This document shows positions 1 to 64,000 of a stretch of 64,000 bases of DNA, in pieces. The notes below the pieces were generated by a model, which ran no database searches, had not been told where the DNA came from, and saw nothing but the letters and a program-made list of their open reading frames with translations. Position 1 is the stretch's first letter, and each line of letters begins with the position of its first letter. Source of the stretch: Candidatus Zixiibacteriota bacterium (lineage in GTDB: Bacteria; Zixibacteria; MSB-5A5; GN15; FEB-12); contig CP070777.1 of assembly GCA_020346225.1 (NCBI GenBank), positions 2,243,385 to 2,307,384 of the forward strand, written 5' to 3'. The position numbers were made by a program, and so were the translations under genes.

Positions 1-2
1 AG

Positions 3-1439
3 CAGTATGTCGCGTCTTTAAAGAAGTTGCGGCCGAACATATACAAGTGGGATCAGCTTATTGAAGATGTGACCAGTCATCCGGCGACGAAGCGAACGGT
101 GGCCGGTCACGGCTGGACATTCAGGGCGGCGCATGACGAAAAGCTCGGGGGCAAAGTTACCACCACCTCACATCTCACCGAGCAGCCGATCAGCCGCTAC
201 CTGTCAGTCATCCGGTCTCCTGAAGACATGTACGCCAACTGTGACATGAAGCGGCTGATGTTTCACCTGACCGGGACCTGCACCGGGGGGCGCTGCGCCG
301 GCTGGGCCGCCCTCAACGCCATGTTCATAACCACCTGGGAGATGGACAAAGACCTCGGCACCGATTACCACGGTCGCTTTCTGATATGGCTGGCTCACGC
401 CCAGGATGAAGATATCACCATATCGGGGGCCCTTACCGACGCCAAGGGCGACCGCACTAAAGCGCCCTCGCAGCAGGACGACGCCGACGCTTTCTTGCAT
501 ATCGTCGAGAGACGCGACGACGGCATAGTCGTGCGCGGCGCCAAGCTGATGATCTGCGGCGTCGCGGCGGCCAACGAGATTTTCGTCCTGCCGGGGTCAG
601 CCTACAATGAAGAGGATGCGGATTACTGCGTGTCATTTGTGATTCCACGCGACATTGAAGGTCTTACCATAGTCGAGACGCGCCATCCCAACGATTCCCG
701 CGACGAAGAGGACGGTTTTGACAACCCGGTCACCCAGGGAGGTATCACCCAGGCCTTTCTTTTCTTCGAGGATGTGTTTGTGCCAAGCGAGCGGGTTTTT
801 ATGTGCGGCGAGCATGATTACACGGGGAAGGCCGTGGGCTATTTTGTCAATCCCTACCGGGCGGCTATCGGCGGCTGCGTGGCCGGTCAGGGGGATATCA
901 AAATCGGTTCGGCCATTCTCACCGCCCGCGCCAACGGCCTTTCGTCGAAGATCTTCAAAGACAAACTGGTCCAGATGGTCATCAATAACGAAACCACCTA
1001 CGGCCTCGGTCTGGCGGCTGCCGTCAGGGGAAAAAGGCATGAGTCCGGGGCCTGGCTCTGTGATACTCTGCTGTCCAATGTCAACAAAGTGCACGTAGCC
1101 ACCCTGCCGTATAATACGTCGGTCCTAGCGCAGGATATTGCCGGCGGTATCGGTGAAACCGGCTGCATGCCGTCGTCGAAGGATTTTGATTCGGAAAAGT
1201 ACGGTCATTTGATCGAGAAATACATGAAGGCGCATCATTCGGCCGAGGCGCGTGCCCGGGCGGCGCGTCTGGTCGAATGGTGCACGCTCGGTTCGGGGGT
1301 GCCGGGGTGTATGCACGGGGGAGGGTCGCCCGACGGCGCCAAACTTTTCATTCGCGCTGCTGCTAAACTGGAGGAAAAGGCCGAGATCGCCCGGCGGTTG
1401 GCGGGTATTGACGAAGAGATGCCGGAGCCGGGGAAGTAG
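3..1439 (+). CDS. 4-hydroxybutyryl-CoA dehydratase / HpaB-family flavoprotein, 5'-truncated by window edge
   Basis: The reading frame is open to the first bases of the window. The codons before the TTG at 27 (read QYVASLKK) align with the N-terminus of Clostridium 4-hydroxybutyryl-CoA dehydratase, so the true start lies a few codons outside. About 478 residues are visible, against roughly 490 for that family. The family includes FAD- and [4Fe-4S]-dependent dehydratases (4-hydroxybutyryl-CoA to crotonyl-CoA) and the HpaB 4-hydroxyphenylacetate monooxygenases. Family landmarks seen are TDPKGDR-like ALTDAKGDR, the IVVRGAK block and a C-terminal MHGGGSP. Compared from memory with the Clostridium enzyme, the cluster ligands differ: the two N-terminal Cys are C-x4-C (279-281 and 294-296) rather than C-x3-C, and the His ligand position is Tyr (855-857), seven codons before a conserved Cys (876-878). 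The exact reaction is therefore uncertain. It converges on the alcohol dehydrogenase, so the two are not one operon. Confidence 0.85.
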   Translation, partial: QYVASLKKLRPNIYKWDQLIEDVTSHPATKRTVAGHGWTFRAAHDEKLGGKVTTTSHLTEQPISRYLSVIRSPEDMYANCDMKRLMFHLTGTCTGGRCAGWAALNAMFITTWEMDKDLGTDYHGRFLIWLAHAQDEDITISGALTDAKGDRTKAPSQQDDADAFLHIVERRDDGIVVRGAKLMICGVAAANEIFVLPGSAYNEEDADYCVSFVIPRDIEGLTIVETRHPNDSRDEEDGFDNPVTQGGITQAFLFFEDVFVPSERVFMCGEHDYTGKAVGYFVNPYRAAIGGCVAGQGDIKIGSAILTARANGLSSKIFKDKLVQMVINNETTYGLGLAAAVRGKRHESGAWLCDTLLSNVNKVHVATLPYNTSVLAQDIAGGIGETGCMPSSKDFDSEKYGHLIEKYMKAHHSAEARARAARLVEWCTLGSGVPGCMHGGGSPDGAKLFIRAAAKLEEKAEIARRLAGIDEEMPEPGK

Positions 1440-1451
1440 CCGTCCGGTGAC

Positions 1452-2456
1452 CTAATTTTTCAACACCATCCGGTAGCGGGCCTTGCCCTGGCGGGTTCGG
1501 TCAACGGCCGTGTTGACATCAGTCATCGGCACGGCCTCAGTCTGGGCTTTGATTCCGTGGCGCGCGGCCAGCTGGAACATTTCGCGCATGGCCATGCGCC
1601 CGCCGATGGGGCTGCCGACCACCGATTTCTGCTGCAGAATGAGGCTGAAGGCCGGAATGACCAGCGGATTGGCCACTGCTCCCACGAGACACAGCTTCCC
1701 TTTGGGTTTAAGCACGTTCAGAACGGCCGGCCAGTCCATATCGACGTGAACGGTCGAGATGATGAAATTCAGCGTCCCGGCCGCTTTTTCCAGGGCACCT
1801 TTTTCCGTGAGCGGAATGAAGTAATGCGCTCCCAGATTTCGGGCTTCGTCTTCCTTATCCGGTGACGTCGAAAAGGCGGTGACTTTGCATCCGAAAGCGC
1901 GGGCGAACTGAAGGGCCAAATGGCCCAGGCCGCCGATGCCGATGACGCCTACTTTCATGTGCGGCTCGACATCGAAACTTCGCAGGGGGTTGTATACGGT
2001 AATGCCGCCGCACAGAAGGGGGGCGGCATTCTCGGATTCAATCTGTTCGGGGATGGCGAAAGCAAACCGGCTGTCGGTTCGGATCATGTCGGCGAACCCG
2101 CCGTAATTGCCCATGCAGGTGGCTTTGATGTCGGGGCACAGGTTATGGTCGCCCCGCATGCAGTAGTCGCAATGGTAACAGGCGCCGCTCTGCCACCCGA
2201 CGCCCACCCGCTCGCCTTTTTCGAAGGCCATGACACCGACACCGACGTCGGTCACGGTTCCGACAATCTCATGACCCGGCACCAGGGGGTACTCGCTCAG
2301 CTGCCAGTCATTGTCAATCAGGTGTATGTCGCTGTGGCAGACACCGCAGTGGGTTATCTCGATATCGATGTCAAAGGGCGCCAGCGGCATGGGTTCGTAG
2401 GTGAATTCCTTGAGGCGAGCCTTCTCTTTCATGGCCGCATAACAGTGTATCTCCAT
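1452..2456 (-). CDS. zinc-dependent alcohol dehydrogenase (YahK/cinnamyl-alcohol dehydrogenase type)
   Basis: A 334-residue medium-chain dehydrogenase, full length for the YahK/AdhC branch. It would interconvert aldehydes and alcohols with NAD(P)H in the cytoplasm. Seen: catalytic zinc motif GVCHSD near residue 40, PGHE near 62, a structural-zinc Cys4 knot (C-x2-C-x2-C-x7-C, in CYHCDYCMRGDHNLC) and the Rossmann motif GIGGLGHLALQ. The ATG is preceded by AAGGAGATCGCG, a strong ribosome site that fixes the start. Substrate cannot be told from sequence. The upstream neighbour on the same strand is the CYTH gene, 124 bases away, so it is probably transcribed separately. Confidence 0.92.
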   Translation of the reverse strand: MEIHCYAAMKEKARLKEFTYEPMPLAPFDIDIEITHCGVCHSDIHLIDNDWQLSEYPLVPGHEIVGTVTDVGVGVMAFEKGERVGVGWQSGACYHCDYCMRGDHNLCPDIKATCMGNYGGFADMIRTDSRFAFAIPEQIESENAAPLLCGGITVYNPLRSFDVEPHMKVGVIGIGGLGHLALQFARAFGCKVTAFSTSPDKEDEARNLGAHYFIPLTEKGALEKAAGTLNFIISTVHVDMDWPAVLNVLKPKGKLCLVGAVANPLVIPAFSLILQQKSVVGSPIGGRMAMREMFQLAARHGIKAQTEAVPMTDVNTAVDRTRQGKARYRMVLKN

Positions 2457-2580
2457 CGCGATCTCCTTTGCGTCTATCTAATTCTACGGCACGAACCCCG
2501 GAAGTTGCACGTGTGAGCCGCGGATGCGCCCATGTCCCGTTCTACGTACTCTCATGGAGAGAACGGCCGCCCGGTGACAG

Positions 2581-3219
2581 TCAGAAGATGTTCGCCTTCC
2601 TGAGGGCACGGTGAAACTTGCTTTCTTCCTGATGCGCGAAAGGAATGTCAAGGGAGTGAAACAACTTGCGAAGCTTATCCTCGATAACATCAAGGTTCTT
2701 GGTGTCCTTCAGTTCGAGCTCCAGCTCGTAATCGACCGAACCGTCGTTGTACTCCGTTTTGTCAATCTCCAGAAGGTAATTGTAGTCGGCGATCTTGAAG
2801 ACTTTCTTCTGGCGGATGTTTTCAAACATGACCAGCCGCGTGAGGCTGCGCTGACCGATCTGCTGCTTGACGAAGTCCATGGGCATGGTGGCGACTGACA
2901 TGACATCCCGGCTGAGACTGATAATATCAAGGGCCTGTCCGCGCGGTATTTCGGCCTCGATTTCCTGCCTGACCACGGCTATGCCCTCGGCGGTCGGGAT
3001 GCTCTTGACAGTGACCAGGCCGCGGCTGTTTTCGGCGCGCACCCGCAGCGCCCAGCCCTTTTTCGACAGACGGCGGTCTTCGGTGTCGAAGAAAGCGTTG
3101 GTGTAGCGCTCTTCCTGCTCAATCTGACCGAGAAATCCCACCAGTTTGAGGTAGTTGGTAAAGGAACCCAGATCGAGCTTTACCTCGATTTCCCGGTTTA
3201 TGTCGCTGGCATCACCCAT
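2581..3219 (-). CDS. CYTH domain protein (class IV adenylate cyclase / triphosphate tunnel family)
   Basis: 212 residues spanning one CYTH domain. The diagnostic ExExK signature is near the N-terminus (EIEVK), followed by the alternating charged strands of the tunnel (WALRVR, VTVKS, YELELEL). Family members hydrolyse triphosphates such as thiamine triphosphate or inorganic triphosphate, or make cAMP; which one applies here is not decidable. There is no Shine-Dalgarno before the ATG. Instead a -10 box (TATAAT) lies seven bases upstream of the ATG, with TTGTCC 17 bases further up, so the message may be leaderless. It follows rng on the same strand after 161 bases that contain a hairpin, which supports separate transcription. 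Confidence 0.88.
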   Translation of the reverse strand: MGDASDINREIEVKLDLGSFTNYLKLVGFLGQIEQEERYTNAFFDTEDRRLSKKGWALRVRAENSRGLVTVKSIPTAEGIAVVRQEIEAEIPRGQALDIISLSRDVMSVATMPMDFVKQQIGQRSLTRLVMFENIRQKKVFKIADYNYLLEIDKTEYNDGSVDYELELELKDTKNLDVIEDKLRKLFHSLDIPFAHQEESKFHRALRKANIF

Positions 3220-3226
3220 GCTTCAA

Positions 3227-3255
3227 ATTATATAACGAAAGGCCGCCCCGGACAA
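3227..3255 (-). promoter_or_regulatory. sigma-70-like promoter of the CYTH gene, leaderless geometry
   Basis: On the minus strand TTGTCC (3250-3255), a 17-base spacer, then a perfect TATAAT (3227-3232). Only TTGAAGC separates the -10 box from the ATG at 3219, so transcription should begin at or beside the start codon. Confidence 0.5.
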
Positions 3256-3309
3256 GGAATTAATTCTGTTGCCTGAGCGTACCGGCCAGAGCCGACAAGA
3301 AATGTCCGG

Positions 3310-3337
3310 CTTTGCCGCGCGGGGCCGGGCGGCAAAG
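3310..3337 (-). terminator. hairpin downstream of rng
   Basis: Perfect 9-base stem CTTTGCCGC/GCGGCAAAG around a 10-base loop, 44 bases past the rng stop codon on the minus strand. No clear T-run follows, so it may be a weak or Rho-assisted terminator, or a 3'-end protecting hairpin. Confidence 0.4.
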
Positions 3338-3380
3338 TCGCCGGCCGTGTCCCGACCGTCAGTCCTTCCGCCCGCCGGAT

Positions 3381-4919
3381 TCACACTTTGTAGCGGTCGG
3401 TTATATCTTCGTTGCTCTCGGCGTTGAAGACCTTGAAATCCTGAAGCTGGATGGTGGTGTCCCGCACGACATTTATCTGGAACCGGTGGATTTTCATTAT
3501 TCGGCTAACCCGGTTAGCCCCGTTTTCGATCATTGATTCCGCCAGGAGGGGGCTGATGGCCAGGTTGAACCGCTTGAATTTCTTGTCGGCCCCGGCGCGC
3601 GTGAACCAGCGTTCAATCTTCATGGCCATGGTCTCTTTGGAGAGAACCCGTCCCAGGCCGCCGCAGTACGGGCACGGTTCACTGAGCACATGAAGGTGCG
3701 AGGGGCGCACCCTTTCGCGCGTCATTTCCACGATGCCGAAGTCGGTGACCGGGTTGATGGCCCGCTTGGCGCGGTCGTGCCGGAAGCAGTTTTTGAATTC
3801 TTCGTACAGGCGGCGGCGGTTCTCCCGGTTGTACATATCGATGAAGTCACAGATAATCAGGCCGCCGATATCGCGAAGGCGGATCTGCCGGGCGATCTCA
3901 CGGGCCGCCAGCAGATTGGTCTGGTAGATGGTCGACTCCTGGTCGGTGCTGCCCACGTAGCGGCCGGTGTTGACATCGATCGTAACCATAGCCTCGGTCT
4001 GGTCAATCACCAGGTAGGCCCCCTTCCTGATCCAAACCTTACGATCGAGCATCTTCTCGATTTCCGGTTCGAGATTGTACAGGTCGAAGAGGGGATGAGC
4101 GCCCCTGTAAAGCTCGACCCGCTGTTTCAGTTTCGGGGCCACCTGCCGGGCGAATGAAATCACTTTCTTGTAGTCCGCTTTATCGTCGACCACCACCCGC
4201 TCGACATCTTCAGTGAAGATGTCACGGATCATGGACACGATCAGTTCCGCCTCTTTGTGGATCAGAGCGGGCGCCCGGGACTGGTCGCCCTTTTTCTTCA
4301 GCTTGGCCCACAGGCGGAGGAGTCGTTTAACGTCGGATCGAAAGTCACTCTCGCTTTTGCCCTCGGCCTCGGTGCGGGCGATCAGCCCGAACCCTTCCGG
4401 CCGCAGCGGCCCGAGCAGTTTTCTGAGACGTTTTTTCTCCGGCCAGCTGGAGATCCGTTTGGAGATTCGGATGTGGTCATCGTCGGGCACCAGGACCACG
4501 TGGCGTCCGGGGATGGATACGTCTGTCGAAATGCGCGGTCCCTTGGTTGAAATCGGTTCTTTGATGATCTGAACCAGGATTTCCTGATTTTTCTTAAGAA
4601 CCGTTTCGATTCCCTGGCGGCGTTTTTTTCGGACTATCTCGGCCGGGGCTTCCTCTTCCTCAAACTCGTCGGAGTCGAACCGTCGGCCATAATCGGTGCC
4701 GATATCGGAAGAGTGCAGATAGGCGGCTTTGGACATCCCGATATCGATAAAGGCCGCCTGCATCCCCGGCAGGACCGTTTTTATTACGCCTTTGTAGATG
4801 TCACCGACAATGCGGTCGTTGTCGGAGCGCTCCACCTGAAGCTCCACGAGCTTGTCATCCTCCAGAATGGCCCCGCGCGTTTCGTACTCGGTGGAGTTTA
4901 TGAGTATTTCTTTTTTCAT
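3381..4919 (-). CDS. rng: ribonuclease G/E family endoribonuclease
   Basis: 512 residues, the length of RNase G rather than RNase E, with no long C-terminal scaffold. It cleaves single-stranded AU-rich RNA 5'-end-dependently in rRNA maturation and mRNA decay. An S1-like domain with a charged insertion occupies about residues 35-135. The DNase-I-like catalytic region carries the acidic residues of TIDVNTGRYVG and IICDFIDM, and the zinc-link motif CPYCGGLG is near residue 428. Start ATG at 4919 begins 7 bases after the fmt stop. It is the last gene of yajC-def-fmt-rng. That order (translocase accessory, formyl-Met processing, RNase) is consistent with a housekeeping operon. Confidence 0.95.
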   Translation of the reverse strand: MKKEILINSTEYETRGAILEDDKLVELQVERSDNDRIVGDIYKGVIKTVLPGMQAAFIDIGMSKAAYLHSSDIGTDYGRRFDSDEFEEEEAPAEIVRKKRRQGIETVLKKNQEILVQIIKEPISTKGPRISTDVSIPGRHVVLVPDDDHIRISKRISSWPEKKRLRKLLGPLRPEGFGLIARTEAEGKSESDFRSDVKRLLRLWAKLKKKGDQSRAPALIHKEAELIVSMIRDIFTEDVERVVVDDKADYKKVISFARQVAPKLKQRVELYRGAHPLFDLYNLEPEIEKMLDRKVWIRKGAYLVIDQTEAMVTIDVNTGRYVGSTDQESTIYQTNLLAAREIARQIRLRDIGGLIICDFIDMYNRENRRRLYEEFKNCFRHDRAKRAINPVTDFGIVEMTRERVRPSHLHVLSEPCPYCGGLGRVLSKETMAMKIERWFTRAGADKKFKRFNLAISPLLAESMIENGANRVSRIMKIHRFQINVVRDTTIQLQDFKVFNAESNEDITDRYKV

Positions 4920-4926
4920 TGTCCTG

Positions 4927-5868
4927 TCAGCTCCCCTTTTTACCCAGTATCTCGCCTGGTTGCGGTTTAAATCCGTTGATGAAAGAACTTCCGTCCATCT
5001 GTTTTTTTCCTTCCGGAATGAGGCTGGTCAGTTCGATGGCCGATTCGGCACACTGTACCAGCAGAATCTTTTTGGTGTTGATAATACTCCCCGGTCTTGT
5101 CCCCGGGGGGCCCTGCTGAGGGCTCAAGCGGCAGGAGAGAATCTTCAGCTTCCTACCCCTGAAAGAGGTATAGGCGCCCGGTTTGCTGGAAAGCCCGCGG
5201 ATGAAATTGCGCACCTTCTCGGCGGGGAAGCCGAAATCAATCAGGGCATCGAAGGGCCCGATTTTCGGAGCGGCGCTGGCCTGCGATTCGTCCTGGGGCG
5301 CCGGGGCGTGCCGGCCGCTCTCAATGATGTCGATGGTCCGCAAGAGGAACGGCCCGGCCAGTCGGGACAGTCTCTCGTAGAGCGTGTCGTAGCGGTCGTC
5401 GGGGTCTATGACCGCTTTCTCCTGAAGGATAATATCCCCGGTATCGACCTTGCTCTTGAGGCGAAAGCTGGTCAGGCCGGTTTCGGTTTCGCCGTTGATC
5501 AAGGCCCAGTTGATCGGCGCCGCCCCGCGGTAGCGGGGCAAGAGCGAAGCGTGGATGTTTATCGAGCCGTGCTTCGGCAGGCTGAAAAGCTTTTTGGGCA
5601 GGATGCGAAAGGCGACCACCACGATCAGGTCGGGCTGCATGGCCTCGATTCGGCGCTGAAAGGCATCGTCTTTAAGCGATACCGGCTTGAGGGTTTCGCA
5701 GCCGAGACGGTCGGCCAGCTGCGAGACCTCGCTGGGCGTCAGCTTTTTTCCGCGGCCGGCCGGTTTGTCGGGGCCGGTGACCACGGCCAGAACCTCGTGA
5801 GTGCTCTGGTGCAGCGCCTCAAGAGGCGGGCAGGCGAAGGCGGGCGTGCCCATGAAAACGATCTTCAT
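4927..5868 (-). CDS. fmt: methionyl-tRNA formyltransferase
   Basis: 313 residues, the usual length. It formylates Met-tRNA(fMet) using 10-formyltetrahydrofolate, ahead of translation initiation. Seen: the N-terminal MKIVFMGTPAFA block, the folate-site signature INIHASLLPRYRGAAPI with its catalytic Asn-His, and a C-terminal OB-like domain (PGAYTSFRGRKLKIL). It lies between def and rng in the same direction; def and fmt adjacent is the classic pairing, because peptide deformylase removes the formyl group this enzyme adds. Confidence 0.97.
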   Translation of the reverse strand: MKIVFMGTPAFACPPLEALHQSTHEVLAVVTGPDKPAGRGKKLTPSEVSQLADRLGCETLKPVSLKDDAFQRRIEAMQPDLIVVVAFRILPKKLFSLPKHGSINIHASLLPRYRGAAPINWALINGETETGLTSFRLKSKVDTGDIILQEKAVIDPDDRYDTLYERLSRLAGPFLLRTIDIIESGRHAPAPQDESQASAAPKIGPFDALIDFGFPAEKVRNFIRGLSSKPGAYTSFRGRKLKILSCRLSPQQGPPGTRPGSIINTKKILLVQCAESAIELTSLIPEGKKQMDGSSFINGFKPQPGEILGKKGS

Positions 5869-5938
5869 ACACTGTTGTTATCGTGGCGATGCGATACGGA
5901 AGGTCGGCGAGAGCGGGGAATAATGCCGGGCAACCCGA

Positions 5939-6445
5939 CTACGACGCTTTAGACAGCTTTCTCAATCGCCCTTTCAGCATGGATCTGGCCATCGGCGACA
6001 GGTAATCGATGAACAGCTTGCCGCTCAGATGATCATTCTCGTGAAGAATGGCCCTGGCGGCAACGCCGTTGGCCTCAAACGTGAATGTAACGCCGTCTAA
6101 ATCTTTGGCCCTGACTTTGACTCTGGCCGGTCGCTCGATTTTTTGATAAATCCCGGGGAACGACAGACAACCCTCCTCGAATTCAACCGGGTCGCCCGTC
6201 TCAATGATTTCCGGGTTAATGAAAACTCTGAGCTTCTCAGTAATGTCAACGGCGGACAGGTCTATAATGAAGACCCGCTTCAAAACGCCGATCTGGACCG
6301 CCGAAAGGCCAAGGCCCTTAGCTTTTTTTAGCGTGTCGGTCAGGTCCGACACCAAATCTTTGATCTCCTGGTTGATCTCATCAACCTCTTCGGAGACTTC
6401 CCGCAAAACCGGGTCGCCATAGATGACGATCGGTCGCTCAGCCAC
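5939..6445 (-). CDS. def: peptide deformylase
   Basis: 168 residues. It removes the formyl group from nascent peptides using a bound metal ion (usually Fe2+). All three family motifs are present: motif 1 as GLSAVQIG (Ser-Ala-Val where GLAAPQ is usual), motif 2 EEGCLSFPG with the metal Cys, and motif 3 HENDH with both His ligands and the catalytic Glu. The start is GTG at 6445, set by GGAG seven bases upstream. It sits 15 bases after yajC and 70 before fmt in one transcription unit. Confidence 0.96.
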   Translation of the reverse strand: MAERPIVIYGDPVLREVSEEVDEINQEIKDLVSDLTDTLKKAKGLGLSAVQIGVLKRVFIIDLSAVDITEKLRVFINPEIIETGDPVEFEEGCLSFPGIYQKIERPARVKVRAKDLDGVTFTFEANGVAARAILHENDHLSGKLFIDYLSPMARSMLKGRLRKLSKAS

Positions 6446-6460
6446 GATTACTCCCTGAAT

Positions 6461-6778
6461 CTAATTATCCACTCGGGCGGCGATGGAGGACTTTAGAAAT
6501 TCCATCTTGACATTTTCGCCGATTTTTATGACTACCCGATTTCTGTCATCGTCGATCGCGAAAATGGTCCCGAACATGCCGCCGCTGGTTACAACTTTGT
6601 CGCCTCTTTTGAGGCTGGCCAGAAGCTGCTCGTGCTCCTTCTGTTTCTTTCGCTGAGGCCTTATGAGCATCAAATACATAATCAGGAAGATTATGGCAAA
6701 GAAACCCAGCGTGACGAAGCCGGACCCCTGGCCCCCCTGACCACCTCCGGCCATGAGAATTGGTAAACTGAAATCCAA
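6461..6778 (-). CDS. yajC: preprotein translocase accessory subunit YajC
   Basis: A small single-span membrane protein (about 105 residues) of the SecDF-YajC complex. A Gly-rich N-terminus leads into one hydrophobic segment (FFAIIFLIMYLMLI), then the family landmark RPQRKKQKEHEQLL and the GDKVVTSGGMFG block. Several in-frame starts exist. TTG at 6778 is preferred because AGGAG (6788-6792) lies nine bases upstream, whereas the codon at 6787 abuts that site. First gene of the yajC-def-fmt-rng run, with a promoter candidate about 115 bases upstream. Confidence 0.93.
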   Translation of the reverse strand: MDFSLPILMAGGGQGGQGSGFVTLGFFAIIFLIMYLMLIRPQRKKQKEHEQLLASLKRGDKVVTSGGMFGTIFAIDDDRNRVVIKIGENVKMEFLKSSIAARVDN

Positions 6779-6892
6779 GAAACACAACTCCTTATATTTA
6801 TCGTAATACCGGCCCGCAACCTTAGCCGTCTTTTCCCTGTGGTCGGCTAAATACGGGCTAAGCTTTTGAATATCAAGCTATAATCGCACGGC

Positions 6893-6921
6893 AATATAGG
6901 CACCGGGGCCATTTCTGCCAA
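6893..6921 (-). promoter_or_regulatory. sigma-70-like promoter for yajC-def-fmt-rng
   Basis: On the minus strand TTGGCA (6916-6921), 17-base spacer, TATATT (6893-6898), leading toward yajC with a leader of roughly 110 bases. The match is good; activity is inferred. Confidence 0.45.
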
Positions 6922-7019
6922 GTTTTAAATTCAATCCTTAAACATTCGGCACCGAGCGGAGTTCCCTAACCCTAAGAAGCTGGCGAACCGTAACTTACAA
7001 GACAGACCGGGTTTCCGTA

Positions 7020-7490
7020 TCAGGACCCGCTTTCAAAATACAGGTCGGCGAATTCGTCCACGAGTTTCCGCAGGGTGGTGGTGTGCTCGGAGGCAGTTGT
7101 CTGCTTGCATTTCATGGCGTAAAAAAGCATGCGGTGAAGCAGGCTCAGTTGGGCCTGATACTTGAGGTAGACTTCGCCGTCCGACGGGTCGGCCGGTTTG
7201 AGACGCTGTGTCATGAAATACTGCGCCACTATCTCCATGAATCGGCCGGCATGCTGTTCTTTATTGTTCACCCAGCGGATCAGCTGGTTGTAGTTCTTTT
7301 CGCCGGCGGCGGCCAGTCTGGTGATCTCGGCCATGCTCTTTTCGATGGTGGTGATGTTCTCTTTCAAAAGAGAGATGCGCAACTGGTCGTCGTAGATGCC
7401 ACAGGGAATCTCGCAGTGGGCATAAGCAGCCGGCGCCGATCCCAGCATCAGAAGCATCACGGCGACCAGGGCAGTGAGACTTGCTTTCAT
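7020..7490 (-). CDS. exported nickel superoxide dismutase homologue (Sod_Ni family)
   Basis: 156 residues. A clear Sec signal peptide ends in AYA, and cleavage there leaves HCEIPCGIYDD at the N-terminus. That matches the nickel hook of NiSOD (His1, Cys2, Pro5, Cys6, Gly7, Tyr9, Asp10 in HCDLPCGVYD). NiSOD dismutates superoxide with a nickel held by the N-terminal amine, His1 and two Cys thiolates. In Streptomyces the hook is exposed by a dedicated peptidase; here signal peptidase could do it and place the enzyme in the periplasm. The remaining roughly 130 residues are helical, with family blocks near NYNQLIRWVNNKEQHA. The start is firm: GGGAGG seven bases upstream. No SodX peptidase lies nearby. 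Activity is inferred; the C-terminus diverges from characterised enzymes. Confidence 0.88.
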   Translation of the reverse strand: MKASLTALVAVMLLMLGSAPAAYAHCEIPCGIYDDQLRISLLKENITTIEKSMAEITRLAAAGEKNYNQLIRWVNNKEQHAGRFMEIVAQYFMTQRLKPADPSDGEVYLKYQAQLSLLHRMLFYAMKCKQTTASEHTTTLRKLVDEFADLYFESGS

Positions 7491-7600
7491 TTTCTTTCCT
7501 CCCGTTTCGGTATTTGACGGGTATTGGGTTTACAGTTGATACGTTCTGTCGGTATGGCAGCGCCAGATTATCGGGCCGGTGGGCGAACCGGACTGAAAAA

Positions 7601-7624
7601 GAAAGCCGGCGGCGGCCGGCTTTC
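7601..7624 (-). terminator. Rho-independent terminator of the DUF2953-gerW unit
   Basis: Perfect 10-base stem GAAAGCCGGC/GCCGGCTTTC with a 4-base loop, 27 bases past the gerW stop. On the minus strand it is followed by five T residues (A-run at 7596-7600). The plus strand also shows TTTT after it, so it may act both ways. Confidence 0.75.
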
Positions 7625-7651
7625 TTTTGCACGGAAGCTTACACGTTCGGT

Positions 7652-8068
7652 TCACTTTTCTGAAGCTTCGGTTTCGTCTTCAGACGACTCCGTCTGCTCT
7701 TTGTCCTTTTCGGATTTAAATTTCTCGGTCCACTCCGAGAATTTACGGGCGAAATCCGGAATGGCGTCGATGATATCCCCCCACTTGCCTTTGACGGCCG
7801 GAAGCAGTGATACACCACGGTCGTCCATGATGATGAAGGCGGCCGGTTCGATCTTCGCGCCGCCGCCGCCGCCGCCTCCGAAACCGGAACCTTTCTTTTC
7901 CTCCTCGCCCTGGCCGCCGCCGGCGCCAAAGCCGACGGAGATCTTTACGACCGGGATAACCGTCCTCTGGCCCACCGTAATGGGCTGGCCGATAATCGTC
8001 TCCGACCGTGATATCTCTCTGAGTTCGCCGACCACGCCCTTCAGAAGCTCCACGACGTTATTGGTCAT
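7652..8068 (-). CDS. GerW (YtfJ) family protein
   Basis: 138 residues. The family core VGQRTVIPVVKISVGFGAGGG is followed by a glycine run encoded by a short GCC-type triplet repeat (about 7859-7877), then the AFIIMDDRGVSLLP block. The C-terminal 40 residues are acidic and probably disordered. GerW proteins are best known from Bacillus spore germination, but homologues occur in many non-sporulating bacteria with unknown role. ATG at 8068 has GGAG seven bases upstream and overlaps the end of the DUF2953 gene by 11 bases, which implies translational coupling. The same DUF2953/GerW pairing occurs in Bacillus as ytfI-ytfJ. Confidence 0.88.
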   Translation of the reverse strand: MTNNVVELLKGVVGELREISRSETIIGQPITVGQRTVIPVVKISVGFGAGGGQGEEEKKGSGFGGGGGGGAKIEPAAFIIMDDRGVSLLPAVKGKWGDIIDAIPDFARKFSEWTEKFKSEKDKEQTESSEDETEASEK

Positions 8069-8705
8069 CGGTTTCTCCTTTCTTTTTTCCTATCGCCAAT
8101 CTTGTTAGGTCTCTTAAGGGCAGCCTGAAAACCAGGAGTATCGTTCGCCACGCGAGGGAATAGAGGGGAACGGCAAAGGAAGCTCGCAGCGTACCGTCGA
8201 ATGACGGCCCCTCCCAGACGGGCCTGAAGCGGAGTCGACCGGCCACGGGACCGGCCGCGGCCAGGGCCGCCCGGTAGTAACCGTAGGCCATGCCCGTGAT
8301 ATGCGGTGAGGCAAAACCTCCTTCAATCTCTCCATCGAGATATTCGACGACGACCGCCCTGAGCATGGACGTCAAATATGCTCCCACCGCCTTAACGACA
8401 CCGGGTATTACGCGAAGAAAATATCCAACGGGTCTTTGCCGCCGGCGCGGCTTCCTGGCTTTCTTCTTCGGCTTTTTCCCGGGTTCTCTTTCGGCTCCGG
8501 GTTTGCGGCCTAATTTCCGGGTTCCGAACTTAAGCCCGAAGACTTTGACGGCGCTGGTTCCGGCCGAAAAGTCAAATTCCGAGCCGCTTCTGCCAAGGCC
8601 GACAAAGAGCAGCTTTTGCCGGTCCGAAAGCAGCAGCCGCAGTCTCAGGCGAAGCAGGAGGACGGCAACAATCACGGCCGCTATGACAATAATCACGTAA
8701 AGCAT
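8058..8705 (-). CDS. DUF2953 domain membrane protein (YtfI-like)
   Basis: 215 residues. One N-terminal membrane span (VIIVIAAVIVAVLLL) is followed by a basic region rich in Lys, Arg and Pro (about residues 70-95), then a conserved C-terminal part with SFAVPLYSLAWRTILLVF, probably amphipathic or membrane-associated. It matches the DUF2953 family in length and architecture; molecular function is unknown. It overlaps gerW, which it precedes, and ends in TAA inside that gene. A good sigma-70-like promoter lies 40 bases upstream. No Shine-Dalgarno is evident. Confidence 0.8.
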   Translation of the reverse strand: MLYVIIVIAAVIVAVLLLRLRLRLLLSDRQKLLFVGLGRSGSEFDFSAGTSAVKVFGLKFGTRKLGRKPGAEREPGKKPKKKARKPRRRQRPVGYFLRVIPGVVKAVGAYLTSMLRAVVVEYLDGEIEGGFASPHITGMAYGYYRAALAAAGPVAGRLRFRPVWEGPSFDGTLRASFAVPLYSLAWRTILLVFRLPLRDLTRLAIGKKKGETDDQ

Positions 8706-8745
8706 TTGATGAACCCGGTCAGGTCAGAATGACCCTGCTTGTTAA

Positions 8746-8774
8746 ATTATACGCCTAAAAAGCGGTTCGGGCAA
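8746..8774 (-). promoter_or_regulatory. sigma-70-like promoter of the DUF2953-gerW unit
   Basis: Minus strand TTGCCC (8769-8774), 17-base spacer, perfect TATAAT (8746-8751), giving a leader of about 35 bases before the ATG at 8705. Confidence 0.55.
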
Positions 8775-8827
8775 CCGGGATGGCTGAATATTCGCACGGA
8801 GTCGGCCCTGCTCGACTTGGCTCCGGT

Positions 8828-10531
8828 CTAGAGGTCCATTATTTCCCACATGAGCGCGGGGGCGATAGCCCCTTCGGCGAGCAGAATATCATGAAAACTC
8901 CTGAGATCAAACGCCTGGCCCTCGCGCTCGGAGGCGGCCTCAAGCAGCTGGATGATCTCGAGCTTACCGATCAGGTACGACATCTGATAGGTGGGTGTGG
9001 TGGTGTAACGCCTGACTTCGACCCTGATGAATTCCAGGTCCGAATTCGTGACGAAATCAAGGGCCTCGGTCATCCATCGGACGCACTCGTCGTAGGTGAA
9101 CCGGCCGGTGTGCAGCTTGACGTCGGCGACTATTCGGGCGGCCCGAAATCTGATCCCGTCGAGAACATCCAGCCATTTGGCGGCGTCTTCATGGCCGTAC
9201 AGTCCCTGCTCGTACATCATCTCCTCGCAGTACAGGCCCCAGCCTTCGATTATCATCGGGTTCAACTGCCACTTGCGGACCGGGTCGCGGTGGGCGGCCG
9301 CCAGTTGCATCTGGAGGTGGTGGCCGGGATAGGCCTCGTGCACCACGGCTCCCTTGAAACCGCGCCGGTGAACGTACCGGTAGCGCGCCTCCAGCTGAGG
9401 CCGGTCGAGGTCGTCGGGGATCGGGCGGACATAGAAGTACCCCGGCTGGGCGGCATTGAAGGGTCCGGGCGGCTCGTAGGCTATGCCGGAAACCATCGTT
9501 CTCAGAAACGGCGGAGTTTCGATGACCAAAAGCGGCGCGATGTCCTCCGGGACAGTCACGATATCGTTTTCCTCGACGAAAATCTTCAGCTGCTCGACCT
9601 CCCAGTTGTAGTAATCGAGGATATCCTGTTTGGTGAAGTTGGCCGGAACGAATACGGAGTCGGTTCCGTTCTGGTTGTCCTCGACGTACTGGAGGTACTC
9701 CCGGTAGGTGCTGTCGGCCGACGCGAACAGCGCCTCACCCAGCTTCAAAAGCGAGTCACTGTCATATTCCAGGAAATATTCGTGTTTGAGTCTGTAATCG
9801 AAATTGTCCTTGCCGATGGCAAAGTCCTTCTCGTTTCCGGGCTCGATGTTTCCGAGGAAGGCCGCGAAATCGTTCATGGCCTCGCGGGCCCGGGTGGAGA
9901 CTCGCGACAGCTCGTCGGCCCGGCCGGGGAACTTGTTCGACAGTTCCGCGGCGACATCTTTGTACAACAGTATGCCGGATTCGAGAGTCTGCGCGGCGGC
10001 CTCGATGTATACCGGCGGGGGTTTTCTTAGATTTTTTCTGGCTGTTGCAATATAGGCCGGTACCGACTCCATCCGGTTGATAATGGAAACCAGGCGCTGC
10101 TCCAGAGGGGCATCGTTGAACATCATCAGAAAATAGATGCCGTCGACGAGTTCCCGGGCGTAAAGCTCCGGCGATTTCCGGTGCCATTTTATCCGCTTAA
10201 GGTCGAGTATGGCCATATCGACATTGGATTTCAAGAGCCTGTAATTGATGCGGTCGTACAGGGGGAGATCGGCGGCTTTATACTTGTATAGTTTCTTCTC
10301 GTAGCCGCTAAGCTTATCGAGAACCTGGTCGACCGACTTCTTTGAATAATCCGTGAAGCGGTGGTCGTAAGCGTGGATTCCCATCCTGGTGGAGAGAACC
10401 GGGTAGAAGGACTGGAGAGTCTCCAGTATCTCGTTGGCGACTTCCGCCAGAGATTGCGTCCTGGCCGAGGCCGGGCTGAGGGGGGACATTGTCAGAACAG
10501 TCAAAAGACCGAAGCAGATTAGCAACCGCAC
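8828..10531 (-). CDS. DUF885 family protein, predicted exported metallopeptidase-like
   Basis: 567 residues, typical for DUF885. The N-terminus has a signal peptide (LLICFGLLTVLTMSPLSPASA). The zinc signature is HEAYPGHH (HExxxGHH form), and about 35 residues on EGWGLYCEEMMYE supplies the expected third-ligand Glu. Family members are thought to be peptidases with a thermolysin-like site, exported or lipid-anchored; substrates are mostly unknown. The start is GTG, fixed by AAGGAGG seven bases upstream. It follows rlmD by 66 bases and may be the last gene of that run, or separate. Confidence 0.9.
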   Translation of the reverse strand: MRLLICFGLLTVLTMSPLSPASARTQSLAEVANEILETLQSFYPVLSTRMGIHAYDHRFTDYSKKSVDQVLDKLSGYEKKLYKYKAADLPLYDRINYRLLKSNVDMAILDLKRIKWHRKSPELYARELVDGIYFLMMFNDAPLEQRLVSIINRMESVPAYIATARKNLRKPPPVYIEAAAQTLESGILLYKDVAAELSNKFPGRADELSRVSTRAREAMNDFAAFLGNIEPGNEKDFAIGKDNFDYRLKHEYFLEYDSDSLLKLGEALFASADSTYREYLQYVEDNQNGTDSVFVPANFTKQDILDYYNWEVEQLKIFVEENDIVTVPEDIAPLLVIETPPFLRTMVSGIAYEPPGPFNAAQPGYFYVRPIPDDLDRPQLEARYRYVHRRGFKGAVVHEAYPGHHLQMQLAAAHRDPVRKWQLNPMIIEGWGLYCEEMMYEQGLYGHEDAAKWLDVLDGIRFRAARIVADVKLHTGRFTYDECVRWMTEALDFVTNSDLEFIRVEVRRYTTTPTYQMSYLIGKLEIIQLLEAASEREGQAFDLRSFHDILLAEGAIAPALMWEIMDL

Positions 10532-10597
10532 TTTAGAACCTCCTTATTCAGTATCGGCAGGAAAAGTAAATAAATAGTCTTTCGGGCGCAACCAAAC

Positions 10598-11953
10598 TCA
10601 CTTTCTTTTGAAAACCGAGGCCAGCTCGATATGCATGGTGTGCGGGAACATATCCACCGGTCTCACCTGCGGCAGCACGTAGCCGGCCGTGACTATCTCT
10701 TTGGCGTCGCGGGCGAACGTCGAAGGATTGCAGGAAATATATAATATCTTCTGCGGGTTCAACCTCACCAGCCGCTTGAGCGCCTTTGGATGCAGACCGG
10801 CCCGGGGCGGGTCGACGATGACGGTATCGTAACTCTTGTCGGCCTTTACGCTGTCGCGCAGAAAGTCTTTGACATCCCCTTCGACGAAATTGACGTTCCT
10901 GACTTTGTTCAGATGGGCGTTTTCGCGGGCGGTCTGGACGGCATCAGCGACCAGCTCGACGCCGGTGACTTCATCCACATACCCGGCCAGCAAGATGCCG
11001 ATCGAGCCGGTCCCGCAGTAAAGGTCCAACACGCGATTGTCGGGCCGGGCCTCAAGCAGGTCGAAGCCGGCCCGGTAGAGGGTTTCGGTCTGGATGCTGT
11101 TGGTCTGGAAAAAGGAGTTGGCACGGATCCGAAAAACCGATTCGAACAGGCGCTCCTCGATGTACCCGCAGCCGATCAGTACTTTCTCGATTTCCCCGGT
11201 GGCTATGTTCGCTTTCCGGCCGTTCTGGTTGTGGACAATAGTGGAGATGCCGGGAAAGGCTGCCGTCATGCTGCGGACCAGCTTATCCGGTTCCGGAAAA
11301 TCGCCGTAATTGGTCACCAGGTTGACCATCAGATCGGCCGTTCGCTTGGCCTGGCGGATCATTACGAAGCGCATGTATCCGCAGTGATTGGAGACATCAT
11401 AGACGCTGAGATTGGTTCGTTTAACGTAGTCGCGAACCCAGCCGACAATGTGGCTGGCGATGTCCGGGGTCAGGTGACACTTGTCCAGGTCGAAGATCTC
11501 GTCAAAACGGCCGCGGCGGTGCAGGCCCAGGGTGAAGCCGCCGTCGCCGGCGACGTTGAACGAAAACTCCATCTTGTTACGGTACCGGAAGACCTCGACC
11601 GAGCCGAACACGTCGAGGACCCTGGTATCTTCCAGTCCCCCGATTCTCTCGAGACAGTCAACTACCTGCTTCTTCTTGAAGCCGAGCTGGTCCTGGTAAG
11701 TCAGGTCCTGCCACGTACAGCCGCCGCAATAGTCAAAGTGCGAACACGGCGCGGCCACTCTCCGGTCCGATTTTCTGATGATATCCAGCACCGTGGCTTC
11801 GTCATAGCGGGGCCGACTGTTGATTATCTCGGCCAGCACTTTTTCTCCCGGGAGACCGCCGTCGAGGAAGACCACTTTACCCTCGACATGCCCTACCGCC
11901 CGGCCGTTGAAGGCAAGGTCGGTTATCTCGATTTCCAGGCGGCGTTTGTCCAA
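10598..11953 (-). CDS. rlmD: 23S rRNA (uracil-5-)-methyltransferase, RlmD type
   Basis: A TrmA/RlmD-family SAM-dependent enzyme that makes m5U in 23S rRNA (U1939 in E. coli). It has an N-terminal TRAM domain (ITDLAFNGRAVGHVEGKVVF), the [4Fe-4S] cysteines CSHFDYCGGC, the SAM motif LDLYCGTGSIGI and the catalytic Cys in ILYISCNPSTFARD. The frame stays open for another 70 codons upstream, but that part overlaps the CDF gene and lacks family similarity. TTG at 11953 starts two bases after the CDF stop, with GAGG just upstream, and yields the expected 451 residues. Confidence 0.93.
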   Translation of the reverse strand: MDKRRLEIEITDLAFNGRAVGHVEGKVVFLDGGLPGEKVLAEIINSRPRYDEATVLDIIRKSDRRVAAPCSHFDYCGGCTWQDLTYQDQLGFKKKQVVDCLERIGGLEDTRVLDVFGSVEVFRYRNKMEFSFNVAGDGGFTLGLHRRGRFDEIFDLDKCHLTPDIASHIVGWVRDYVKRTNLSVYDVSNHCGYMRFVMIRQAKRTADLMVNLVTNYGDFPEPDKLVRSMTAAFPGISTIVHNQNGRKANIATGEIEKVLIGCGYIEERLFESVFRIRANSFFQTNSIQTETLYRAGFDLLEARPDNRVLDLYCGTGSIGILLAGYVDEVTGVELVADAVQTARENAHLNKVRNVNFVEGDVKDFLRDSVKADKSYDTVIVDPPRAGLHPKALKRLVRLNPQKILYISCNPSTFARDAKEIVTAGYVLPQVRPVDMFPHTMHIELASVFKRK

Positions 11954-11955
11954 AG

Positions 11956-12873
11956 CTAATCCTCGCCGTGCCCGTCCCGGGTACACAGGGCGTCGGGTCG
12001 TCTGAAATCGGTCTTCTCGACCTGGATGGTACTGTGGCCAATTTTGAAAGTCTCTCGCAGCATCTGATTCAACGACATCACCACCGCCGGTCCGTCCTGA
12101 AAGTGTTCTTCCTCGACGCATATGTGACAGGAGAGCGCGATATCGTTCGACGACAGCGACCAAATATGCAGGTCGTGCACATCCTCGACCTTGGGTGTGT
12201 TTCTAATGGCCCGGAAAACATCGTCGAAGTCAATCGCGGCCGGAGCGACCTCCATGAATATCAATACCGCCTCCCTGATCACCAGATACGACGACCAGAA
12301 GATCATCACGGCGATTATCGACGAGAGAATGGTGTCGATCAAATACAGGTCGGTGAGCATAATGACGACGCCACCGGCCAGCACGGCCACCGAAGAGAGA
12401 GCGTCGTAGGCCATGTGCAGAAAGGCCGTTTTCATGTTGAGGGATTTTCCCTTCTCCGTTCGGAGAAGGAGTATGGAGACGATGTTGCCGGCCAGGCCGA
12501 TAGCGGCCACGCTCAGAAACAGCCAGGGCATGGTTATCGGTGTCGGGTCGATCAGCCGGTCGTAGGCTTCCATGAGAATGAAAATGGCGATAACCACCAG
12601 GGCCACGGCCGAAATGAAGGCTGTCATGACCTCGACCCGCTTATAGCCGTAGGTTGACCTCTTGGTGGCCGGCATTTGCGAGCCTTTATGGCCCAGCCAG
12701 GCCAGACCCAGCGCGGCCACGTCGGAGAGGTTGTGCACGGCGTCGGCGACCAGGGCCAGGTAGCCGGTCAGCATCCCCCCGACGAACTCCGCCAGGGTGA
12801 TGACAGCGTTGAAGATGATGGTCCAGGTCAGCTTCTTGCCGGACACGGTTGTCGTCGCATTATGGTGTGCCAT
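11956..12873 (-). CDS. cation diffusion facilitator (CDF/ZnT) transporter
   Basis: 305 residues. Six membrane spans carry the metal-site motifs HNLSD (span 2, in LVADAVHNLSD) and HMAYD (span 5). A cytoplasmic C-terminal domain with the CDF histidine motif follows (VEDVHDLHIWSLS), plus HICVEEE. Members export Zn2+, Co2+, Cd2+ or similar by proton antiport from the cytoplasm. The His-rich loop typical of ZnT proteins is absent. It lies between the VTT protein (27 bases) and rlmD (2 bases) on the same strand, so it is probably co-transcribed. No Shine-Dalgarno is clear at the ATG. Confidence 0.94.
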   Translation of the reverse strand: MAHHNATTTVSGKKLTWTIIFNAVITLAEFVGGMLTGYLALVADAVHNLSDVAALGLAWLGHKGSQMPATKRSTYGYKRVEVMTAFISAVALVVIAIFILMEAYDRLIDPTPITMPWLFLSVAAIGLAGNIVSILLLRTEKGKSLNMKTAFLHMAYDALSSVAVLAGGVVIMLTDLYLIDTILSSIIAVMIFWSSYLVIREAVLIFMEVAPAAIDFDDVFRAIRNTPKVEDVHDLHIWSLSSNDIALSCHICVEEEHFQDGPAVVMSLNQMLRETFKIGHSTIQVEKTDFRRPDALCTRDGHGED

Positions 12874-12900
12874 ACGGTTCGGGAAAGCCCGTCACAATCC

Positions 12901-13560
12901 TCACAGCAGTTTCAGGGACGCAAAGCCGAGCACCAGTAGCACCACGAAGGCGATGGCCAGGATGTTGAAATACCTGTCGATGAACTGCCGAATGCGTTCC
13001 CCGTATTTCTCGTATAGCGTGCCTATCAAGCCGGCCACAACGAAGAACCTCAGCGACCGGCTGATGGCCGATGCCGCCAAAAACGGACCGAAACTCATTT
13101 TGAAGAAGCCGGCGGCGATGGTGAATACTTTATACGGAATGGGCGTGAAGCCGGCGATGCCGACGGCCCAGGCGCCCACCTTCTGACCGAACACTTCTTT
13201 GTCATTGAACCAGTACTGAGCCTGCTCGAGGAGCCAGTCCGGGTCGGAGCCGGAGAGCGACGCCGTCACGGCCAGGAGTTTCTCGCCTACGAGGTCGAAG
13301 GCGAACTGGCCGATGACATACCCCAGCACACCCCCGATCACGGAGCCGGCCGAGCAGATGACGGCGAAACGCAACCAGCGTTTGTGGGCGCCCATGCACA
13401 GAGCTATCAGCAGGGCGTCGGGGGGAACGGGGAAGAACGAGGCCTCGGCCAGGGACAGAAAGAACAGCCCCGTCTGACCGTGGCGGGACTCGCCCCAGCT
13501 GAGGACCCAGTCATAGAGAGACCGCGACCAGCGGAGGGGGGCATTTAGAATCTTCAGCAT
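12901..13560 (-). CDS. YqaA/DedA-type VTT-domain membrane protein
   Basis: 219 residues with about five hydrophobic segments. The landmarks are FFLSLAEASFFPVPPDALL near the N-terminus and GFTPIPYKVFTIAAGFF near residue 148, the re-entrant-loop signature of the SNARE-associated/VTT family. Related DedA proteins flip undecaprenyl phosphate or phospholipids and affect membrane energetics; the YqaA branch is uncharacterised. Part of the CorC-like/VTT/CDF/rlmD run, 13 bases after the CorC-like gene. Confidence 0.9.
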   Translation of the reverse strand: MLKILNAPLRWSRSLYDWVLSWGESRHGQTGLFFLSLAEASFFPVPPDALLIALCMGAHKRWLRFAVICSAGSVIGGVLGYVIGQFAFDLVGEKLLAVTASLSGSDPDWLLEQAQYWFNDKEVFGQKVGAWAVGIAGFTPIPYKVFTIAAGFFKMSFGPFLAASAISRSLRFFVVAGLIGTLYEKYGERIRQFIDRYFNILAIAFVVLLVLGFASLKLL

Positions 13561-13573
13561 CAGTCAATTCCGT

Positions 13574-14896
13574 TCACTTGCCGTCCTGCCCGGTACGGTT
13601 GGTGGTTTTTTCCAGCTTCAGTCTGACCAGCCGGTTCTCTTCACGCTCCAGCACGGAGATTTTCATGTCGGCAATGGTCACCGTTTCGTCTTTCTCCGGA
13701 AGGCGTCCCAGCTGGTCGATAAACAGCCCGGCGATGGTCTCGGCCTTGTCCTCCGGCAGATCGCTGTCCATCAACTCGTTTATCTCGCCGGGCCAGACCG
13801 CCCCTTCGGCAAAGGCCACCGTGTCGGAGTGTTTGACCAGGGCGGGCCGTTCGGTGTCATACTCGTCCTGTATCTCGCCGACCAGCTCTTCGAGGATATC
13901 CTCGAGCGTGATAATTCCCGCCGTGCCGCCGAACTCGTCGAGTACTACCGCGATGTGCCGCTTTTTTCGCTGGAATATTTTCAGCAATTGCGACAGCGGC
14001 ATCGAGTCAGGAACGAAAAGCGGCTTGCGGAGAAGGTCCGTGAGGATAATCAGCTCGGGATTCAGCTTGTGGACGATGATATCCTTGGTATACAGTATGC
14101 CGATGATATTGTCCAGGTCGCGTTCATAAATGGGGTAACGGCTGTAACCGTCTTCGATAATGCGGTTCAGGATCTCCCTGGGGTGGGCGTTGACATCGAT
14201 GGCGACCATATCGGTGCGCGGCGTCATAGAGCGTCGTACCGTCATGTCAGCGAAGGCGAACACCGATTTGACCAGCTTCTCTTCGGTTTCATCGAAGATA
14301 CCTTTCTGCCGGCCTTCGAAGATCATCAGGTTGATTTCCTCCTCGGTGACGGCGGTGCGGATCGGGTCGTGGCGGATCCCCAGAAGGCTTATCAATAGTC
14401 TCGCGGTACGGCTGAGCAAGGCCGAGAAGAAAGCCGTGACCTGTATGAACACGTTGATGGGCCTGGCCACGTGGCGGGCGTAAAGTTCCGGGTTGGACAG
14501 GGCGAGATACTTGGGGACCAGTTCTCCCACCACGACCGCCGTGACCGTGATCGCCACGGCTATGACGGCCACCGCCAGCGGCGTCGCGGCCCGGGCGACA
14601 AAATCAATGGGAACCTTCTGAATGACGGGCGCCAGTTGTTCGACTATGGTAGCGCCGCCGAAGACGCCGGCCAGTGTTCCCACCAGGGTGATACCTACCT
14701 GTATCGTTGCCAGAAAGCGGTCGGGTTTGCGGTGCAGCTTATCGGCGGTTGCGGCTCCGCGTTTGCCTTCCGCGGCCTGTTTCTTCAGTTTGCTCTTTCG
14801 GCTGGCGATTATGGAGAACTCCGCCAGGGCAAAAAAACTGTTGGCCAGAATCAGGATAAGGATGGCCAGAAGTTCCAGAGGCAGTGAAGCATACAT
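13574..14896 (-). CDS. CNNM/CorC-like transporter with CBS pair (hemolysin C family)
   Basis: 440 residues. An N-terminal CNNM (DUF21) domain has about four membrane spans (residues 5-190). A CBS pair follows (about 205-330; MTPRTDMVAIDVNAHPREIL opens it), then a C-terminal CorC_HlyC domain (about 345-430). The family is linked to Mg2+ or Co2+ export; direct haemolysis is not implied. It heads a four-gene minus-strand run (CorC-like, VTT, CDF, rlmD), an ion and membrane-homeostasis context. Confidence 0.93.
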   Translation of the reverse strand: MYASLPLELLAILILILANSFFALAEFSIIASRKSKLKKQAAEGKRGAATADKLHRKPDRFLATIQVGITLVGTLAGVFGGATIVEQLAPVIQKVPIDFVARAATPLAVAVIAVAITVTAVVVGELVPKYLALSNPELYARHVARPINVFIQVTAFFSALLSRTARLLISLLGIRHDPIRTAVTEEEINLMIFEGRQKGIFDETEEKLVKSVFAFADMTVRRSMTPRTDMVAIDVNAHPREILNRIIEDGYSRYPIYERDLDNIIGILYTKDIIVHKLNPELIILTDLLRKPLFVPDSMPLSQLLKIFQRKKRHIAVVLDEFGGTAGIITLEDILEELVGEIQDEYDTERPALVKHSDTVAFAEGAVWPGEINELMDSDLPEDKAETIAGLFIDQLGRLPEKDETVTIADMKISVLEREENRLVRLKLEKTTNRTGQDGK

Positions 14897-14961
14897 GTTA
14901 ATTCACAGCCTCACTTAATCGGGGCGGAGGTCGGTCGGAATTATCTTCTTGGTAATGGTCG

Positions 14962-15831
14962 TTATGCTCCATAACCCTGATATGCCGTGTCCTGCGAAAG
15001 GCGATGCAGCCGTTCGATTCGTTTGCTGACCGGCGGGTGAGTCGAGAAGAGCGACGAGAGCCCCCGGCCGGACAGAGGATTGGCTATCATCAGATGGGCG
15101 GTCGCCGGGCGCTGATCGAGGTTGAACCTGACCGGCGCCTTGTGCAGCTTTTCCAGGGCCGAAGCGAGCGGCAGATACTTGCCGGTCAGACGGCCCGACT
15201 GCTCGTCAGCCTTATATTCCCGCTGCCGTGAGATGGCCATCTGAATCACCATGGCGGCCAGGGGGGCAACGATAGCCGCTATCAGAAGTCCGATGCCGCC
15301 TCCCCGGTTGCTGTCGCGGCTGTAACCGCCGAAGATAGCACCCCACCTGGCAATCGAAGCCAGTATCCCTATGGCTCCGGCCAAGGTGGCCGCGATCGTA
15401 CCTATAAGCATATCGCGGTTTTGGATGTGGGCGATCTCATGGCCGATGACACCTTTCAACTCATCGTCATTTAGAAGTTCCAGAAGCCCCTCGGTCGCCG
15501 CCACCGCGGAATGCTCGGCGTTGCGGCCGGTGGCAAAGGCGTTGGGAGCCTTGCTCGGCACCACGTACACCGCGGGCATCGGCATCAGCGCATGCACGGT
15601 CGCCACTTCCCTGACGATGCGATACAGACGCGGATGGTCGGTCTCGGATATCCGGCGCGCCCGGTACATGCCCAGGACGATCCTGTCCGAGAACCAGTAG
15701 CTGACGAAGTTCATGACGGTGGCCAGAGCGAAGGCGAGAATCATCCCGTTTCGGCCGCCCAACAGATAACCCACCCACATAAACAGGGCCATCAGCCCTA
15801 TCATCAGCAGGGCAACTTTAAGTCCATTCAT
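14962..15831 (-). CDS. htpX: zinc metalloprotease HtpX
   Basis: 289 residues. Two N-terminal membrane spans are followed by the M48 signature GVIGHEIAHIQNRD (HExxH), two further spans and the third zinc ligand Glu in EYKADEQSGRLTG. HtpX degrades misfolded membrane proteins with FtsH as part of envelope quality control; the active site faces the cytoplasm. ATG at 15831 has GGGAAG nine bases upstream. A TTGACG box (15877-15882) could be a -35 element, but the matching -10 is poor. Ends in TAA. Confidence 0.96.
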   Translation of the reverse strand: MNGLKVALLMIGLMALFMWVGYLLGGRNGMILAFALATVMNFVSYWFSDRIVLGMYRARRISETDHPRLYRIVREVATVHALMPMPAVYVVPSKAPNAFATGRNAEHSAVAATEGLLELLNDDELKGVIGHEIAHIQNRDMLIGTIAATLAGAIGILASIARWGAIFGGYSRDSNRGGGIGLLIAAIVAPLAAMVIQMAISRQREYKADEQSGRLTGKYLPLASALEKLHKAPVRFNLDQRPATAHLMIANPLSGRGLSSLFSTHPPVSKRIERLHRLSQDTAYQGYGA

Positions 15832-16014
15832 ATCAATCGCTTCCCTTTTTCAAATCTACACAAGGTTCGCCGCAAGCGTCAACTATTTTCGCTTATCAAA
15901 TATAGCGCGGCGGGTGCGAAAAAGTTCCCCCGGCGAGCCGCAGCGGCGCCGGGTTGCCGTGACGCGGATAGAGAATGAGCGGAAACCTCGCGACTACTGT
16001 GGGATGTGCCAACC

Positions 16015-17979
16015 CTACTTCTTGCGACGGCTACGGCCAAATGATATGTTCTCCGACGGAAACTCCGGCTGGTCGTGGTCGACTTTCTTCTCATCCGGTT
16101 TCTTCTCCTCGGAGTCGCTTTTCGTCGGAACGAATCTTCGGGTTTTGCCCCTTCCGTATGCTACCGTCGGCGCTTCCACGGGAGCCGGTTCATCCCGACT
16201 CTCGGCATCCGCCGGCGACCGTTCCGCCTGCGGCGTTACTTTTTCCCGCGGCTCGTTTTCGATCGGTTGCGTTGCGCCAGCCTCCGGGGATGTGATTTCA
16301 GTTCCCGTCGAGGATGCCTCGGTGTCGGGTTCCGACGTGGTGACCGGCTCGTCCGGCTTGTCCTTCCTGGGACGCAGTTCCTGTTCCAGGACATGAAAAG
16401 GCGGCGGCGGAATAGGCGGTCCTGTCATCTTCTTGTCCTCCGCCGGTCGTGAGGCTGATGGAGCCGAGCCACGACGCTCTCGCCCGGAGGATTCACCTCT
16501 CTTCCGGCCGCCGCGAGACTGCTGGCGGCGTGTCGCCGGTTTCTCTCTCGATTTTCCTGCTCTCTGGTCGGGCTGTTCTTTTCGAGTGCCGCCGTGCCTG
16601 CGAGGCGGCTGGCGGTCCGCCCCGGTACGTCGCTCCCCGGTTCGCCTTGATGGCGGTTTTGGAAATCTGGCAAGCCCCGGTCTCTCGGCCGGTGTACTCC
16701 GCGCCGTTTTGAAATCGAACGTTTCACCAATCACCGCGGCGCCGACAGCGTCACCCCAGACATTGACAGCGGCTCTAACCCTGTCGTAGAGCCAGTCAAC
16801 CGCGAGGATGACGCCTATTCCGGCAAAAGCCGCCTGCGGGAAATCGGCCCAGAACATCACCGTTGCGAGCAGGAGCAACGAGACATTCGGAATCAGCGAG
16901 GCTAGCAGGGATACAAGCAGCGCCGCGCCCAGCATCATCAGCACCTGTACGAGGGAGAGGTCAATACCGAACATCTGAGCGCAAAACAGGGCCGCGATCA
17001 CAAGATATATCGCGGTGCCATTCATGTTGATCATACTGCCGAGAGGAAGTACCAGTGAGCAGGCCCGGTTGCTCACGCGGTTTTGCTCCGCGGTGCACTC
17101 GTAGGTGACGGGAAGTGACGCCGCCGGAGAGGCCGTGGCCAGGGCGGTAGCGAGAGCCGGAACGGTATTTTCGAGATAGCTCAGAAAAGGACGCCGTCCC
17201 AATGACTTCAGCAGAATGGGCAGGAGCACCAGACCGTGAAGAAGCAAACCTATAACGAGTGTGAGAGACAGCATGCCCAGTGACGTAACCGAGCTTCCCA
17301 GCGAGACGGCGCCGCCGGCAAAGGCGCTGGCTACCAGCGAGAAGATTCCCAGCGGTGATACCCAGACCAGCATTCGGATCAGTCTCTTGACGGCTTCCAG
17401 AACGGCCTGAAAGAAGTCGACAACCACCTTGCCCCTTTGACCGGAGGCGGCGATGGCCACTCCAAAGAAAATGGCGAATACCACAAAACCGAGATACTGT
17501 TCAAGTGATGTGGCCGCCAGGAGGTCACCCGGGAGGATTCTACTCAGCAGTTCGGTGAGGGGATAGCCCTCCATGGCAGGGGGAGCTGTTGCGATGCCGG
17601 CTGAGGGGGAAGCGGCATAGGTCCCCGGTTTGAGCAGATAGGCGAGCACGCCGCCCAGCAGCACGCCCGCCACCGCTGTGCCGACAAAATAGAGCAGCGC
17701 CTTGCCGACCGAGCGGCTCATCTTACGAACGTCGCCCAGCGCAGCGGCGCCCACCACAACCGCGGCCAATATCAAGGGGACAATGAGAATCCGAAGAGCA
17801 CTTACGAATAGCCGGCCGATAAAGCTGATAGCATCGGCAAAGCCGGGCACATAATAGCCGGCCAGAGCACCGAGCACAATACTGATCAAAATAGCCAGAA
17901 GCTGCGTCTGTGATGGACCGGAAGGAGCTTCATCTCTTTGTCTTTTTCTTTGATCGCGAGGATTCATTCTCTGCTTCAT
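16015..17979 (-). CDS. dicarboxylate/amino acid:cation symporter (DAACS) with long charged C-terminal tail
   Basis: Residues 1 to about 420 are a GltP/DctA-type sodium- or proton-coupled symporter: eight spans and two hairpins, with the helix-breaking ASLPVTYECTAEQN loop and the MINMNGTAIYL signature. After the conserved GDAVGA end, about 210 extra residues follow, rich in Arg, Glu, Pro and Ser and surely disordered, ending in GRSRRKK. Typical members stop near 420-450 residues. Upstream in-frame ATGs exist, but the promoter at 18043-18071 puts the transcript start near 18036, and ATG 17979 has AAGG nine bases upstream, so 17979 is preferred. Divergent from rarA. Confidence 0.92.
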   Translation of the reverse strand: MKQRMNPRDQRKRQRDEAPSGPSQTQLLAILISIVLGALAGYYVPGFADAISFIGRLFVSALRILIVPLILAAVVVGAAALGDVRKMSRSVGKALLYFVGTAVAGVLLGGVLAYLLKPGTYAASPSAGIATAPPAMEGYPLTELLSRILPGDLLAATSLEQYLGFVVFAIFFGVAIAASGQRGKVVVDFFQAVLEAVKRLIRMLVWVSPLGIFSLVASAFAGGAVSLGSSVTSLGMLSLTLVIGLLLHGLVLLPILLKSLGRRPFLSYLENTVPALATALATASPAASLPVTYECTAEQNRVSNRACSLVLPLGSMINMNGTAIYLVIAALFCAQMFGIDLSLVQVLMMLGAALLVSLLASLIPNVSLLLLATVMFWADFPQAAFAGIGVILAVDWLYDRVRAAVNVWGDAVGAAVIGETFDFKTARSTPAERPGLARFPKPPSRRTGERRTGADRQPPRRHGGTRKEQPDQRAGKSREKPATRRQQSRGGRKRGESSGRERRGSAPSASRPAEDKKMTGPPIPPPPFHVLEQELRPRKDKPDEPVTTSEPDTEASSTGTEITSPEAGATQPIENEPREKVTPQAERSPADAESRDEPAPVEAPTVAYGRGKTRRFVPTKSDSEEKKPDEKKVDHDQPEFPSENISFGRSRRKK

Positions 17980-18042
17980 TAGCAAACCTTTTTGACTCTT
18001 GTTCTTAGCACGAGGAAAATACCTGATTTCCTGCGAGCACAT

Positions 18043-18071
18043 ATAATACCACAGCCGTGCTGTATTAGCAA
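18043..18071 (-). promoter_or_regulatory. sigma-70-like promoter of the DAACS symporter gene
   Basis: Minus strand TTGCTA (18066-18071), 17-base spacer, TATTAT (18043-18048). The predicted start site lies inside the longest open frame of the symporter, which supports the downstream ATG. Confidence 0.45.
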
Positions 18072-18152
18072 CGCCTTTTTGCGGTTGACGACAGGGCGGA
18101 CCAGGCGTTGCCGGATGTGCGGCCGGGCGGAAGTCCTAAGGCGAAGTTGTGA

Positions 18153-18181
18153 TTGTGGTTGCACCTTCCGGCGGTTATATT
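18153..18181 (+). promoter_or_regulatory. sigma-70-like promoter of rarA, leaderless geometry
   Basis: TTGTGG (18153-18158), 17-base spacer, TATATT (18176-18181), then only six bases before the ATG at 18188. No Shine-Dalgarno is present at the preferred start. Confidence 0.4.
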
Positions 18182-18187
18182 GGGTCA

Positions 18188-19546
18188 ATGGACCTCTTCA
18201 AGGAGGATAAGACAGGTACCGGGGGCGGCGCGTCCCGTGATTTGAAGCCTCTCGCCGACCGCATGCGTCCTCGCACGCTCGACGAGTTTTACGGTCAGGA
18301 CAAAATAGTCGGTCCCGGCACACCCCTGCGAAAAGCCATCGAGTCGGACGGTGTCGGCTCGCTAATCTTCTGGGGACCGCCGGGGTCGGGGAAAACCACC
18401 CTCGCTTACCTGATCGCCGAGTCGACGCAGGGGCAGTTCGTTCCCTTCTCGGCGGCCACCTCGGGCATCAAAGAAGTCAAGGCGGTCATTTCGAGGGCCG
18501 GCAATTTCTTCAAGACATCGGGGCGGAGGACCTACGTTTTTATCGATGAAATTCACCGTTTCAACAAGGCCCAGCAGGACGCCTTCCTGCCTTACGTTGA
18601 ATCCGGCGAGATTATTCTCATCGGCGCGACCACCGAGAATCCGTCGTTTGAGGTAAACTCGGCCCTGCTGTCGCGCATGCGGGTCTATCTGCTGGAGAGA
18701 CTTTCCGAATCGGCTCTGGTGAAGATAACCGAACGAGCCGTGTCCGATGCCACCGACGGGCTGGCCGGCATGAATTTGAAAGTCGGGCCCGAGGCGCTGC
18801 AGTTCATCGCCGCCGCCGCCGACGGCGACGCGCGGCGGGCCCTGGTGCTTCTGGAGAACACGGCGGCGTTTCTCGGCGAGAAGGCCGAGGTCACCGTTGA
18901 TGATCTGAAACAGGTGCATCAGCGAGGCGCCGCCCTGTATGATAAGGCCGCCGAGGAGCACTACAACTTGATCTCGGCGCTTCACAAGACCATTCGCGAC
19001 GGCGACCCCGATGCCGCTCTGTACTGGCTGGCGCGGATGCTCGATGGCGGCGAGGAGCCGCTGTACATCGTGCGGCGGTTGATAAGATTCGCCTCGGAGG
19101 ATGTCGGCCTGGCCGACCCCTATGCCCTGACCGTGGCGATCAACGCCAGAGAGGCCTACCACTTTTTGGGTTCTCCTGAGGGGGAGCTGGCTATCGCCCA
19201 GGCTGTCATCTATCTCGCCTGCGCGCCCAAGTCCAACGCGTCGTATGTCGCCTTCGGAAAAGCCCAGACTGACGCCAGGGAGAAAGGCTCGTTGCCGGTG
19301 CCGCTGCATTTGCGAAACGCGCCCACCTCTTTGATGAAAGCCTTCGGATACGGCAAGGGTTACAAGTATGCCCACGATTTCAGGGATGCCCTTACCGGTC
19401 AGAAGAATTTCCCGGAGCAACTCGAGGGGACCGAATACTACCGGCCCACCGAGACTGGTCGGGAAAAAAGGATCAAAGAATATCTCGACTGGTATAAAAA
19501 ACAACGACAGCAACTCAGGCAGCAGGCCGGGGCCGACGAGGGTTAG
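18188..19546 (+). CDS. rarA: replication-associated recombination protein A (RarA/MgsA), AAA+ ATPase
   Basis: About 452 residues. It has RarA landmarks MRPRTLDEFYGQ, Walker A GPPGSGKTT, Walker B FIDEIHRF, sensor GATTENPSFEVN, and the C-terminal tetramerisation part with DVGLADPYAL and YKYAHDF. RarA acts at stalled replication forks, related to clamp-loader subunits. The frame is open 13 codons upstream to a GTG, but ATG 18188 starts the family-like MDLF sequence. A promoter ending six bases before it suggests a leaderless transcript. Divergent from the symporter gene. Confidence 0.95.
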   Translation: MDLFKEDKTGTGGGASRDLKPLADRMRPRTLDEFYGQDKIVGPGTPLRKAIESDGVGSLIFWGPPGSGKTTLAYLIAESTQGQFVPFSAATSGIKEVKAVISRAGNFFKTSGRRTYVFIDEIHRFNKAQQDAFLPYVESGEIILIGATTENPSFEVNSALLSRMRVYLLERLSESALVKITERAVSDATDGLAGMNLKVGPEALQFIAAAADGDARRALVLLENTAAFLGEKAEVTVDDLKQVHQRGAALYDKAAEEHYNLISALHKTIRDGDPDAALYWLARMLDGGEEPLYIVRRLIRFASEDVGLADPYALTVAINAREAYHFLGSPEGELAIAQAVIYLACAPKSNASYVAFGKAQTDAREKGSLPVPLHLRNAPTSLMKAFGYGKGYKYAHDFRDALTGQKNFPEQLEGTEYYRPTETGREKRIKEYLDWYKKQRQQLRQQAGADEG

Positions 19547-19612
19547 ACAGGTGATGTCGGGTTATCCCGGTGGCTCATCGCACCGCGAACTTATGGTTGG
19601 GAGAACGCTAAA

Positions 19613-21349
19613 ATGAAGCTCATCAAAGTACAGCTATCGTCAGTCGCGCTGTTTTGTCTTCTCTTTTCAGCATCCTGTTCAACGTGGCAGGGGCAGAAGA
19701 CCGGTGAAACCGTGGTCGCCGGAGACGTGGCCGAGCGGGTGGACGCCTACCTGGCCGGCATTACCTCGTTCGGTTTTTCCGGGGCGGCGCTGGTCGCCCG
19801 GGGCGACGAGATTCTTCTGAACAAGGGCTACAGCCTTGCTGTCGCGGCCGACAGTATCCCCAATACGGCCCAGACGGTTTTCAGTGTCGGTTCCATCACC
19901 AAACAGTTCACGGCGGCGGCTATTATGAAGCTGGAAATGACCGGTAAGCTCGCGGTAAGTGATCGGATAACGAAGTATTTCGACAATGTTCCTCCCGACA
20001 AGCAGGTCATCACGCTGCACCACCTGTTAACCCACACGGCCGGTCTGCCCGGTTCCCTGGGTCGCGATTTTGAGGTGGTGGGGCGAGATGAAATGATGCG
20101 GAGAATCCTCAATGCCCCTCTCGAGTTTCCGCCGGGCAGGCAGTTCGGATACTCTAACTGCGGTTACTCCATGCTGGCGGCGGTGGTGGAGATTGCCTCC
20201 GCGCAGCCCTATGAGCAGTTTCTCGCCGAGAATCTTTTCGAACCGGCCGGCATGCACTTCACCGGTTACCGCCGACCGGACTGGAGCCGCAGGACGGTCG
20301 CGCGGTGGTACACCGGCGAAGCCGACAACGGGACCCCCCTTGAAAAGGATTACCCTTACTGGAACTATATCGGTAACGGCGGCATACTATCGACAACCGG
20401 TGATATGTTTCGCTGGCACCGGGCGCTGTTGGGGGAAGAGATTCTCTCAGCGGCGGCCAAACAGAAGCTTTATACGCCCTTTCTCAACGACTACGCTTAC
20501 GGCTGGGACGTGCTTGAAACGGAGCGCGGCGTTTTAATCCAACACGACGGCGGCAGTTCGCTGGGCTGTGCCGCCGATTTCAAGCGCTTCATCGACTCCG
20601 GTATCGTCATAATGCTCTTTTCCAACTACTCCGGTCCTGATATCCTCATGGAGAAAGGGGTGCGCGACAGGGTGACCGATCTTGTTTTCGGTGTCAGCAT
20701 CGAGTTGCCCCTGGATGTTTCCGACGACCCGATCGATGCGTCGGCCTATGCGGGTTCGTACCTGTTGGACGAAGACGCCGCCTTCAACGTGACTAACGTG
20801 TCGAACGCGCTGGTGGTTACTCCCTTCGGGGCCGGGGCCGTGGCCGCTCTGTATTTCCCGGACACCAGTCAACTCGCGCAAATAGACAGCAACCAGGCCC
20901 GCTCGGAGGGGGTCCTCTCAGCCGCCGCCAAGGGCGATTTTGAACCTTTTCGAGCCCTTATCAACGATGACGGCCGCCTGGAGCGCATCAGGCAACTGTG
21001 GAACATGAGAGTGGAGCGGTACGCGGAAATGACCGGACCGCTTACCGGGGCGGTCGCCCGATACTCCCTGCCGTCCGGTTTCCAAAAGGGCGCCGTCGAG
21101 ACTCTGGTGGAAATCACGGGCGAGAGAAGCGGTTTTTTCTACCGGATGATCTGGAAGGACGGCCGGATGATCGGCATTGCCCCGACCATGCCTCCGAGCC
21201 TGGGTGGCCTGGTGTTTCGTCATTCCGGGGAGGGTCGGTTCTTCACTTATAACATCAGCGCGGCGCGGAACATACGATTGACTTTCGATTCGAAAGACAT
21301 GGTGATTCTGGGTGGGAACAGTTCCTTGCGGGTGCCTAAGATTCAGTAG
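19613..21349 (+). CDS. serine beta-lactamase-fold hydrolase lipoprotein
   Basis: 578 residues. A lipoprotein signal (LFCLLFSASCS, Cys near 23) precedes a class C beta-lactamase/esterase domain. Catalytic motifs are SxxK in VGSITKQF, YSN in YSNCGYSM, and an HDG in LIQHDGGSS where classical enzymes have KTG; HxG is usual in the esterase/peptidase members. The HTAGLPG block also fits. About 200 C-terminal residues form a separate beta-rich domain. Likely an envelope esterase or D-aminopeptidase-like enzyme rather than a resistance enzyme. Its last 14 bases overlap the 3' end of the convergent dehydrogenase gene. GGGAG lies ten bases before the ATG. Confidence 0.92.
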   Translation: MKLIKVQLSSVALFCLLFSASCSTWQGQKTGETVVAGDVAERVDAYLAGITSFGFSGAALVARGDEILLNKGYSLAVAADSIPNTAQTVFSVGSITKQFTAAAIMKLEMTGKLAVSDRITKYFDNVPPDKQVITLHHLLTHTAGLPGSLGRDFEVVGRDEMMRRILNAPLEFPPGRQFGYSNCGYSMLAAVVEIASAQPYEQFLAENLFEPAGMHFTGYRRPDWSRRTVARWYTGEADNGTPLEKDYPYWNYIGNGGILSTTGDMFRWHRALLGEEILSAAAKQKLYTPFLNDYAYGWDVLETERGVLIQHDGGSSLGCAADFKRFIDSGIVIMLFSNYSGPDILMEKGVRDRVTDLVFGVSIELPLDVSDDPIDASAYAGSYLLDEDAAFNVTNVSNALVVTPFGAGAVAALYFPDTSQLAQIDSNQARSEGVLSAAAKGDFEPFRALINDDGRLERIRQLWNMRVERYAEMTGPLTGAVARYSLPSGFQKGAVETLVEITGERSGFFYRMIWKDGRMIGIAPTMPPSLGGLVFRHSGEGRFFTYNISAARNIRLTFDSKDMVILGGNSSLRVPKIQ

Positions 21350-22358
21350 CCGTTGCCGGCGGTCGGTCTTCGGCGCCAACGACAATCACCGCCGCGCCGG
21401 TAAACCGTCCCTGCCGCAGATCGTCGAGGGCCTCGTTGGCCTTCTCCAGCGGGTAACGGTGCACCTCGGTTGCCACCGGTATCTCGGGAGCCAGAGCCAG
21501 AAATTCCTCCCCGTCGCGGCGGGTCAAATTGGCCACCGATCGGACGACCCTTTCACCCCACAGGATTGAATAGGGGAAAGCCGGGATATCACTCATGTGG
21601 ATACCGGCACAAACGACCACGCCGCCTTTCCTCACCGCCCTCAGAGCGGTCGGGACCAGGGCACCGACCGGCGCGAATATAATCGCAGCATCGAGCGGCT
21701 CAGGCGGAGCGGTATCCGAGTCGCCCGCCCACACGGCCCCCAGCCGCAGGGCAAAGTGCTGACTCTCTGCATCTTCCCGACGGGTAAAGGCAAATACTTC
21801 TCTTCCCTGGTGCCGGGCCACCTGGGTGAGTATATGCGCGGCCGCCCCGAACCCATAGAAACCGAGTCGCTTTCCCTCGCCGGCGAGGCGAAGCGCGCGG
21901 TACCCGCTCAATCCGGCGCAAAGCAGCGGTGCGGCCTGCAGATGGGAATAACCGGGCGGGATGGGAAAACAGAATCGTGCGTCGGCCGTGCACATCTCGG
22001 CAAAACCGCCGTCGATCTGGTAGCCGGTGTATCTTGATTGGTCGCACAGGTTTTCCTGTTCCGATCGGCAGTAGTGGCATTTTCCGCAGCTTCCGCCCAA
22101 CCAGGGCACGCCCACCCTGTCGCCGACGGCAAAAGCTTCGGCTCCCTCGCCAACGGCCGCGACCGAGCCGACAATCTGATGGCCCGGAATGACCGGCAAC
22201 TTCGGCTGGGTGAGGTCACCGTCGACAACATGAAGGTCAGTGCGGCAGACGCCGCAGGCATTTACCCGCAAAAGTAACCGGCCTTCGGTCGCTGTTGGCT
22301 CAGGCAAGTCGACAAGCCTGAGGGGTTTGCCCGGCTTTTCCAGGATCATGGCCCGCAC
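21336..22358 (-). CDS. zinc-binding alcohol dehydrogenase family protein
   Basis: 340 residues. Catalytic-zinc motif GVCRTD, PGHQ (Gln where Glu is common), structural-zinc knot CGKCHYCRSEQENLC, and cofactor-fold GFYGFGAAAHIL, in which Ala replaces the usual second-helix glycines. It belongs to the AdhA-like branch often found in soil and aquatic bacteria. It is distant in sequence from the dehydrogenase at 1452-2456, so these are not recent duplicates. Convergent with and overlapping the beta-lactamase-fold gene by 14 bases. Confidence 0.92.
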   Translation of the reverse strand: MRAMILEKPGKPLRLVDLPEPTATEGRLLLRVNACGVCRTDLHVVDGDLTQPKLPVIPGHQIVGSVAAVGEGAEAFAVGDRVGVPWLGGSCGKCHYCRSEQENLCDQSRYTGYQIDGGFAEMCTADARFCFPIPPGYSHLQAAPLLCAGLSGYRALRLAGEGKRLGFYGFGAAAHILTQVARHQGREVFAFTRREDAESQHFALRLGAVWAGDSDTAPPEPLDAAIIFAPVGALVPTALRAVRKGGVVVCAGIHMSDIPAFPYSILWGERVVRSVANLTRRDGEEFLALAPEIPVATEVHRYPLEKANEALDDLRQGRFTGAAVIVVGAEDRPPATATES

Positions 22359-22510
22359 TGTTTAACCTCACCGGCTGGCACGTTTTTCTGCAGGCTAAAA
22401 AGCCCATCACTCTTCAGAGCCAAAATTACGAATCGCTGACATTCAGTTCAATCTTTTTTGACGGCGGACGTACAATTTGAGGGGCTTAATTGAAGGCCCA
22501 CTTCATAAGA

Positions 22511-22540
22511 AAGGGGACAGCCCGATTGGACTGTCCCCTT
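22511..22540 (-). terminator. terminator hairpin of the S8 protease gene
   Basis: Perfect 10-base stem AAGGGGACAG/CTGTCCCCTT around a 10-base loop, 20 bases past the protease stop; the stem end reads TTTCTTATG on the minus strand. This GGGGACAG-type hairpin is also seen as a dispersed element in other genomes; only one copy was noticed here. Confidence 0.6.
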
Positions 22541-22560
22541 GATTGTTATCATATCCGAAG

Positions 22561-25209
22561 CTACTTGAGCAGGGTCATTTTTCTCTGCTCAACGTAGTCG
22601 CCCGATTTCATGCGGTACAGGTAAATGCCGGAGGCAAGCCTCGAAGCATCCCACCGCACCGTGTGAATCCCGGCGCTGCGGAAACCATCGACGAGGGTGG
22701 TCACTTTCTGACCCCGGATATTGTATATTTCGAGCGAAACATGACCCGGCGCGGGGAGAGAGAAGGATATGTCGGTGGTCGGGTTGAACGGGTTGGGATA
22801 GTTCTGGCTCAATCCGTACTCGGTCGGCGCCAGGACGTCCCCGCCGGCGATCGGGTCGCTCTTGAAGACAATACCACTTTCACAGACTTTGGTCATATCA
22901 TTGTCATTCTGGTCGTAGGTGTAACCCGCGAGAATGACATCGGTGACCTCGAAGCACCACTCGCCGGTGCAGCTTTTGGTGTAGCTCGTCTGGAAGGCGA
23001 CATAACCCGTGTCGTCTGTCAGAGCGTTGCCGGTTCCGCCGACCGGGCCGGTCGCCGTGACGTAGACATCGGCACCCGCCACGGGCTGATGGTCCTGATC
23101 TTTAATCCAGATGCCAACACGTCCGTTGCAGTTGCGTCCCACGGTGCCCCGATAGGCGTATATCGAATCCACGTGCAGGGAGTTGTCCGGGGCCTCGTAG
23201 GTGCTGATGTAATCATCCTTGGTGAGGGTGTCGGCGCCGAAAGCATTACTGACTATCAGGGTGACGGTGAAGGTATCCACGTAAGTGTAGGTGTGAACGG
23301 GATCCTGGTCGTGGGATACGGGGCTGCCGTCGCCGAAGTCCCATGTCCACGAAGTCGGGCCGTTGGTCGACTGATCGTCGAAGGTGACCTGGAGCTCTAT
23401 CGGGCCGGTAAGCGGGTCGGCCGAGAAGGCCGCTACCGGCGGGTCAGTGGGTTCGGTTACACTGATATAGGCGACCTTCTGTTCGACGTCGTAGCCGCAG
23501 TCGTTGGTGGCGGTCAGTGTAACGGTAAAGTTGTCGGCGTAGGTGTACTGATGGGACGGGTGCTGGGTGTACACGTGCTCGCTGCCGTCGCCAAAATCCC
23601 ACTCCCATGAGGTTGGATTGTTGGTCGAGAGATCGGTAAAGTCGACGGTCAGCGGATAGTCGCCACTGGTCGGGTCGCCGCTGAAATCGGCCACGGGCGG
23701 GTCGGTGCACGGCTCTTCTATGGCATCAAGACACTTCTTGGCACTGACGATTCCGACACCCACGTACTTGGTCATGTTGTAGGGTTTGACATTATCGGGG
23801 TCGCAAATGATGTCCCATTTGTCCTGTCTCGACAGCGAGGGGTCGGTCGATTCCAGCAGAGCCGCCACGCCGACCACGTGAGGTGCCGACATGGAGGTGC
23901 CCGACATTGTCCGCGTCTGATCGCCGTCGCCGTTCCAGCTGCTGAGTATGGTGGTACCGGGAGCGGCTACCTCCACCCAAGAGCCGTAGTTAGAGAAAGT
24001 TGACGGATTTCCGCTGATGTCGGTAGCTCCGACGCTCAAGCACTCCGGCAGGGAGGGGAGGTAAGCGGGGGTGGGCGAATTGCTGTTACCCGCGGATACC
24101 ACTATCAGGACATCTTCACTCACCAGGTAAGCCACGGCGGCAGCCAGGTCGGCCGTTTCCGACGAGCCCCATGAGCAGTTGATGGCGGCGACATTAACAC
24201 CGCGTGCCTTGAGGTCGCCGACATAAACCATGGCCTCGGCGGCATACTCCATCGAAACGCTGCCGCTGGAGCCCCTGGCCCAGCCGATCCGGCACGGCAG
24301 AATTTTCACGCCGTTGGCGGTGCTGCTCTGGGTACCGTCGTTATAGCCACCGGCCACACCGCAAACTCGGTAGCCGTTGTTGTTGATAGCTGCGGCCGTG
24401 CCCGAGACATGGGTGCCGTGACCGACTGCGTCGCTCGGGTCGTTGTCGGCCACCGTGCAGTCCTCTTCGTTGCAGCGCATAGCGGCTTCCACGAAGTCCC
24501 AGCCGATGACGTCATCATCGTAGCCGTTGGCGTCGTCGTCATAGCCGTTCCCCGGAATCTCCTGGTCGTTGACCCAAATATTGCCGTTGGTAACGTTGTC
24601 GCTGGGGCCCGGGGGATCGCTTCCGCCCAGGTCGCCGTGATCGTATTTGACGCCGGAATCGAGGATGCCGACCACGACGGTGGCATCACCGGTCTGCATA
24701 TCCCAGGCCAGGTCGGCGTCGACGCCATAGGTGTCCCAGTAATTCCATTGAGTCGAAAAGGAGGGATCGTTGGGGGTGGCGTCCATACTGTGAACGGGGA
24801 TCTTGTAAGCCCGGGTAACCATGGGCAGCCGCTCGTAGGCCGCAATGACCTCGTCAAGATCGGCGTCGTCGACGTGCACCCGGAAAAACCTGGTCAGGGC
24901 CTGCCTCTGCGGGGAGTTGGCCGCGTCGTAAAGCACCCCCGGGAACTTCTTGTCGATGCGGGTGATGCCGAATCGCCGGGCCACGGCGTCGAATTCGACC
25001 ACGCCGGCAAGGGCGTTGGCCGATTTAAAGGCATTCTGGTTAAGGGTTGGTATGAAACTTTCGTCAAGCTGGACAACGATCATGTTGGGCATATATCCCT
25101 CGAAAGAGGGGTCGTCCTCGATGCGGTAAAGCTGGTGGACGTTCTCGGCGGTAGTGAGGCTACCAGATGCTAGTAATACCGCCAGGAGAATTAGAGCGAG
25201 TTTTCTCAT
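22561..25209 (-). CDS. secreted S8 (subtilisin-like) serine protease with two PKD domains and C-terminal sorting domain
   Basis: 882 residues. Signal peptide (1-20), propeptide-like region (about 40-140), S8 catalytic domain (about 150-490) with Asp184 (GILDSGV), His264 (GHGTHVSGT), oxyanion Asn375 (SAGNSNS) and Ser439 (GTSMSAP). PKD domains lie at about 503-586 and 590-670, each with the WDFGDGS motif. An Ig-like insert (675-785) and a C-terminal domain opening with NYPNPFNPTTDISFSLP and closing with RKMTLLK follow. The last is the FlgD-like/Por sorting type, which in FCB bacteria directs proteins through type IX or related secretion to the surface. All catalytic residues are intact. CAGGAGG precedes the ATG. 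Divergent from the FG-GAP gene, also tailed with NYPNPFNP. Confidence 0.95.
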   Translation of the reverse strand: MRKLALILLAVLLASGSLTTAENVHQLYRIEDDPSFEGYMPNMIVVQLDESFIPTLNQNAFKSANALAGVVEFDAVARRFGITRIDKKFPGVLYDAANSPQRQALTRFFRVHVDDADLDEVIAAYERLPMVTRAYKIPVHSMDATPNDPSFSTQWNYWDTYGVDADLAWDMQTGDATVVVGILDSGVKYDHGDLGGSDPPGPSDNVTNGNIWVNDQEIPGNGYDDDANGYDDDVIGWDFVEAAMRCNEEDCTVADNDPSDAVGHGTHVSGTAAAINNNGYRVCGVAGGYNDGTQSSTANGVKILPCRIGWARGSSGSVSMEYAAEAMVYVGDLKARGVNVAAINCSWGSSETADLAAAVAYLVSEDVLIVVSAGNSNSPTPAYLPSLPECLSVGATDISGNPSTFSNYGSWVEVAAPGTTILSSWNGDGDQTRTMSGTSMSAPHVVGVAALLESTDPSLSRQDKWDIICDPDNVKPYNMTKYVGVGIVSAKKCLDAIEEPCTDPPVADFSGDPTSGDYPLTVDFTDLSTNNPTSWEWDFGDGSEHVYTQHPSHQYTYADNFTVTLTATNDCGYDVEQKVAYISVTEPTDPPVAAFSADPLTGPIELQVTFDDQSTNGPTSWTWDFGDGSPVSHDQDPVHTYTYVDTFTVTLIVSNAFGADTLTKDDYISTYEAPDNSLHVDSIYAYRGTVGRNCNGRVGIWIKDQDHQPVAGADVYVTATGPVGGTGNALTDDTGYVAFQTSYTKSCTGEWCFEVTDVILAGYTYDQNDNDMTKVCESGIVFKSDPIAGGDVLAPTEYGLSQNYPNPFNPTTDISFSLPAPGHVSLEIYNIRGQKVTTLVDGFRSAGIHTVRWDASRLASGIYLYRMKSGDYVEQRKMTLLK

Positions 25210-25613
25210 TTTTCCTCCTGAGCATACTGTTGAATGTTCTGCGGTTTAGTGAAGTACACTGATGCAATACGCTGCTTTGGAAACTTGCCGTATCACCTCC
25301 CTTGAGAAGTACTCATGTGACGAGTAAATATTTGGTTATCTGCTACTGTGGCTCTTTTGGGTATGCTTACCAGGAACCAATGCAACTATGGCCGTAAGTT
25401 AATGAAAATACGAAGGAAAGCAAATGAAATCTGGCCCGACAATGCGATTTGCCGCCAACCGGCAGAAAAGAGGATGTTTACGGTTGACAATGGCCGGCCG
25501 CATCAGCAGATTAAGGCCGTAACGATCAAAATGGTTGGGGCTTCAACTTTTGAGTCTACTTCACCAGGATGACGAACTCTTTTATCCATTGTTCATAGGT
25601 GATAGGAGGAGCT
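25210..25613. other. divergent intergenic region between S8 protease and FG-GAP genes
   Basis: 404 bases, more AT-rich than its flanks. A perfect TTGACA (25484-25489) with 17 bases to a poor CAGATT (25507-25512) could serve the FG-GAP gene. GGAGGAGCT sets its ATG at 25614. No other feature was recognised. Confidence 0.3.
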
Positions 25614-26540
25614 ATGAGAGCAACGGTAGCGGCCGTGGCGGTCTGCGTCCTTTTGGCATCTTCCGCTGTGGCGGCCATCAATGGGCCGCTGTTTGAAAGC
25701 AGTATCCAGAATAAGGTCGCGCCTGAACCGTACCGGGTCAGCGTCGCCGATTTCAACAATGACGGGATTAATGACATGGCCTGCGCCCATTATACCGGTG
25801 ACAGTATTGCCGTTATGATCGGTAATGGAGACGGTGACTTCCAGCCGGCGGTGTTCTACACGATAGGTTCCTGGCAAACCGACATCCAGGCAGCCAACAT
25901 CGACGGCGATGCGGCTATTGAACTCGTCGTGGCCACGTCAAGCAATGTCTACACGCTCGACAACAATGGTGATGGTACCTTTGCCGCGGCGGTCCAGATA
26001 TCGGGCCTGGCCAATAATCCCCGGACAATAAGACTGGCGCTTGTCGACGGTGACGCTAATCTGGACCTGATTGTGGCCCATTACGACAATGTGTATACCG
26101 ATCTGTCGGTCTGGGACAACGACGGCTCCGGCAACTTCACGTTTGACAACCAGTACACCGTGGGTACTTACCAGACGGCAATGGCAGTGGGCGATTTTGA
26201 CGGTATCAACGGTCCTGATGTCGTCGTGGGCACGACGACGCCCGACTACAGCGTTCTGCTCAATGACGGTTCGGGCGGCTATAGCGTTCACGCGACTTAC
26301 CCCCTGGCCTCCACCCCCCGCGGCATGTGTGCCGCTAACTTTGACGGCGGCGCGGATATCGAGATAGCCATTTCCCGTTATCAGAGTCTGACGGTGTATT
26401 CAAACGACGGCAACGGTAATTTCAGCGTATTCAGTTCGCTGGGCACGCTGGACGACGGCTACTGCCTTAGCGCCGCCGATTTTGACGGTTCCAACGGCCC
26501 CGACGTAGCCCTGACCGACGACACGACCTATGTTTACTAA
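25614..26540 (+). CDS. secreted FG-GAP/VCBS repeat protein, N-terminal part ended by an in-frame TAA
   Basis: Start ATG at 25614 is fixed by GGAGGAGCT directly upstream; the frame opens earlier but without family sense. A signal peptide (MRATVAAVAVCVLLASSAVAA) is followed by about six FG-GAP/VCBS repeats of the DFNNDGINDMAC type. These are calcium-binding beta-propeller blades that bind extracellular ligands or surfaces. The frame meets TAA at 26538-26540 inside a repeat (VY-stop-NNGSG). At the same position other repeats read VLLNDGSG, VYSNDGNG or VYWNDGSG. The same frame then continues the repeat pattern, so the original gene ran to 28109. Read as one unit it is 830 residues. Pseudogene, sequencing error or recoding remain possible. 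Confidence 0.8.
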   Translation: MRATVAAVAVCVLLASSAVAAINGPLFESSIQNKVAPEPYRVSVADFNNDGINDMACAHYTGDSIAVMIGNGDGDFQPAVFYTIGSWQTDIQAANIDGDAAIELVVATSSNVYTLDNNGDGTFAAAVQISGLANNPRTIRLALVDGDANLDLIVAHYDNVYTDLSVWDNDGSGNFTFDNQYTVGTYQTAMAVGDFDGINGPDVVVGTTTPDYSVLLNDGSGGYSVHATYPLASTPRGMCAANFDGGADIEIAISRYQSLTVYSNDGNGNFSVFSSLGTLDDGYCLSAADFDGSNGPDVALTDDTTYVY

Positions 26541-26558
26541 AACAACGGAAGCGGGGCT

Positions 26559-28109
26559 TTGACCTCCACGAGCAGGTACTGGGTCGGCGAGTACAGCGAG
26601 GGACTGGCTATCGGCGACCTTGACAATGACGGTAACCCCGATCTGGCGGTTGTGGGTCGGACCGGCAGCTCCCACGACGGGGGAGACTACGTGGCTGTTC
26701 TGCTGAACCCGAACGGCACCGGGCAGTTCATGTATCCCCACCAGAGCCTTACGGGGGGAACCGGCCGGAACGACCCGGTATCGCTGAGCCGGGCTTTTTT
26801 CGATGGCGACGCCTATCCTGATGTGGCGACGCTCGACTGGGTGAACGACAGCGTTCTTGTCTATTTAGGTGACGGTGCCGGACACTTTACCAGCTGCTTC
26901 CGCTGGCCGGTGGCCAACGCCCCCTGTGAGATCGTGGCCGCGGATGTCGATGGGCAGCCTGGCGCGGACCTGATAATCGGTCACGGCGATGCTTCCGCGG
27001 CCAACATCAGCGTTTTGCTCAGTGTTGGCGGAGGGAACTTCAATCTTCCCGCTACATATCCCGCCGGCTTGAAACCTATGGGCATTTTCGTGGGAGAGCT
27101 TAATAATGCCGGACTGCCTGACATTGCCACCGCGAACTACACCGCCGGGAACATAGCGGTCCTTATCAATCAGGGTCTCGGTGTCTTTAACGGGGTGGTT
27201 TCTTATTACGCGGCCGGCAGCCTGCCCAACCATAGTGCTATCGACGGCGGCGACTTTAACAACGACCTGAGTATAGACCTGGTAACGCCCAACCCGGGCA
27301 GTAACTGTGTCCGGGTCTACTGGAACGACGGTTCCGGGGGCTTCGGTGGCTCTGTCGACGTTGCCTCCGGTCTGCTCTATGATCCTTATCAGGTGTGCGT
27401 GGACGACCTGGACGGAAACGGCTACGCCGATATTATCGTCGGCAGCTACGATACCACGGAGGTAGCGGTCATTTTGAGCAGTGGCTCCGGATTCGCTGCT
27501 CCCAGTTTTTACCACGCCGGTGAGGAACAGTATGAGGTTCGCACCTCGGACTTCGATAGCGACGGGAACATCGATATCGTTGTGCTGAATACGGAGTCTT
27601 ACAGCTTCACGGTCCTGTTTGGTGACGGCGCCGGGAATTTCAGCGTCGGCGGCCACTATGGGATTGTCAGCGATGATTCCGAGGGTCTGGCGGTGGCCGA
27701 TTTTGACAACGACGGTTACCCCGATGTGGCCGTATCCAATTACAATCACGACAATATTTCGGTTATGCTCAACCGGTATATCATCCTGACCGACGTGGAC
27801 GGTCCGGGGTCAGCCAACCAGGTGCTGCCGAAGCGGTTTGTATTACAGCAAAACTATCCCAACCCTTTCAACCCGAGGACCACCATAAGGTATAGCCTGC
27901 CGGCCCGGGCGGATGTGCGGATAACAGTTTATAACCTTCTCGGTCAGCGGGTGAAGGAGTTTGACGAGGGCGCCAAACCGGCCGGGGAGCACTCGGTGAT
28001 CTGGGACGGCCGGACGGACGGTGGCAGTCTCGTTGCCACGGGCGTCTATTTTTACAGGCTTTATGCGGGCGATTTCACCGAATCGCGCAAGATGCTGCTG
28101 GTGAAGTGA
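26559..28109 (+). CDS. FG-GAP/VCBS repeat protein, C-terminal part with sorting domain (in frame after TAA)
   Basis: Continues the frame of the preceding part six codons after the TAA, from a TTG with no ribosome site, so it is very unlikely to be an independent gene. About nine more FG-GAP repeats (GDLDNDGNPDLAV, DFDSDGNIDIVV, DFDNDGYPDVAV) lead to a C-terminal domain starting LQQNYPNPFNPRTTIRYSLP and ending ESRKMLLVK. This is the same sorting-tail type as the S8 protease. Without readthrough or repair, the secreted N-terminal product would lack this tail and could not be anchored or exported by that route. The reading frame is otherwise intact, which argues for a recent mutation. Confidence 0.7.
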   Translation: MTSTSRYWVGEYSEGLAIGDLDNDGNPDLAVVGRTGSSHDGGDYVAVLLNPNGTGQFMYPHQSLTGGTGRNDPVSLSRAFFDGDAYPDVATLDWVNDSVLVYLGDGAGHFTSCFRWPVANAPCEIVAADVDGQPGADLIIGHGDASAANISVLLSVGGGNFNLPATYPAGLKPMGIFVGELNNAGLPDIATANYTAGNIAVLINQGLGVFNGVVSYYAAGSLPNHSAIDGGDFNNDLSIDLVTPNPGSNCVRVYWNDGSGGFGGSVDVASGLLYDPYQVCVDDLDGNGYADIIVGSYDTTEVAVILSSGSGFAAPSFYHAGEEQYEVRTSDFDSDGNIDIVVLNTESYSFTVLFGDGAGNFSVGGHYGIVSDDSEGLAVADFDNDGYPDVAVSNYNHDNISVMLNRYIILTDVDGPGSANQVLPKRFVLQQNYPNPFNPRTTIRYSLPARADVRITVYNLLGQRVKEFDEGAKPAGEHSVIWDGRTDGGSLVATGVYFYRLYAGDFTESRKMLLVK

Positions 28110-28142
28110 CCATCCGGCAGAGACTTTCCAGTTGTATACGTG

Positions 28143-28168
28143 CCCGCGAGGCTCACCGGCCTCGCGGG
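28143..28168 (+). terminator. Rho-independent terminator after the FG-GAP gene
   Basis: Perfect 10-base stem CCCGCGAGGC/GCCTCGCGGG, 6-base loop, followed by TCTTTTAATTCTTTT, 34 bases past the stop codon. Confidence 0.85.
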
Positions 28169-28267
28169 TCTTTTAATTCTTTTGGCGGTGGAACATCCGG
28201 CCTGCAATACCTGTTGGACTGGCAACGTATGAACTGTTGAGTTCCGATACGGGAGAAGAGGTAGCGT

Positions 28268-28549
28268 ATGAAAGCTGTCTGGAAAGGCGTTGTCCTGGCA
28301 GAATCGGACAATACAATCACTGTCGAAGGCAACCATTATTTTCCGCCGGACTCGGTAAGGAGAGAGTACCTCAAAACCAGTGATACCCAGTCTATCTGCC
28401 CGTGGAAGGGCCTGGCCAATTACAGCACGATCATTGTCGGGGGAGAAGAGAACCGCGACGCGGCCTGGCATTATCCGCAACCGAAGCCGGCCGCGCGACA
28501 GTTGAAAGATCACGTTGCCTTCTGGAACGGTGTTGAAATCGTCCCCTGA
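28268..28549 (+). CDS. DUF427 domain protein
   Basis: 93 residues covering one DUF427 domain: MKAVWKGVVLAESD opening, NHYFPPDSV, the CPWKGLANY core and a C-terminal VAFWNGVEI. DUF427 proteins are small, cytoplasmic and widespread; their function is not established. The ribosome site GGGAGAAGAGG lies just upstream of the ATG. A monocistronic gene between a terminator and the convergent COG3014 gene. Confidence 0.9.
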   Translation: MKAVWKGVVLAESDNTITVEGNHYFPPDSVRREYLKTSDTQSICPWKGLANYSTIIVGGEENRDAAWHYPQPKPAARQLKDHVAFWNGVEIVP

Positions 28550-28565
28550 ATTTCCCCTCTGCGCC

Positions 28566-29957
28566 TCAGTTTATCGAGTAGGCTCTTAGCAGGTTGAGAC
28601 CCCGGGGCGACACCTGGTATCCCTGGTAGCGGGTAGCCTCGATAAAATCTCCCCGGGCGTCATAGAACTCGATGGTGATATCGTACACCCCTGGCTCTAT
28701 CTCGAAATCACCCACGTAAATTCTGCCGGGCAGGAACCGGCTGGAGCGCAGGTCGGCGTCTTCGCTCACGTCGGAGGCCACGTCGATGGCGGCTTTTTTG
28801 AGCCAGCCGGCCAGTCCGCCGGTATCGACCTTCTTTTTCCACCGGTGGGTGGCCAGCCCTTTGGCCACGGCCCGCGCCACCGAGCGGATATAGATGAGCG
28901 ACTTTTTGGCGTTGAACGTTTCGAGGGCAACTTTGGAGACATCCTCCAGCAATTGAAGTTCACCGATCACGTCGTCATCGGCCAGAACGCGGATACTGCC
29001 CACGTTTGACGGCCTCGGCACCAGTACCGGAATGGCGAATTTGAAATAGTAGTCTTCCTCAACTTCTACCGGAAGGTGGCCGTACTCGACGTCTTCCTTT
29101 TCGGGGCCATCGTACAGAACCTGCACCAGGTCGAGGTCCTTGTCGGTGCGGATGCGCAGCCGGAGGGGTTCTTTAATCGGCGCCAGCCCGGCGAGGCCGA
29201 CCACGCTCAGAATCACACCGTTTTCCGGCCGATATTTTACTTCGGGCATGGGAAAATCGTAGACGTGCGGCTGGGTGGCAAAAGCCGCCGTCAGGTAGTC
29301 GTAGTCGATGCGCGCATCGTCCATCCTGCCGTCGGCGGCATACATGTGCATGCTCAGATACCGGGCGAAGGCGTCGTTTTGAAAGCGCACTTTGTCAACC
29401 TCGAAGTCGAAGCTGACCCCGGCGCTGTCGCGTTTAAGTCCCTGCCGGTATTGGGCCGCGGCGTCGCCGTACTTCTGCTGCAGCAGGTCGAGTTTGAGAT
29501 TGGCGCGCCGGATTTCGACGAAGGCGTCGTCGAACGCGCCCAGCTGCAGGTAATTGAGGGCTTTGATCAGATTGGTGTAGACGACTTCATAATCGTCGCC
29601 GGCGTACTCCAGCACGTTGTCGTTGAGCAGGAGCGAGGCGGCCGCCCGCGAGACGCTTCTGGTGAACAGCTCCTCGGCGGCAGCCTCGGCCAGATGCAGT
29701 TTGTCGTTGCTGAGGCGGTATTGACCGGCGTAGTGGCTGAGCATGCCGGCGTCGATGAAATAGATCAGACGGTCTTTCTCGGCATACTTGTTGTTCTCTC
29801 TCGCGGCTTCCAGCATGGCCAGCGACGTATCCGGCCGTCCCGAGCGCAGTTCAGCGGTAATTGGCTCGTAGAAGCCCCGGCGTGTCGCAACCGAGCTGCA
29901 CCCGCCCACCAGGGCCGCCGAAATCAGCAGTAGAATTGTGCGGAAGCGGCGCGCCAC
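28566..29957 (-). CDS. COG3014-family lipoprotein
   Basis: 463 residues. Lipoprotein signal with LVGGCSS (Cys near 20), then helical TPR-like repeats (about 35-200, YFIDAGMLSHYAGQYRLS typical of the family) and a C-terminal beta-rich half. Known only as COG3014, predicted outer-membrane-associated lipoproteins often encoded beside lpoB. Start is GTG at 29957, six bases after the lpoB stop, so the two are certainly co-transcribed. A role with LpoB in peptidoglycan synthesis control is inferred from context only. Confidence 0.85.
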   Translation of the reverse strand: MARRFRTILLLISAALVGGCSSVATRRGFYEPITAELRSGRPDTSLAMLEAARENNKYAEKDRLIYFIDAGMLSHYAGQYRLSNDKLHLAEAAAEELFTRSVSRAAASLLLNDNVLEYAGDDYEVVYTNLIKALNYLQLGAFDDAFVEIRRANLKLDLLQQKYGDAAAQYRQGLKRDSAGVSFDFEVDKVRFQNDAFARYLSMHMYAADGRMDDARIDYDYLTAAFATQPHVYDFPMPEVKYRPENGVILSVVGLAGLAPIKEPLRLRIRTDKDLDLVQVLYDGPEKEDVEYGHLPVEVEEDYYFKFAIPVLVPRPSNVGSIRVLADDDVIGELQLLEDVSKVALETFNAKKSLIYIRSVARAVAKGLATHRWKKKVDTGGLAGWLKKAAIDVASDVSEDADLRSSRFLPGRIYVGDFEIEPGVYDITIEFYDARGDFIEATRYQGYQVSPRGLNLLRAYSIN

Positions 29958-29963
29958 GTCTGA

Positions 29964-30560
29964 TTACCACTTGGTGTCGCCCTGAGCGATCCCCTTCTTG
30001 ATTTTTTTGGTGCCGATCCAGACCTTTTCCATGCTTTCGATGTTGACCAGTTCCAGGTAGGTCTGGTAGAAAACCACCCGTTTGCCCTCCTCCTGGTCGG
30101 TGATGGTTTTGATGGCTCCCTGAAGCATAAAATCGGCGCCGGTTTCTTCGCGAAGCCGCTTGGCGGTTTCCCTCGATGCGAACTCCTGTTGCTCGAACCG
30201 TTCTTCGCGAATCTCGGCCCTCGCCTCCTTGCTGGCCACGAAGCGTACCGAGGTGGAATTGATCAGTTCCCTCTCGAAGTCCGAGATAAACGTTTCCATC
30301 TCGATGTGCTCGCTGGACTTGTTGCGGATGGTGCCGACCGTTACCACCGGTTTGGCTCCATTGGCCGCGGCGAAATCGGTCAGCCAGGGTCGTGACAGGC
30401 AGTCGGTGATCATCTCCTCGGCGACCAGCCGCGAATCAGTGTCGTTCCATTGACCGCTTAAATCGGTGACGGTGTCGGTGTCCAGGCGCGTCACCGTCTT
30501 GCCGCCGCCGCATCCCAGGGGCAAAACGGCCAGCAGAGCAAAAACCAACAGCTTTTTCAT
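29964..30560 (-). CDS. lpoB: penicillin-binding protein activator LpoB-like lipoprotein
   Basis: About 198 residues. Lipobox LPLGCGGG with Cys near 17. The LpoB core follows: VVTVGTIRNKSSEHIEMETF, the ETGADFMLQGAIKTI block and the terminal KKIKKG...W. In enterobacteria LpoB spans the periplasm to stimulate PBP1b. Here the protein resembles the shorter homologues of other phyla, without a long Pro-rich linker. Two adjacent ATGs exist; the second (30560) is five bases from AAGGAG, a better spacing than the first. First gene of lpoB-COG3014. Ends in TAA. Confidence 0.88.
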   Translation of the reverse strand: MKKLLVFALLAVLPLGCGGGKTVTRLDTDTVTDLSGQWNDTDSRLVAEEMITDCLSRPWLTDFAAANGAKPVVTVGTIRNKSSEHIEMETFISDFERELINSTSVRFVASKEARAEIREERFEQQEFASRETAKRLREETGADFMLQGAIKTITDQEEGKRVVFYQTYLELVNIESMEKVWIGTKKIKKGIAQGDTKW

Positions 30561-30836
30561 CATGACTCCTTTGTTGAAAAATCGATGTTCCGGTCTTCGG
30601 TTAAAAAAAATGTCTGGTTACCGGCCTCCCGCGCCAACGGTAGTTCTGGCCGCCACAGCCGGTCAGCAAAAAGTACGGTTCATGGCCTTGCCATGGCAAC
30701 TTTTTTATACAGCGATGGTCGGGGAAAGCTCATGGCCGCCGCGGCGACGGCAATCGCATAGAGGTCATAGCCGGTGAAGCCGGCACGCGGGGGATTTTGG
30801 CCGGTCCTGGCCGGCAAGCAGCCGGCTCGGGTGCCC

Positions 30837-30977
30837 TTATACGACCGCGACCAGGATATGAATCAGGAAATAAGGCAGACCGAGGGCCAGCACAACATAC
30901 CAGAGCAGCTGCTCGATGAGGATAGCCCCAAGGTCATTCAGTCTGTTTTTGGGCGTATCGAGTTTCCACAGAAACAT
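30837..30977 (-). CDS. possible small membrane protein (46 aa)
   Basis: ATG to TAA on the minus strand. A polar N-terminal third (MFLWKLDTPKNRLNDLG) is followed by one strongly hydrophobic segment (LLWYVVLALGLPYFLIHILV), a plausible single-span miniprotein. No clear Shine-Dalgarno is seen. The charge-then-hydrophobic order and clean boundaries make it more likely than chance, but no homologue is known to me. Confidence 0.35.
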   Translation of the reverse strand: MFLWKLDTPKNRLNDLGAILIEQLLWYVVLALGLPYFLIHILVAVV

Positions 30978-31050
30978 GGTAAGTCTTTCGGATCAGTAAC
31001 AGGTGCTGCAGAGACGCATGCCTTAAGAATTTCGTTTAGAGTTTAAAGCG

Positions 31051-31073
31051 GGAGGGCGGCTGAGCCGCCCTCC
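31051..31073. terminator. perfect hairpin downstream of the ECF sigma gene
   Basis: Stem GGAGGGCGGC/GCCGCCCTCC, 10 perfect pairs with a 3-base loop. About 120 bases past the sigma-factor stop on the minus strand. No T-run on either side, so it is a weak or Rho-assisted terminator, or another structured element. Confidence 0.4.
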
Positions 31074-31193
31074 TACGTTGCAGTTACGCGCGCCCCCCAA
31101 GGCTCCCTGCCATCCCTAGTCGGCAATCTCCTTGCCTTCGTCTGTCGCTACGGTGTACGGCCCGAGCAAACGGGCTAATTTCCTAGCCCCCAA

Positions 31194-31766
31194 TCAACTT
31201 GCCACAGCGCTGGCGAAGCCGTTGGCCACGGCGTAATCCGCAAGCAGCTTCTGGCATAATTTGCGCCCGCGATGGATCCTCGACTTTACAGTTCCCAGAT
31301 GCAATCCGGTGATGTCGGCTATCTGCCTGTACGAGAACTTTTCCACAAAGGCGAGAATGACCACCAGCCGGAATTCGTCCGGGAGGCTCTCGATGGCCCG
31401 GGTTACTTCATCGCGGAGCAGGCGCGAATACAGCATGTGTTCCGGGTTGCTGAGCTGACTCGAAGCGACCTGCTGGCTGTACAGGAAACGGTCATCAATT
31501 GTGTCGACGCTGGCCGCCACCGGGCTGCGGGACTTTGCGCGGTATTCATTGATGAAGGCGTTGGTCATAATGCGAAACAGCCAGGCCTTGCAGTTCGAAC
31601 CGGGCTGGAATTTATCCCAGAACCGGTAAGCCTTGATGTAAGTTTCCTGCACCAGGTCTTCAGCATCGCTCGAGTTTTTGGTCAACTGCATGGCGGAGCG
31701 ATAGAGCGAGTCCATATGGACAAGCGCTTCCGCCTCAAACCCCACTCTTTTCTCTCTTTTCAGCAC
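31194..31766 (-). CDS. ECF-type RNA polymerase sigma factor
   Basis: 190 residues. Region 2 with DAEDLVQETYIKAYRFWDKF and the NCKAWLFRIMTNAFINEYR helix; region 4 with LPDEFRLVVILAFVEKFSYRQIA and GTVKSRIHRGRKL. It looks most like the SigE/RpoE-type group of sigma factors. No anti-sigma gene adjoins, unusual for ECF factors, so control may be transcriptional or by a distant partner. The start is GTG at 31766 with GAGGAGAGGG upstream; an internal ATG 18 codons in is an alternative. Target promoters cannot be assigned. Confidence 0.92.
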   Translation of the reverse strand: MLKREKRVGFEAEALVHMDSLYRSAMQLTKNSSDAEDLVQETYIKAYRFWDKFQPGSNCKAWLFRIMTNAFINEYRAKSRSPVAASVDTIDDRFLYSQQVASSQLSNPEHMLYSRLLRDEVTRAIESLPDEFRLVVILAFVEKFSYRQIADITGLHLGTVKSRIHRGRKLCQKLLADYAVANGFASAVAS

Positions 31767-32071
31767 TGCGAATCCCTCTCCTCGGAATTAAAATCTGCGG
31801 CTCCTACTTTTTTGGCCTTTTGTATGCCTATTCTAACGATAAACCGGGGATGTGTCAATGCGGGTTGGTTACGGGGTAAATTACGTATATAAAATACGCA
31901 ATACGAGAGACTAAGTGTCAGGTTTGGTCCCTCGAAGCCCTGCTTTCAATCCGAGTACGTCATTTTACGATAGCGTGTTAGGTTGCCATCAGGCAACCTG
32001 GGATGATCGACACTACGAATTCACCCCGGACCCCTTTTTACCTATACCATAGAGCTGCACACCCCCGCCGG
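31767..32071. other. intergenic region between ECF sigma and LuxR-type regulator genes
   Basis: 305 bases. A hairpin AGGTTGCC-ATCA-GGCAACCT (31980-31999), 72 bases past the regulator stop, may end its transcript. The rest includes the ECF upstream region; no promoter match was convincing. Confidence 0.35.
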
Positions 32072-34744
32072 TTACATGGTCTGAAGGTAGCTGTTGAGAT
32101 TGCGGGTGGAGTTCTTCAGTCCCAGCTTCTTTCGGATTTGCTCTCGATGTTTGTGGATGGTCAGCACGGAAACGTTCAGGATGGCGGCTATGTCTTTCGA
32201 AGATTGCCCCGCTTTTATCATGTGGCAGATTTCCAGTTCCCGCGGTGTTAGTCTGGAGAAATCACTTTTGACGGTATCCAGAAAAGGCGACGCGATGTCC
32301 TTGAGGTATTTTTCCAGAAGTCCGATGATACGCAACTGGTCTTTGGGGGCCTGTTGTTTGATGCGGGCCATGAGAGGCAACAGCGCCTCCTCGACATTGA
32401 GTGTAATCTGTCGTCGGGTGGCTTGCTTTTCTTCCTCAACGCGCGCCAGGACCTCTCTCATGGCGATATTTTTCTCCTGAAGGGCCTTTCTTTCATCGAG
32501 GAGTTGCTCGTTAGCGGCGTGCAGGTCTTTTTCGGCGCGGCTGCGAACGATGGCACTTACGAACATATCGCTGGCGATCTTGAGCAGGGCAATGGCATCG
32601 TCGTCCCAGCTTCGCGATTTACGGACGGCATCGAAGCCGACGAATCCGATGGGAGAACCTCCGTAGATCATCGGTACCATGACCAGCGACTTGATTGCCT
32701 GGGCCTGCAGCACTTTCTTCTCCGCGTTCGCTTGACGGGGCAACTCGGCGACGCTCGGGATGTGTACTGTCTCGTGCCTCTTGAACCTGGTTATCGTCCA
32801 GGCATAATCGCCCGTTTTGAGGCCTTTGAGGTTGTCCATCTCGCTGGAAATGCCGTCACGGCACCACTCGTGGGTGTTGTCCATGATCTTGCCGTCGTCG
32901 GAAAACTCGAATATGTAGCTTCGGTCAACTTCGGCGAATTCACCGATGGCTTTCAGGGCGTTATCGATTCCCGACCCGATTTCGTCCGCCTCGAGGTTGA
33001 TAAAACGTGTGCTAAGATTGGCCACCAGCTCTTCGAAGCGAAGTCGATAGCGCAGGAACTGCCCGGCTCGTTTGCGCTCCTGCTGTGTACGCAGGGCGCC
33101 AATTCCAAAAGCCAGGTCGTTGGCGAGTTCCTCAAGAAGACTCACTTCGTCGGCGTCGAAGGCATCGGGTTCTGAGGCGTAGATGTTCAGCGCCCCGATC
33201 ACCTGCTTTTCAACTTTGAGGGGCAGGGCTATTGACGAGGCATAGCCGCGCCTGGTGGCCTGCTCGCGCCACGGTGAGAACATGGGGTCGGTCGGTATAT
33301 TCCGGGCGATTCGCGGCTTGCCGCTTCTGATAGCCGTTCCGGTCGGGCCTCGACCACGATCGGTGTCGGTCCAGGTTATGTTGAGTGTCTCCAGGTACCC
33401 TTCTTCGAAGCCGGCCTGAGCCACCGGATTTACCCGTTTGCCTTCGTCATGCTCGGCATAACCCACCCAGGCCAGACGGTACTTGCCGGTGCCGATGAGA
33501 ATGCGGCAAACGTGCGCCAGAAGCTCCGATTCGGATCGCGAGCGTACCAGCGCCTTGTTGCTTTCGCTCAGCACCTTGAGGGCCCGCGAGGTTTTCAGGT
33601 AAGCTTCCTCGACCTTCTTGCGAAACTCAATCTCTTCGCGCAGCTGCTCGTTGGTCTGGGCCAGTTCCGCAGTTCTTTCGGCCACGCGCTGCTCCAGCAG
33701 GGCGTGTGCCTGGCGCAGCGCTTCCTCGGCTCTTTTGCGCCCCAGGGCCGCGCCCACGCTGGCTCCCAGGCCCTCGAAGAACAAGATCATCTCCTCCGTA
33801 AAGCGGTTGGGTCGGCTGTCGTTAAGCTGAAGCAATCCGACACTCCGGCCCTCGGAGCGAAGGGGTATCAGGGCCACCGATTCGTAACCTTCCGCATTGC
33901 ATCGGTTGCGCGTTCGGGACTGGCGGTCCTTCTCGGTGGTTGTGGCCAGAAGTTGGGTGGTGTTGTTCGACCAGAAGCTGCCGCCTTCGGTAAAGAAGGG
34001 TTTGGAGGGATCGGTACGTCCCTGGATTACGTTGCCGCACATGCACTCCAGGACCGGTCGGCCGTCCGCATCACGTATCGGCTCACCCTTCTCGTTGGTG
34101 GCGCACAAATAGTTCTCAGCCTCCATGAACTCGGCCGGGAAGCCGGCGCTCACGTAATAGGGATAGTCATCGCCCTTCTTCAGACGAATGCCTACGGCTT
34201 CAAAGCCGGTGGATTCCTTAACGAGACCGAGGATAGTACGAATGGCGTCGATCTCATGGGATGGCTGGTTCAGGGTATCGAGGACGCGAGTGGCCAGCTG
34301 CTGCCACTCGTGGGTCTTCTTGCGGTTGGTGATATCCAGAGAATACTCGATGATTGATGTTACGCGGCCGTCATCATCGAACACCGGGTGGCCGTGAATT
34401 TCAAAATGCCGTTCGTCACCGTTCTTGTCGTAATGTAGGTGCTCGACCGTCACCGAGCGGCCGGTTTCCCTGATAAGTTCCAGCGGGCACGACTCCCCCT
34501 CCCGACTGCACGGGTGATCCCGCCGGTGAGATACTTGAAAACACTTGACACGGGGCGCCGGCTGCAAAGGATCTGGACGGGAATTGTCCAGCAGCACGGT
34601 GTAATCGTTGGCATCGATCAGGTAGAACGAGTGAGGCAGCGAGGAGAGCGCTGTTCGGAACAGCGCTTCATGAGAGGTATCTGTGGGACCGGCCCTGCCC
34701 GGATTGTCCGAGCGGCCCTGGTTTTTCGTCTTTCTGGCCACCAT
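32072..34744 (-). CDS. multi-domain PAS-GAF-GAF-GAF LuxR-type transcriptional regulator
   Basis: 890 residues. An N-terminal PAS domain (about 25-135) contains the Cys pattern C-x10-C-x6-C and ends in the PAS linker ITNRK. GAF1 (about 150-340) has a CMCG motif. A coiled coil (345-385) leads to GAF2 (about 390-555) and GAF3 (about 570-750), then a second coiled coil and a C-terminal LuxR/NarL helix-turn-helix (LTPRELEICHMIKAGQSSKDIA). There is no kinase or receiver domain and no membrane span, so it would couple intracellular signals directly to DNA binding, a one-component sensor. Ligands are unknown. AGGGTGA lies nine bases before the ATG. Ends in TAA. Confidence 0.9.
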   Translation of the reverse strand: MVARKTKNQGRSDNPGRAGPTDTSHEALFRTALSSLPHSFYLIDANDYTVLLDNSRPDPLQPAPRVKCFQVSHRRDHPCSREGESCPLELIRETGRSVTVEHLHYDKNGDERHFEIHGHPVFDDDGRVTSIIEYSLDITNRKKTHEWQQLATRVLDTLNQPSHEIDAIRTILGLVKESTGFEAVGIRLKKGDDYPYYVSAGFPAEFMEAENYLCATNEKGEPIRDADGRPVLECMCGNVIQGRTDPSKPFFTEGGSFWSNNTTQLLATTTEKDRQSRTRNRCNAEGYESVALIPLRSEGRSVGLLQLNDSRPNRFTEEMILFFEGLGASVGAALGRKRAEEALRQAHALLEQRVAERTAELAQTNEQLREEIEFRKKVEEAYLKTSRALKVLSESNKALVRSRSESELLAHVCRILIGTGKYRLAWVGYAEHDEGKRVNPVAQAGFEEGYLETLNITWTDTDRGRGPTGTAIRSGKPRIARNIPTDPMFSPWREQATRRGYASSIALPLKVEKQVIGALNIYASEPDAFDADEVSLLEELANDLAFGIGALRTQQERKRAGQFLRYRLRFEELVANLSTRFINLEADEIGSGIDNALKAIGEFAEVDRSYIFEFSDDGKIMDNTHEWCRDGISSEMDNLKGLKTGDYAWTITRFKRHETVHIPSVAELPRQANAEKKVLQAQAIKSLVMVPMIYGGSPIGFVGFDAVRKSRSWDDDAIALLKIASDMFVSAIVRSRAEKDLHAANEQLLDERKALQEKNIAMREVLARVEEEKQATRRQITLNVEEALLPLMARIKQQAPKDQLRIIGLLEKYLKDIASPFLDTVKSDFSRLTPRELEICHMIKAGQSSKDIAAILNVSVLTIHKHREQIRKKLGLKNSTRNLNSYLQTM

Positions 34745-35165
34745 GGCTCAATCACCCTGCGAATCGGGCATTCATTGGTGAAGATGCCCTGATGCTCGAC
34801 ACTCCGCTTGCGCCAGTGCAGGCACAACGTGCGGGGATTCTCAGACTCGTGGCTGCGGCAAAATCAGCCCGACTCGTTTCGAGGTATACTTTTACCGTGC
34901 ACCTTTACCCGGCCCCGGATACGAAAATTATCTCCGAGGCCACGCAACTTATAATGTAACATAAAGTTATTCCTCCGACAAGCCCTTTTTTCAGGCGACT
35001 GTAGCGTCTGTGCTTCTTTGCAAGGCAACCAACACGTTTTGCGTTCGTACGTCTTAACTGTGCGGCACGGCCTTCGCCTGGCGGTTGACCGTGCCGCTCT
35101 CAAAATAATACCTTTCGGGTCAAAAGACTTGTGGGGTGAAAACAGCAATTCTCAAAGGGAATTCA
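34745..35165. other. divergent intergenic region with long-armed inverted repeat
   Basis: 421 bases upstream of both the LuxR-type gene (minus) and the TPR/hydrolase-like gene (plus). An inverted repeat GCGGCACGG (35062-35070) / CCGTGCCGC (35089-35097) overlaps a possible -35 box TTGACC (35085-35090) with TAATAC (35106-35111) 15 bases on. Operator, attenuator or hairpin are all possible. Confidence 0.35.
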
Positions 35166-36740
35166 ATGTTGCAAGATAACCACCGCCTTCTGGCGACGGT
35201 GGCTGTGCTCCTGGTGGTGTTCCTCGGGCCGGGCTCCCGTACGGCCCGCTGCGAAGCCTCCGTGTTCTGGGGCGGTCTGTCGCCGGGGCCTCACCTAGTC
35301 GGTTTCGAGGCCGTCGAGAAGTACGATTACTCACGCACCTTTCGGGAGAAATACTATTATGACGGAGTGCCGTATGACGGCGAAAGGGCGCGGCCGATCC
35401 AGATTTGTGTCTGGTATCCAGCATCCCCGCGGGACGATGCCACGCCGCTGGTTTTAAGCGAGTATCTCTTTCCTCTGCCGGAGGACAGCCGCTTTTTCGA
35501 TATCCTTTCTCAACTTCAGGCCAGAGAATTGGGCAGTCTGTTCGGCCTGCTCGGAAACAACCGCGCTCTGGTGCAGGATATGATTAACCTGCCGGTCAGC
35601 GCCGTGAGTGAGGCGCCGCGTTTGGCCGGCACCTTTCCGCTGGTTGTCTATTTCGCGAACTCGCAGACCGGCATATCGGAGGACGCCGTCCTGTGCGAGT
35701 ATCTGGCCAGCCACGGTTTTATCGTGGCCACCAGCCACTCGCTGGGCGCGGTCGGTCTGACGCCGGATATGCTGCCGCTTGATGTGGAGGCCACCGTCAG
35801 GGACCGCGAGTTGGTACTCGGTCACATGCGTGACTATTCCAACGTGAATCCCGACCGGGTTGGTCTTATCGGACGCGGCTACGGCGGGCTGGGTGCCCTG
35901 ATTATGCAGATGCGCAACAGCGATGTTGACGCGGTGGCGGCCGTCGACCCGCTCTTCACCTACCGTCCGCTGCTGGAATTCGCCGCCGGCAGCCCGTTTT
36001 ATGACGCCACCAGGATGCAGGTTCCCCTGATGATCGCCTACCCGAGCGGCGTCGACGAGATGTTCGATAAGTCGCTGGTAGAGGACCTGCCTTATTCCGA
36101 TCGCTGCTTTTTCGGCTTTCCCATGGCGCGACGTCAGAACCTCTCTTCCTACGGCATTGTCGCGGCGATCGGCCTCGATACCACCGGGGCCGCCGATATC
36201 AGCTCGCCGAGCTATGAAGCCTTTTGCCGTCACACACTCGATTTCATGAAAGCTTACCTGCTCGACGACAGCAGCAGCCTTGAATCGCTGAATTCCCCGG
36301 CCATGGGTGCCGGAGATATCGTCGCCTCGGTTTTGCCGGCGAGCACACCGCCGCCCACCGAGGCGCAGTTCAGCCGTCTGATTGAAGCCGATCGCATCGA
36401 GAAAGCGGTGGATATTTTCTACCAGCTCAAAAAGTCCGACCCGGATCTGGTGATCTTTCAGGAAGCGACCCTGAATGCCCTCGGCTACAATTTGCTGACG
36501 GCCAACCGACTTCGCGAGGCCGCCATAATCTTCAAACTCAATACCGAGGCTTACCCGAATTCGGCTAATGTCTGGGACAGCTACGCCGACGCCTGTATCG
36601 CGAGTGGCGACACCCAGGCCGCAATCACCTGCTACGAACGGGTACTGGAGGTATTGCCGGGTGACTCGGCGGTAGGTCCGGGCATAAGAGAAATACTGCA
36701 GAACAACGCCACTCAGGGCCTCGAAAGGCTCAGGCAGTAA
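35166..36740 (+). CDS. exported alpha/beta-hydrolase-like protein with C-terminal TPR, catalytic Ser absent
   Basis: About 524 residues. A signal peptide (LLATVAVLLVVFLGPGSRTARC) precedes a domain like platelet-activating-factor acetylhydrolases or dienelactone-hydrolase relatives (ICVWYPAS, FPLVVYFANSQTG, DRVGLIGRGYGG, MKAYL). The nucleophile elbow reads GRGYGG where GxSxG is expected; codon 3 of the motif is GGC, one base from AGC. A C-terminal part (about 415-520) is TPR-like (NAYPNSANVWDSYADACIASGDTQAAI). It may be a binding protein derived from an esterase. ATG 35166 has AAAGGGA just upstream; the frame is open ten codons further to a GTG. Followed 35 bases on by the reductase pair. Confidence 0.82.
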   Translation: MLQDNHRLLATVAVLLVVFLGPGSRTARCEASVFWGGLSPGPHLVGFEAVEKYDYSRTFREKYYYDGVPYDGERARPIQICVWYPASPRDDATPLVLSEYLFPLPEDSRFFDILSQLQARELGSLFGLLGNNRALVQDMINLPVSAVSEAPRLAGTFPLVVYFANSQTGISEDAVLCEYLASHGFIVATSHSLGAVGLTPDMLPLDVEATVRDRELVLGHMRDYSNVNPDRVGLIGRGYGGLGALIMQMRNSDVDAVAAVDPLFTYRPLLEFAAGSPFYDATRMQVPLMIAYPSGVDEMFDKSLVEDLPYSDRCFFGFPMARRQNLSSYGIVAAIGLDTTGAADISSPSYEAFCRHTLDFMKAYLLDDSSSLESLNSPAMGAGDIVASVLPASTPPPTEAQFSRLIEADRIEKAVDIFYQLKKSDPDLVIFQEATLNALGYNLLTANRLREAAIIFKLNTEAYPNSANVWDSYADACIASGDTQAAITCYERVLEVLPGDSAVGPGIREILQNNATQGLERLRQ

Positions 36741-36778
36741 CCGGTGACTCGAACGAGAGAATACGTAAGGAGAATATG

Positions 36779-38005
36779 ATGACCCCGAGCGACTCAGAAT
36801 ACACACGGCGAAAGTTCCTGGCGACTGCCGCGACCGGCCTGGTTTCCGCCGGCGTCCTCAGTCTCTCGCCGGGCGCGGCTGCGGCGCAGACGTCAAAAGA
36901 AGAATCGTCGACTGCCTCCGGCCGGATCGTTCACCGAACTCTGGGCAGGACCGGTATTAATCTGCCCGTGGTGAGTATGGGCGTTATGAACGCCGGCAAC
37001 CCGGAGGTGGTGCAGGCCTCCTTCGAGCTCGGCGTGCGCCACTTCGACACCGCCGCTTACTATCAATTCGGGCGCAACGAACAGATGGTGGGCAGCGTCA
37101 TCGGCAGGCTGGGAGCGAGGAACGAAACGATCATAGGCACCAAAATCCTGACCCCGCAACAGAGGACCGGGCTGTCGTACGAGGCCCTGAAAGCTAAAAC
37201 CATCAGTTCCTGTGAGGCCAGCCTTGGCCGCCTGAAAATGGAGCACGTCGATATACTCTATATCCACGATGTTCGCGACAGCGCCCCTTTGAACGACCCA
37301 GGCATCATCGACGGTTTGACGGAGCTCAAGAAGCAGGGGAAGGTGCGCTCTACCGGGGTTGCCACTCACGCGGCGATGGCCGATGTCATCAACGGGGTGG
37401 TGGCCGGCGGTTTTTTCGACGTGGTGCTGACCGCCATCAATTTCACCATGGCCGATGACGCCAACCTTCTGGCGGCCGTGAGGAATGCGGGGGAGAAGGG
37501 CGTCGGGATCGTGGCCATGAAGACGCTGGCCGGCGGCGCCCGCTGGCCCAACCCGGCCTCACGGCAAGACTATACCAGCAGCACGATCACCACGGCGGCT
37601 CTCAAGTGGGTGCTGCGGACAGAGGGCGTGTCGACATCGATACCCGGCTACACCAATTACGAGCACATGAGGGAAGATTTCTCGGTCGCCTACGACCTGG
37701 AATACACCGACGAGGAACGAAGCTTCCTTTCCGACAATTCCATCAGGCTCGGCATGGGCTTCTGCCGTCAGTGTCGCTCCTGTCTGGCCGCCTGTCCCGA
37801 CAAAGTGGACATACCCGGCCTGATGAGGACCCATATGTATGCCGCACAATACGGCAACCTTTTCGAGGCGCGCGCCACGCTGGATGCGCTTCCGGCGGAG
37901 CGCGGGCTGAAGAAGTGCATTGACTGCTCGACGTGTGTTGCCCGATGTGCTCACTCGGTCGACATCGCCGGCCGCATCGACGAGCTCAAGACATTGTATT
38001 GTTGA
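36779..38005 (+). CDS. Tat-exported aldo/keto reductase with C-terminal 4Fe-4S domain, copy 1
   Basis: About 408 residues. A twin-arginine signal (TRRKFLATAATGLVSAG) precedes an aldo/keto reductase barrel with the family tetrad apparently intact: Asp and Tyr in FDTAAYYQFG, Lys in IIGTKI, His in YIHD. The C-terminus carries two four-cysteine ferredoxin-like motifs, CRQCRSCLAACP and CIDCSTCVARC. Such AKR-ferredoxin proteins are predicted periplasmic or membrane-side oxidoreductases; substrates are unknown. Two tandem ATGs; the second (36779) is six bases from AAGGAG. Tandem paralogue follows after 56 bases. Confidence 0.9.
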   Translation: MTPSDSEYTRRKFLATAATGLVSAGVLSLSPGAAAAQTSKEESSTASGRIVHRTLGRTGINLPVVSMGVMNAGNPEVVQASFELGVRHFDTAAYYQFGRNEQMVGSVIGRLGARNETIIGTKILTPQQRTGLSYEALKAKTISSCEASLGRLKMEHVDILYIHDVRDSAPLNDPGIIDGLTELKKQGKVRSTGVATHAAMADVINGVVAGGFFDVVLTAINFTMADDANLLAAVRNAGEKGVGIVAMKTLAGGARWPNPASRQDYTSSTITTAALKWVLRTEGVSTSIPGYTNYEHMREDFSVAYDLEYTDEERSFLSDNSIRLGMGFCRQCRSCLAACPDKVDIPGLMRTHMYAAQYGNLFEARATLDALPAERGLKKCIDCSTCVARCAHSVDIAGRIDELKTLYC

Positions 38006-38061
38006 CAGGCCCGACTCCGGCGGCCATCATACCTGCCGGGGGGTTCAAGAGAGGAGGATTC

Positions 38062-39285
38062 ATGGGCAAGGGTGATTCCGGCTTAACCCGGCGGCGCTTT
38101 CTGTCGGCCAGCGCCGTTGGACTGGCGTCAGCGGGACTAATGAAACTGGCCCCGACAGGGGCACTGGCTCAGCCAGCCGATAAAAAGGCCGACAAGCCTG
38201 CCCCCGAGATAATTTACCGTAAATTCGGGGGGCACGACCTCGCACTTCCCATTGTAAGCATGGGTATCCTGGGCGGTGTCGACCCCAGGCTGGTCCAGAC
38301 TTCCTATGAAATCGGCATTCGCCTAATCGATACCTCGCCGTACCCGCTCGGCGGCCGCGAGATAATGGTAGGCAGTGTCATCAACCGTCTCAAAGTAAGA
38401 GAGAAAGTTATAATAGCCACAGGAACGGGGTTCCTGTCCGGGCGGGATGATGTTACTCCGACCGAAGCCCGGAAGGTACTTATGAGCGGCTGCGAGGCCA
38501 GCCTTCGCCGCCTGGGCACGGACTACATCGATATACTCTATTATCACGATGTCAGCAACGCCGGGGGGGTCCACCCCGAGACCATAGTGGAAGGGATGCG
38601 GCTGCTCAAGCAGCAGGGGAAAATTCGATATATCGGCATCTCGACCCATGCCCGCATGGCCGAAGTGATAAACGAAGTGACGCGGGTCGGTTTTTACGAT
38701 GTGATTGAGACGGCCTTTAATTTCACTATGGCCGATGATGCCGGCCTTCTTACGGCCGTGCAGAACGCCGCCGAAAAAGGAATCGCGGTGGTGGCCATGA
38801 AAAGTCAGGCGGGGGGGTCACGCTGGCCCAATCCGCAAACGCGAAGAGAGTACACCGCCGCCACGATTGCCGGCGCGGCCCTGAAGTGGGTGATGCGGAA
38901 CGAGAACATCGCCACCTGCGTCTCCGGCTACACCAACTACGAGCACATGGAGCAGAACTTCTCGGTGGCTTACGATCTGGAGTACACGGCGGAAGAGAAG
39001 AAATTTCTGTCGGATAACAACGTCCGGCTGAGCATGGGTTTCTGTCGCCAGTGCCACCGGTGTCGGGCCGCCTGTCCCGAAGGTGTCGACATCCCCGATC
39101 TGATGCGGGCCCATATGTACGCCGCCCAGTACGGCGACCTGTACCAGGCGCGCGCCACTCTTGATGCGATTGGCGATAAAGCCGGGCTTGGGGTTTGCCG
39201 GAGCTGCTCCACGTGCCGGGCGAAGTGTGCCCACACCGTTGATATAGCCCGGCGTCTTGATGAGCTAAAAACGCTGTACGCGTGA
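38062..39285 (+). CDS. Tat-exported aldo/keto reductase with C-terminal 4Fe-4S domain, copy 2
   Basis: About 407 residues, clearly a tandem duplicate of the preceding gene: same Tat signal style (TRRRFLSASAVGLASAG), barrel and paired cysteine motifs (CRQCHRCRAACP, CRSCSTCRAKC). The frame is open upstream to 37933, but GAGGAGG before ATG 38062 and the Tat motif fix the start. Asp, Tyr (IDTSPYPLGG) and His (YYHD) of the tetrad remain, but the Lys position reads IIATGTG, with Gly where copy 1 has Lys. It may have lost classical reductase chemistry or act as a partner subunit. Ends two bases before the convergent DUF6599 gene. Confidence 0.9.
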   Translation: MGKGDSGLTRRRFLSASAVGLASAGLMKLAPTGALAQPADKKADKPAPEIIYRKFGGHDLALPIVSMGILGGVDPRLVQTSYEIGIRLIDTSPYPLGGREIMVGSVINRLKVREKVIIATGTGFLSGRDDVTPTEARKVLMSGCEASLRRLGTDYIDILYYHDVSNAGGVHPETIVEGMRLLKQQGKIRYIGISTHARMAEVINEVTRVGFYDVIETAFNFTMADDAGLLTAVQNAAEKGIAVVAMKSQAGGSRWPNPQTRREYTAATIAGAALKWVMRNENIATCVSGYTNYEHMEQNFSVAYDLEYTAEEKKFLSDNNVRLSMGFCRQCHRCRAACPEGVDIPDLMRAHMYAAQYGDLYQARATLDAIGDKAGLGVCRSCSTCRAKCAHTVDIARRLDELKTLYA

Positions 39286-39287
39286 AT

Positions 39288-40190
39288 TCAGCGCGCGCTG
39301 CCGACAGTGTTCAGCCAGGTTGCCGCAAATTCCCGGCAGCCATCGGTGTAGCCGACGGCACCGGCCAGGTAGCCGTCTTTGTTCAGGGCGATAATCTGTC
39401 CATAATAACTGTTGGTGACAGCCAGCATGGCTCTGTGCGCCTGCGCCGAAAGACCCAGATCGACGGTCGTGGTTTCATCGGCGCCCGCCTGCGCCCGCCA
39501 GGCCGCCAGCTTCTCGCCCGAATCAGGCGCGACGAAGAGCGTCAGGGTGTCGGCGCCTATGGCGTAGCGGCGCGAATAGACCTCGGTCAGTTCGCCGATG
39601 CCCAGAAATGACTCGGCAAACATCTTCTCGCTGAACGGCACGGCGTTCTCGCCCGGCAGCACGGAGAACATGGCAGGCAATTTGGTTTCACCGGGCACCA
39701 CTGCTGAGAACTCCTGAGCCGTGCCGCGAAGGGCCGCGGCTGTTTCCCGGGTGGCCTCGAAGCCGGTCAGCATCAGGACGTAGCGCCCTTTGACAAACAC
39801 AAGATTGGTCTCGGAGCCGAATCCCTCGACGCCGAGCGGCAGATGGTTGGGGTTATCCGGCCTGACCTGCGAGTAGAGACCGAAAGCATGGTCGGCGTTA
39901 TCGAAAAGGTAAATGTCCGCCACCAGTTCCGAGCCGGCCAGGCTGTAATCGGCGGTGGCTACCTCGACGAAGTTGAAAGCGTGATAGAGTTCGGCGCCGC
40001 CATTGATATATTCGTACAGGGATTCGCCGACGAACAGTCTCGCGTCGGACACCCTCTGCAGCTCACCTGACTTGAAGGATTCCGCCAGCAGGGACCGGGT
40101 TGACGGCGGTTCGTCGAGTTCATTCCGGCTGCCGCAGGACAGGCCGAGCACGGCCAGTCCCAGGGCGAGATTCCTCAGGCATGACATCAT
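39288..40190 (-). CDS. DUF6599 family exported protein
   Basis: About 300 residues. A signal peptide with Cys (VLGLSCGS) gives a weak lipobox, since Gly sits at -3. The body matches DUF6599-type proteins: ESLYEYINGGAELYHAF, then FDNADHAFGLYSQ and YSRRYAIGADTL. Function is unknown; the family is exported and often encoded near iron-sulfur or aldo/keto reductase genes. ATG 40190 is chosen because AAGGAA lies nearby and the signal peptide begins there; the frame is open eight codons more. Tail-to-tail with AKR copy 2 (2-base gap). Confidence 0.75.
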   Translation of the reverse strand: MMSCLRNLALGLAVLGLSCGSRNELDEPPSTRSLLAESFKSGELQRVSDARLFVGESLYEYINGGAELYHAFNFVEVATADYSLAGSELVADIYLFDNADHAFGLYSQVRPDNPNHLPLGVEGFGSETNLVFVKGRYVLMLTGFEATRETAAALRGTAQEFSAVVPGETKLPAMFSVLPGENAVPFSEKMFAESFLGIGELTEVYSRRYAIGADTLTLFVAPDSGEKLAAWRAQAGADETTTVDLGLSAQAHRAMLAVTNSYYGQIIALNKDGYLAGAVGYTDGCREFAATWLNTVGSAR

Positions 40191-40280
40191 CGGTGGTTCC
40201 TTTATACGTGACATGTTTTCCCATATTCCGACTAATTAATACGTTTTCGGGGCAGGTCGGTTCAACAGCTTAGCGCCGGT

Positions 40281-40814
40281 TCAGCTCAAGGCAGCCTCGG
40301 CCCGCGCCACGATCTTTTCCAGCAGCGCATCCTGATTTTGGCGTGTCAGGGTAAGCAGTTCCACATCGTGGCGCCGCTTAACAGATTCAATCAGGCCGCC
40401 GCCTTTCATCGCGATGGTGGCGATCAGCAACGTTTGGGCGTCGAGGTGCTTCTGCAGCCAGCGTTGGAATTTGCCGGACAGACACTCCATCTTGCCTATT
40501 TCGTCGACAATCACCGGCCGGTTCGAGGCTTTGGTCAGGTCCATCGTGTCCAGCAATTTCTCGAAACCGGCCACGTCAACACCGTACCGTCCGACCCGGT
40601 GACTGCCCTTTATCGTTACATGCGACAGAATCTGCCGGCGGCCGTCCAGCGTGGTCAGTCCGAAACCGACCCGCGAGCCGCCCTCCCTGATTTCCTCCGT
40701 ATAAAAGCCGACCGGGCGGTGCGAGCAAAGGTTTTCGATCACTCGCTGTATCAGCGTGGTCTTGCCGACGCCCGGAAAGCCAGTCACCAGTATGTTGGGC
40801 TTGTGGTACTTCAT
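40281..40814 (-). CDS. THEP1-type nucleoside-triphosphatase
   Basis: 177 residues, full length. Walker A GFPGVGKTT, Walker B-like VIVDEIGKMEC, and the RVGFGL and RYGVDVAGFE blocks typical of the THEP1/NTPase family. Members hydrolyse NTPs slowly and possibly phosphorylate nucleotides; the cellular role is unclear. It lies 63 bases downstream of the histidine kinase on the same strand, with no clear Shine-Dalgarno. Confidence 0.92.
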   Translation of the reverse strand: MKYHKPNILVTGFPGVGKTTLIQRVIENLCSHRPVGFYTEEIREGGSRVGFGLTTLDGRRQILSHVTIKGSHRVGRYGVDVAGFEKLLDTMDLTKASNRPVIVDEIGKMECLSGKFQRWLQKHLDAQTLLIATIAMKGGGLIESVKRRHDVELLTLTRQNQDALLEKIVARAEAALS

Positions 40815-40877
40815 CGGTGGTGCCGAGGGAGATGGTCCGACGCGTGATCGAGAGGTCTTTTCGTTGTGCTCATGGCG

Positions 40878-42197
40878 TCAGGTCTTCCGCGTTTCCGGGT
40901 CGCGCTGAGTCACGGGTATTTCGAGGATCACCGAGGTTCCTTCTCCCCGGGTGCTGTCGACGCGTATCGACCCGCGGTGCGTTCTTATTATCTGATCGCA
41001 GATAGGCAGTCCCAGGCCGGTGCCGACCCGGACGCCCTTGGTGGTGAAGCCCGGATCGAAAACCCGCGACAGGTGGGACCCGTCGATCCCGGCGCCGGAG
41101 TCTCTGATGATTACGCGAACGAGTTCCCCTTCGCTGGAGGTGGTGATACAGATGTATCCTTCGTCGGGGATTGCCTCCACGGCATTCAGAAGGACGTGGA
41201 AGAAGACCTGGTTCAGGGCGGCCGGATAGCATGTAACGGGCGGCAACTCCGCATATTCTTTGCGGACCTCGATCCGTTTGTCAATTCGCGTCGCCAGCAT
41301 GGCCAGGCTGTCTTCGAGCAGGGGATGTATTTCGACCGACTGCAGCTCCGACTGGTCGAGCCGGGCAAAGCTCTTGAGCCGGCTCACGATTGCGGCCACG
41401 CGGGAGCTGCCCGATTCGACCACGCGGGCGGCATCCTCCAGCACCTTCATGGTTTCTTCGAGATCGGGCGCCTTCGGTGTCGGATGGCCGTCGCTTCGCT
41501 CCATAGCCGTTTTGATTCTGGCCACTGCCCGTGTGAGCAGTTCGCTGCTGCCGGCAATGGCCCCGACCGGATTGTTGAACTCGTGGGCTATACCCGCCAC
41601 CAGCTGGGTCAGCGACTCCATCCGGCGATTCTGCAGCCGCTTCACGAATTCCGCCTCCCGTTCAAACAGCCGCGCCTTTTCCAGTACGGCCGCCACCTGT
41701 GCCCCGACAATCGAAAGAAAGCGACTGTCGGCCTGGCTGAAGGCTTGGTCAGCCTGTCTGTTGAACATGACCAGAAGGCCGATCAGCCGGCCGCGCTCGA
41801 GGAGCGGCACCGCCAGAATGGATGAGATTCCGCGCTGGACAAAGTCACGCCCTGCGAACCGGCTGTCCTTGTCCGAGGCATGCCAGACCAGCGCCGTGCG
41901 ATGGTGAATCATCCAGCCCTTGAGCTGCTCGTCGAGGTGGATTGGCAGCGAAGATTTCGATATTCCGGCCGACCGGACGTATGTCTTGAAATCCGGCGAG
42001 GTCGTTTCCTCGTTGCCCAGCATGAAAATAGCCCCCTGAGACGCCTCCAGATGCCGGGCGCACCGGTCGACGATTATCTGCGACACCGCTTCCACCGACA
42101 TGGTGACATTGATGGCGGTGGCAATATCATTCAGCACCGAAAGCTCGGTGACGGCTCGTTTGAGCTGGTGAATCTGGTTTCCGGAAGGATCAGCCAC
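40878..42197 (-). CDS. soluble GAF-domain sensor histidine kinase
   Basis: 439 residues without membrane spans. N-terminal GAF domain (about 30-180), a HisKA-like dimerisation helix with the phospho-acceptor His in GIAHEFNNPVGAIAG (about 207), and an HATPase domain (about 310-430) with N, G1 and G2 motifs (NAVEAIPDEG, DSGAGI, GTGLGLPI). No response regulator adjoins; it may be an orphan kinase or pair with a distant regulator. Start is GTG at 42197. A short inverted repeat (42266-42281) lies about 70 bases upstream. The THEP1 gene follows. Confidence 0.93.
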   Translation of the reverse strand: MADPSGNQIHQLKRAVTELSVLNDIATAINVTMSVEAVSQIIVDRCARHLEASQGAIFMLGNEETTSPDFKTYVRSAGISKSSLPIHLDEQLKGWMIHHRTALVWHASDKDSRFAGRDFVQRGISSILAVPLLERGRLIGLLVMFNRQADQAFSQADSRFLSIVGAQVAAVLEKARLFEREAEFVKRLQNRRMESLTQLVAGIAHEFNNPVGAIAGSSELLTRAVARIKTAMERSDGHPTPKAPDLEETMKVLEDAARVVESGSSRVAAIVSRLKSFARLDQSELQSVEIHPLLEDSLAMLATRIDKRIEVRKEYAELPPVTCYPAALNQVFFHVLLNAVEAIPDEGYICITTSSEGELVRVIIRDSGAGIDGSHLSRVFDPGFTTKGVRVGTGLGLPICDQIIRTHRGSIRVDSTRGEGTSVILEIPVTQRDPETRKT

Positions 42198-42599
42198 GAT
42201 CGTAGATTCTCTCTATCTGAAATTAGCCACTGCGACGACACCTGAAATGTAGCGGCCCCCGGCCCTTACGGCAAGCCGTAAATCTCGGGATCGGTGGTTA
42301 CTTAATTCTCTCCGGGCAAAGCTACTAACCATCCTCATACAGCGGCCGCACGCGGCAGTCACCGCGCGGTTGACCGCCTGAGCGTGGAACGTGCCCGGCG
42401 AGGTTGCAGTCCTAAGTGATTGTCGCCAAATATCCGGCTGCGGAATTTTCAGGCCGGCGTTTCAAGAATCCTGGTGCTGTCGAAGCAGTCCGTTCCGCCG
42501 GGCACCCCGGTTGCAGACAGAAATGATAACAGTACGGATACAAGCGAGCGGGTCCGGCAAGGCCAATAAAACTGGACATATAACATAGAATTTGGGATT
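42198..42599. other. divergent intergenic region, histidine kinase / TonB receptor
   Basis: 402 bases. Contains TTACGGC-AA-GCCGTAA (42266-42281), a short inverted repeat that could be an operator for the kinase gene. No B12, TPP or other riboswitch pattern was recognised before the TonB receptor gene. Confidence 0.35.
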
Positions 42600-44264
42600 A
42601 TGTCTCAAGAGAGGGAGACGTTTGCCGTGAACAGAAGCACCTCGTCGCTACTGATAATTCCGGTAGTCGCGTTCCTGATGGGTAATCAGGGAGCGCGTGC
42701 CGGCAACATCCTGGGTTTCGCCGTCGACAGTACCAGCGGCGCCCCTATCCATGGAGTAACCGTCAGCGCCAAGGACGCCGGGACGTCGTCGGACTGGGTA
42801 AGGGCGGCTACGGATCAGGATGGCCACTTTGAATTGACCGGTCTGGGCGAAGGTCAGTACACCGTGGTCTTTTCTCACGTGGGCTTCGTGACCAAGGTGG
42901 TTGATTCATGCCGGGTGTCAGGCACGGCCATTTCCGGCGCTCTTGTTGCTGAACTGGTTCCGGCTGTTATCAATGTCAACGCCATTTCTGTCACCGCCTC
43001 GCGCCGACCCGAAAAGGTGGTCGAGGCGCCGGCTTCAGTCGCGGTGCTCGATTCCACCTGTATCCAGTCGAAGACGACTCTTTCCACCGCCGAACATTTG
43101 AAGACATTGCCCGCGGTCGATGCCGTGGCCACCGGCATCAACTCATCGAGCGTCGTGGTCAGAGGTTTCAACAATGTTTTTTCCACGACGCTGCTTTCGA
43201 TGATCGATAACCGACTTACCCATGTGCCCTCGCTGCGGGTGAACGCCTATCAGTTCGTGCCGATCGTGAACGAAGATGTGGATCGTATCGAACTGGTGCT
43301 GGGTCCGGGATCGGCCCTGTACGGACCCAACTGCACCGACGGAGTCATGCACATTGTCACCAAATCGCCGTTCGCATCGTCAGGCACGCTCGTATCCGTG
43401 GCCGGCGGCGAACGCGACTTTGCCTTCGGCTCGTTTCGCACTTCAGGACGCATCTCGGAGAATCTGGCCGCCCGTCTTTCCGGCCAGTACTACCAGGCCG
43501 AGGACTGGAAGGTATTCGACCCGGCCGAACCGGACAGCGTTATTCTCTTTCGCCAGACTCCCGACGGTAACCGGTATGAGGCCGCGGCAATAGATAACGC
43601 CCGCGACTTCGAGACCGAAAAGATCTCCTTCGACGGCCGTCTCGACTGGGCCGTGAGCGACGAAGCCATGATCATCACCAATGCCGGATTTAACCGCGCC
43701 AGTAATATCGAGCTTACCGACCTCGGTGCGGCGCAGGCTGTGGACTGGAGCTACGGCTACGGCCAGGTTCGATTCACCTACAAGGACCTTTTCGTACAGG
43801 GCTTCGTCAACATGAGCGACGCCGGCGATACCTATCTCCGGCGAAGCGGGGCGATGATTATTGACAACTCCAGGTTCTGGGTGGGGCAGATTCAGCATGC
43901 CTTCCGGCTTGGCCGGCGCCAGTCCTTTACATACGGCCTGGATGCCTACTTCACCCGGCCGTCCACGGAAGGCACGCTCAACGGAAGGAACGAAGACCGG
44001 GATAACATCAACGAGTACGGCGTGTATCTTCAGTCGGAATCCCGGTTGACGCCCTGGATGAAGTTCGTGGTCGCCGGACGGCTCGACGACCACAGTCTGG
44101 TCGAAAAGCCCATATTTTCGCCGCGGGCGGCCCTGGCCTTTCAACCGGCGCCGTCGCATAATTTTCGGATTACCTACAACCGTGCTTACAGCACGCCCGG
44201 CACGCCCAATTTCTTTCTCGACATTCTCTCGGCCAGCGTGCCCACCGACGACCCTGTTCTGTAA
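42600..44264 (+). CDS. TonB-dependent receptor, N-terminal part ended by in-frame TAA
   Basis: 554 residues up to TAA at 44262-44264. Signal region (LLIIPVVAFLMGNQGARA), a CarboxypepD_reg-like beta-sandwich (about 38-115; GILDSTSGAPIHGVTV type), then the plug domain (about 130-260) with VVVRGFNNVFSTTLLSMIDN and GPGSALYGPNCTDGVMHIVTK, and the first half of the outer-membrane barrel. Such receptors take up siderophores, vitamins or glycans with TonB energy. ATG 42600 or GTG 42627 (GGGAGA ten bases upstream) may be the start. The same frame continues in barrel sequence after the stop, so the intact receptor would be about 919 residues. Confidence 0.85.
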   Translation: MSQERETFAVNRSTSSLLIIPVVAFLMGNQGARAGNILGFAVDSTSGAPIHGVTVSAKDAGTSSDWVRAATDQDGHFELTGLGEGQYTVVFSHVGFVTKVVDSCRVSGTAISGALVAELVPAVINVNAISVTASRRPEKVVEAPASVAVLDSTCIQSKTTLSTAEHLKTLPAVDAVATGINSSSVVVRGFNNVFSTTLLSMIDNRLTHVPSLRVNAYQFVPIVNEDVDRIELVLGPGSALYGPNCTDGVMHIVTKSPFASSGTLVSVAGGERDFAFGSFRTSGRISENLAARLSGQYYQAEDWKVFDPAEPDSVILFRQTPDGNRYEAAAIDNARDFETEKISFDGRLDWAVSDEAMIITNAGFNRASNIELTDLGAAQAVDWSYGYGQVRFTYKDLFVQGFVNMSDAGDTYLRRSGAMIIDNSRFWVGQIQHAFRLGRRQSFTYGLDAYFTRPSTEGTLNGRNEDRDNINEYGVYLQSESRLTPWMKFVVAGRLDDHSLVEKPIFSPRAALAFQPAPSHNFRITYNRAYSTPGTPNFFLDILSASVPTDDPVL

Positions 44265-44285
44265 AGCATAATCGGCCCGACTATC

Positions 44286-45362
44286 ATGAATGTGCGCGGG
44301 ATGGGGGCCGGCGACGGTTTCACCTTCAGCTATTCCGAAGACGGCCGGCCGGAGATGGTTTCGCTGTACGGCGATATGCTGGCCCAGATGGGCTCGGTTT
44401 CGGCGCCGGAGGCGTATCTTCCCGCCGATGTCAATTCGGTCTGGCCGGCTATCAGACAACTTGCCGTGGCCGGTGACCCGGCCCTGGAGAATATTCTGCC
44501 GGCCGCGCTCAGCGAGCAGGTTCCGGGGCAATTCGCGGTGCTCGACCCGGTGGCCGGGATGCACCGACCGGTCGACCCGTCGAGTGTCACCGACGTGGGC
44601 CGCCTCACGGAACGGCGCACGACCAACCTGGAGGTGGGCTACAAGGGGTTGCTCTTCGGCAGGCTGGCCGCCGGTATCGATGTTTACTACACGCGCATGC
44701 ACAACTTTATCGGACCTTTGATGGTGGAAACGCCCCACGTCTTCATCGATTCCGCCGCCTTTGTCGATGTTCTCACCGATGATATCGTGGCCACCAGCGG
44801 CGGTGCTCTGGACAGCGCCACCGCCGAGGCCGTGGCCGGCTCCATCTACGACGAGTTTCGGGAGCTTCCCATCGGCCTTGTGTCTCCCGAGGAGCTGCAG
44901 AATCCCACCGACGTGGTCATGACCTACCGCAACTTCGGCGAAGTCGACCTGTTCGGGGTGGATCTTTCTCTGACCTATCATTTTAACGAGCACTGGAACA
45001 TCTCCGGCAATTACTCCTACATCAGCAAGAACATGTTCCGCGACCTTGATGGTGTCACCGACCTGGCCGTCAATGCGCCGCGGCACAAGTTCGGAGGCTG
45101 CGTACAGTACCTCAGTTCCCGGCTCGGTCTGGATACGCGCCTTAATTTTCGCTGGGTGGACGGATTTCCCATGAATTCGGGGGTGTATATCGGCGAGGTA
45201 AAGCGTTACGCCGTGTTCGATCTGAATATCGCCTATGACCTCACCTCCAGCACCCGCGTTGCCCTGACCGTGCAGAATCTCTTCGACAACAGACACGCAG
45301 AATTCGTCGGTGCTCCTGAAATGGGGCGGCTGGCCATTCTGCGCGTGACGCAGTCGTTTTGA
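44286..45362 (+). CDS. TonB-dependent receptor, C-terminal barrel part (in frame after TAA)
   Basis: 358 residues in the same frame, seven codons after the TAA. It consists of barrel strands (LEVGYKGLLFGRLAAGIDVYY, LSLTYHFNEHWNISGNYSYI) and ends with a typical receptor C-terminus (VQNLFDNRHAEFVGAPEMGR, final aromatic Phe). No ribosome site precedes ATG 44286 and a barrel half alone is not functional, so this is the broken second half of one receptor. No frameshift or other stop is present, so the lesion is minimal: recent nonsense mutation, sequencing error or, less likely, recoding. Confidence 0.72.
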   Translation: MNVRGMGAGDGFTFSYSEDGRPEMVSLYGDMLAQMGSVSAPEAYLPADVNSVWPAIRQLAVAGDPALENILPAALSEQVPGQFAVLDPVAGMHRPVDPSSVTDVGRLTERRTTNLEVGYKGLLFGRLAAGIDVYYTRMHNFIGPLMVETPHVFIDSAAFVDVLTDDIVATSGGALDSATAEAVAGSIYDEFRELPIGLVSPEELQNPTDVVMTYRNFGEVDLFGVDLSLTYHFNEHWNISGNYSYISKNMFRDLDGVTDLAVNAPRHKFGGCVQYLSSRLGLDTRLNFRWVDGFPMNSGVYIGEVKRYAVFDLNIAYDLTSSTRVALTVQNLFDNRHAEFVGAPEMGRLAILRVTQSF

Positions 45363-45496
45363 ATCAGCCGGCACCGGTTGCGAACTGCGCGGCGCGATGT
45401 GCAGCCGGTCCTGTCGCTGAAGTTTCAGCTTGCTTCGGGGTCGGCTAAAAATTATGCTGCGGCATTAACATCACGCCAAACCGGAGAGCGCAGCAC

Positions 45497-46852
45497 ATGA
45501 CCGACGATACATCGCCGGGCATCGCCGGCACAGCGACCGCAGGGGAGTTCGGCCCGGTCAAGCCGGCTGAACGGATCAAGGTCGTCGATATTCTTCGGGG
45601 TTTCGCCCTGCTGGGGATTCTGGTTGTCAACATGGACTATTTTGCCTTCCCGGCGGCGGTGATTTTCGACCCCCGCATCGCCGGCGGTTTTACCGGGCTT
45701 GACGGCCTCACCTGGAAGTTCAATTCCCTGTTCTTTCTCGAGAAGATGATGGCCTTGTTCTCGATGCTGTTCGGTGCCGGTCTGGTTCTGATGTATGACC
45801 GGGCCACCGCCGCCGGGAAGAAACTCGGCGGCGTATATTACCGGCGTATTCTCTGGCTGCTGGTTATCGGGGCCATTCACGGCTACCTGCTATGGTATGG
45901 CGACATCCTGTTTTCATATGCCATAGCCGGGCTGATCCTGTTTCTGTTTCGCAAGCGTTCCGCCCGGACGCTGATAATCGTCGGTTGCTTCGTCCTGGTC
46001 TTCGGCGCGCTCATCAAGACCGGCGGCGGCTTCGCCAACGGCCTGTTGCGGGCACAGGCGGAAGGCGTCGGGGCCATTCTCGATGCCGGCGGCTCGGTTA
46101 CTCCTCAGCAACGCGAAATGTACGATACCTGGCAGGAGGTCAAGCAGCATTTCACCCCCGGATCGGAGACTATGAGTTCGGAGATTGCCGCCTATCGCGG
46201 CGGCTACCGAGCCAATCTGGAATCCCGGGTTCCCATGACGCTCATGATGCAAACACAGGCGCTGATATTCATGGTTTTGTGGCGCGCAATGGGACTCATG
46301 CTGATCGGAATGGGGCTTATGAAAAGCGGCTTTCTGACCGGCGAACGCTCCCGGCGGTTCTACGTCAGCTGGGCCATAATCGGCTACGGTGCGGGTCTGC
46401 CCCTGTGCGGATGGGGAATAAAGTCACTTCTGGACAGGAACTTTGATTTTATCCACTACCTCATAATCGGCGGCCATTACAATTACGCGGGTAGCATTCT
46501 GGTCGCCATGGCCAACGTGAGCATAATCGTCCTGGTTTTCCGGGCCGGCCTGTTGACATGGCTCACCGACCGCCTGGCCGGGGCGGGCCGGATGGCCCTT
46601 TCCAACTACCTGCTGCAAACACTGATTGGGACGACCATATTTTATGGCTTCGGGTTCGGCCTGTTCAACCACGTCAACCGGTTTGCGCTCTGGGGGTTTA
46701 TCATCGCCTTCTGGATTCTGCAGCTGTATATAAGCCCGCTCTGGCTGAGGAAATTCCGCTTCGGCCCGGCCGAATGGCTTTGGCGCACCCTGACTTACTG
46801 GAAGGTGCAACCTTTCAGGGTGAAGCCGGCAAGCACGGCAGGGCCTTCATAA
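45497..46852 (+). CDS. DUF418 (YeiB-like) membrane protein
   Basis: 451 residues with about ten hydrophobic segments. The landmarks are DILRGFALLGILVVNM near residue 30, then EKMMALFSMLFGAGLV, a variable loop (about 170-240), and the C-terminal DUF418 part with GRMALSNYLLQT and LQLYISPLWLRKFRFGPAEWLWR. Members are acyltransferase-3-like predicted transporters of unknown substrate. GGAG lies near the ATG. It precedes the TetR gene by 147 bases, with a TATAAT-like box between, so it is probably separate from the Lol-like set. Ends in TAA. Confidence 0.92.
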   Translation: MTDDTSPGIAGTATAGEFGPVKPAERIKVVDILRGFALLGILVVNMDYFAFPAAVIFDPRIAGGFTGLDGLTWKFNSLFFLEKMMALFSMLFGAGLVLMYDRATAAGKKLGGVYYRRILWLLVIGAIHGYLLWYGDILFSYAIAGLILFLFRKRSARTLIIVGCFVLVFGALIKTGGGFANGLLRAQAEGVGAILDAGGSVTPQQREMYDTWQEVKQHFTPGSETMSSEIAAYRGGYRANLESRVPMTLMMQTQALIFMVLWRAMGLMLIGMGLMKSGFLTGERSRRFYVSWAIIGYGAGLPLCGWGIKSLLDRNFDFIHYLIIGGHYNYAGSILVAMANVSIIVLVFRAGLLTWLTDRLAGAGRMALSNYLLQTLIGTTIFYGFGFGLFNHVNRFALWGFIIAFWILQLYISPLWLRKFRFGPAEWLWRTLTYWKVQPFRVKPASTAGPS

Positions 46853-46965
46853 GCTGTTCGCAAACAACATCTTACGGTGGGTCGCCGCGTTTCTTGTCGG
46901 CTACATTATAATATACCTCTGGTGCGAAACAATCCTGGCCCGACTTCGTAGAAATAGATGAAATA

Positions 46966-46982
46966 TGACTGACTGTCAGTCA
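46966..46982 (+). promoter_or_regulatory. palindromic operator candidate for the adjacent TetR regulator
   Basis: TGACTGAC-T-GTCAGTCA, a perfect 8+1+8 inverted repeat ending 17 bases before the preferred tetR start at 47000. The form TGACTGAC/GTCAGTCA is typical of TetR-family operators, so autoregulation is likely. Confidence 0.7.
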
Positions 46983-46999
46983 GAATGTTGGAATCAATC

Positions 47000-47626
47000 A
47001 TGGCGCGAGTATCGAAGAAGCCCGAAGAGCGAAAAGAAGAGTTGATCGAGGCGGCCCGGCGTCTATTCATCGCCAAGGGTTACGAACACACTGCCGTGAG
47101 CGACATTGTCCGCGAAACCAACGTTGCTCAGGGGACCTTTTATTACCACTTCCGGTCGAAGCTGGACGTGCTGGAAGAAGTGGCGAAGAAATGGATATTC
47201 TCTCTTGCCGAGGAAGTAGCCGTTATGGTTGACAGCCCGGCCGACCCCCTGGCCAAGCTCAACTCTTTCTATGAGGTAATGATTCGTTACAGCTACTCCA
47301 GGCAGCCGCTGACCTCGGTGCTTCACCAGGAATCGAATCTGGTGTTGCATCACAAGCTTTCTCAGATTACCATGTCGAAGTTGGTGCCGCTTCTGGAGCG
47401 AGTTCTTGATGAGGGCCGCCGACAGGGGGTCTTCAGTGTAGACTACCCTGCGGAAACAGCCCGACTTCTTCTGCTCTCGGTCGGGTCCATGTTCCACGAT
47501 CGGCAGGTTCTGACAAGTGCGGAAACGATTGAAAAAGCCCGTCGGACGTTAGAATTGTCCGCGGCCAGGATACTGGGTGTGGCTGATGGCGAGATTAGGC
47601 TGAATTTTGACATTACGAGTCAGTAA
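47000..47626 (+). CDS. TetR/AcrR family transcriptional regulator
   Basis: About 208 residues. N-terminal TetR helix-turn-helix: KEELIEAARRLFIAKGYEHTAVSDIV followed by VAQGTFYYHF. The C-terminal ligand domain is helical with no recognisable ligand signature. The frame also opens at 46985, but that start abuts the operator and has no ribosome site, while ATG 47000 has GGAA upstream. The LolA-like gene starts 36 bases on, so the regulator probably heads and represses the whole carrier-permease-ATPase-barrel operon. The inducer might be a lipid or lipophilic compound, judging only from the cargo type. Confidence 0.92.
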   Translation: MARVSKKPEERKEELIEAARRLFIAKGYEHTAVSDIVRETNVAQGTFYYHFRSKLDVLEEVAKKWIFSLAEEVAVMVDSPADPLAKLNSFYEVMIRYSYSRQPLTSVLHQESNLVLHHKLSQITMSKLVPLLERVLDEGRRQGVFSVDYPAETARLLLLSVGSMFHDRQVLTSAETIEKARRTLELSAARILGVADGEIRLNFDITSQ

Positions 47627-47662
47627 CTATTTTAGAGGTTCATGCATAAAGGCATTTAGATT

Positions 47663-48427
47663 ATGAGAACGATCCCAATCTTCATAACGGTATTGCTTCT
47701 GACAGCGGCGGGTCCGGGCGCACAGGTTACGGACATGAGCGATGCGGACGTGAGGGAGATTATCCAGACGATCGATGAACTTTACCGGTCGGAGACGAGC
47801 TATTCCGAGTTCGAGATGGAAATCGTCACTCCCCACTGGCAGCGCACGCTGGTCATGAAAGCCTGGTCTCAGGGTATGGACAAGACCTTTATCCGCATCG
47901 AATCGCCCAAGAAGGACAAAGGCGTCGCCACCCTGCGTATTGAAAACGAAATGTGGAATTACCTGCCCAAGACCAACAAGGTCATCAAAATTCCGCCGTC
48001 GATGATGATGAGTTCCTGGATGGGTTCGGACTTCACCAACGACGATCTTGTCAAGGAATTCTCGCTTTTCGAGGACTACAGCTACGAGCTGATCGAGATG
48101 GAAGGCGACCGTGATGACCTGGTATATGTCAATTGTATACCGCGCGAAGATCTGCCGGTGGTCTGGGGCAATATTGTCATAGCCGCTCAGGAGAAGGATT
48201 ATATCCCGGTCTGGCAGAAATTCTATGACGAAGAAGGCCAGCTGATGAGGGTCTGGGTGTACAGCGATGTCAGACAATTCGGGGGTCGCGCCATTCCGGC
48301 CGCCATGGAGATGCTACCTCAGACGAAAGAAGGACACAAAACAGTCATCAGATACACGAAACTCGAATTCGATGTTGGTGTCGGCGACGAAGTATTTTCG
48401 CTCAGAAACCTTCGCTCCGGCGATTGA
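47663..48427 (+). CDS. LolA-like outer membrane lipoprotein-sorting protein (exported carrier)
   Basis: 254 residues. Signal peptide (FITVLLLTAAGPGAQ), then a LolA-like half-barrel domain of the outer-membrane-lipoprotein-sorting type: EMEIVTPHWQRTLVMKAWSQG, MWNYLPKTNKVIKIPPSMMM, FTNDDLVKE. Canonical LolA ferries lipoproteins from LolCDE to LolB. This branch is commonly encoded beside FtsX-type permeases or RND exporters and is thought to carry lipids or lipoproteins across the periplasm. Next gene starts 12 bases on. First structural gene of the TetR-linked operon. Confidence 0.88.
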   Translation: MRTIPIFITVLLLTAAGPGAQVTDMSDADVREIIQTIDELYRSETSYSEFEMEIVTPHWQRTLVMKAWSQGMDKTFIRIESPKKDKGVATLRIENEMWNYLPKTNKVIKIPPSMMMSSWMGSDFTNDDLVKEFSLFEDYSYELIEMEGDRDDLVYVNCIPREDLPVVWGNIVIAAQEKDYIPVWQKFYDEEGQLMRVWVYSDVRQFGGRAIPAAMEMLPQTKEGHKTVIRYTKLEFDVGVGDEVFSLRNLRSGD

Positions 48428-48439
48428 GGTGTTCCGCGT

Positions 48440-49657
48440 ATGTCGAACGTAACGGTAGCCTGGCGCAACATATTCCGTCAGAAGAGGCGGACGATTCTCA
48501 CGGTGCTGACCATGTTCGGCGGTTTCACGCTCTCGGCGATTTCGATCGGCTGGGCGGACGGCACGTACAACCGCATCATCAACATGTTCACGCGCAACCG
48601 GCTGGGCCACATTCAAATCCACGCGGCTGACTATCTGGACCGGCCGTCGCTATACAAGCGCATCCAGGATTACCGGCAGGTCGGTGGGGCTGTTTCATCC
48701 ATCGAAGGTGTCCTGTCCTGGTCGCCGCGTCTTTACTCGGCCGGACTGGTCTCGGTCGGCGACAAGACGGCCGGGGCGCGTATAATCGGCATCGACCCGG
48801 AGCGGGAGTCGCAGGCCACCCGATTCGAGAAGAAGATAATCGAAGGCACCACGTTATCCCCGGCAGCGTCGCACCAGGCCGCGCTGGGCAAGGGCCTGGC
48901 GCGAACACTCGAGGCCAGCGTCGGTGACGAGATTGTGGTGGTTTCGCAGGGCGCCGACGGGTCCATTGCCAACGATCTTTACACTATCGTCGGAATTCTC
49001 GATAGCGGCGACCCTATCGGCGACCAGGTCAGTTTCTATCTGCATCTTGAGGATGCGCAGGAACTGCTGGTGCTGGGCAGTGCCGTTCACGAGATCGCCG
49101 TGGTCGCCTCCGACCTGGGCAGTGTGGCCGACGTGACTGAACAGATCCGCACCACTCTAAATCAACCGGGGCTCGATGTATCCCCGTGGCAGGAGTTCGC
49201 CCGGTCTTTCTACGTTGCCATGCAAGCGGATAAGCAGGGCGCCTGGATAATGCTCGCCATCATAATTCTTATAGTCGCCATCGGCGTGCTCAATACCGTC
49301 CTGATGACGGTGCTGGAGCGGACCAGGGAATACGGTCTCTTGCGGGCGCTGGGCACGCGGCCGAAGCAGATCTTCCGTCTGGTGCTCTGGGAAGTTACCT
49401 TTATGGCACTGATCGGTGTTGTTATCGGAGTCGGTCTCAGCCTGGTTCTCAATTACTGGATGTCGCATCACGGCATTCCCATGCCGCAGAGCTTCACTTA
49501 CGGCGGGATGGAGTTTACCCACTACTACTCCGAGGTAAACGCCCGGTGTCTGTATATCCCGGGGATTACGGTTCTGCTGTCGGCTCTTCTGGTCGGCATT
49601 TTCCCGGCCGCCAAGGCGGCTCGAACGGCCCCGGCGCAGGCCATGCGGATGCACTGA
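48440..49657 (+). CDS. LolC/FtsX-type ABC transporter permease 1
   Basis: 405 residues with MacB/LolC topology: one N-terminal span (about 20-42), a large periplasmic domain (about 45-265; GIDPERESQATRFEKK core) and three C-terminal spans. The FtsX motif is LLRALGTRPKQIF, which couples to the ATPase, and the C-terminus reads PAAKAARTAPAQAMR. It begins AWRNIFRQKRRT. Exactly 12 bases separate it from both neighbours. Likely forms a heterodimer with the next permease. Confidence 0.92.
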   Translation: MSNVTVAWRNIFRQKRRTILTVLTMFGGFTLSAISIGWADGTYNRIINMFTRNRLGHIQIHAADYLDRPSLYKRIQDYRQVGGAVSSIEGVLSWSPRLYSAGLVSVGDKTAGARIIGIDPERESQATRFEKKIIEGTTLSPAASHQAALGKGLARTLEASVGDEIVVVSQGADGSIANDLYTIVGILDSGDPIGDQVSFYLHLEDAQELLVLGSAVHEIAVVASDLGSVADVTEQIRTTLNQPGLDVSPWQEFARSFYVAMQADKQGAWIMLAIIILIVAIGVLNTVLMTVLERTREYGLLRALGTRPKQIFRLVLWEVTFMALIGVVIGVGLSLVLNYWMSHHGIPMPQSFTYGGMEFTHYYSEVNARCLYIPGITVLLSALLVGIFPAAKAARTAPAQAMRMH

Positions 49658-49669
49658 AGGAGACGTGCC

Positions 49670-50896
49670 GTGCGAATGTATGTGAAACTGGCTGTTCGAA
49701 ACATTTTCCGAAACAAGCGGAGGACTTTCATTGCAGGAAGCGCCATCGGAATCGGTCTGGCGGCCCTTATCTGGACCGACGCCCTGATAATAGGCATGGA
49801 GACCAACATGCTCGCTTCCGCGACGGAATCGTTTCTCGGTGACGGTCAGATACACCAGGAGAGTTTTCGGCAGTCGTTCGCCGTAGAGAAGACGATCGTT
49901 AATTCGGCCGAGCTTGTCCGGCGGCTGGCCGAAGAGGAGGTGGTGGCTCATTTCTCGCCACGGGCCGTGTCCTTTGCGATGATTTCCTCGCCGGCCAATG
50001 TCAGTTCCGTCACCATGGTCGGCATCGACCCGACGTCGGAAAGGCACCTTTCGCAGATCGATGAAGCCATCATCGACGGCGAGTATTTCGGCGGCGATAA
50101 TGTGCGCGATGTCATCATCGGCAGCAAGCTGGCGGAGATTCTCGAGGTCGATATGGGCGACCGCATTGTTCTGACCGTGGCCCAGGCGCACAGCGGGGAT
50201 CTCTCACAGGAGATGTTCCGCGTATCCGGGATATATCACTTTAACGCCCAGGAAATGGATCGGGGCATGGCATTCGTGCGGCTCAACGTGGCTCAGAAGA
50301 TGCTGGGACTGGGTGACGATTTTCACGAAATAGCCCTGAGTTTCCGTAACCACGAACTCGGTCGTGACAAGACCGACCCTTTCTGGCAGCGTTATTCACA
50401 GGACGGCAACGAGGCGGTGGGCTGGGCGGTGCTGTTGCCCGAGCTCGAGCTCGCCTTCGAGTACAGTCAGTTTACCACTTTCTTTGTCGGGCTGATCCTG
50501 TTCGGTGTGGTGGCGCTGGGAATCATTAATACTCTGTTCATGTCGCTGCACGAGCGCATGTTCGAATTCGGCGTCCTCCGGGCGGTGGGCACCCGGGCCT
50601 TCGGTATGGCCCGTCTGATTCTGCTCGAAGCCGCCGCCCTTTCGGTGCTGAGCATTGTCTTCGGTTCGCTTCTCGGTTTCGCCATCACTTTCGCCACCGC
50701 CCAGCTGGGCATCGACTACACCGGCATCGAATTCTCCGGGGTCACATTCCGCGAGCTCCTCTACCCCGAACTGAAAATAGCTCAGTTTGTAATATATCCT
50801 TTGTCCGTCTTCGTCTTTACCGTACTGGTGGGGCTGTACCCGGCCACCTTCGCGGCACGAATGTCACCCGCCAAAGCCATGCGACGAACTCTATAA
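49670..50896 (+). CDS. LolE/FtsX-type ABC transporter permease 2
   Basis: 408 residues, the same architecture as its neighbour and clearly a paralogue: VRNIFRNKRRTFIAGSAIG start, GIDPTSERHLSQIDEAII periplasmic core, VLRAVGTRAFGMARLI coupling motif, PATFAARMSPAKAMRR end. The start is GTG at 49670, seven bases after AAGGAG. Two non-identical permeases are the LolC/LolE pattern rather than the single MacB fusion. Ends in TAA, 12 bases before the ATPase gene. Confidence 0.92.
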   Translation: MRMYVKLAVRNIFRNKRRTFIAGSAIGIGLAALIWTDALIIGMETNMLASATESFLGDGQIHQESFRQSFAVEKTIVNSAELVRRLAEEEVVAHFSPRAVSFAMISSPANVSSVTMVGIDPTSERHLSQIDEAIIDGEYFGGDNVRDVIIGSKLAEILEVDMGDRIVLTVAQAHSGDLSQEMFRVSGIYHFNAQEMDRGMAFVRLNVAQKMLGLGDDFHEIALSFRNHELGRDKTDPFWQRYSQDGNEAVGWAVLLPELELAFEYSQFTTFFVGLILFGVVALGIINTLFMSLHERMFEFGVLRAVGTRAFGMARLILLEAAALSVLSIVFGSLLGFAITFATAQLGIDYTGIEFSGVTFRELLYPELKIAQFVIYPLSVFVFTVLVGLYPATFAARMSPAKAMRRTL

Positions 50897-50908
50897 AAGG
50901 AGTCCGAT

Positions 50909-51619
50909 ATGTTGAAAGTAAACAGCGATGAATTGATAGTCACCCGCGGAGTCAGAAAGGTCTATCAGGATAACGGCGTTCCCGTCGAGGCGGTTCGCGG
51001 CATTGACCTCACCATAAAGAGGGGCGAGTTCACCGCGGTCGTGGGACCTTCAGGGTCGGGGAAAACGACTTTCCTGAATGTGATATCGGGTTTGGATATG
51101 CCCTCTGACGGCGAGGTGTGGCTGGCGGGCAAGAAACTTTCGGCCATGAGCGGCAAAGAGCTGTCGGACTTCCGCCGCGACCACATCGGCTTCATCTTTC
51201 AGGCCTATAATCTGATTCCGGTGCTGACGGTGGAAGAGAATATCGAGTACATAATGCTGCTTCAGGGCGTTCCCGCGGGCGAGCGGCACGAACGTGTTGC
51301 GAGGATTCTGGCCGATATCGGCCTGGAGGGCTTCGCCGGGCGACTGCCCACCAAGCTTTCCGGCGGCCAGCAGCAGCGCGTGGCGGTAGCCCGTGCCATG
51401 GTCAGCCGGCCCTCTCTCATCCTGGCCGATGAGCCCACCGCCAATCTTGATTCGGCCACGGGTGCGGAGCTGCTCGATATGATGCGTCATTTGAACGAAA
51501 AGAGCGGTATCACTTTTCTATTCTCAACGCATGACAGGCAGATTATGGAGCGGGCCAGGCGCCTTGTTACCCTGAAAGACGGACGGATCGACTCCGATGT
51601 CACCCGCGGCGAGAGATAA
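50909..51619 (+). CDS. LolD/MacB-type ABC transporter ATP-binding protein
   Basis: 236 residues. Walker [11 protein letters not shown]-loop [18 protein letters not shown], signature LSGGQQQR, Walker [14 protein letters not shown], switch His in LFSTHD. The family powers type VII (mechanotransmission) ABC systems that act on periplasmic cargo rather than pumping it through the inner membrane. It lies third after two permeases and the carrier, and its own ribosome site (AAAGGAG) is at the 3' end of permease 2. Confidence 0.95.
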
Positions 51620-51641
51620 CTGAAAGGGGAAAGCTCCCGAA

Positions 51642-52904
51642 ATGAAACGATCGCGGCTGGCGGCTCTTTTGATAACCATGCTCGTTGCTCCGGGGAGTCC
51701 GGCCTCCGGGGGCACCGACATCTCCGGCTACTACAAGAATTACTCGACGGCCATCGACCGTCCCGATATGAGAAATGACTTCCTGCCTGATGAGACGACG
51801 GTCGGCGCCGTATCCAACCGCGTAAGGTTCAACCTGGTTGGACGGCCGCATCCCCGGCTGACCCTGAATCTGTCCTACGATTTCTCGCCCCGCGTTCAGG
51901 ATCAAGTTTTGTTTACGGAGTCCGACCTTGATCTCGGTATCGGATCTTCGGTCTACCGTGCGGTCGACATCGACCGACGCCTTTACCCTGATGAGGATGA
52001 GCCGGTGGGCAGTTTTGCCATCTTTCAGAATCTCGACCGCGCCTACGCGGCGATCGAAACCGGCCCCGCGGATTTCTATGTGGGCCGCCAGGCGATTGCC
52101 TGGGGTTCGGCCAGAGTGATCAACCCCACCGACGTTCTGGCCCCGTTCATGTTTAACGAGCTCGACATTGAGGACCGTATCGGTGTCGATGCCGTGCGGA
52201 TGAGGGTGCCGATGGGCTTTATGGGCGAAATTGACGCCGGGTGGGCATTCGGGGATGATTTCGAGTTTGAAAACAGCGCCCTGTTTCTGCGGAGCAAATT
52301 CTACTGGCGGCGCAATGATGTGGCGCTAATGGCGGTGGCGTTCAGAGAGAACCTCATGACCGGTATTGACCTCACCCGCGCTATCGGCGGCGCGGGGTTC
52401 TGGCTGGAGGCGGGGTATGTCTTCACCGACGCTTTTGATTCCGACCGGCGTGATGCCGATCAGGACTATCTTCGCGCCAGTGTCGGCATGGATTACAGCC
52501 TGAGGGACGGCACCTATCTTTTTGCCGAGTATCATTTCAACGATGCCGGCAGCGGTGACGCTGATGATTATGTCGATGCCCTGGCGTCAATCGCTTATCG
52601 CGAGGGAGCCGTCTACCTGCTGGGCAGGCACTATCTGACCCCGGGGGTTGTCTACCAGATAACACCGCTATTGATTCTCAGCGCCGAGGTTCTCGTGAAT
52701 TTGAATGACGGGTCGTTCTTCACGTTGCCCCGGCTGGAATATAACATTGCCGAGGATATATACCTGTCCGGCGGAGCCTATGTTGGCGTCGGCTCCGGTC
52801 CGTATCTGGTTACCGATCAGCTGGTCCCCTTAAGGCTGAAGCTGGACACTGAATTCGGCGCTTACCCGGACTCTTATTTCGCCTCCTTCCGGGTCTATTT
52901 CTGA
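51642..52904 (+). CDS. predicted outer-membrane beta-barrel protein (DUF1302-like porin)
   Basis: 420 residues. Signal peptide (LAALLITMLVAPGSPASG), then alternating aromatic/hydrophobic strands throughout and a terminal Phe (FASFRVYF) as in outer-membrane barrels. The best internal landmark is YVGRQAIAWGSARVINPTDVLAPF, a pattern of alginate-porin/DUF1302-type barrels found with LolA-like carriers and lipid exporters. I do not recognise a specific family beyond that. As the last gene of the TetR-linked operon, 22 bases after the ATPase, it is the best candidate for the outer-membrane acceptor or exit, since no LolB is present. Confidence 0.8.
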   Translation: MKRSRLAALLITMLVAPGSPASGGTDISGYYKNYSTAIDRPDMRNDFLPDETTVGAVSNRVRFNLVGRPHPRLTLNLSYDFSPRVQDQVLFTESDLDLGIGSSVYRAVDIDRRLYPDEDEPVGSFAIFQNLDRAYAAIETGPADFYVGRQAIAWGSARVINPTDVLAPFMFNELDIEDRIGVDAVRMRVPMGFMGEIDAGWAFGDDFEFENSALFLRSKFYWRRNDVALMAVAFRENLMTGIDLTRAIGGAGFWLEAGYVFTDAFDSDRRDADQDYLRASVGMDYSLRDGTYLFAEYHFNDAGSGDADDYVDALASIAYREGAVYLLGRHYLTPGVVYQITPLLILSAEVLVNLNDGSFFTLPRLEYNIAEDIYLSGGAYVGVGSGPYLVTDQLVPLRLKLDTEFGAYPDSYFASFRVYF

Positions 52905-52942
52905 CCCGGAGCAAAAGCGCCACGATTTTACCAAGACAGAAA

Positions 52943-52970
52943 AGCGAGCAGGCCCGGTGACCTGCCCGCT
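52943..52970 (-). terminator. Rho-independent terminator of the ankyrin-metallohydrolase gene
   Basis: Minus strand stem AGCGGGCAGG/CCTGCTCGCT (one G-U pair), 8-base loop, then TTTTCTGTC; about 40 bases past that gene's stop. It may also end the barrel operon from the other side. Confidence 0.65.
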
Positions 52971-53010
52971 CTCCATAAGATGAGGGGAATTGACATGAAA
53001 CATTCTTCTC

Positions 53011-55074
53011 TTACAGTATCCTGTCTTCCTTGAAAACGAACCTGTCGCCTCTTACGCGGGCGCACAGCACCGGGAGGTCGAAACCCTGCGCGGCCACTTT
53101 GGAGGCGAATTGCCTGTACACGTACTCGCGATCGATACCGTGGGTGGGCACCATGATTTTCGGCGCCAGCTTCTCCAGTGTATAGAAGGTCGCCTCGGCC
53201 AGGGCCAGGGTGTCGCCGGCGTGACAGCCCGTTACGTTGACGAAGGCGAAATCGATATTGTCGACGCGCTCGGCCAGGTAGTCGATTTCCGCCATAAACC
53301 CGTCGCGCTGGCCCTCGCGCCATCCGGCGTGGTCGCCGGCGAAATAAAGCGACAGCCCATCCACATCGACAACGAACCCGACCCCGGCATCGTTGGCCCG
53401 GATGGTCTGAATGGCCATGCCGTCGGACGTCATCTGCTGGCGCGGCCCGACATAGACATACTCCTGGCCGTCGTATCCCTGCCGGTTTTCTTCGGGCAGC
53501 TCTTCCGGCCGGAAGCCGAAATAGCAGGTCATGTTCGGTATCTTGTCCTGCCAGGTAAATGTGGCCGGGTCGAAGTGATCACCGTGCTCGTGCGAAACAA
53601 ACACTTCGAGATTCTGGCCGGCCAGTTCGTCCGGTGACACGTGGCCGTTGGCCAGGCACGGTTCGGTCGGCGTGTCCCGCTCCCAGTAATCGAACAGCAG
53701 GAAGTGATTTTGCGTCTTGACGGCCCAGCCGCAGTGGCCCGTGTACCACAGGACCGCCTCGCCCTTGCCTAGCGGTTCGTCGAGAAGCGGCGACGGGCTG
53801 TAGTGACCCTTTATGTTCGGCGCCTTTGCTCCGGCCGAAGTCAGCATCTGAGCGATCTGCCGGTGTCCGTGGTTCATGGCGTAATAGAGCGGGGTGTTGC
53901 CCAAACGGTCAGCCGCGTCGAGATTCTCGACGTGTGGCAAGAGGAGCTCGACAATCTCACTATTGCCCTTGGCCACAGCGACGTGCAGCACGGTGGCTTT
54001 CTCGTTGTTATCGCACAGATCGGTCCTTGCCTCACTCTGCAGAAGGGCCCGGACAAACTCCGGCCTGGACTGGGTGACCGCCCTGAGCAGAGGAGTCACG
54101 CCATTGATATCCGGGGCATTCACGTCGTCGACATAGTCAACAAGCAGCCGGAAAAGAGCGGCATTGTTGGTGGCGATAACGCGGTCAAAAGGTGTCGTTC
54201 CCCACTGATCCCTGATGTTGACATCGGCTCCCTTTTCGATGAGCACACGGCTCATCTCGAAGGCGACCGAGTCCATTCCCTCGACATGACTGGCCAAGGC
54301 GGCGTGATGGAGAGGGGTGAGGGAGGACGCATTGCGCATATTGACTTCGGCACCCCGGTCGATGAGAAGGCCGAGAGCTTCAGGGTGGCTGTTTTCGACG
54401 GCGTTGAAGATGGGCGTGTTTTTCTGAGAATCGGGTGCGTTGACATCTATTCCGCGGTTCAGGGCGGTTTCGATGATGGCGAGATTGCCGCCCGCGGCGG
54501 CATAGTGAAGGAGATTTTCGCCGTTGTTGTCCACGGCATTAATATCCGCCCCGGCCGCCACGACCACATCGAAAGTCTCTTTACAGCCGGCCGCGGCCGC
54601 CGACAGGACAGCATTGGCCCCCAGATATGTCGGTGGATGAACATCAGCTCCTTTTGAAAGCAGCAATTCGACAATGTCGGCGCGGCCTCCTGCTGCAGCG
54701 CTCAGCAGGGCTACGTATCCGTAGTTGTTGGCGGCATTAATGTCCACTCCCGCTTCGATAAGGAGTTGTGCGGCTTCCGGGTGGCCGTAATAGGCGGCCC
54801 CGTGGAGCGGCGTACTGCCCGAGTTAGTTCTGGCGTTTACGTCAGCCCCCTTTGCCAGGAGGAATCCGGCAACTTCCGTCTGCCCGGTATAAGCGGCCCG
54901 GTGCAGCGGTGTTTGGCCGTTTTCGAGCCGAGAATTAAGAAGGGAGGCATCGCTTTCCAGCAGCGTCCGGACGGTCTCCAGATTCCCCTGTTCGGCGGCG
55001 TTGTGAATCTGGCCAGCCCACACAACGCTCACAGCCAAAAAGGCTGTCCCGGTGAGGAGCAAAATACGTCTCAT
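53011..55074 (-). CDS. exported ankyrin-repeat protein fused to a metallo-beta-lactamase-fold hydrolase
   Basis: About 687 residues. Signal peptide (ILLLTGTAFLAVSVVWA), then about twelve ankyrin repeats (residues 20-430; QTPLHRAAYTGQTEV style). A C-terminal MBL-fold domain (about 440-680) follows with the metal motif SHEHGDHFDP (HxHxDH) and a later GDHAGW and PTHGID. The MBL part resembles UlaG-like hydrolases. The frame starts at GTG 55083, but ATG 55074 with AGGG eight bases upstream begins the signal peptide. All metal residues of the first motif are intact. The fusion suggests a periplasmic enzyme with a protein-binding scaffold; substrate is unknown. Confidence 0.9.
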   Translation of the reverse strand: MRRILLLTGTAFLAVSVVWAGQIHNAAEQGNLETVRTLLESDASLLNSRLENGQTPLHRAAYTGQTEVAGFLLAKGADVNARTNSGSTPLHGAAYYGHPEAAQLLIEAGVDINAANNYGYVALLSAAAGGRADIVELLLSKGADVHPPTYLGANAVLSAAAAGCKETFDVVVAAGADINAVDNNGENLLHYAAAGGNLAIIETALNRGIDVNAPDSQKNTPIFNAVENSHPEALGLLIDRGAEVNMRNASSLTPLHHAALASHVEGMDSVAFEMSRVLIEKGADVNIRDQWGTTPFDRVIATNNAALFRLLVDYVDDVNAPDINGVTPLLRAVTQSRPEFVRALLQSEARTDLCDNNEKATVLHVAVAKGNSEIVELLLPHVENLDAADRLGNTPLYYAMNHGHRQIAQMLTSAGAKAPNIKGHYSPSPLLDEPLGKGEAVLWYTGHCGWAVKTQNHFLLFDYWERDTPTEPCLANGHVSPDELAGQNLEVFVSHEHGDHFDPATFTWQDKIPNMTCYFGFRPEELPEENRQGYDGQEYVYVGPRQQMTSDGMAIQTIRANDAGVGFVVDVDGLSLYFAGDHAGWREGQRDGFMAEIDYLAERVDNIDFAFVNVTGCHAGDTLALAEATFYTLEKLAPKIMVPTHGIDREYVYRQFASKVAAQGFDLPVLCARVRGDRFVFKEDRIL

Positions 55075-55411
55075 ACTTGTCACCCTGAGACTTAAGGTTA
55101 GTCGAATGATCCGTGTTCTACTGTCTCAAGACGATTAGACAGTCGCATTTGTTGCGCCGCGGCCTGGCGCAGATTGGGCGACGAGCCGGGTTTCGGGGGC
55201 CGGCATGACTATCCCCAATGCGCCCTCCTCGATACCGGCTGTGGCAGGCTCAAGACCGCCGATTCTATCCGCTTGTGGTCGCACTGTCCGTTTCCGGACG
55301 GCCGGTGGCCGACAGCGCCGAGCTAACCTACTGATTGCCAACACGGTATGTTCGGGCACGGAAATTGTTACAGCTCAGATCAAAACCTCAAATCCGACGA
55401 GTGATAAACAG
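55075..55411. other. divergent intergenic region with sigma-54 promoter
   Basis: 337 bases between the ankyrin gene (minus) and the MacA-like gene (plus). Holds the sigma-54-like element (55354-55369) and an inverted repeat GTCCG-TTTC-CGGAC (55286-55299) 55 bases before it, a possible activator site. Confidence 0.4.
55354..55369 (+). promoter_or_regulatory. sigma-54 (-24/-12) promoter candidate for the MacA-ABC-two-component operon
   Basis: GGGCACGGAAATTGTT against consensus TGGCACG-N4-TTGCW: the GG and CACG of -24 and the TTG of -12 match with correct 4-base spacing; one C of the -12 GC is T. The predicted start near 55381 lies about 30 bases before ATG 55412. The operon itself encodes a sigma-54 activator. 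Confidence 0.5.
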
Positions 55412-56656
55412 ATGGATCGAGCCCTGCCAGCCTCAGTAACTAGAAAAGCCCGGGCCAAAAGAGTGGCCGGAATAGCTGCCGTGATTTTGGTGCTGCTTTT
55501 TGGCACCTGTGCTTTGCGAAGCATAATCACTCCCACTGTGGATGGCTCCAGAATCAGTACTTCAATCGCCGAGTTGGGCTCGGTCGAAGCCACCGTCTCC
55601 GCTTCCGGGGTGGTTGTCCCCGAGTTCGAGCAACTTATAACCTCGCCCGTCAGCTCGACGATTGAGCAGGTCTTCATCAGGCCCGGTGACACGGTCAAAA
55701 CCGGGGAACAGATTCTCCGGCTCAACAAGGAGCTTTTAGATATTTCGCTCAAGAAGCTTCAGGACGAACTGGAAATCCAGAAGAACAAGAAGGAACAGTT
55801 GACCCTGAAGCTCGAGCGGACCGAGATCGAGCTGAAGTCCGCCTACGAAATCAAGGACCTCCAGACCAAGTTCGTTCAGTCGCAGTATGACCGCGTCAAG
55901 CATTTGTACGACATCGGCGGCGCTACCGAGGAGGATCTCGACCGGGCCGCTCTCAACGTACAAATCGCCCGGAGCGAGCTGCAGCAACTGGCCAAACAGA
56001 TCGATAATCAGCAGGCCTCGCTGCGAGCCGACCTGAAGGGGCTTGACCTCGAGATAAGCATACAGGCCAACCGGGTCGGTGAAGTGGAGCGTCAGCTGCA
56101 GCTGGCCGAAACCCGAGCCGGGCTGGATGGGGTGGTTACCTGGGTCAACGATAACATCGGCCAGACCGTCGCCCCCGGGGATGCTCTCGCCCGTGTGGCC
56201 GACCTGGGCAGTTTCCGAATCGAAGCCCGCATATCGGATGCTCACGCCGCCAAGCTCGTTGTCGGCGGACCGGTCAAGGTCCGGATAGGCAACGGCGATT
56301 TCCGCGGCCACATCAGTTCCGTGCAGCCATCAGTTCAGGAGGGGGTTATTTCATTTCTGGTGCAGCTGGACCAGAAGTCCGACCCGGCTCTCCGTCCCAA
56401 CCTGCGCACCGACGTCTACGTAATAACATCCTGTCGCGATAGCGTCGTGCGTGTTGAGAACGGCCCCTTTTATACGGGTACGGTCGACCAGGAGGTGTTC
56501 GTCGTGAGAGGCGACCACGCTGTCCGCAGAATCGTCAACATCGGCGCCTCCAACTTCGATTGGGTCGAAATCGACGGTGATATCGTCCCGGGGGACGAGG
56601 TCATCATCTCCGATATGCGCGACTATCGTCACATGGATGAAGTTGAAATCGAATAG
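55412..56656 (+). CDS. MacA/HlyD-type periplasmic adaptor protein
   Basis: About 414 residues. One N-terminal span (AGIAAVILVLLFGTCAL), a lipoyl half-motif (VSASGVVVPEFEQLIT), a long coiled-coil hairpin (about 120-250, LDISLKKLQDELEIQKNKKE), the second lipoyl half (GVVTWVNDNIGQTVAPG) and beta-barrel/membrane-proximal domains. Such adaptors link inner-membrane transporters to TolC-like channels. The frame is open 69 codons upstream without family similarity and across the sigma-54 element, so ATG 55412 is preferred; its ribosome site is weak. First gene of a six-gene plus-strand operon. Confidence 0.9.
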   Translation: MDRALPASVTRKARAKRVAGIAAVILVLLFGTCALRSIITPTVDGSRISTSIAELGSVEATVSASGVVVPEFEQLITSPVSSTIEQVFIRPGDTVKTGEQILRLNKELLDISLKKLQDELEIQKNKKEQLTLKLERTEIELKSAYEIKDLQTKFVQSQYDRVKHLYDIGGATEEDLDRAALNVQIARSELQQLAKQIDNQQASLRADLKGLDLEISIQANRVGEVERQLQLAETRAGLDGVVTWVNDNIGQTVAPGDALARVADLGSFRIEARISDAHAAKLVVGGPVKVRIGNGDFRGHISSVQPSVQEGVISFLVQLDQKSDPALRPNLRTDVYVITSCRDSVVRVENGPFYTGTVDQEVFVVRGDHAVRRIVNIGASNFDWVEIDGDIVPGDEVIISDMRDYRHMDEVEIE

Positions 56657-56669
56657 GGGAAAGACAGAG

Positions 56670-57365
56670 ATGATTCAAATACCAAGAAGCGAGAGTGTTA
56701 TGATACACTTAAGGAACATTGAGAAGGTCTATCGAACCAGTACTATTGAAACGCTGGCTTTGAAAGACATTAATGTGGAGATTCCCAAGGGCGCCTTTCT
56801 CTCCGTCATGGGTCCCTCGGGTTCGGGCAAGAGCACGCTGCTGAACATCATGGGACTTCTCGACGCTCCCACCAAGGGCAGCGTGGAACTGGCCGGAAGA
56901 CCGGTTGTCAACATGAACGACCGCTCGCTGGCCGGTCTTCGCAACAGCAAGATCGGTTTCGTTTTCCAGAGCTACCACCTTGTCAATGACCTTTCGGTCG
57001 TCGACAACGTCGAGTTACCGCTTCTTTACCGGCGCCTGTCCTCGTCGGAACGGCGGAAGAAGGCGCTGGCCGCTCTGGAGAAAGTCGGTCTGACAGCGCG
57101 CACGCGGCACTTCCCCACCCAGCTTTCGGGTGGTCAGTGTCAGCGGGTTGCGGTCGCCCGGGCCATTGTGGGTGAACCCGATATAATCCTCGCCGATGAG
57201 CCGACCGGCAACCTCGATTCGGTCATGAGCGCCGAAATAGTGGACATTCTGGCCACTTTCAACAAGGAGGAGCAGACCACCGTCGTGATGGTCACTCACA
57301 ATCAGGAGCTGGCCAACCGGACCGAACGGGTTATCCGTCTCTACGACGGTGGCCAGGTGGATTGA
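56670..57365 (+). CDS. MacB/LolD-type ABC transporter ATP-binding protein
   Basis: About 231 residues. Walker A GPSGSGKST, Q-loop FVFQSYHLVNDL, signature LSGGQCQR (a Cys variant at the fifth position), Walker B IILADEPTGNLDS, switch VTHNQE. The frame opens further upstream inside the adaptor gene; ATG 56670 follows AGGGGAAAGACAG, while ATG 56700 is an alternative. Pairs with the next two permeases. Confidence 0.94.
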   Translation: MIQIPRSESVMIHLRNIEKVYRTSTIETLALKDINVEIPKGAFLSVMGPSGSGKSTLLNIMGLLDAPTKGSVELAGRPVVNMNDRSLAGLRNSKIGFVFQSYHLVNDLSVVDNVELPLLYRRLSSSERRKKALAALEKVGLTARTRHFPTQLSGGQCQRVAVARAIVGEPDIILADEPTGNLDSVMSAEIVDILATFNKEEQTTVVMVTHNQELANRTERVIRLYDGGQVD

Positions 57366-57375
57366 GGGGGGCGCC

Positions 57376-58614
57376 ATGTTGAGAAACTATCTGAAGATTG
57401 CCTGGAAAGTTCTACTTCGCCGTAAGTTCTTCACCTTCGTCAGCCTGTTCGGTATAAGCTTCACTCTGCTGGTTCTTCTGATCGTGTCGGCCTTTGTCGA
57501 CCAGATGTTCAAGCCGTTCAGGCCCGGCTCCAAGCTCGATCGGTGTCTCTTTGCCAACCAGATCAAGCTGAAGGGTGAAAACACCGAGGTGTGGAGTTAC
57601 CCGAGTTACTACTTTCTTGATCGCTACGTTCGTGCAATGCGGACGCCCGAGGCGGTTTCCATCTACACTTCAGCGAGCGATGTCATCACGTATATCGGCA
57701 ACCGCAAGCTCACGCTGCGTTTGAAGTACACCGATGCCGCCTTCTGGGACATGGTCGGATTCACTTTTCTGGAAGGTCGACCGTTCGACAGCGGCATGGT
57801 CGAGAACGCCGACTACGTAGCGGTCATCGATGACCGCACGCGCCGCGAACTGTTCGGCGCCGGCAGCGCCTTGGGCGAGCACGTTGAAACCGGCAGCGGG
57901 GTTTACCGCGTTATCGGTGTCATACCGCGCGAAGAGATCGCCAACGCCATGATCAACGCCGGCATTTACGCGCCTATTACGACCTCGCAGTCGGCCATGA
58001 CAAGGACTTCGCTTTTTACAAACTGCTCCGCCTTTATTCTGGCGGCCGACAAATCCGGTTTCGACGCTGTCCGCGTGGAGCACCAGCAGCGTCTTGATCA
58101 GGCTCACCGAGATTACGAAGGGGAGTGGGATACCATTGAATGTCCGCTGCAGACATCGAGTCACCTGATCGCCAACCAAGCCTGGGGCGGGGCCAACGAG
58201 ACCGACCCTAGCCTGATGCTGGCGGGGATTATCGGCCTCATGGTTCTCTTCATGCTCTTTCCGGCCATCAATCTCGTCAACATGAATGTCAGTCGGATCA
58301 TCGAGCGTTCCTCGGAGATAGGTGTCCGCAAGGCTTTCGGCGCGTCGTCCTGGACTCTCGTCGTTCAGTTCCTCGTGGAGAACCTCGTTCTCACTCTGAT
58401 CGGCGGTATCGTTGCGGTCGTCATGGCTGCCGTCGCCCTGGAAATAATTACCGATTCCGGGATGCTGCCTTTCGGTACCCTCAGGCTCAATCTCTCCATT
58501 CTCTTCTATGGGCTGCTCTTATGCTTTGTTTTCGGAATAGTGTCCGGTGTTCTGCCGGCCTACAAGATGTCGCGGCTTCATCCGGTTGAAGCCCTGAAAG
58601 GAGCCGACGTATGA
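57376..58614 (+). CDS. MacB-like ABC transporter permease A
   Basis: 412 residues. N-terminal span (FVSLFGISFTLLVLLIVSAF), periplasmic MacB-type domain with FLEGRPF and DDRTRRELFG blocks, then three C-terminal spans with the EIGVRKAFGAS coupling motif. GAGGGGGG before ATG 57376 decides the start; the frame opens nine codons earlier within the ATPase gene. Its stop overlaps the next gene's ATG (ATGA). Confidence 0.93.
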   Translation: MLRNYLKIAWKVLLRRKFFTFVSLFGISFTLLVLLIVSAFVDQMFKPFRPGSKLDRCLFANQIKLKGENTEVWSYPSYYFLDRYVRAMRTPEAVSIYTSASDVITYIGNRKLTLRLKYTDAAFWDMVGFTFLEGRPFDSGMVENADYVAVIDDRTRRELFGAGSALGEHVETGSGVYRVIGVIPREEIANAMINAGIYAPITTSQSAMTRTSLFTNCSAFILAADKSGFDAVRVEHQQRLDQAHRDYEGEWDTIECPLQTSSHLIANQAWGGANETDPSLMLAGIIGLMVLFMLFPAINLVNMNVSRIIERSSEIGVRKAFGASSWTLVVQFLVENLVLTLIGGIVAVVMAAVALEIITDSGMLPFGTLRLNLSILFYGLLLCFVFGIVSGVLPAYKMSRLHPVEALKGADV

Positions 58615-59801
58615 TACGCCATGCTTTTAAGATGATCTGGAATCGCAAACGGCGGAATAGCCTTCTTATAATAGAGATCTTCTTCTCGTTCATGGTGCTG
58701 TTTGCGGTCGGCGCCAAAGTCATCTCCGACCTAAACAAGTTCAGGCAACCGCTCGGTTTCGAATACGAGAACGTTCGCGTGCTGTATCCGGGATGGCATG
58801 CGGTGCAGGATACGATGTCTCCCGACGAGATGAAGAGTATTCTGTCACAGGTGGCGCGTGAGCTGAGTTGCTGTCCGGAGGTCGAGTTGATCAGCTGTGC
58901 CGACGGCAATATCCCGTTCAGAAATGCCCGGTTCGGGACAACCTTCAACTACGAGGGCCAAGATGTTTCGCTCGACTTCACCTATGCCGACGACGAGTTT
59001 GCCTCGGTTCTCAACATACCGCTGGCCGAAGGGCGCTGGTTCAGCCGTGAGGATGACGGTTCCTCAATGCGCCCAGTGGTCATAAGTCGGAAACTGAAAG
59101 ATGAGGTGTTCGGTGACGAGCCGGTGGTCGGCACGGTCATCACCGGCGAGAAGTACGACCGCGTCATCGTCGGGGTCATTGACAAGTACCTCTACCGGGG
59201 GGAACTGATGGAATACCGGTACGGCTTCTTTCAGCGGCGAGTCTTTCCCGACACCACTGATTATCTGCCGGACTTGATTCTGTTCAAGGTGCGGCCGGAT
59301 GCCGGTTATCAATTCGAGGCTCAGTTGCTAAAGAGGCTGACGTCGATGACACATGGGTGGCCGGTTAGGATCGAGTCGCTCGCTGACAAGAGGGCGGAGA
59401 TGCTTAAAGATTACATGTGGGGCATCGCCACGGTGGGCCTGGTGGCCGGATTCCTAGTGTTGAATGTGGCGCTTGGTTTATTCGGCATACTGTGGTACTC
59501 CATAAACCGGCGGCGCGGTGAGATCGGTCTGCGCCGGGCTATCGGAGCCACCATGGGAAAGATCTCGACACAGGTGCTATTCGAGGCCCTGGTGTTGGCA
59601 ACTTTCGGGATAATCGCCGGCATATTCGTTGCCGCACAGGCGCCGATTATTGGAATTGATGATACCATCGGTGTTCCGGTCTATGTGATTGCAATGGCAT
59701 ATTCGGCCCTGATGATATATCTTATCGTGACGGTGTGTGCCCTGTATCCCAGCCGTCTGGCGGCCCGGGTTCAGCCGGCTGAAGCGCTCCACGACGAATA
59801 G
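58611..59801 (+). CDS. MacB-like ABC transporter permease B
   Basis: 396 residues, same family as permease A: AFKMIWNRKRRNSLLIIEIFFSFMVLF start, ADDEFASVLNIPLAEGRWF periplasmic block, EIGLRRAIGATMGKI coupling motif, YPSRLAARVQPAEAL end. Four-base overlap (ATGA) with permease A implies coupled translation and equal subunits. This heterodimeric MacB-like arrangement is frequent in Bacteroidetes-type genomes beside sigma-54 two-component genes. Confidence 0.93.
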   Translation: MIRHAFKMIWNRKRRNSLLIIEIFFSFMVLFAVGAKVISDLNKFRQPLGFEYENVRVLYPGWHAVQDTMSPDEMKSILSQVARELSCCPEVELISCADGNIPFRNARFGTTFNYEGQDVSLDFTYADDEFASVLNIPLAEGRWFSREDDGSSMRPVVISRKLKDEVFGDEPVVGTVITGEKYDRVIVGVIDKYLYRGELMEYRYGFFQRRVFPDTTDYLPDLILFKVRPDAGYQFEAQLLKRLTSMTHGWPVRIESLADKRAEMLKDYMWGIATVGLVAGFLVLNVALGLFGILWYSINRRRGEIGLRRAIGATMGKISTQVLFEALVLATFGIIAGIFVAAQAPIIGIDDTIGVPVYVIAMAYSALMIYLIVTVCALYPSRLAARVQPAEALHDE

Positions 59802-59839
59802 CGGGCGGGAACGGGGTAGAAGCAGGAGCGGTATCGCTG

Positions 59840-61210
59840 ATGATTCTGGTTATCGATGACGATAAGGCGGTCAGGTCCTCGCTGGGACTTCTTCTGAAGA
59901 ATAACGGCTACGAGGTAGCCACCGCCGAGGATCCCAGGCAGGCGCTCAAGCTTGCCGCCGAACTCCGGCCCGAGCTGTTCGTTTTGGACATGAACTTCTC
60001 GCGCTCGACCTCCGGGGAAGAAGGCCTGGAGCTGCTGCGCAGATTAAAAAGTGCTTATCCCGACCGCCCGGTGATTCTCATCACCGCCTGGGGTTCGATT
60101 CCGCTCGCGGTCGAGGGCATGAAGGCCGGCGCCGCTGATTTCATAACCAAACCGTGGAACAATGACCGGTTTCTGCAGTCGCTTCGGACGGCTCTGAGCC
60201 TGTCGCGTCAGGCCACCGACGCCCGTCCCCTGCCGAAAGACCGCGCCGAACTGGAAAAGCAATTCGATTTCACCGGTATCGTAGGTGGCAATCCCAATCT
60301 GCTGGCTGTTCTTCAGACGGCGGGACGCGTCAGCGCCACCGATGCTCCGGTGATGATAATGGGGGAAAGCGGCACCGGCAAGGAGCTGATCGCTGAGGCC
60401 ATCCACCGGAACAGCGAGCGCCAGCGCGGGCCGTTCGTTAAAGTCAATCTGGGCGGTATTCCCACCACTCTCTTTGAGAGTGAAATGTTCGGGCATAAGA
60501 AAGGCGCTTTCACCGATGCCGTTGCGGACCGCATCGGCCGCTTTGAAATGGCCGACACCGGCACTATTTTTCTCGACGAGATCGGCGACCTCGATTCCAA
60601 GAGCCAGGTGAAGCTTCTCCGCGTGCTTCAGGACCGCAGTTTCGAAGTGCTCGGCACCAGCCGCACCAAAACGGTTGATTTCCGGCTGATCACGGCTACC
60701 AATCGGGATTTGGAGGCGATGGTGGTGGACGGTCGGTTTCGCGAAGATCTCTTTTACCGCATAAACCTTATCACGCTAAAACTGCCGCCGATGCGCGAGC
60801 GCCGCGATGATATTCCTCTGCTGGCCACCCGGTTCGTCGACAATCTCAAGACCATTTACGGGCGTCACGACCTTTCTCTGTCGCCGCCGGCCCTGGAGTG
60901 GCTGGCCGGTCTGCCCTGGCCGGGTAATGTGCGCGAGCTCAAGAACGTTGTCGAAAGAACCGTCCTCGTGAGCACTCACGACCTTCTCGATGTTGAAGAC
61001 TTCAAAAGTCAGCTGGATCGGGCTCCCAGAGAAGGCTCGGTGATAGACCTTCCGGCCGTGGGGACCGTCACCCTGGAACAGTTGGAAGAGTCGATGATTC
61101 GCAAGGCGCTCGAGTTTCACGGCAGCAACATCACCAAGGTCGCCGATTCCCTCGGTTTGAGCCGCGGGGCCCTCTACCGGCGGCTGGAAAAGTACGGCAT
61201 AACGATATGA
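59840..61210 (+). CDS. NtrC-family sigma-54-dependent response regulator
   Basis: 456 residues. Receiver domain with acidic pocket IDDD (6-8) and phospho-acceptor Asp50 (FVLDMNFSRS). AAA+ domain (about 150-385) with Walker A GESGTGKE, the sigma-54 contact loop GHKKGAFTDA intact, Walker B FLDEIGDL. C-terminal Fis-type helix-turn-helix (KVADSLGLSRGALYRRL). The unbroken GAFTDA shows it can activate sigma-54 promoters. Located after the ABC exporter genes and overlapping the kinase by four bases. It probably activates its own operon through the element at 55354. Confidence 0.95.
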   Translation: MILVIDDDKAVRSSLGLLLKNNGYEVATAEDPRQALKLAAELRPELFVLDMNFSRSTSGEEGLELLRRLKSAYPDRPVILITAWGSIPLAVEGMKAGAADFITKPWNNDRFLQSLRTALSLSRQATDARPLPKDRAELEKQFDFTGIVGGNPNLLAVLQTAGRVSATDAPVMIMGESGTGKELIAEAIHRNSERQRGPFVKVNLGGIPTTLFESEMFGHKKGAFTDAVADRIGRFEMADTGTIFLDEIGDLDSKSQVKLLRVLQDRSFEVLGTSRTKTVDFRLITATNRDLEAMVVDGRFREDLFYRINLITLKLPPMRERRDDIPLLATRFVDNLKTIYGRHDLSLSPPALEWLAGLPWPGNVRELKNVVERTVLVSTHDLLDVEDFKSQLDRAPREGSVIDLPAVGTVTLEQLEESMIRKALEFHGSNITKVADSLGLSRGALYRRLEKYGITI

Positions 61211-62526
61211 AACTTCGCCGCCGCTTTATCACCTTTGCCGTCATCATTCACCTGATCCTGGTCGTTCTGTCGGTGATCGTTTTCTGGCAGAACCGTTATC
61301 TTTTTCTCGGCGCCGAGCTTCTGGTTGTCGTCAGCCTGGTTATTACCATTCATCTGTACCGCTCTTTTCTCAAGCCGCTCGACCTCATTGCCTCCGGCGT
61401 TGAATCTATCAAGGATCAGGATTTCAGCACCACCTTTATCAAGACCGGTCAGGAAGAACTGGACAGTCTCATCGATATCTACAACGGTATGATCGAACAG
61501 CTCCGCCGCGAACGCATCAAGCAGAGGGAACAGCACTATTTTCTGCAGCGTCTGATCGAGGCGACCCCGATCGGCATTATCATTCTCGATCTGGATGATA
61601 AGGTCACCATGCTGAATCCCGCGGCCAGGGCCATCCTGGGCGTCGAATCCGACCAGGCCATCGGCTGTCCCCTGGACCGCCTCAAGAACGTGCCGGGGAT
61701 AGAGCTGGCCGGGATGACGGCCGGCGAGACGAGGATAATCAAAGTAAGCGGCGTACAGACCTACAAATGCCGCAAGTCGCATTTCCTTGATCGGGGTTTT
61801 CACCGCCATTTCGTGCTGATAGAAGAACTTACCCGGGAGATAATAGGCACGCAGAAGCGAGCCTACGCCAAAGTGATTCGTATGATGTCGCACGAGGTGA
61901 ACAACTCGGTCGGTGCGGTGAATTCTATCCTTCACTCGGCCCTGGACCTTCTGGGACGCTTTCCTCCCGAGGAAAGCGCCGACTACAAAAACGCCATTCA
62001 GGTGGCCGTTGACCGCAACAACGGGTTGAACGAGTTCATGGCCAATTTCGCCGATGTCGTGCGTCTCCCGGCCCCCAACAGGGAGCGGTACGATCTTCAT
62101 ACCGTGCTGAAATCGGTCGAAGTTCTCATGGGCGCCGAATGCACCCGGCGGAACATCAGCTGGAAGTCCGAGCTGGTGCCGGGTCCCTTTGTGGTCAATA
62201 TCGATGTCCAGCAGATTGAGCAGGCCCTCGTCAATGTCGTCAAGAACGCCATCGAGGCGGTGGAGGACGGCGGAAGTGTGACCGTCAAGACGACGGACGG
62301 CGAGTCGAGAATGCTGCGGATCATGGACGACGGCCGGGGCCTGGCGCCCGAGGCACAGCTGCGGCTATTCACTCCGTTTTACAGCACCAAGCGGGACGGC
62401 CAGGGAATTGGACTCACGCTGGTTCGCGAGATACTCGTCAACCACGGCTTCGATTTCAATCTCGAGTCAAATGAGAAGGGTCTGACCGAGTTCTGGATAG
62501 ACTTCGGCAATTCGCGCGGCCGCTGA
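61207..62526 (+). CDS. membrane sensor histidine kinase
   Basis: 439 residues. Two N-terminal membrane spans with almost no periplasmic loop (residues about 8-50), a HAMP-like linker (FLKPLDLIASGV), a PAS domain (about 115-190; LDDKVTMLNPAARAILG), acceptor His in MMSHEVNNSVGAV, and an HATPase domain (NVVKNAIEAVEDGG, DDGRGL, GQGIGLTLV). The NNSVGAV variant and short loop suggest it senses within the membrane or through the ABC proteins, as in bacitracin-type kinases. This last point is inference. ATGA overlap with the regulator gene. Confidence 0.94.
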   Translation: MKLRRRFITFAVIIHLILVVLSVIVFWQNRYLFLGAELLVVVSLVITIHLYRSFLKPLDLIASGVESIKDQDFSTTFIKTGQEELDSLIDIYNGMIEQLRRERIKQREQHYFLQRLIEATPIGIIILDLDDKVTMLNPAARAILGVESDQAIGCPLDRLKNVPGIELAGMTAGETRIIKVSGVQTYKCRKSHFLDRGFHRHFVLIEELTREIIGTQKRAYAKVIRMMSHEVNNSVGAVNSILHSALDLLGRFPPEESADYKNAIQVAVDRNNGLNEFMANFADVVRLPAPNRERYDLHTVLKSVEVLMGAECTRRNISWKSELVPGPFVVNIDVQQIEQALVNVVKNAIEAVEDGGSVTVKTTDGESRMLRIMDDGRGLAPEAQLRLFTPFYSTKRDGQGIGLTLVREILVNHGFDFNLESNEKGLTEFWIDFGNSRGR

Positions 62527-62555
62527 TCGTTTTGGGGCAATGCCTCCGGAACGAT
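62526..62555. terminator. hairpin between convergent kinase and small membrane protein genes
   Basis: Stem ATCGTTTTGGGG/CTCCGGAACGAT (12 pairs, three G-U), 6-base loop, beginning at the last base of the kinase stop codon; TCCTCACTTTTT follows on the plus strand. Could serve both genes. Confidence 0.4.
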
Positions 62556-62558
62556 TCC

Positions 62559-62768
62559 TCACTTTTTGTCCTTGCCGGATAACCAGGTGGAGACCCAGTA
62601 GCCCCGGATGTAGGCCAGGGCCATGGCCACCGGTATGAGCAGCGACCAGAGAATCGCCCGCATGAGCCCGTACTTGTCCAGCAACAGCGGAAAAAGGCAG
62701 ACAAAAAGTCCCAGCCCGATCAGCGCCGTTACGGCCAGCCAGAATTTATTGATGAACTTGTGCGGCAT
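62559..62768 (-). CDS. small two-span membrane protein (69 aa)
   Basis: Two hydrophobic segments (LAVTALIGLGLFVCLFPLLL and AILWSLLIPVAMALAYIRGY) with basic ends (MPHKFINKF, GKDKK). No family recognised. It lies 49 bases after the larger membrane protein on the same strand, so the two are probably co-transcribed with the HTH gene. Confidence 0.75.
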   Translation of the reverse strand: MPHKFINKFWLAVTALIGLGLFVCLFPLLLDKYGLMRAILWSLLIPVAMALAYIRGYWVSTWLSGKDKK

Positions 62769-62817
62769 CTTATCTCTCCATCTGAAGTGAAGGCCGGGCC
62801 GCGCGCCGGAGCTTCAC

Positions 62818-63420
62818 TTATACAAACTCAACCTCTTCTTTTTCCCGAAGGAGAATCATGCCGATAACGACCGATGATATCGGCACCAGAATAAGGGACA
62901 AGGGCGACAGTACCACACTGACCTCCAGGGCTCCCGCCACCATGCTGATATAAGCCAGGGCCACTATCAGATCGTTCAGCTTCTCTTTTATACGGAGCAG
63001 ACGCAACGCGATCATCAGGTCGATAACGCCTATCGTTACCATGGCTACGGCAACGAAGGAGACGTTGATTATGATTGCCAGAACCTCGTTGTCCGGCCAC
63101 AGGCCGATGAGTGTCGTCTTGAGGACCACTGAAGCGATCTGAAATACGACAGCCCACAGGATGGAGAGCGAAATGAGCGTGTCGATGTCGCGGCAATTGT
63201 AGCGCTCGTTCAGCAGGTTGCGAAACATGACCAGAACGTAGATTATCAGTGCCGTCGAGACGATGAAAATGATGTCGGACGGCCCGAATACAGGTCCCCG
63301 GACATGAAACACCCGGATGCCTATGATATTCTGGATGATGGCGACGACAAAGGCCAGGGGGAAGAGAACGGCGTGGGTTATGGCCAGCCACCCGGCCAGA
63401 GCGTATCGGCTGCTACTCAT
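62818..63420 (-). CDS. membrane protein paired with a YozG-like regulator
   Basis: 200 residues with about six hydrophobic segments and short loops (WLAITHAVLFPLAFVVAIIQ first, LSLILVPISSVVIGMILL last) and an acidic tail. Family not recognised; overall size and partner resemble the DUF2975-HTH pairs of Firmicutes and Bacteroidetes, where a YozG-like regulator precedes a multi-span protein of unknown role. AAGGAG nine bases before ATG 63420 decides the start; the frame opens 20 codons earlier over the HTH gene's end. Confidence 0.8.
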   Translation of the reverse strand: MSSSRYALAGWLAITHAVLFPLAFVVAIIQNIIGIRVFHVRGPVFGPSDIIFIVSTALIIYVLVMFRNLLNERYNCRDIDTLISLSILWAVVFQIASVVLKTTLIGLWPDNEVLAIIINVSFVAVAMVTIGVIDLMIALRLLRIKEKLNDLIVALAYISMVAGALEVSVVLSPLSLILVPISSVVIGMILLREKEEVEFV

Positions 63421-63472
63421 TCTTTCGACTCCTTGAGTATGGGGGCACCAGGGCCCGCCGGTTATTACACGG

Positions 63473-63685
63473 TCAAACAAACTCGGGAATATATTCCAGT
63501 ATATCGCCTGGCTGGCAGTCCAGCTCTTTGCAGATTGCTTCGAGCGTTACAAACCGCATGCCTTTCACTTTGCCGGTCTTGAGCAGCGAGAGGTTTGTCA
63601 TCGAAATGCCCATCCGGTTTGAAAGCTCTGTCAGCGACATCTTCCGCTTGACCAACATCATATCTAAGTTTATCTGAATTGGCAT
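63473..63685 (-). CDS. Cro/C1-type (YozG-like) HTH regulator
   Basis: 70 residues. Helix-turn-helix in MSLTELSNRMGISMTNLSLL, then KTGKVKGMRFVTLEAICKEL and a short tail GDILEYIPE, typical of the YozG group. It likely controls its own unit with the following membrane protein. No Shine-Dalgarno; a -10 box ends five bases before the ATG, so the transcript may be leaderless. Confidence 0.9.
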   Translation of the reverse strand: MPIQINLDMMLVKRKMSLTELSNRMGISMTNLSLLKTGKVKGMRFVTLEAICKELDCQPGDILEYIPEFV

Positions 63686-63690
63686 ACTTC

Positions 63691-63719
63691 TGTATACGCA
63701 GAAAATTCAAAAGCGGCAA
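63691..63719 (-). promoter_or_regulatory. sigma-70-like promoter of the HTH gene, leaderless geometry
   Basis: Minus strand TTGCCG (63714-63719), 17-base spacer, TATACA (63691-63696), then GAAGT and ATG. The upstream 100 bases are strongly AT-rich. Confidence 0.45.
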
Positions 63720-63843
63720 TAAATACTTTATGTGTTACATAAAATATATTAAGTGAAATATAATATCGTTGGCCTCATCGCAGACCTTCTACTACAGAGA
63801 GGGGACATCGTCCGGACGAGTTAAGTCGTTGTTGGATTGTAGC

Positions 63844-64000
63844 TTAACGGGAAGATTGAGTCGCCTGCATCATCGTCTTGAACAAATCCGAAGTGTCAGC
63901 AAGTTCCATTGCCTGGCCGACCTTGAATTGGGCAATATCAAGCGGTTCAAAGGCTTGTCCGTTCCAGTACAGAAACAGCCAGCGCTCGTCATTGAGGGCC
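63844..64000 (-). CDS. 3' end of an unidentified protein, truncated by window edge
   Basis: Last 51 codons of a gene entering from beyond the window, ending in TAA at 63844. The visible end reads DERWLFLYWNGQAFEPLD, then IAQFKVGQAMELA and a Ser/Thr-rich close. Codon use and the open frame support a real gene; the fragment is too short to name. Confidence 0.5.
   Translation of the reverse strand, partial: ALNDERWLFLYWNGQAFEPLDIAQFKVGQAMELADTSDLFKTMMQATQSSR

Follow-up and report, generated by a model that had tools for sequence, protein, structure and literature searches.

A gene for a predicted type IX-secreted FG-GAP protein in a Candidatus Zixiibacteriota genome is interrupted by an in-frame TAA stop codon, and we consider this stop to be probably a nonsense mutation of recent origin in a dispensable, single-copy gene whose decay would have just begun. 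The gene lies in a 64,000-nt stretch of contig CP070777.1 (hereafter the window), which belongs to a genome (G000) assembled as one contig of 3,184,860 bases and rated 95.6% complete. Comparison with three congeneric genomes (G001, G002, and G003) carries most of the argument.

The TAA at 26538-26540 on the forward strand is in frame with an ATG at 25614, which is preceded by a Shine-Dalgarno-like AGGAGG (25604-25609, forward strand, read in the sequence) 4 bases upstream. Reading past the TAA, the frame continues to its own final stop at 28107-28109, giving a whole frame of 25614-28109 that confirms the gene interruption proposed in a first-pass annotation. Besides this TAA, neither a stop nor a frame change was found in the 831 codons of the window's frame. 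The part before the stop (25614-26537, forward strand) comprises 308 codons, with a signal-peptide-like start of about 21 residues, judged by eye, followed by FG-GAP repeats; the part after it (26541-28109, forward strand) keeps this frame for 522 codons, carries further FG-GAP repeats and a sorting tail, and ends at the final stop. Base composition by codon position was similar on the two sides, and the changed codon sits in a run of just four A, with no shift of frame. The first start-like codon downstream is a TTG at 26559-26561 (forward strand), six codons past the TAA, and the list of open reading frames accordingly has an entry at 26559-28109; by eye no clear ribosome site was seen at this TTG, and the part after the stop has no signal peptide.

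Both parts belong to the same repeat family, as had been proposed from the translations: PF13517 (FG-GAP_3, cut-off 26.9) matched the part before the TAA in four stretches with 83 bits (E 2.2e-23), and the part after it with 107 bits (E 7.5e-31). The stop lies inside a single repeat (26478-26651, forward strand; G000:C1:2269862-2270035), which scored 38.1 bits against the same cut-off with one TAA inside, and the match spans the whole repeat length when read through the stop. The genome scan counted 136 FG-GAP_3 matches, among which the TAA-bearing repeat was the only one listed with an internal stop. A simple motif search placed I, D, D, L, S, L, L, L, I, W, L, and F at the position of the TAA in 12 other repeats, the S being a manual reading of a row that the motif pattern split one residue off. 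The residues first reported for this position, L, S, or W, do occur there, but so do I, D, and F. The FG-GAP protein is integrin-alpha-like and presumably a beta-propeller. FG-GAP repeats were also observed in two short open frames elsewhere in the genome (G000:C1:1870905-1871381 and G000:C1:2929562-2930032; 294 and 302 codons), which are possibly other truncated family members.

The type IX secretion sorting tail (TIGR04183) occupies 27855-28097 on the forward strand (G000:C1:2271239-2271481), with 41 bits in the genome scan, over the cut-off, and 37.8 bits against a cut-off of 23 in a separate search. It is found only downstream of the stop, as the first-pass annotation had stated. The corresponding Pfam model PF18962 (Por_Secre_tail) reached 23.9, under its cut-off of 27, and the C-terminal domain also passed the Pfam FlgD_ig cut-off. 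The genome contains 47 sorting-tail matches, with an internal stop in none of those listed, and a type IX sortase, PorU (NF033707, 628.5 bits, cut-off 420), so the type IX system itself seems to be present. On the combination of repeats, TIGR04183 tail, and genomic sortase, the gene before its break is predicted to have encoded a type IX-secreted FG-GAP protein.

An orthologue occupies the same locus in G001 and G002 (64 and 60% identity, respectively, across the C-terminal part), between matching flanking genes that are, by names read from their translations, protease-like on one side and lipoprotein-like on the other. Each orthologue is one open frame (861 codons between stops in G001 and 853 in G002; counted from the first ATG, 848 and 846), and the column of the TAA holds Phe in one and Tyr in the other. 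One base change, such as TTA to TAA, had been suggested as the origin of the stop, but the residues of the orthologues are aromatic and point to an ancestral codon other than TTA. The 80 loci kept from named records included only distant relatives and no same-species genome, although sequences very close to the window may have been left out of this set.

Several differences in the neighborhood were also observed. The protease-like neighbor (window 22561-25209) is shorter in G001 (L176 11877-14288), at 803 versus 882 residues, and the two blast matches overlap in G001, which suggests that the G001 gene has one internal repeat domain fewer. G001 further carries two extra genes of 578 and 185 residues (L176 6002-8314) between the orthologue and the lipoprotein-like gene, and the 185-residue gene is also present in this interval in G002 (L006 309-866); no counterpart of either was seen at that place in the window. 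The 185-residue gene may be LemA-like.

In the third congener, G003, the same flanking genes are present (73 and 74% identity), whereas the spacing between them is 1,282 bases versus 3,357 in the window. What is left of the gene is a 141-codon frame (8618-9043 of locus L202, G003:C1:3216001-3233000), in which a signal-peptide-like start runs in frame straight into the final FG-GAP repeat and then the sorting tail, the likeness ending about 40 residues short of the tail's end. Blast offsets place the deletion of the body at about 2.04 kb and indicate that about 80 more bases are lacking near the tail or beyond it. The gene thus appears to have been lost independently in G003, unless the assembly, rated 80% complete, is wrong there, and the remnant indicates that loss of the gene is tolerated. 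Of the four genomes, two have the whole gene, one has it stopped, and one has most of it deleted, and in this sense the gene is dispensable within the genus. The proposed check against sibling genomes thus gave a sense codon in G001 and G002 and, in G003, an apparently independent loss of most of the gene. This outcome favors the recent pseudogene among the options raised at the outset and leaves a base error as its main rival. In keeping with a nonsense pseudogene, the orthologues in G001 and G002 run across the site without a stop; G003 has only the remnant.

We then compared constraint on the two sides of the stop. The three long sequences (window, G001, and G002) were aligned by codon and compared by Nei-Gojobori counts, in which synonymous sites were near saturation. 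Upstream of the TAA, the dN/dS of the window's copy was 0.225 against G001 and 0.242 against G002; downstream it was 0.200 and 0.177, respectively. G001 against G002 gave 0.154 before and 0.203 after the same position. Residues changed in the window alone numbered 26 of 308 before the TAA and 42 of 514 after it; the corresponding counts of residues changed alone were 25 and 54 in G001 and 55 and 79 in G002. Relaxed constraint downstream of the TAA was thus not found in this alignment, the rate not being raised in the window's copy. Because constraint is equal on both sides and changes are not in excess in the window's copy, the stop is either very young or a consensus error; constraint would have lasted until very recently in the first case and would persist in the second. 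For a nonsense pseudogene, the absence of relaxed constraint is expected because the stop would be very recent.

The same data bear on the strongest alternative, namely a single-base consensus error in a gene that is intact in the organism, which we regard as unlikely but a serious contender. Undiminished constraint on both sides and a difference confined to one codon suit it, mutation and error having been weighed on one assembly of the window's genome. Against the mutation itself stand the lack of any visible second decay mutation and the rate that is not raised; both fit a very young mutation, but a base error would look alike. However, no other listed FG-GAP_3 or sorting-tail match contains an internal stop, indicating that errors of this kind are infrequent among such genes, and the independent loss in G003 shows that decay is possible. 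Reading the locus as two separate genes, the second restarting downstream of the stop, is scarcely credible: the nearby TTG and the listed frame 26559-28109 would fit it, but the second part has neither a clear ribosome site nor a signal peptide, the gene is single in G001 and G002, and a TAA that cuts one FG-GAP_3 repeat, taken with single-frame orthologues, argues against both two adjacent genes and chance. Mechanical scans for internal stops, covering the window and 18 sampled stretches, returned mostly noise: the first gave 65 candidates, many of them antisense shadows, and included this TAA, not at the top, and the second gave 201. With both filters combined, nine candidates remained in 417,616 bases, one being the TAA at 26538-26540 and the other eight, by eye, gene junctions or shadow frames.

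The two remaining options of the first-pass annotation, an ON/OFF state and recoding, found no support, as neither a tRNA for UAA among the 34 read, a reverse transcriptase match, a second copy, nor an unusual downstream RNA structure was detected. A segregating state, in which the gene is stopped in some cells and whole and displayed in others, is improbable, although its product is a surface or secreted protein, judged by the TIGR04183 tail, and the G003 copy is altered too. A second copy of the region was not found in the genome, where besides the gene itself there were two matches of only 42 and 37 bases (81 and 84%), and the change lies in a run of only four A and leaves the frame unshifted, so that no switch was found. 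No reverse transcriptase match (PF00078, RVT_1) was found in the genome, so there is no diversity-generating retroelement. A silent cassette or donor copy was also considered and was rejected on the same lack of a second copy of the region. Slightly more doubtful still is a living polymorphism, in which some cells of the population would keep the propeller, stopped before its sorting tail, in the periplasm and the rest would display the whole protein, the G003 copy being another state of a surface protein repeatedly lost and altered under diversifying pressure. That the TAA is recoded or read through by a programmed mechanism is very improbable. The frame past the TAA is conserved, but both whole orthologues lack the stop, and TAA is an ordinary final stop: of 215 long frames in 424 kb, 56 end with it, with the proviso that shadow frames may be among them and that 6 kb were counted twice. 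An anticodon for UAA was absent among the 34 tRNAs read by ARAGORN from 36 matches in the genome; the other two matches were weak (34.2 and 29.4 bits) and gave no gene call. tRNA-Ile and tRNA-His were also missing among these 34, and either a piece of the genome may be missing or the search may have missed them, so the set may be incomplete and an unseen UAA tRNA is possible. The 100 bases downstream of the TAA fold no better than shuffled sequences (z 0.50), and an excerpt of PMC8629427 names UAA reassignment for eukaryotic nuclear codes and UGA reassignment for bacteria.

If the stop is a recent nonsense mutation, translation would end after 308 residues and yield a fragment that is exported by Sec but lacks the type IX sorting tail, and that therefore could not be passed on by the type IX system. 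The 522-residue remainder would either not be made or be made without a signal peptide, and a restart product from the TTG at 26559 should not be exported. This arrangement also calls for caution in annotation, since one broken gene here gives rise to two protein predictions, of which the first seems to have no sorting tail and the second no signal peptide.

A literature search for Zixibacteria together with type IX secretion found nothing. With type IX-secreted FG-GAP proteins that bear a Por_Secre_tail (PF13517, TIGR04183), the window's gene shares the repeats and the type of tail, whereas among the listed FG-GAP_3 and tail matches of its own genome it alone has a stop inside the matched stretch. 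Excerpts of PMC9218822 describe bacterial propeller-type repeat genes that are broken by an in-frame stop or a change of frame, beyond which more repeats follow, and also warn of sequencing errors. This kind of event is already on record, and the window's gene is one more, ordinary case, here in a type IX-tailed FG-GAP protein. The beta-propellers treated there are highly repetitive and newly amplified, with blades 76-85% alike in the examples, whereas the window's gene has old, diverged repeats and is affected at a single codon.
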